Below are positions 1 through 11,128 of a DNA stretch of 11,128 nt, piece by piece (the first letter of the stretch is position 1; the number at the start of each line of letters is the position of its first letter). The translations under genes were made by a program, and so were the position numbers. The DNA is from Candidatus Zixiibacteriota bacterium (GTDB lineage: Bacteria; Zixibacteria; MSB-5A5; GN15; JACZUZ01), in NCBI GenBank assembly GCA_022563625.1, contig JADFNA010000020.1, forward strand, positions 1-11,128, read 5' to 3'. A model generated the notes under the pieces. That model was not told the DNA's origin. It did not search any database and saw nothing but the letters and a program-made list of their open reading frames with translations.

Positions 1-2
1 GC

Positions 3-848
3 GGTTCGCTGTCTATCAACCGCGGGGCCGAAGTTGTACGGCGTGTGATTCGATTTGAAAGAGGCCAGGACGAGCTTTTACCGCGCACTGACCGCAGATT
101 GATTGAATGGGTGTCGCAGACCACCAGTCATAACGACGGATTGTTGATTGAGATTTTTAATCCGCCGCATCCTGATTCAATCAGGATTGACACGACATTT
201 GTGATTGATTCGACCGGGGCGTCGATTGTTGGCGGCATAGACACAACCGTCTTCACCAGTCTGCTGACACTGACATTCCGCACGGCGCCGCTGACAATCA
301 GTTTTTCGGCTGATCAACTCGCGGCGCTGGACACGGTCATCTATGTTAAGGACTCATGCGCGGTGATTTTCCAATCAACACGCATACAGCGCAACCCCTG
401 CCCGCGCGGATATCTGTCCGGCGGCTGGGGTGTAACCGATTCCGGCCAACATGTTTTCCGCGGAGTGTGGATGAGTGTGCGCGGTAATGTTGAAGGTTAT
501 CTGCGCGGACGCTGGGGCGTTAACGACGACGGCCGGAAAATGTTCTGGGGTAAGTGGATTTCGAGTAACGGGCGTTTCGAGGGATTCCTGCGTGGTAGAT
601 GGTATGTATTCAGCGAACCGCGCGATGTTGCGGACGATCGGATTATCGGCGCTTTCAAGGGAGGCATTTTTAACGCCGGCCGGATGCCGGTTGGCATGCT
701 GCGCGGTCATTTCTGGAGCCACAACCGTGATGAGACAATCGACACTCCACTGCGCGGACGCTTTGAGGGCAAGTGGAGTCTGGCCTGTGACGGCCGTCCC
801 GGACTCGGCCCCGACGGTGAAGTTGTGGTTGGCGACGGCGAGTTCTAA
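3..848 (+). CDS. Unrecognised protein with Gly-x-Leu-x-Gly-x-Trp repeats (5' truncated)
   Basis: The reading frame is open from the left edge (first full codon at base 3) to the TAA at 846-848, so the N-terminus lies outside the window; the GTG at 45 is internal to the open frame and need not be the start. The N-terminal two fifths is rich in Thr, Ser and Asp and looks beta-stranded. From about base 408 a repeat appears: GYLSGGWG (408), GYLRGRWG (495), GFLRGRWY (582), GMLRGHFW (693), then LRGRFEGKW near the end. The first three are exactly 29 residues apart, and each unit holds a second Phe/Gly/Trp half-motif (FRGVW, FWGKW). The tail is Gly/Asp-rich. I do not recognise the family; a beta-meander surface or periplasmic protein is a guess. 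A hairpin terminator follows 28 bases after the stop. Confidence 0.8.
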   Translation, partial: GSLSINRGAEVVRRVIRFERGQDELLPRTDRRLIEWVSQTTSHNDGLLIEIFNPPHPDSIRIDTTFVIDSTGASIVGGIDTTVFTSLLTLTFRTAPLTISFSADQLAALDTVIYVKDSCAVIFQSTRIQRNPCPRGYLSGGWGVTDSGQHVFRGVWMSVRGNVEGYLRGRWGVNDDGRKMFWGKWISSNGRFEGFLRGRWYVFSEPRDVADDRIIGAFKGGIFNAGRMPVGMLRGHFWSHNRDETIDTPLRGRFEGKWSLACDGRPGLGPDGEVVVGDGEF

Positions 849-875
849 CGCATATTTCAGAAGGTAAACTATAAG

Positions 876-926
876 CAGGCCCGGCGGTAGTTTCGAAAGA
901 GACAATCCACCGGGCCTGTTTATATT
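876..926. terminator. Hairpin terminator between convergent genes
   Basis: CAGGCCCGG (876-884) pairs perfectly with CCGGGCCTG (910-918) around a 25-base loop, and TTTATATT follows. It lies between the stop of the repeat protein (848, plus strand) and the stop of the small membrane protein (959, minus strand), so it may serve both. The T-run is short, and on the minus strand it is only AT-rich, so minus-strand termination is less certain. Confidence 0.7.
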
Positions 927-958
927 CAGTGACCAGGAAGTTGGGGGTTGGCCGGTTG

Positions 959-1279
959 TCAACGAGACGCTGACAATACGAACTTATCGACTGTTCCCTC
1001 AGGCAAGAACATATACAGCAGCGCAACAACAACAAACAGCGCCAGAGAGACGAAAAACACTTTTTTGACGGCTTTGCGAATAAGCAGAAATGAAAAAAGC
1101 GCGACGATAATCGCAACACTCCAGTTCTCCTTGAGCGCCTCGAGTCCCATCTCAGTGGCGCCGCTGAAGTGCGATTCAGCATCGGAAATGAACCGCAGCC
1201 CCAGCGGATAAAGCAGCGCCATTGAAGCGCCGAAGAAAAGCGAACTTAACAGCTTATACAAGATTCCTATTGCGCCCAT
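959..1279 (-). CDS. Small membrane protein, unknown function
   Basis: A 106-residue protein with hydrophobic stretches at about residues 5-28, 54-69 and 73-92, separated by a polar loop (about 31-52) and a short basic turn (RKAVKK). The first stretch is only moderately hydrophobic, so two or three membrane spans are possible. No catalytic motif or known family is evident. The start is well supported: AGGAAGAGGA lies just upstream of the ATG and overlaps the TAG stop of the TPR lipoprotein gene, leaving 12 bases between the genes. This implies translational coupling in a two-gene operon. It could be an accessory membrane partner of the TPR lipoprotein, but that rests on position only. Confidence 0.7.
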   Translation of the reverse strand: MGAIGILYKLLSSLFFGASMALLYPLGLRFISDAESHFSGATEMGLEALKENWSVAIIVALFSFLLIRKAVKKVFFVSLALFVVVALLYMFLPEGTVDKFVLSASR

Positions 1280-1283
1280 ATGG

Positions 1284-1293
1284 TCCTCTTCCT
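1284..1293 (-). promoter_or_regulatory. Ribosome binding site overlapping upstream stop codon
   Basis: On the minus strand AGGAAGAGGA ends 4 bases before the ATG of the small membrane protein and overlaps the TAG stop (1292-1294) of the TPR lipoprotein gene. It fixes the downstream start and suggests coupled translation. Confidence 0.65.
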
Positions 1294-2200
1294 AATTGTT
1301 ACCGAGTTCAGCTCGCAGACGCGCCAGGACGGTATCGAGCCGTAATTGATGTGACAGAAGCGGATTGAGACGCCCCAAAACGTCAATCGCCTCGCGTTTG
1401 CTGGCGGCGTCTGATTTCGTTGACAGTAGATTACCCAGATTCAGCCAGGATGCATCGCGGGCGCTGTCAAGGGCGAGCGCTTTGCGAAAAAAAAGTTCCG
1501 CCTTAATAATATTCTTTTGACGAGTATACAGCACACCCAGATTGCCGTAGGCCTCAACACTGGGGCCGAAGCGCCGCAGGGCCTCCTGGGCCGCCATTGC
1601 GCCTTTTGCATAGTTTCCCAAAAGCCCGTTTACATTTGCCGAGCGCAAATACAACTCGCCCCGCTCGGGATTTTTCTGTATCAGGGTGTCAAGTATGTCC
1701 GCGGCGGGCGCGTAATAGTGTGCGCCCATATAGGCCTCATAGTAACGGTCCAGAAGCCCCGAGCGAGAAGCCCCGGCCTGTTCTAACTGGCGCAGGGACT
1801 CCAGCGCATCTTCCCAACGTTCAGCGGCTATGGCCACTGTGTAAAGATTGCGGCAGGTTTCCAGGTCGGGTCCATACAGTTTCACAACTTTTCTCAAATA
1901 TGATACCGAGGAGTCCACTTCGCCGAGGTTCCCATAGACTATCCCCAGAAAGTAGAGCGTCTGCCGGTCCGCAGGGCTGAGCAATAGCGCTTCGATGAGT
2001 CTTTCGAGGGCCTTTTGGTCTTCACCTGACCCAACAAAAGCCAGACCCTCAGCCCGGATATCCTCAAACCCCTTTTCCTTTGGCCCGCAGGATAACATGA
2101 AAGCCAGGAGAACGGTATACAGCCCCGCTCTGATGAGGAACGATAACTTCAGGGGTTGCCGTAATAGTTGGATGGGGCCTTCTGTGTTGTTCAGTTTCAC
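1292..2200 (-). CDS. TPR-repeat lipoprotein
   Basis: A 302-residue protein. The N-terminus has basic residues (Arg14, Lys18, Arg24), a hydrophobic stretch (about 21-36) and a lipobox-like FMLSC with Cys38 as the likely lipidated residue, so it is probably membrane-anchored and exposed to the periplasm. From about residue 48 to the end it is almost all paired helices with TPR spacing and small/aromatic positions, for example LYFLGIVYGNLGEV, LYLRSANVNGLLGNY, AYGNLGVLYTRQKN and SWLNLGNLLSTKSD; about six repeats are likely. TPR proteins are protein-binding scaffolds, and the partner cannot be read from sequence. The start is GTG with no visible Shine-Dalgarno. A promoter just upstream would make the mRNA leaderless; the alternative is a later non-AUG start, since the stretch before the lipobox is long. 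It is first in an operon with the small membrane protein and divergent from dprA. Confidence 0.85.
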   Translation of the reverse strand: MKLNNTEGPIQLLRQPLKLSFLIRAGLYTVLLAFMLSCGPKEKGFEDIRAEGLAFVGSGEDQKALERLIEALLLSPADRQTLYFLGIVYGNLGEVDSSVSYLRKVVKLYGPDLETCRNLYTVAIAAERWEDALESLRQLEQAGASRSGLLDRYYEAYMGAHYYAPAADILDTLIQKNPERGELYLRSANVNGLLGNYAKGAMAAQEALRRFGPSVEAYGNLGVLYTRQKNIIKAELFFRKALALDSARDASWLNLGNLLSTKSDAASKREAIDVLGRLNPLLSHQLRLDTVLARLRAELGNN

Positions 2201-2207
2201 AGTCGAA

Positions 2208-2236
2208 AATATATGTTATCCGATTGGTTATTACAA
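2208..2236 (-). promoter_or_regulatory. Sigma-70-type promoter for the TPR lipoprotein operon
   Basis: Read on the minus strand: TTGTAA (2236-2231), a 17-base spacer, then TATATT (2213-2208). Normal spacing places the transcription start at about 2201-2200, on the GTG start codon itself. The hexamers and spacer are good, but the assignment is by eye. Confidence 0.5.
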
Positions 2237-2282
2237 TAATGGCAATATTGGCAAGGTTGGCCTGAATCGCCGCTCAGAGGAC

Positions 2283-2310
2283 TATCGGACGCTGATTATC
2301 GGACGCTGAT
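2283..2310. repeat. Perfect 14-base tandem duplication upstream of dprA
   Basis: TATCGGACGCTGAT occurs twice head to tail (2283-2296 and 2297-2310), ending five bases before the first possible dprA start at 2316. It sits in the 115-base divergent region between the TPR operon and dprA. It could be a paired regulator site or a slippage duplication. Confidence 0.75.
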
Positions 2311-2315
2311 GGGGA

Positions 2316-3368
2316 ATGTTCGGTCCCGCCAGAAGCGTTGACTTACTCGGCCGCCCCGGATACCTTGAGTGTATGATGTTGGATTTGTATGACACTCGCT
2401 GCAAAGTATGGTCCCTGATTGGCCAGAGTGATGTATCGCCGCGCGAGTTTAGCGGTTTGTTGAGCCGATTTCACACGCTGGACAATATCTTGAGCGCCAA
2501 TTGTGAACTCTTGATAGAAGAATTGGAACTCGACGAAGAGCGCGCTGTTGATATCTCCACCGCTTGCGATGGACTCAGCCGGGCGGCTGACTTTTTTGAG
2601 GCCGTAAATAGTCGAAAAATTAAAACCGTAACCATGTTTGACGAGAACTATCCGGAGCGATTTCATGAGTTGAATGACCCGCCGCCGCTGATTTTCTATC
2701 GGGGAAAACTGCCAACAAAGGAAGAAAGAATTGTCACTATTGTCGGGACAAGCGCCCCCAGCGCCGAGGGTATTGCAGTCGCTGTTGATTTCGGGGCGCA
2801 GATGGCCTCGCGCGGCGTGTCACTACTTTCGGGACTGGCCCGCGGGATTGACGCCGCAGCCCTCGTAGGCGCCACCGGATCGTCCGGGGCGCCCGGACCG
2901 TTCGGTGCGACCGAGGCGACCGAGGCTGCCGTACCGGGCGACAAAAACGGAAAGCCAGGTCCGCAGGGCAGGCGCAATGCGGCGCCCGTCTATGCGGCTG
3001 CGACATCCGGTTTGGAATATATTTATCCCGATGAGAACAGTTCACTTGCCAGGCAGGTCGGCGAACGCGGGGCCGTGTTTTCGGAATATTCTCCGGACCA
3101 GGACTTTGAACTGGAGCATGTCGGTCCGGCCAACCGCCTGTGTGTCGCGCTGTCCCAGGCGGTGGTGATTGGCGAAATCTTTTCGGACAGCGACGGAGCA
3201 CGCGATGTCGCCGAGTTTTGCGTGGATGTCGGAAAACTGCTGTTCGTTCTGGTACCCACAGAACAACCGATAGCTGATGAAAAGGCGCTCGAAAATCTGC
3301 TGGCTATGGGCGCCATCGGCGTCCGTTATCCTGATGAAATTGACAGTATCGTTAGATGTCTTGTCTGA
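2316..3368 (+). CDS. dprA: DprA/Smf-like protein, divergent, with a Gly/Pro-rich insertion
   Basis: DprA binds incoming single-stranded DNA and loads RecA during natural transformation; this is a divergent relative. Seen here (numbered from 2316): an N-terminal helical region (about 30-100), then the family pattern NYPERF...DPPPLIFYRG (111-130), the Rossmann-fold start TIVGTSAPS (141-149, where typical members have VGSR), SGLARGIDAAA (172-182), then IYPDEN (236-241), GAVFSEY (252-258) and ANRLCVALS (272-280, typical RNRIIAGLS). The usual GSLxTA motif is not recognisable. About 35 residues (roughly 187-221), rich in Gly, Pro and Ala, interrupt the fold where other members have a short turn. 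There is no C-terminal winged-helix extension. Starts at 2316 or the tandem ATGs near 2373 are both possible; the later one gives a more usual N-terminus. It leads a probable operon with yigZ and the PAP2 gene. Whether it still supports DNA uptake is uncertain. Confidence 0.8.
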   Translation: MFGPARSVDLLGRPGYLECMMLDLYDTRCKVWSLIGQSDVSPREFSGLLSRFHTLDNILSANCELLIEELELDEERAVDISTACDGLSRAADFFEAVNSRKIKTVTMFDENYPERFHELNDPPPLIFYRGKLPTKEERIVTIVGTSAPSAEGIAVAVDFGAQMASRGVSLLSGLARGIDAAALVGATGSSGAPGPFGATEATEAAVPGDKNGKPGPQGRRNAAPVYAAATSGLEYIYPDENSSLARQVGERGAVFSEYSPDQDFELEHVGPANRLCVALSQAVVIGEIFSDSDGARDVAEFCVDVGKLLFVLVPTEQPIADEKALENLLAMGAIGVRYPDEIDSIVRCLV

Positions 3369-3413
3369 GAGTGTCCTGTCCCAATTTTCTCCGGGCGCTT
3401 GGCACAGGCTTAC

Positions 3414-4076
3414 ATGACAGATTCCGGCGACAGTTACCTGACAGCCGCAGGCCGGGCCGAGATAGAAACTAAAGTCAAAGGTTCGCGTTTTGTCGGTCGT
3501 GTGTTTCCGGTTTCTTCGAAAGATGAAGCGGAAGCGCAAGTAGTGGAATTACGCAAACGAGACCATGACGCCACACACCATTGTTTTGCGTATAGCCTGC
3601 GCGTGGGCGCCGGACAATCCGGCGCTACGTTCCGTTTTTCTGATGATCATGAACCCTCTGGTTCGGCCGGCAAGCCGATATATGACCGGCTCACCGGGCT
3701 GGGAGTCACAAACACGCTGGTGGTTGTCACGCGTTATTTTGGAGGGACGAAGCTGGGTGTCGGAGGGTTGGTCCGCGCCTACGGTGAGGCGGCCGGGCTG
3801 GCTCTCGAAAAAGCCTGCCTGATTGAAAAGTTTGATTATGATGAATTTGCGCTGACAATCGATTTCTCTGCTTATCAAGGTCTGCAGGGATTGATTTCGC
3901 GTGTTGGAGGTATTGTGATCGATTCTCAATTCTCTGAAAATGTGCAGGTGAGAGTGAATGTGCGCCGTTCACTGGCCGATGAATTTTCGCGGGAGTTTAT
4001 CGAACTAACACACGGCAAATGGCCGATAACGCGCGACACACACAGAGAGAGTGATGGAAACGCTTCAGAGTCTTGA
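3414..4076 (+). CDS. yigZ: YigZ/IMPACT family protein (UPF0029)
   Basis: A 220-residue protein with the two-domain layout of bacterial YigZ. The N-terminal IMPACT domain carries the family motifs HDATHHCFAY (51-60), FSDDHEPSGSAGKPI (75-89) and RYFGGTKLGVGGLVRAY (107-123). A DUF1949-like ferredoxin-fold domain follows from about residue 140. Eukaryotic IMPACT acts in translational control through GCN1/GCN2; the bacterial role is unsettled, with nucleic-acid or ribosome association proposed from structure. I chose ATG 3414; a TTG at 3399 is in frame and would add five residues, but neither has a strong Shine-Dalgarno. It begins 45 bases after dprA and its last 20-odd codon bases overlap the PAP2 start, which points to one transcript. 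Length and motifs look intact. Confidence 0.92.
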   Translation: MTDSGDSYLTAAGRAEIETKVKGSRFVGRVFPVSSKDEAEAQVVELRKRDHDATHHCFAYSLRVGAGQSGATFRFSDDHEPSGSAGKPIYDRLTGLGVTNTLVVVTRYFGGTKLGVGGLVRAYGEAAGLALEKACLIEKFDYDEFALTIDFSAYQGLQGLISRVGGIVIDSQFSENVQVRVNVRRSLADEFSREFIELTHGKWPITRDTHRESDGNASES

Positions 4077-4641
4077 CAGTCTGCTGTTTGTTGTTGTGAA
4101 CCAGACACTGTCTAATCCGGCCACAGATGCGTTAATGCCGCTGATTACCAATGACTGGGCGCTACGAATTGGCTATGCGCTGGCGCTGGGCCTTATGCTG
4201 TGGCGCGGCTCTGCAAACTGGCGCCGGGCGGCGCTGTTCTCGGTCTTGGCTCTGGCCCTGGCTGACCAGCTTTCCGGCTCCGTTTTCAAGCCGCTTCTTG
4301 AACGCTCAAGGCCATGCCAGACGCCGGAGCTGTTTGAACATCTGCGCTTGCTGGTACACTGCGGTGCGGGAAAATCACTGCCGTCTTCTCATGCGGCCAA
4401 CGCATTTGCTGTCGCGTCTTTCTTCTTTTGGGTTTCATGGCATGACGCAAATTTGAGGTTGATGCGCTGGGGGCTGGCGGGCGCCGCCTCGCTGGTGGCG
4501 CTGTCGCGGGTGTTTGTCGGGGTCCATTATCCCGGCGATATCATCGCCGGAGCGGCGCTGGGGAGTGTATGTGGTGTGGCAGTTGGGACGTTGGCTCTGC
4601 GTTATATGCTGGCGCCGGAGAAAAAGGCGCGGGCCGGTTGA
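4051..4641 (+). CDS. PAP2 family phosphatase (membrane lipid phosphatase)
   Basis: A 196-residue integral membrane protein with the full PAP2/acid-phosphatase signature: K80-x6-R87-P88, P111-S-S-H114, and S152-R153-x5-H159-x3-D163. His159 is the expected nucleophile, with His114 as acid. About five to six hydrophobic spans surround these motifs. Such enzymes dephosphorylate lipid phosphates, including phosphatidate, PGP, undecaprenyl pyrophosphate or sphingoid-base phosphate; the sequence alone does not tell which. GTG 4051 and ATG 4054 are adjacent starts, preceded by a GA-rich stretch; both overlap the 3' end of yigZ by more than 20 bases, suggesting translational coupling. Its stop is one base from the stop of the opposing lipoprotein gene. 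The neighbouring SPT-like gene makes a sphingolipid substrate conceivable but unproven. Confidence 0.9.
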   Translation: MMETLQSLDSLLFVVVNQTLSNPATDALMPLITNDWALRIGYALALGLMLWRGSANWRRAALFSVLALALADQLSGSVFKPLLERSRPCQTPELFEHLRLLVHCGAGKSLPSSHAANAFAVASFFFWVSWHDANLRLMRWGLAGAASLVALSRVFVGVHYPGDIIAGAALGSVCGVAVGTLALRYMLAPEKKARAG

Positions 4642-4642
4642 G

Positions 4643-5251
4643 TTATCGGGTTGGTTCGTAGCGGGTATTGGAGAACGCAAATGTGTCGCGCTCTTTCAGC
4701 CGAATCTGTCCTTCGAGTCTGACTGAGTCTCCGCCCTGGCTGCGAAAGGATGCGGCGATAGTCGTAAACCAATCTGATTTTCTGGTCGAATCAAGTGTCA
4801 TCTGCCCTGATGAAAACAGAAATATGCGCGATGCCTCATCTGTCTCTTCAAAGGAAAGTTTTCTGACAAACGTGTTATTGGTCAAGCTCAGCGGTCCGAC
4901 CGCAAGGTTCTGCGGCAACGGAGCTATCAGGCGATATTCATTGTGCGCGCGAAAACCGATCAGATTTGAGGGACCGGCGTTGAGATCGCCGGTTTCGCGG
5001 GTAAAAAACGCCACTGCGCCTAGTGTTCCCGGCCCGGGCATGAGAAAATCGGCGCTGAAGGCTGATGAGACGGCCAGGCCTTTGACATAGAACGCCTCGC
5101 GAATAACCACGCGCCGTCTGAGAGGGGTTTCGACGAGATATAACGACATGCGATATCGCGAAGAACATGCGGCGCCGATCAGCGGGAGAATCAGAAGACC
5201 CGCGAGTATAAATGACGGCACGCCTCGATATTTGTGGTAGTGAAACAGCAT
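4643..5251 (-). CDS. Predicted lipoprotein, unknown function
   Basis: A 202-residue protein beginning with a short polar, basic n-region, a hydrophobic core (about 12-27) and LIGAAC, with Cys29 as candidate lipidation site. The lipobox is imperfect because position -3 is Gly rather than Leu. The mature part is soluble and looks beta-rich, with no recognised domain. It is the last of three minus-strand genes, 66 bases after the GNAT-fold gene, so it may be co-transcribed with the SPT-like enzyme; a lipid-binding or envelope role would fit that context but is only inference. The ATG at 5249-5251 has a weak AGGCG close upstream. The TAA ends one base from the PAP2 stop, so there is no room for a separate terminator between the two convergent genes. 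Confidence 0.7.
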   Translation of the reverse strand: MLFHYHKYRGVPSFILAGLLILPLIGAACSSRYRMSLYLVETPLRRRVVIREAFYVKGLAVSSAFSADFLMPGPGTLGAVAFFTRETGDLNAGPSNLIGFRAHNEYRLIAPLPQNLAVGPLSLTNNTFVRKLSFEETDEASRIFLFSSGQMTLDSTRKSDWFTTIAASFRSQGGDSVRLEGQIRLKERDTFAFSNTRYEPTR

Positions 5252-5265
5252 CGCCTGTGTGCTAA

Positions 5266-5287
5266 CGCGTATCCGGCCAGATACGCG
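5266..5287. other. Perfect hairpin between the GNAT-fold and lipoprotein genes
   Basis: CGCGTATC (5266-5273) and GATACGCG (5280-5287) form a perfect 8-base stem with a 6-base loop. No T-run follows on either strand, so it is unlikely to be an efficient intrinsic terminator. It could be an mRNA-stabilising or processing element that changes expression of the downstream lipoprotein. Confidence 0.5.
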
Positions 5288-5317
5288 CCTCGGTTTGAGT
5301 TTGCTTTTGACTGACAG

Positions 5318-6445
5318 TTAAATGGCTATCTCCACGATGCGGTACTTCTTGTAAAATCTGGCGCCGAGAGATTTGGCCAGATGGTTCATCAAGTCATTTG
5401 TTTCTAATATCCAGGACAGTTCGGATGTCTCATATCCTTCGCGAACGCCGTTCTTGAACGTCTGCATGTGCATCAGTGTATCGATGCCAACTTTGCGGTA
5501 TTCCGGCAGGATACCCATCGTGATTGTCCGCAGTCCACGGATTTTTCTTCTGATTTTCGTATGCCAGAATAGTTTCAGCGCTCCGAACGGCAGCAATTTT
5601 CCGTCAAGATACCTGAGCGCCTGGTTAAAATCCGGCAGCGAAAGTGAAAACCCGACTGCTTTTGAGTCAACGAAGGCAATCAGCGACAGTTGCGGATCAA
5701 TAATCTGCTTCATCTGCTTGGCTGAGTAGCGGAACTCCGCGTCACTCATAGGGACAAAACCCCAGTTTTTCTCCCAGGCTTTATTGTATATCACTCGGAC
5801 CAGTTCCACATCCTCATCGAAGCGACTCATATTCACCGGACGGATCGTGACCCGGCTTCGTTTTGCAAGCCGTTCTGCAACACGCCAGATGCGCTCCGGC
5901 TGCGGATCAAAACGGCTCATGCTGTAAGCATTGAGGTCCATCACTTTTTCCATACCAAAAGATTCCGCCATATGCGGCTGGTATGGGCGGTTATAAGGCA
6001 TTAATAACACCGGGCGCTCACCAAACCCTTCAATCAGAAACCCGCATTCATGATTGAGGCTGAGACTCGCCGGGCCGCGCATTTTTTTCATGCCCTCCTG
6101 TTTAAGGGTGATAAGCGCGACTTTCAGCAAAGCATGACCGACCGTTTCATCGTCAATCGTATCAAAAAAGCCAAAAAAACCGACCTGCTCATCGTGCATT
6201 TCATTGTGGGCATAATAAACACAGGTGGAAATCCGCCCCACACTCTTTCCATCGCGTTGCGCCAGAAACAATTTCACACGAGCTCCGCTGAAAAAGGGAT
6301 TTTTGTTGGGACTGAGGAAGTCTATTCGCTCGCTGTCCAACGGACGCACATAACAGGAATCGTTTCGATAAAGTCTGGTTGGAAAAAGCACAAACTCCTT
6401 GAGCAGGCGCGGAGTATCAACTTCGATGATTTGGGTATCGGCCAT
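5318..6445 (-). CDS. GNAT-fold acyltransferase-like protein, candidate ceramide synthase (bCerS-like)
   Basis: A 375-residue cytosolic protein with no signal or membrane span. An N-terminal half carries VGFFGFFDTID (88-98), GPASLSLNHECGFLIEGF (124-141) and LLMPYNRPYQPHM (147-159); the C-terminal half has a GNAT-type acyl-CoA loop, MGILPEYRKVGIDTLMH (310-326), so two tandem GNAT-like folds are likely. From family knowledge, large proteins of this kind are usually annotated only as GNAT N-acetyltransferases, and the bacterial ceramide synthase described in Caulobacter is, as I recall, also an acyltransferase of this superfamily. Its position 84 bases downstream of an SPT-like gene makes N-acylation of a long-chain base the leading hypothesis. 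The ATG at 6443-6445 has no strong Shine-Dalgarno. The GNAT fold is fairly secure; the ceramide role is inference. Confidence 0.75.
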   Translation of the reverse strand: MADTQIIEVDTPRLLKEFVLFPTRLYRNDSCYVRPLDSERIDFLSPNKNPFFSGARVKLFLAQRDGKSVGRISTCVYYAHNEMHDEQVGFFGFFDTIDDETVGHALLKVALITLKQEGMKKMRGPASLSLNHECGFLIEGFGERPVLLMPYNRPYQPHMAESFGMEKVMDLNAYSMSRFDPQPERIWRVAERLAKRSRVTIRPVNMSRFDEDVELVRVIYNKAWEKNWGFVPMSDAEFRYSAKQMKQIIDPQLSLIAFVDSKAVGFSLSLPDFNQALRYLDGKLLPFGALKLFWHTKIRRKIRGLRTITMGILPEYRKVGIDTLMHMQTFKNGVREGYETSELSWILETNDLMNHLAKSLGARFYKKYRIVEIAI

Positions 6446-6529
6446 GGTTTCTAGCGTGGGCTCTGGCGCCCGGGTTTCATTTTATCTGTGGCGGCCCGAT
6501 TGGGAACACAGGAGTTCAAAACAACACGC

Positions 6530-7774
6530 TCAGCCCGCCGGGGATAAAACCCCGGTGGCGCGGCCGACTTTTTCAAGAATTTCGAGGACCCGGTCCAGAC
6601 ATTCATCGGTCAGGGTAGCGGTATACGATGTTCGAACAATCTCGCGGCCGGCCGGCACGGCTGGCGCAATTATCGCATTGGTAAACACTCCCTTATCCAA
6701 GAGCATTCTCCAAAACTTCAACGTTCTCACCTTCTCACCTATGAGGATAGGCACAATCGGCGTTTCTGTTTTGCCTATGTTATAGCCCAGCGTGCGCAAT
6801 TCTCGGTGCATCCGATGGCAAATTTTCCACAGGCGTTCCCGCCGTTCAGGCTCGGACTGCATAATCTCGAGAGCCTTGAGCGCTGCGGCGGCGTTTGACG
6901 GAGGGATGGAAGCCGAGAAGATCATCGCCCGGCCGAAATGTTTGACAAAATCAATCACTTTGGCGTCCGCGGCAATAAACCCTCCCAGAGAGGCGAATGA
7001 CTTGGAGAATGTGCCCGATGTGATGTCGACATCGTTAACCAATCCGAAATGTGACGCAGTTCCCGAACCGTTCTCGCCCAAGACTCCGATTGCATGCGCA
7101 TCGTCAACATACACACGGGCGCTGAATCGTTTGGCAAGCTCCACCAGACGTGGGAGTTTGATTATGTCGCCCTCCATCGAAAACACCCCGTCAACGATAA
7201 TCATAATCCCGCCCCGCACTCCGCCTTCGGAGACTCGAATCAAGGTGCGTTCCAGATCGTCCATGTCATTGTGCTGAAACTTGGCGACTTTTCCAAAGCT
7301 CAAGCGACAGCCGTCAATAATACAGGCGTGATCGGCGCGATCAATGACAAGTGTGTCGTTCTTATCTGCCAGACAGGAGATGGCGGCGAGGTTGGCCTGA
7401 AACCCGGTCGAAAAAACTAACGCCGCTTCTTTGCCCATAAATGCGGCCAGCTTGTGTTCCAATTCATTGTGTAAATCGATAGTGCCGTTGAGAAAGCGCG
7501 AACCCGTGCAACCTGATCCATACCTTCGCGCGGCGGCGGCGGCGGCTTCCTTGACACGCGGATCGTTGACCAGTCCCAGATAGTTGTTGGACCCGATCAT
7601 TATTACCGGTTTGCCGTCGAGGATAACCTCATCACCAAGCTCGGATGAAATCGAATGGAAAAACGGATAGAACCCCGCTTCTCGAACTTCGTCAGCTTCG
7701 GTAAAATTACGACATTTGGCAAACATGTCGCCGATCATCTGCTCTAAGTCTTTTTCAACCTGCAAGTTAGTCAT
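6530..7774 (-). CDS. Serine palmitoyltransferase-like PLP enzyme (alpha-oxoamine synthase family)
   Basis: A 414-residue fold-type I PLP enzyme that condenses an amino acid with an acyl-CoA or acyl-ACP. Landmarks: Asn64-Tyr65 (SNNYLG), GSGCTGSRFLNGT (86-98), His149 (DHA, expected to stack on PLP), DGVFSMEGD (195-203), Asp224 and His227 (VDDAHAIG), TFSKS with Lys258 as Schiff-base lysine, and PAVPAG (371-376) followed by Arg381 in IVRTSY, the position used by serine palmitoyltransferase to bind the substrate carboxylate. From memory of family members, GSGCTGSRFLNGT and the C-terminal PAG...R region match Bacteroides and Sphingomonas SPT better than KBL (2-amino-3-ketobutyrate ligase) or BioF. 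SPT makes 3-ketosphinganine from serine and an acyl thioester. The ATG at 7772-7774 has GGGAAAG immediately upstream. It is first of three minus-strand genes. KBL remains the main alternative. Confidence 0.85.
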   Translation of the reverse strand: MTNLQVEKDLEQMIGDMFAKCRNFTEADEVREAGFYPFFHSISSELGDEVILDGKPVIMIGSNNYLGLVNDPRVKEAAAAAARRYGSGCTGSRFLNGTIDLHNELEHKLAAFMGKEAALVFSTGFQANLAAISCLADKNDTLVIDRADHACIIDGCRLSFGKVAKFQHNDMDDLERTLIRVSEGGVRGGIMIIVDGVFSMEGDIIKLPRLVELAKRFSARVYVDDAHAIGVLGENGSGTASHFGLVNDVDITSGTFSKSFASLGGFIAADAKVIDFVKHFGRAMIFSASIPPSNAAAALKALEIMQSEPERRERLWKICHRMHRELRTLGYNIGKTETPIVPILIGEKVRTLKFWRMLLDKGVFTNAIIAPAVPAGREIVRTSYTATLTDECLDRVLEILEKVGRATGVLSPAG

Positions 7775-7799
7775 CTTTCCCAGAGAAAATCTCCGATTG

Positions 7800-7829
7800 A
7801 AGGTACATCCAAGATAGCCAATCAGTCAA
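7800..7829 (-). promoter_or_regulatory. Possible promoter of the SPT-like operon
   Basis: On the minus strand TTGACT (7829-7824) is followed by an 18-base spacer and TACCTT (7805-7800), giving a start near 7793 and a leader of about 19 bases. The -35 is good and the -10 weak. Confidence 0.35.
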
Positions 7830-8013
7830 GTGTCGAATGTCTCCCGGCTGAGACTGCGGGCTGGTGATTGTGTGAGGCCGGAATTTTTCAATCGTGTCGG
7901 TGAGGTCGGGAACCTGCGCCCATCCGGGGTGTTATCTTCTAGCAGAGCGCTTGTATTCCACGGCGTCTTGTGAGACAGAAAATACCGGGATAAGAGAGGG
8001 CGCCTAAGAGCGG
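7830..8013. other. Non-coding stretch with no recognised element
   Basis: Nothing supportable was found between the SPT promoter region and the first small-RNA promoter. Short open frames cross it but lack ribosome binding sites and have arbitrary composition. Confidence 0.4.
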
Positions 8014-8043
8014 TTGACAGTGTCATCCCTCACCCTCCATAAT
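8014..8043 (+). promoter_or_regulatory. Promoter with overlapping palindrome for small transcript 1
   Basis: TTGACA (8014-8019), an 18-base spacer and CATAAT (8038-8043) predict a start near 8050. A perfect palindrome, TGACA-G-TGTCA (8015-8025), overlaps the -35 box and could be an operator half-site pair. Confidence 0.5.
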
Positions 8044-8049
8044 CCAACT

Positions 8050-8185
8050 ACACCGGCGCTGTGGAAGAATAAGTTCGACTTTAAATTAGAGGTTGTTTAC
8101 CTGAAAGTTCGGAGTCTCGTTTTGCGAGATTTCGATCCCTGCCCACCCGGTCGCTGGTGTTGTGAGGGCGCCAGCGACTTTTTTT
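8050..8185 (+). ncRNA. Predicted small RNA 1 (about 136 nt)
   Basis: The unit is defined by a promoter ending at 8043 and an intrinsic terminator at 8150-8185, with no convincing ORF wholly inside. An internal hairpin forms around 8113-8133 (TCTCG/CGAGA core extended by A-U and G-U pairs). The 5' end, ACACCGGCG (8050-8058), can pair with CGCTGGTGT (8152-8160) over nine positions with one G-U. That pairing competes with the terminator stem, so the RNA may have two folds. It matches no tRNA, tmRNA, SRP, RNase P or 6S pattern I could recognise. It may be a trans-acting sRNA or an attenuated leader; the next gene is about 580 bases away. Confidence 0.5.
8150..8185 (+). terminator. Strong intrinsic terminator of small transcript 1
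   Basis: GTCGCTGG (8150-8157) pairs perfectly with CCAGCGAC (8171-8178) and is followed at once by seven T residues (8179-8185). It is one of the two clearest terminators in the window, yet no protein gene precedes it on this strand. Confidence 0.85.
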
Positions 8186-8424
8186 ATACCCCTGATCCAG
8201 ATTTTGGCGCGCTTTTCACCCATTGGCGGATTACCGGTTCCAGAGAAACATAACTCCCGGAGGACCCATGTGACACACGCGGACACTCCCGGGCTGTGAC
8301 TGATATGACCATGATTTGGCTCGAAAAGCTACTCCTTTTGGCTGAATATGTCGCTCCACTGTGAATAACTTCATAACTCATTGTATTGCAAGGATATACC
8401 TTCGCTGATTTTGACGAATATCTC
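8186..8424. other. Non-coding stretch between the two small transcripts
   Basis: No gene is supportable. A GGAGGA (8259-8264) is followed by an ATG directly abutting a TGA (8268-8273), and a short AAAAG/CTTTT inverted repeat occurs near 8325-8340. Neither has a clear role. Confidence 0.4.
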
Positions 8425-8452
8425 TTGACATAGTTCGCGGAAGAGTTATATT
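8425..8452 (+). promoter_or_regulatory. Near-consensus sigma-70 promoter for small transcript 2
   Basis: A perfect TTGACA (8425-8430), a 16-base spacer and TATATT (8447-8452) predict a start near 8459. This is the strongest promoter by eye in the window. Confidence 0.65.
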
Positions 8453-8458
8453 CTTTAT

Positions 8459-8537
8459 GCAATCGGAAAGTGATCTCTCTGTGGATTACCTTTCATCGTC
8501 CTCCCAGGAAAGAGCAATCTTCCCTGGGATTTTTTTT
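8459..8537 (+). ncRNA. Predicted small RNA 2 (about 79 nt)
   Basis: A strong promoter and a strong terminator bracket about 79 bases. Hairpin 1 pairs GAAAG-TGAT (8466-8474) with ATTA-c-CTTTC (8485-8494): nine pairs with one bulged C and one G-U, closing a 10-base loop, CTCTCTGTGG. Hairpin 2 is the terminator stem. Two hairpins ending in a poly-U tail is a typical bacterial sRNA design. An ATG at 8457 opens a 30-codon frame, but it runs through the terminator and lies at or before the predicted start of transcription, so a peptide is unlikely. An attenuating leader of pgsA, about 230 bases downstream, is an alternative. Confidence 0.6.
8502..8537 (+). terminator. Strong intrinsic terminator of small transcript 2
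   Basis: TCCCAGG (8502-8508) pairs with CCTGGGA (8523-8529), with extra A-T pairing at the loop side, and eight T residues follow (8530-8537). Confidence 0.85.
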
Positions 8538-8654
8538 GGGGCCGGTTGAACGGGTAATCTTGTTTTTCAGGGTGATATAAGCGGGCGGTGTGATACGGCC
8601 GAACTTAATAAAGCCAATTCTGAGTCAGCGCTAGCTAAGTAATTTTCCCCGAGG

Positions 8655-8697
8655 GAGATTGCCGCGTCGTCCGCCTGTGGCGGACTCCTCGCAAAGA
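8655..8697. repeat. REP-like palindromic intergenic element
   Basis: GTCCGCC-tgt-GGCGGAC (8669-8685) is a perfect 7-base stem with a 3-base loop. It is flanked by GAGATTGCCGCGTC and TCCTCGCAAAGAC. On the reverse strand this reads like the dispersed pattern seen in many bacterial genomes, in which TTGCGAGGAG and a CGACG...GCAATCTC block surround a variable hairpin. The match to that family is from memory. A GGGG...GCCCC stretch follows at 8704-8723. Confidence 0.5.
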
Positions 8698-8737
8698 CAA
8701 TTAGGGGTTTTTCAACAGGCCCCAAAGAGCAGGGGCA

Positions 8738-8766
8738 TTGACCGGCGCGGCTGACCGGGGTACTTT
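8738..8766 (+). promoter_or_regulatory. Possible promoter of the pgsA-pgpA-cinA operon
   Basis: TTGACC (8738-8743), a 17-base spacer and TACTTT (8761-8766) would start transcription near 8773, just before the ATG at 8776, leaving almost no leader. TGACCGG also occurs twice here (8739-8745, 8752-8758). The -10 is weak, and the GTG at 8767 would be upstream of that start. Confidence 0.3.
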
Positions 8767-9363
8767 GTGCGTGCCATGAACACTCCCAACAAGCTCACTA
8801 TCTTGCGCATTCTCCTTTCGCCGGTATTCATAGTGCTTTTCTTGGATGACAGCCTGTATTTCCGGCTGGGGGCGCTGTTGGTGTTCATTATTGCGGCTGC
8901 CACTGACATCGCCGATGGCTATCTGGCTCGGCGGACGGGCGTTATCACCCGTTTTGGGACCTTCATCGACCCGCTGGCCGACAAGATTCTGGTTTCATCG
9001 GCGTTTATCGCTTTTGTCGCGCTGGATTACGCGCGAGCCTGGATGGTGGCGGTGATAATTGGCCGGGAGTTTCTGATTACCGGTCTCAGGTCGCTGGCGG
9101 CCTATCAGGGGACGGTAATCTCATCGAGCCCGGGGGCGAAAATTAAGACCGCCATGCAGATGATCTCGGTGGCGCTTATTCTGGTGTATATCAATGTCGA
9201 ATCAATTTACGAATATCGCGGCGAGACTATATCGCTATTCCCGCCCGAACAGGCCAAAGTTGTCTTCGACTGGATGCTGGGAATCACAGCCGGTGTCACT
9301 GCGCTGACTGGAATCGAATATGTTGTCCGGTATTATCCGGCGCTGAAAACCATTTTGCGCTAA
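8767..9363 (+). CDS. pgsA: CDP-diacylglycerol--glycerol-3-phosphate 3-phosphatidyltransferase
   Basis: Converts CDP-diacylglycerol and glycerol 3-phosphate to phosphatidylglycerol phosphate and CMP, the committed step to phosphatidylglycerol. The 198-residue protein is an integral membrane protein of the CDP-alcohol phosphatidyltransferase family. The full active-site signature is present: D47-x2-D50-G51-x2-A54-R55-x8-G64-x3-D68-x3-D72, which binds metal and CMP. Several hydrophobic spans surround it (about 11-28, 34-46, 75-110, 128-143, 167-185). The family-typical start is ATG 8776 (MNTPNKLTILRILL), but GTG 8767 lies six bases after GGGG, a better Shine-Dalgarno distance; the choice changes only three residues. 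It is followed nine bases later by pgpA, the next enzyme of the pathway. Confidence 0.95.
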   Translation: MRAMNTPNKLTILRILLSPVFIVLFLDDSLYFRLGALLVFIIAAATDIADGYLARRTGVITRFGTFIDPLADKILVSSAFIAFVALDYARAWMVAVIIGREFLITGLRSLAAYQGTVISSSPGAKIKTAMQMISVALILVYINVESIYEYRGETISLFPPEQAKVVFDWMLGITAGVTALTGIEYVVRYYPALKTILR

Positions 9364-9372
9364 CCATTTAGA

Positions 9373-9831
9373 ATGAAAAAAACACTGGTCACACTGGTCG
9401 CAACCGGGCTGTACACCGGTTATTCTCCGGTTGTGGCCGGGACTGTCGGTTCGATTCCGCCACTGCTGATTGCCTATTTTTTAATTGGCGATAACCAGTT
9501 GTACCTGTCTCTGGCGGCGCTGGTGACAATTTTGATTTCATTTTGGGCGGCCAGCGAGGCGGAGTGTGTTTTTGGCCATGATTCCAAGAAGATTGTGATT
9601 GATGAATGGGCCGGGATGTTGATCACGCTGCTGTTCTTGCCGGTCACGATCAAAGTATATCTGATTGCTTTTGCGGCCTTTCGTTTTTTTGACGTTATTA
9701 AACTATGGCCCGCCGGAGCGGCCGAGCGCCTACCCGGTGGGTTCGGGGTGACAACCGACGACATTGTCGCGGGAATTCAGGCCAACCTGGCGGTGCAATT
9801 GTATCTGTATCTGATGCGCCTCTGGGGCTAG
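9373..9831 (+). CDS. pgpA: Phosphatidylglycerophosphatase A
   Basis: Removes the phosphate from phosphatidylglycerol phosphate, made by the preceding PgsA, to give phosphatidylglycerol at the inner membrane. The 152-residue length is normal for PgpA. Family motifs are intact: GYSP and GTVGS (16-27), DEWAG (77-81), FRFFDVIKLWPA (103-114) and PGGFGVTTDDIVAG (121-134), with acidic residues expected to bind Mg2+. Hydrophobic spans lie at about 27-38, 45-60, 82-102 and 133-149. The ATG is nine bases after the pgsA stop with no strong Shine-Dalgarno, so coupling to pgsA translation is likely. cinA begins 36 bases downstream in the same frame, after the TAG. Confidence 0.95.
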   Translation: MKKTLVTLVATGLYTGYSPVVAGTVGSIPPLLIAYFLIGDNQLYLSLAALVTILISFWAASEAECVFGHDSKKIVIDEWAGMLITLLFLPVTIKVYLIAFAAFRFFDVIKLWPAGAAERLPGGFGVTTDDIVAGIQANLAVQLYLYLMRLWG

Positions 9832-9867
9832 CGCGAGCCGGACTTCAAGATAGAGCGAATAGAAATC

Positions 9868-11128
9868 GTGATCGCGGAAATAATTACTGTTGGTGATGAG
9901 CTGATCACCGGGCATATCCTGAACAGCAACGCCGCCTGGCTGTCTGAGACACTGCTGGAGCACGGGGTAAAGACGGCCTACCAGACAACAGTTGGTGATG
10001 ATATCGCTCTGATGGAAAGCGCCTTTCGGCTGGCGCTTGAGCGGGTAGACTTGGTTCTGGTCACCGGCGGACTGGGACCGACTGATGATGACATGACCAA
10101 AAAGGCGATTGTCAAAGTTTTTCAGCGCAATCTCGTGTATCACGAGGAAATTCTGGAAGACATACAACAGCGTTATGCCGCACGCGGTATACATATGCCC
10201 GCGGCCAACCAAAACCAGGCGCTTTTGCCGCAGGGCGCGACTTTTCTGGCAAACCGGCTCGGTTCTGCGGTTGGTATTCAGATAGAAGAAAAAGGAACGA
10301 CGTTTCTGGCTCTGCCCGGTGTCCCGCAGGAGATGAAATCTATTGTCACCACCGAGTTTCTGCCCTGGCTGGCGGAGACGCACACCGGACCGGTGAGATT
10401 GACACGCAAAGTGCGCACCAGCGGTATTGGTGAATCGGCCCTGGCCGAGAGAATCGATCCGGAGATTCCGCTTCCGGATGGCGTCAAGCTGGCCTATTTG
10501 CCGCATTACTTTGGCGTGGATTTGCGCTTAATGGCCAGCGCCAATGACAGGCGCCTTGCTGAGGATTTGATCGAACAGCCGCAGGGCTGGCTCAAACGCA
10601 AACTTGGCCCGCTGGTGTATGGAGAAGATAGTGACACACTCGAGTCAGTTGTCGGCGCTCTTCTTCGGGAGCGCGGGGCAAGACTGGCGCTGGCGGAAAG
10701 CAGCACAGCCGGCATGATTGCGGCGCGTCTGGTTGATATACCAGGCTCCTCAGATTACTTGGAGCGCGGGTATGTGACATACAGCGACCAATCGAAAGTT
10801 GATTTGCTGCATGTCCGTCCGACGACACTGAAAAAACACGGCGCCGTGTCTAAACAGTGCGCGCTCGAGATGGCCGCCGGCGCGCTGGATCAGGCGGGTG
10901 TGGATTTCGCCTTAAGTGTGACAGGCATCGCTGGCTCGGCCAGTGCGGCCGGTCCCGCTGCTGATGACAGTGATGAAAAACCGGTCGGGCTGACGTATAT
11001 TGCTGTGGCGCAGAAACAAAGAGACGGAACGCATCTTACCGCTTACAAATTTCTCTTTGGCCCTGACCGCCGCACCAATCGTGAGCGCGCAACGGCGGCG
11101 GCGTTGAATCTTTTACGCCTGGCGCTGC
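9868..11128 (+). CDS. cinA: CinA-family protein, NMN deamidase (3' end cut by window)
   Basis: The frame is open from GTG 9868 to the right edge, 420 codons, so only a few C-terminal residues should be missing. The N-terminal MoaB/Mog-like domain has ITVGDELITGHILNSN (6-21) and VTGGLGPTDDDMTKK (65-79); in CinA this domain carries ADP-ribose pyrophosphatase activity. A middle region includes ALPGVPQEMK (148-157). The C-terminal PncC-type domain, which deamidates nicotinamide mononucleotide in pyridine-nucleotide salvage, has AESSTAG (276-282), IPGSSDYLERGYVTYSD (291-307), HGAVSK (324-329), VTGIAG (351-356) and KPVG (371-374). Two oddities: the family's usual Cys in AESCTGG is Ser279, and the GIAG-to-EKPVG loop carries about ten extra Ala/Ser/Asp residues. 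The start is GTG without a clear Shine-Dalgarno. In many bacteria recA follows cinA; that cannot be seen here. Confidence 0.93.
   Translation, partial: MIAEIITVGDELITGHILNSNAAWLSETLLEHGVKTAYQTTVGDDIALMESAFRLALERVDLVLVTGGLGPTDDDMTKKAIVKVFQRNLVYHEEILEDIQQRYAARGIHMPAANQNQALLPQGATFLANRLGSAVGIQIEEKGTTFLALPGVPQEMKSIVTTEFLPWLAETHTGPVRLTRKVRTSGIGESALAERIDPEIPLPDGVKLAYLPHYFGVDLRLMASANDRRLAEDLIEQPQGWLKRKLGPLVYGEDSDTLESVVGALLRERGARLALAESSTAGMIAARLVDIPGSSDYLERGYVTYSDQSKVDLLHVRPTTLKKHGAVSKQCALEMAAGALDQAGVDFALSVTGIAGSASAAGPAADDSDEKPVGLTYIAVAQKQRDGTHLTAYKFLFGPDRRTNRERATAAALNLLRLAL

Follow-up and report, generated by a model that had tools for sequence, protein, structure and literature searches.

The window, an 11,128-nucleotide stretch of DNA, very probably contains a genuine small RNA (sRNA) gene, extending on the forward strand from a promoter at 8425 to a terminator ending at 8537. 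Comparison with relatives strongly supports the initial annotation of this locus as an sRNA with its own promoter and terminator, as judged at the level of sequence. The best reading is that of a new RNA family, without an Rfam match, of an already known kind, i.e. an independently transcribed intergenic sRNA. We favor, with fair confidence, an independently transcribed noncoding Zixibacteria sRNA of ∼80 nt, most likely acting in trans by Hfq-independent base-pairing; taken by itself, the proposal that the sRNA works mainly by base-pairing stands somewhat better than even. The order comprises four families (f1–f4 below), and the window belongs to f1.

Promoter and Transcript Boundaries

The initial annotation described a TTGACA-16-TATATT promoter, which is present in the window: the −35 element TTGACA (8425–8430, forward strand) and the −10 element TATATT (8447–8452, forward strand) are separated by a 16-nt spacer and predict a +1 position at ∼8459. 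The −35/−10 pair agrees with the consensus at 11 of 12 positions and ranks among the two best of 12 promoter-like sites in a scan of the window. Since shuffled windows contain 7.9 ± 2.9 such sites, the promoter alone says little, and it is conservation across families, not window statistics alone, that raises the feature above chance. The −35 element lies 34–35 nt 5′ of the start in 37/37 aligned f1 and f4 copies, and the TA...T of the −10 element is well kept across the f4 copies. Each T of the TTT preceding the −35 element is kept in 91–97% of f4 copies, suggesting a strong promoter.

The predicted transcript (79 nt, 8459–8537, forward strand), its start placed by the distance from the −10 element and by where conservation sets in, begins with GCAAUCGG. 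In the f1 and f4 alignment the onset of conservation coincides with the predicted +1, and the flanks show no such conservation; the two families have in common TTGACA, the TA...T −10 element and, from +1, GCAATCGGAAAG. The eight-T terminator and the ∼79-nt transcript are located where they had been annotated. Comparison among genomes defines, as far as sequence can, the promoter, the terminator, the boundaries, the copy number, and an inheritance of the RNA apart from its neighbors.

Fold of the RNA

The 79-nt transcript has a predicted folding energy of −25.3 kcal/mol (z = −2.6; 2/200 shuffles fold equally well). Its best fold does not reproduce the 9-pair hairpin with a 10-nt loop that had been described; hairpin 1 (8465–8494, forward strand) instead has 11 pairs, one mismatch, and the 6-nt loop CUCUGU, and its fold varies by family. 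It is followed on the same strand by the linker AUCGUCC (8495–8501), which is similar in f1, f2, and f4 and mostly unpaired, with its last bases weakly paired in f4, by a terminator hairpin with covarying pairs (UCCCAGG...CCUGGGA, 8502–8529), and by a tract of eight T (8530–8537). The sRNA terminator is absent from the list produced by a simple terminator scan of the window, probably due to the internal mismatches of its stem.

The first alignment had 37 rows and excluded a truncated second copy in one genome (G047, locus L071); f2 copies were added later. In the terminator helix, 98.0% of 407 cells are paired, and 17 cells, in 5/11 pairs, are changed on both sides. None of 500 shuffles reaches either the paired fraction or the count of double-change cells, and 20/500 reach five double-changed pairs. 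The covariation in relatives proposed as a check of the annotation was accordingly found in the terminator stem but not in hairpin 1, where none of the pairs assigned by RNAalifold is changed on both sides. Hairpin 1 is formed from GAAAG and a CUUUC located after GAUUAC in f1, from CGGAAAG and an earlier CUUUCUG in f4, and from GCAACG and UGUUGC in f2. As compared at the sequence level, it is a hairpin rebuilt family by family, with no single conserved structure.

These differences bear on the suggestion that a pyrimidine-rich loop of hairpin 1 pairs with ribosome binding sites, which the comparison does not support: the loop sequence CUCUCUG differs even among the three f1 sequences, the hairpin itself differs in f4 and f2, and the f4 CUUUCUG sits inside a stem. 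Loop variation among relatives rules out the hairpin 1 loop as a conserved seed. The part that is both similar and mostly unpaired across f1, f2, and f4 is the linker [UC]AUCGUC; because the linker alone has both properties, the hairpin 1 loop is not a conserved contact site, and AUCGUC is the better seed candidate. The 5′ end of the transcript is unpaired in f1 and f4 only.

In the proposed mechanism, for which we infer transcription, start point, pairing, seed, and partner, a sigma-70-type promoter would drive a ∼80-nt transcript ending at the intrinsic terminator, and the sRNA would base-pair in trans to mRNAs without Hfq. The linker [UC]AUCGUC between hairpin 1 and the terminator would serve as the seed, the 5′ end GCAAUC, which is free in f1 and f4, may act as an additional pairing region in these two families, and the sRNA may have a protein with an RRM domain as its partner.

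Distribution and Conservation

A covariance model detected the RNA in 57/80 genomes of the order, with three of four genomes positive in f1, five of seven in f2, and 49 of 54 in f4 (E values of 4e-15 to 1e-24 for f1 and f4 and of 2e-9 to 2e-8 for f2); it was found with this model in none of the 15 f3 genomes. When the 60 nearest genomes were searched at the DNA level, two further f1 genomes and the f4 genomes included showed strong matches. The eight f1, f2, and f4 genomes without a match are each assembled in 320 to 580 contigs, and in three of them (G002, G013, and G019) a full pgsA was likewise not found. There is one strong copy per genome, with two in one fragmented assembly. That assembly (G047) carries two near-identical sRNA copies at the ends of contigs C246 and C171 (L068 and L071), probably reflecting strain variation rather than duplication.

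In f4 the first 46 nt of the transcript, hereafter the core, are nearly invariant. Among 34 f4 copies there are two versions of the core; 33 copies share one, and a single copy has the other. By contrast, PgsA, encoded at 19 of these loci, shows identities of 54–97% (median 70%). GTDB species contigs, a set that overlaps with the 80 genomes, were scanned with a pattern that is blind to the f2 type, and 47 loci were returned. Of these, 42 have TTGAC upstream: 40 carry the 46-nt core exactly, one is of the f1 type, and one is a variant. The other five lack both promoter and terminator and are chance matches. In viral contigs no exact match to the pattern was found, and carriage by viruses was set aside on this basis.

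Beyond the order, across 132 genomes of the phylum including these 80, four of the 52 others matched at E ≤ 0.1 under strict filters, the best at 0.011. A wider model run without strict filters on 36 genomes (15 from f3, eight others without the RNA, and 13 from other orders) yielded matches in 17 of them at E ≤ 1, the best at 1.5e-4 in G070. Of these matches, ten were inspected; none combines promoter, core, and terminator, and most, including that in G070, are plain terminators. One f3 match (L174, E 0.05) consists of 18 nt that resemble the 5′ end, with neither TTGACA nor a terminator, and looks like chance.

Rfam 15 gave no match in the window even at E ≤ 1, and none at the gathering threshold for 14 related loci. 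A tRNA identity for the sRNA locus was rejected.

Genomic Neighborhood and pgsA

The gene downstream of the sRNA is pgsA (8776–9363, forward strand; TIGR00560 above cut-off), the first gene of pgsA-pgpA-cinA. The RNA could in principle be a cis-acting leader or attenuator of this operon, in keeping with its position 5′ of pgsA-pgpA-cinA, in the same orientation, at 27/42 neighborhood loci. However, a promoter belonging to pgsA itself (TTGACC-17-TACTTT, 8738–8766, forward strand) immediately precedes the start codon and leaves 9 nt to the ATG at 8776. The distance from the sRNA start to the start of the pgsA frame varies between 161 and 3126 nt, several loci have a further gene in between, and at nine loci there is no pgsA within the at least 2.5 kb available downstream (six more are too short to tell). 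Moreover, 12/15 f3 genomes have a full-length pgsA match, against 0/15 with the RNA. We therefore consider a role as pgsA leader highly improbable. In line with the annotation, and as read from sequence, the kept terminator, the separate pgsA promoter, and the nine loci without pgsA argue against a single long transcript reading into pgsA. The comparison of synteny with pgsA, proposed as a check of the annotation, thus shows a same-strand downstream pgsA at 27/42 loci, at varying distance, and none at nine.

Upstream of pgsA a TTGAC lies at −36 to −38 in 20/22 loci of f1 and f4 and, in f2, near −50 in 5/5 loci, as read from a table (a looser automatic count gave 23/27). The short spacing between pgsA promoter and start found in the window at 8738–8776, which may make the pgsA mRNA nearly leaderless, is similar in f1, f3, and f4 relatives.

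Upstream of the RNA, gene content differs between families. In f4 the longest member of the upstream cluster (L081:3825–7499) is a vitamin B12-dependent ribonucleotide reductase (NF005736); this class II enzyme gene, nrdJ, is found upstream at 25/34 f4 loci, in the same direction at nine and divergent at 16, and some of the remaining nine f4 loci, those without nrdJ, have too little upstream sequence. At the eight f1 and f2 loci, the upstream neighbor is a relative of the BioF/Kbl-type enzyme of the window. The varying gene order around it implies that the RNA is a separate gene, mostly inherited in place.

The BioF/Kbl-type enzyme itself (6530–7774) has serine palmitoyltransferase as its best NCBIfam match, below the cut-off, making it a possible sphingolipid gene. 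For the neighboring protein at 5318–6445, no Pfam or NCBIfam family was matched.

Candidate Partners, Coding Potential, and Targets

Hfq was not found in 11 genomes, and RRM_1 proteins are present in 15/15 genomes tested. The main rival to base-pairing is a protein-binding RNA, in which the core would bind a dedicated protein, e.g. of the RRM type, and act as a scaffold, decoy, or stable ribonucleoprotein. The invariant 46-nt core exceeds what a pairing seed usually needs, and protein binding would also fit this observation: loops as well as stems are unchanged in 33/34 f4 copies. The prevalence of RRM proteins points the same way, as does the failure of the pairing tests with neighboring genes described below. 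However, hairpin 1 is rebuilt in three families, where a fixed binding site should hold its shape, and the linker is better kept in sequence than in structure. On balance we regard protein binding as possible and clearly the less probable account.

CsrA was found in 73/79 genomes of the order, including 44/44 of those with completeness ≥90% and contamination ≤5%; it was not found in the window's own genome, which is 68% complete. The RNA might thus be a small CsrA decoy, with the two GGA triplets of the core binding CsrA. Each of the 37 aligned transcripts has at least two GGA triplets (in counts that include a few letters beyond the T tract), compared with 335/10000 single-base shuffles of the f4 core. 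However, the fuller ANGGA motif occurs in just 2/37 aligned transcripts and in the single f2 sequence examined, the first GGA lies within a stem in f4, and decoys of the CsrB type carry many sites (PMC7652899). A decoy role is accordingly improbable. Since Hfq was not found in the 11 genomes searched and the decoy fit is poor, base-pairing via the linker is favored over the CsrA decoy.

A broader possibility, which we rate as rather unlikely and below protein binding as such, is that of an order-specific global RNA, its core kept nearly unchanged over 34 genomes, forming a ribonucleoprotein in which an RRM-type protein or CsrA replaces Hfq. If true, this global RNA would stand at the center of a post-transcriptional system so far undescribed for the phylum.

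The locus could alternatively be a short leader peptide gene, which in f4 would correspond to an 8-codon GTG...TAA frame present in the three f4 copies checked. This frame is absent from the three f1 copies checked, the f2 frame stops after three codons as seen by eye, and there is hardly space for a ribosome binding site; no coding frame is common to f1 and f4 in the six of 37 transcripts checked (three from each family). Of the readings considered, a leader peptide is the least credible, with a very small probability.

Returning to base-pairing as the preferred reading, searches for targets employed the exact 12-nt complement of the linker (GACGATRTTAGG), which occurs at 29 places outside the sRNA in 79 genomes, versus 25 for a reversed control (both counted by hand from a table). 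Recurrent places form three groups, of five, four, and two; two of these, judged by eye rather than by a family search, look like coding motifs of valyl-tRNA synthetase and, in antisense, of a protein kinase. None of the recurrent places lies at a gene start, as far as open frames show.

Pairing with the starts of neighboring genes was compared with that of shuffled cores; these tests are weak, as is the complement search. None of 20 pgsA starts (from 27 loci, seven being dropped due to an unfit start motif), none of 19 nrdJ starts, and none of 13 starts of a neighboring gene without assigned function paired better at p ≤ 0.05. In the latter two sets the f4 core was used at every locus and start codons were guessed.

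Relation to Known Small RNAs

A search of open-access papers found no study of sRNAs in Zixibacteria (the spelling Zixiibacteriota gave unspecific results); the one paper returned appears to concern the mouse gut. Bacteroides is not known to encode Hfq. The FopS/GibS sRNAs of Bacteroides thetaiotaomicron are bound by the RRM protein RbpB, and FopS is described as ∼65–70 nt long, with a seed region that is unpaired and a terminator of the intrinsic type, and as deposited in Rfam (PMC11697453). The Zixibacteria sRNA resembles FopS/GibS in being short, with an unpaired stretch and an intrinsic terminator, and RRM proteins occur in Zixibacteria too. In contrast to the multicopy FopS/GibS family, it is single copy, and its linker lies between two hairpins; it has no Rfam match.

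The C-rich sRNAs of Firmicutes (RoxS/RsaE and FsrA; PMC8216469) likewise present an unpaired stretch as the proposed contact, and the linker-terminator junction in f1 reads CGUCCUCCC. However, the C-rich part of the Zixibacteria sRNA lies mostly within the terminator stem, the anti-Shine-Dalgarno sequence is not kept in f4 or f2, and there is no Rfam match. With decoys of the CsrB/RsmZ type (PMC7652899), the shared features are the presence of CsrA in the order and the two GGA triplets in the core; unlike in those decoys, the GGA sites are few, the first is in a stem in f4, and most are without ANGGA.

A near-constant RNA in a lineage where Hfq is undetected gives the study of RNA regulation in these bacteria a defined starting point, and its predicted boundaries and covariance model can be tested in existing metatranscriptomes.

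A Neighboring Hairpin and Terminator Unit

The initial annotation also noted two units in tandem in the same gap. A neighboring unit with a conserved hairpin and a terminator does exist (8104–8186, forward strand), but its sequence is different and it is found only in f1, and it was thus rejected as a sister or relative of the sRNA studied here. In a search of 60 relatives with positions 8014–8186, strong matches were confined to G001 and G003, over 8104–8189, so the promoter at 8014 lies outside the conserved part. The hairpin has the same 11 pairs in all three f1 sequences. It shows an A-U/G-C exchange between relatives, and downstream of it come a C-rich linker (AUCCCUGCCCACCCGG) and then a strong terminator. 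This unit is probably a second, younger small RNA.
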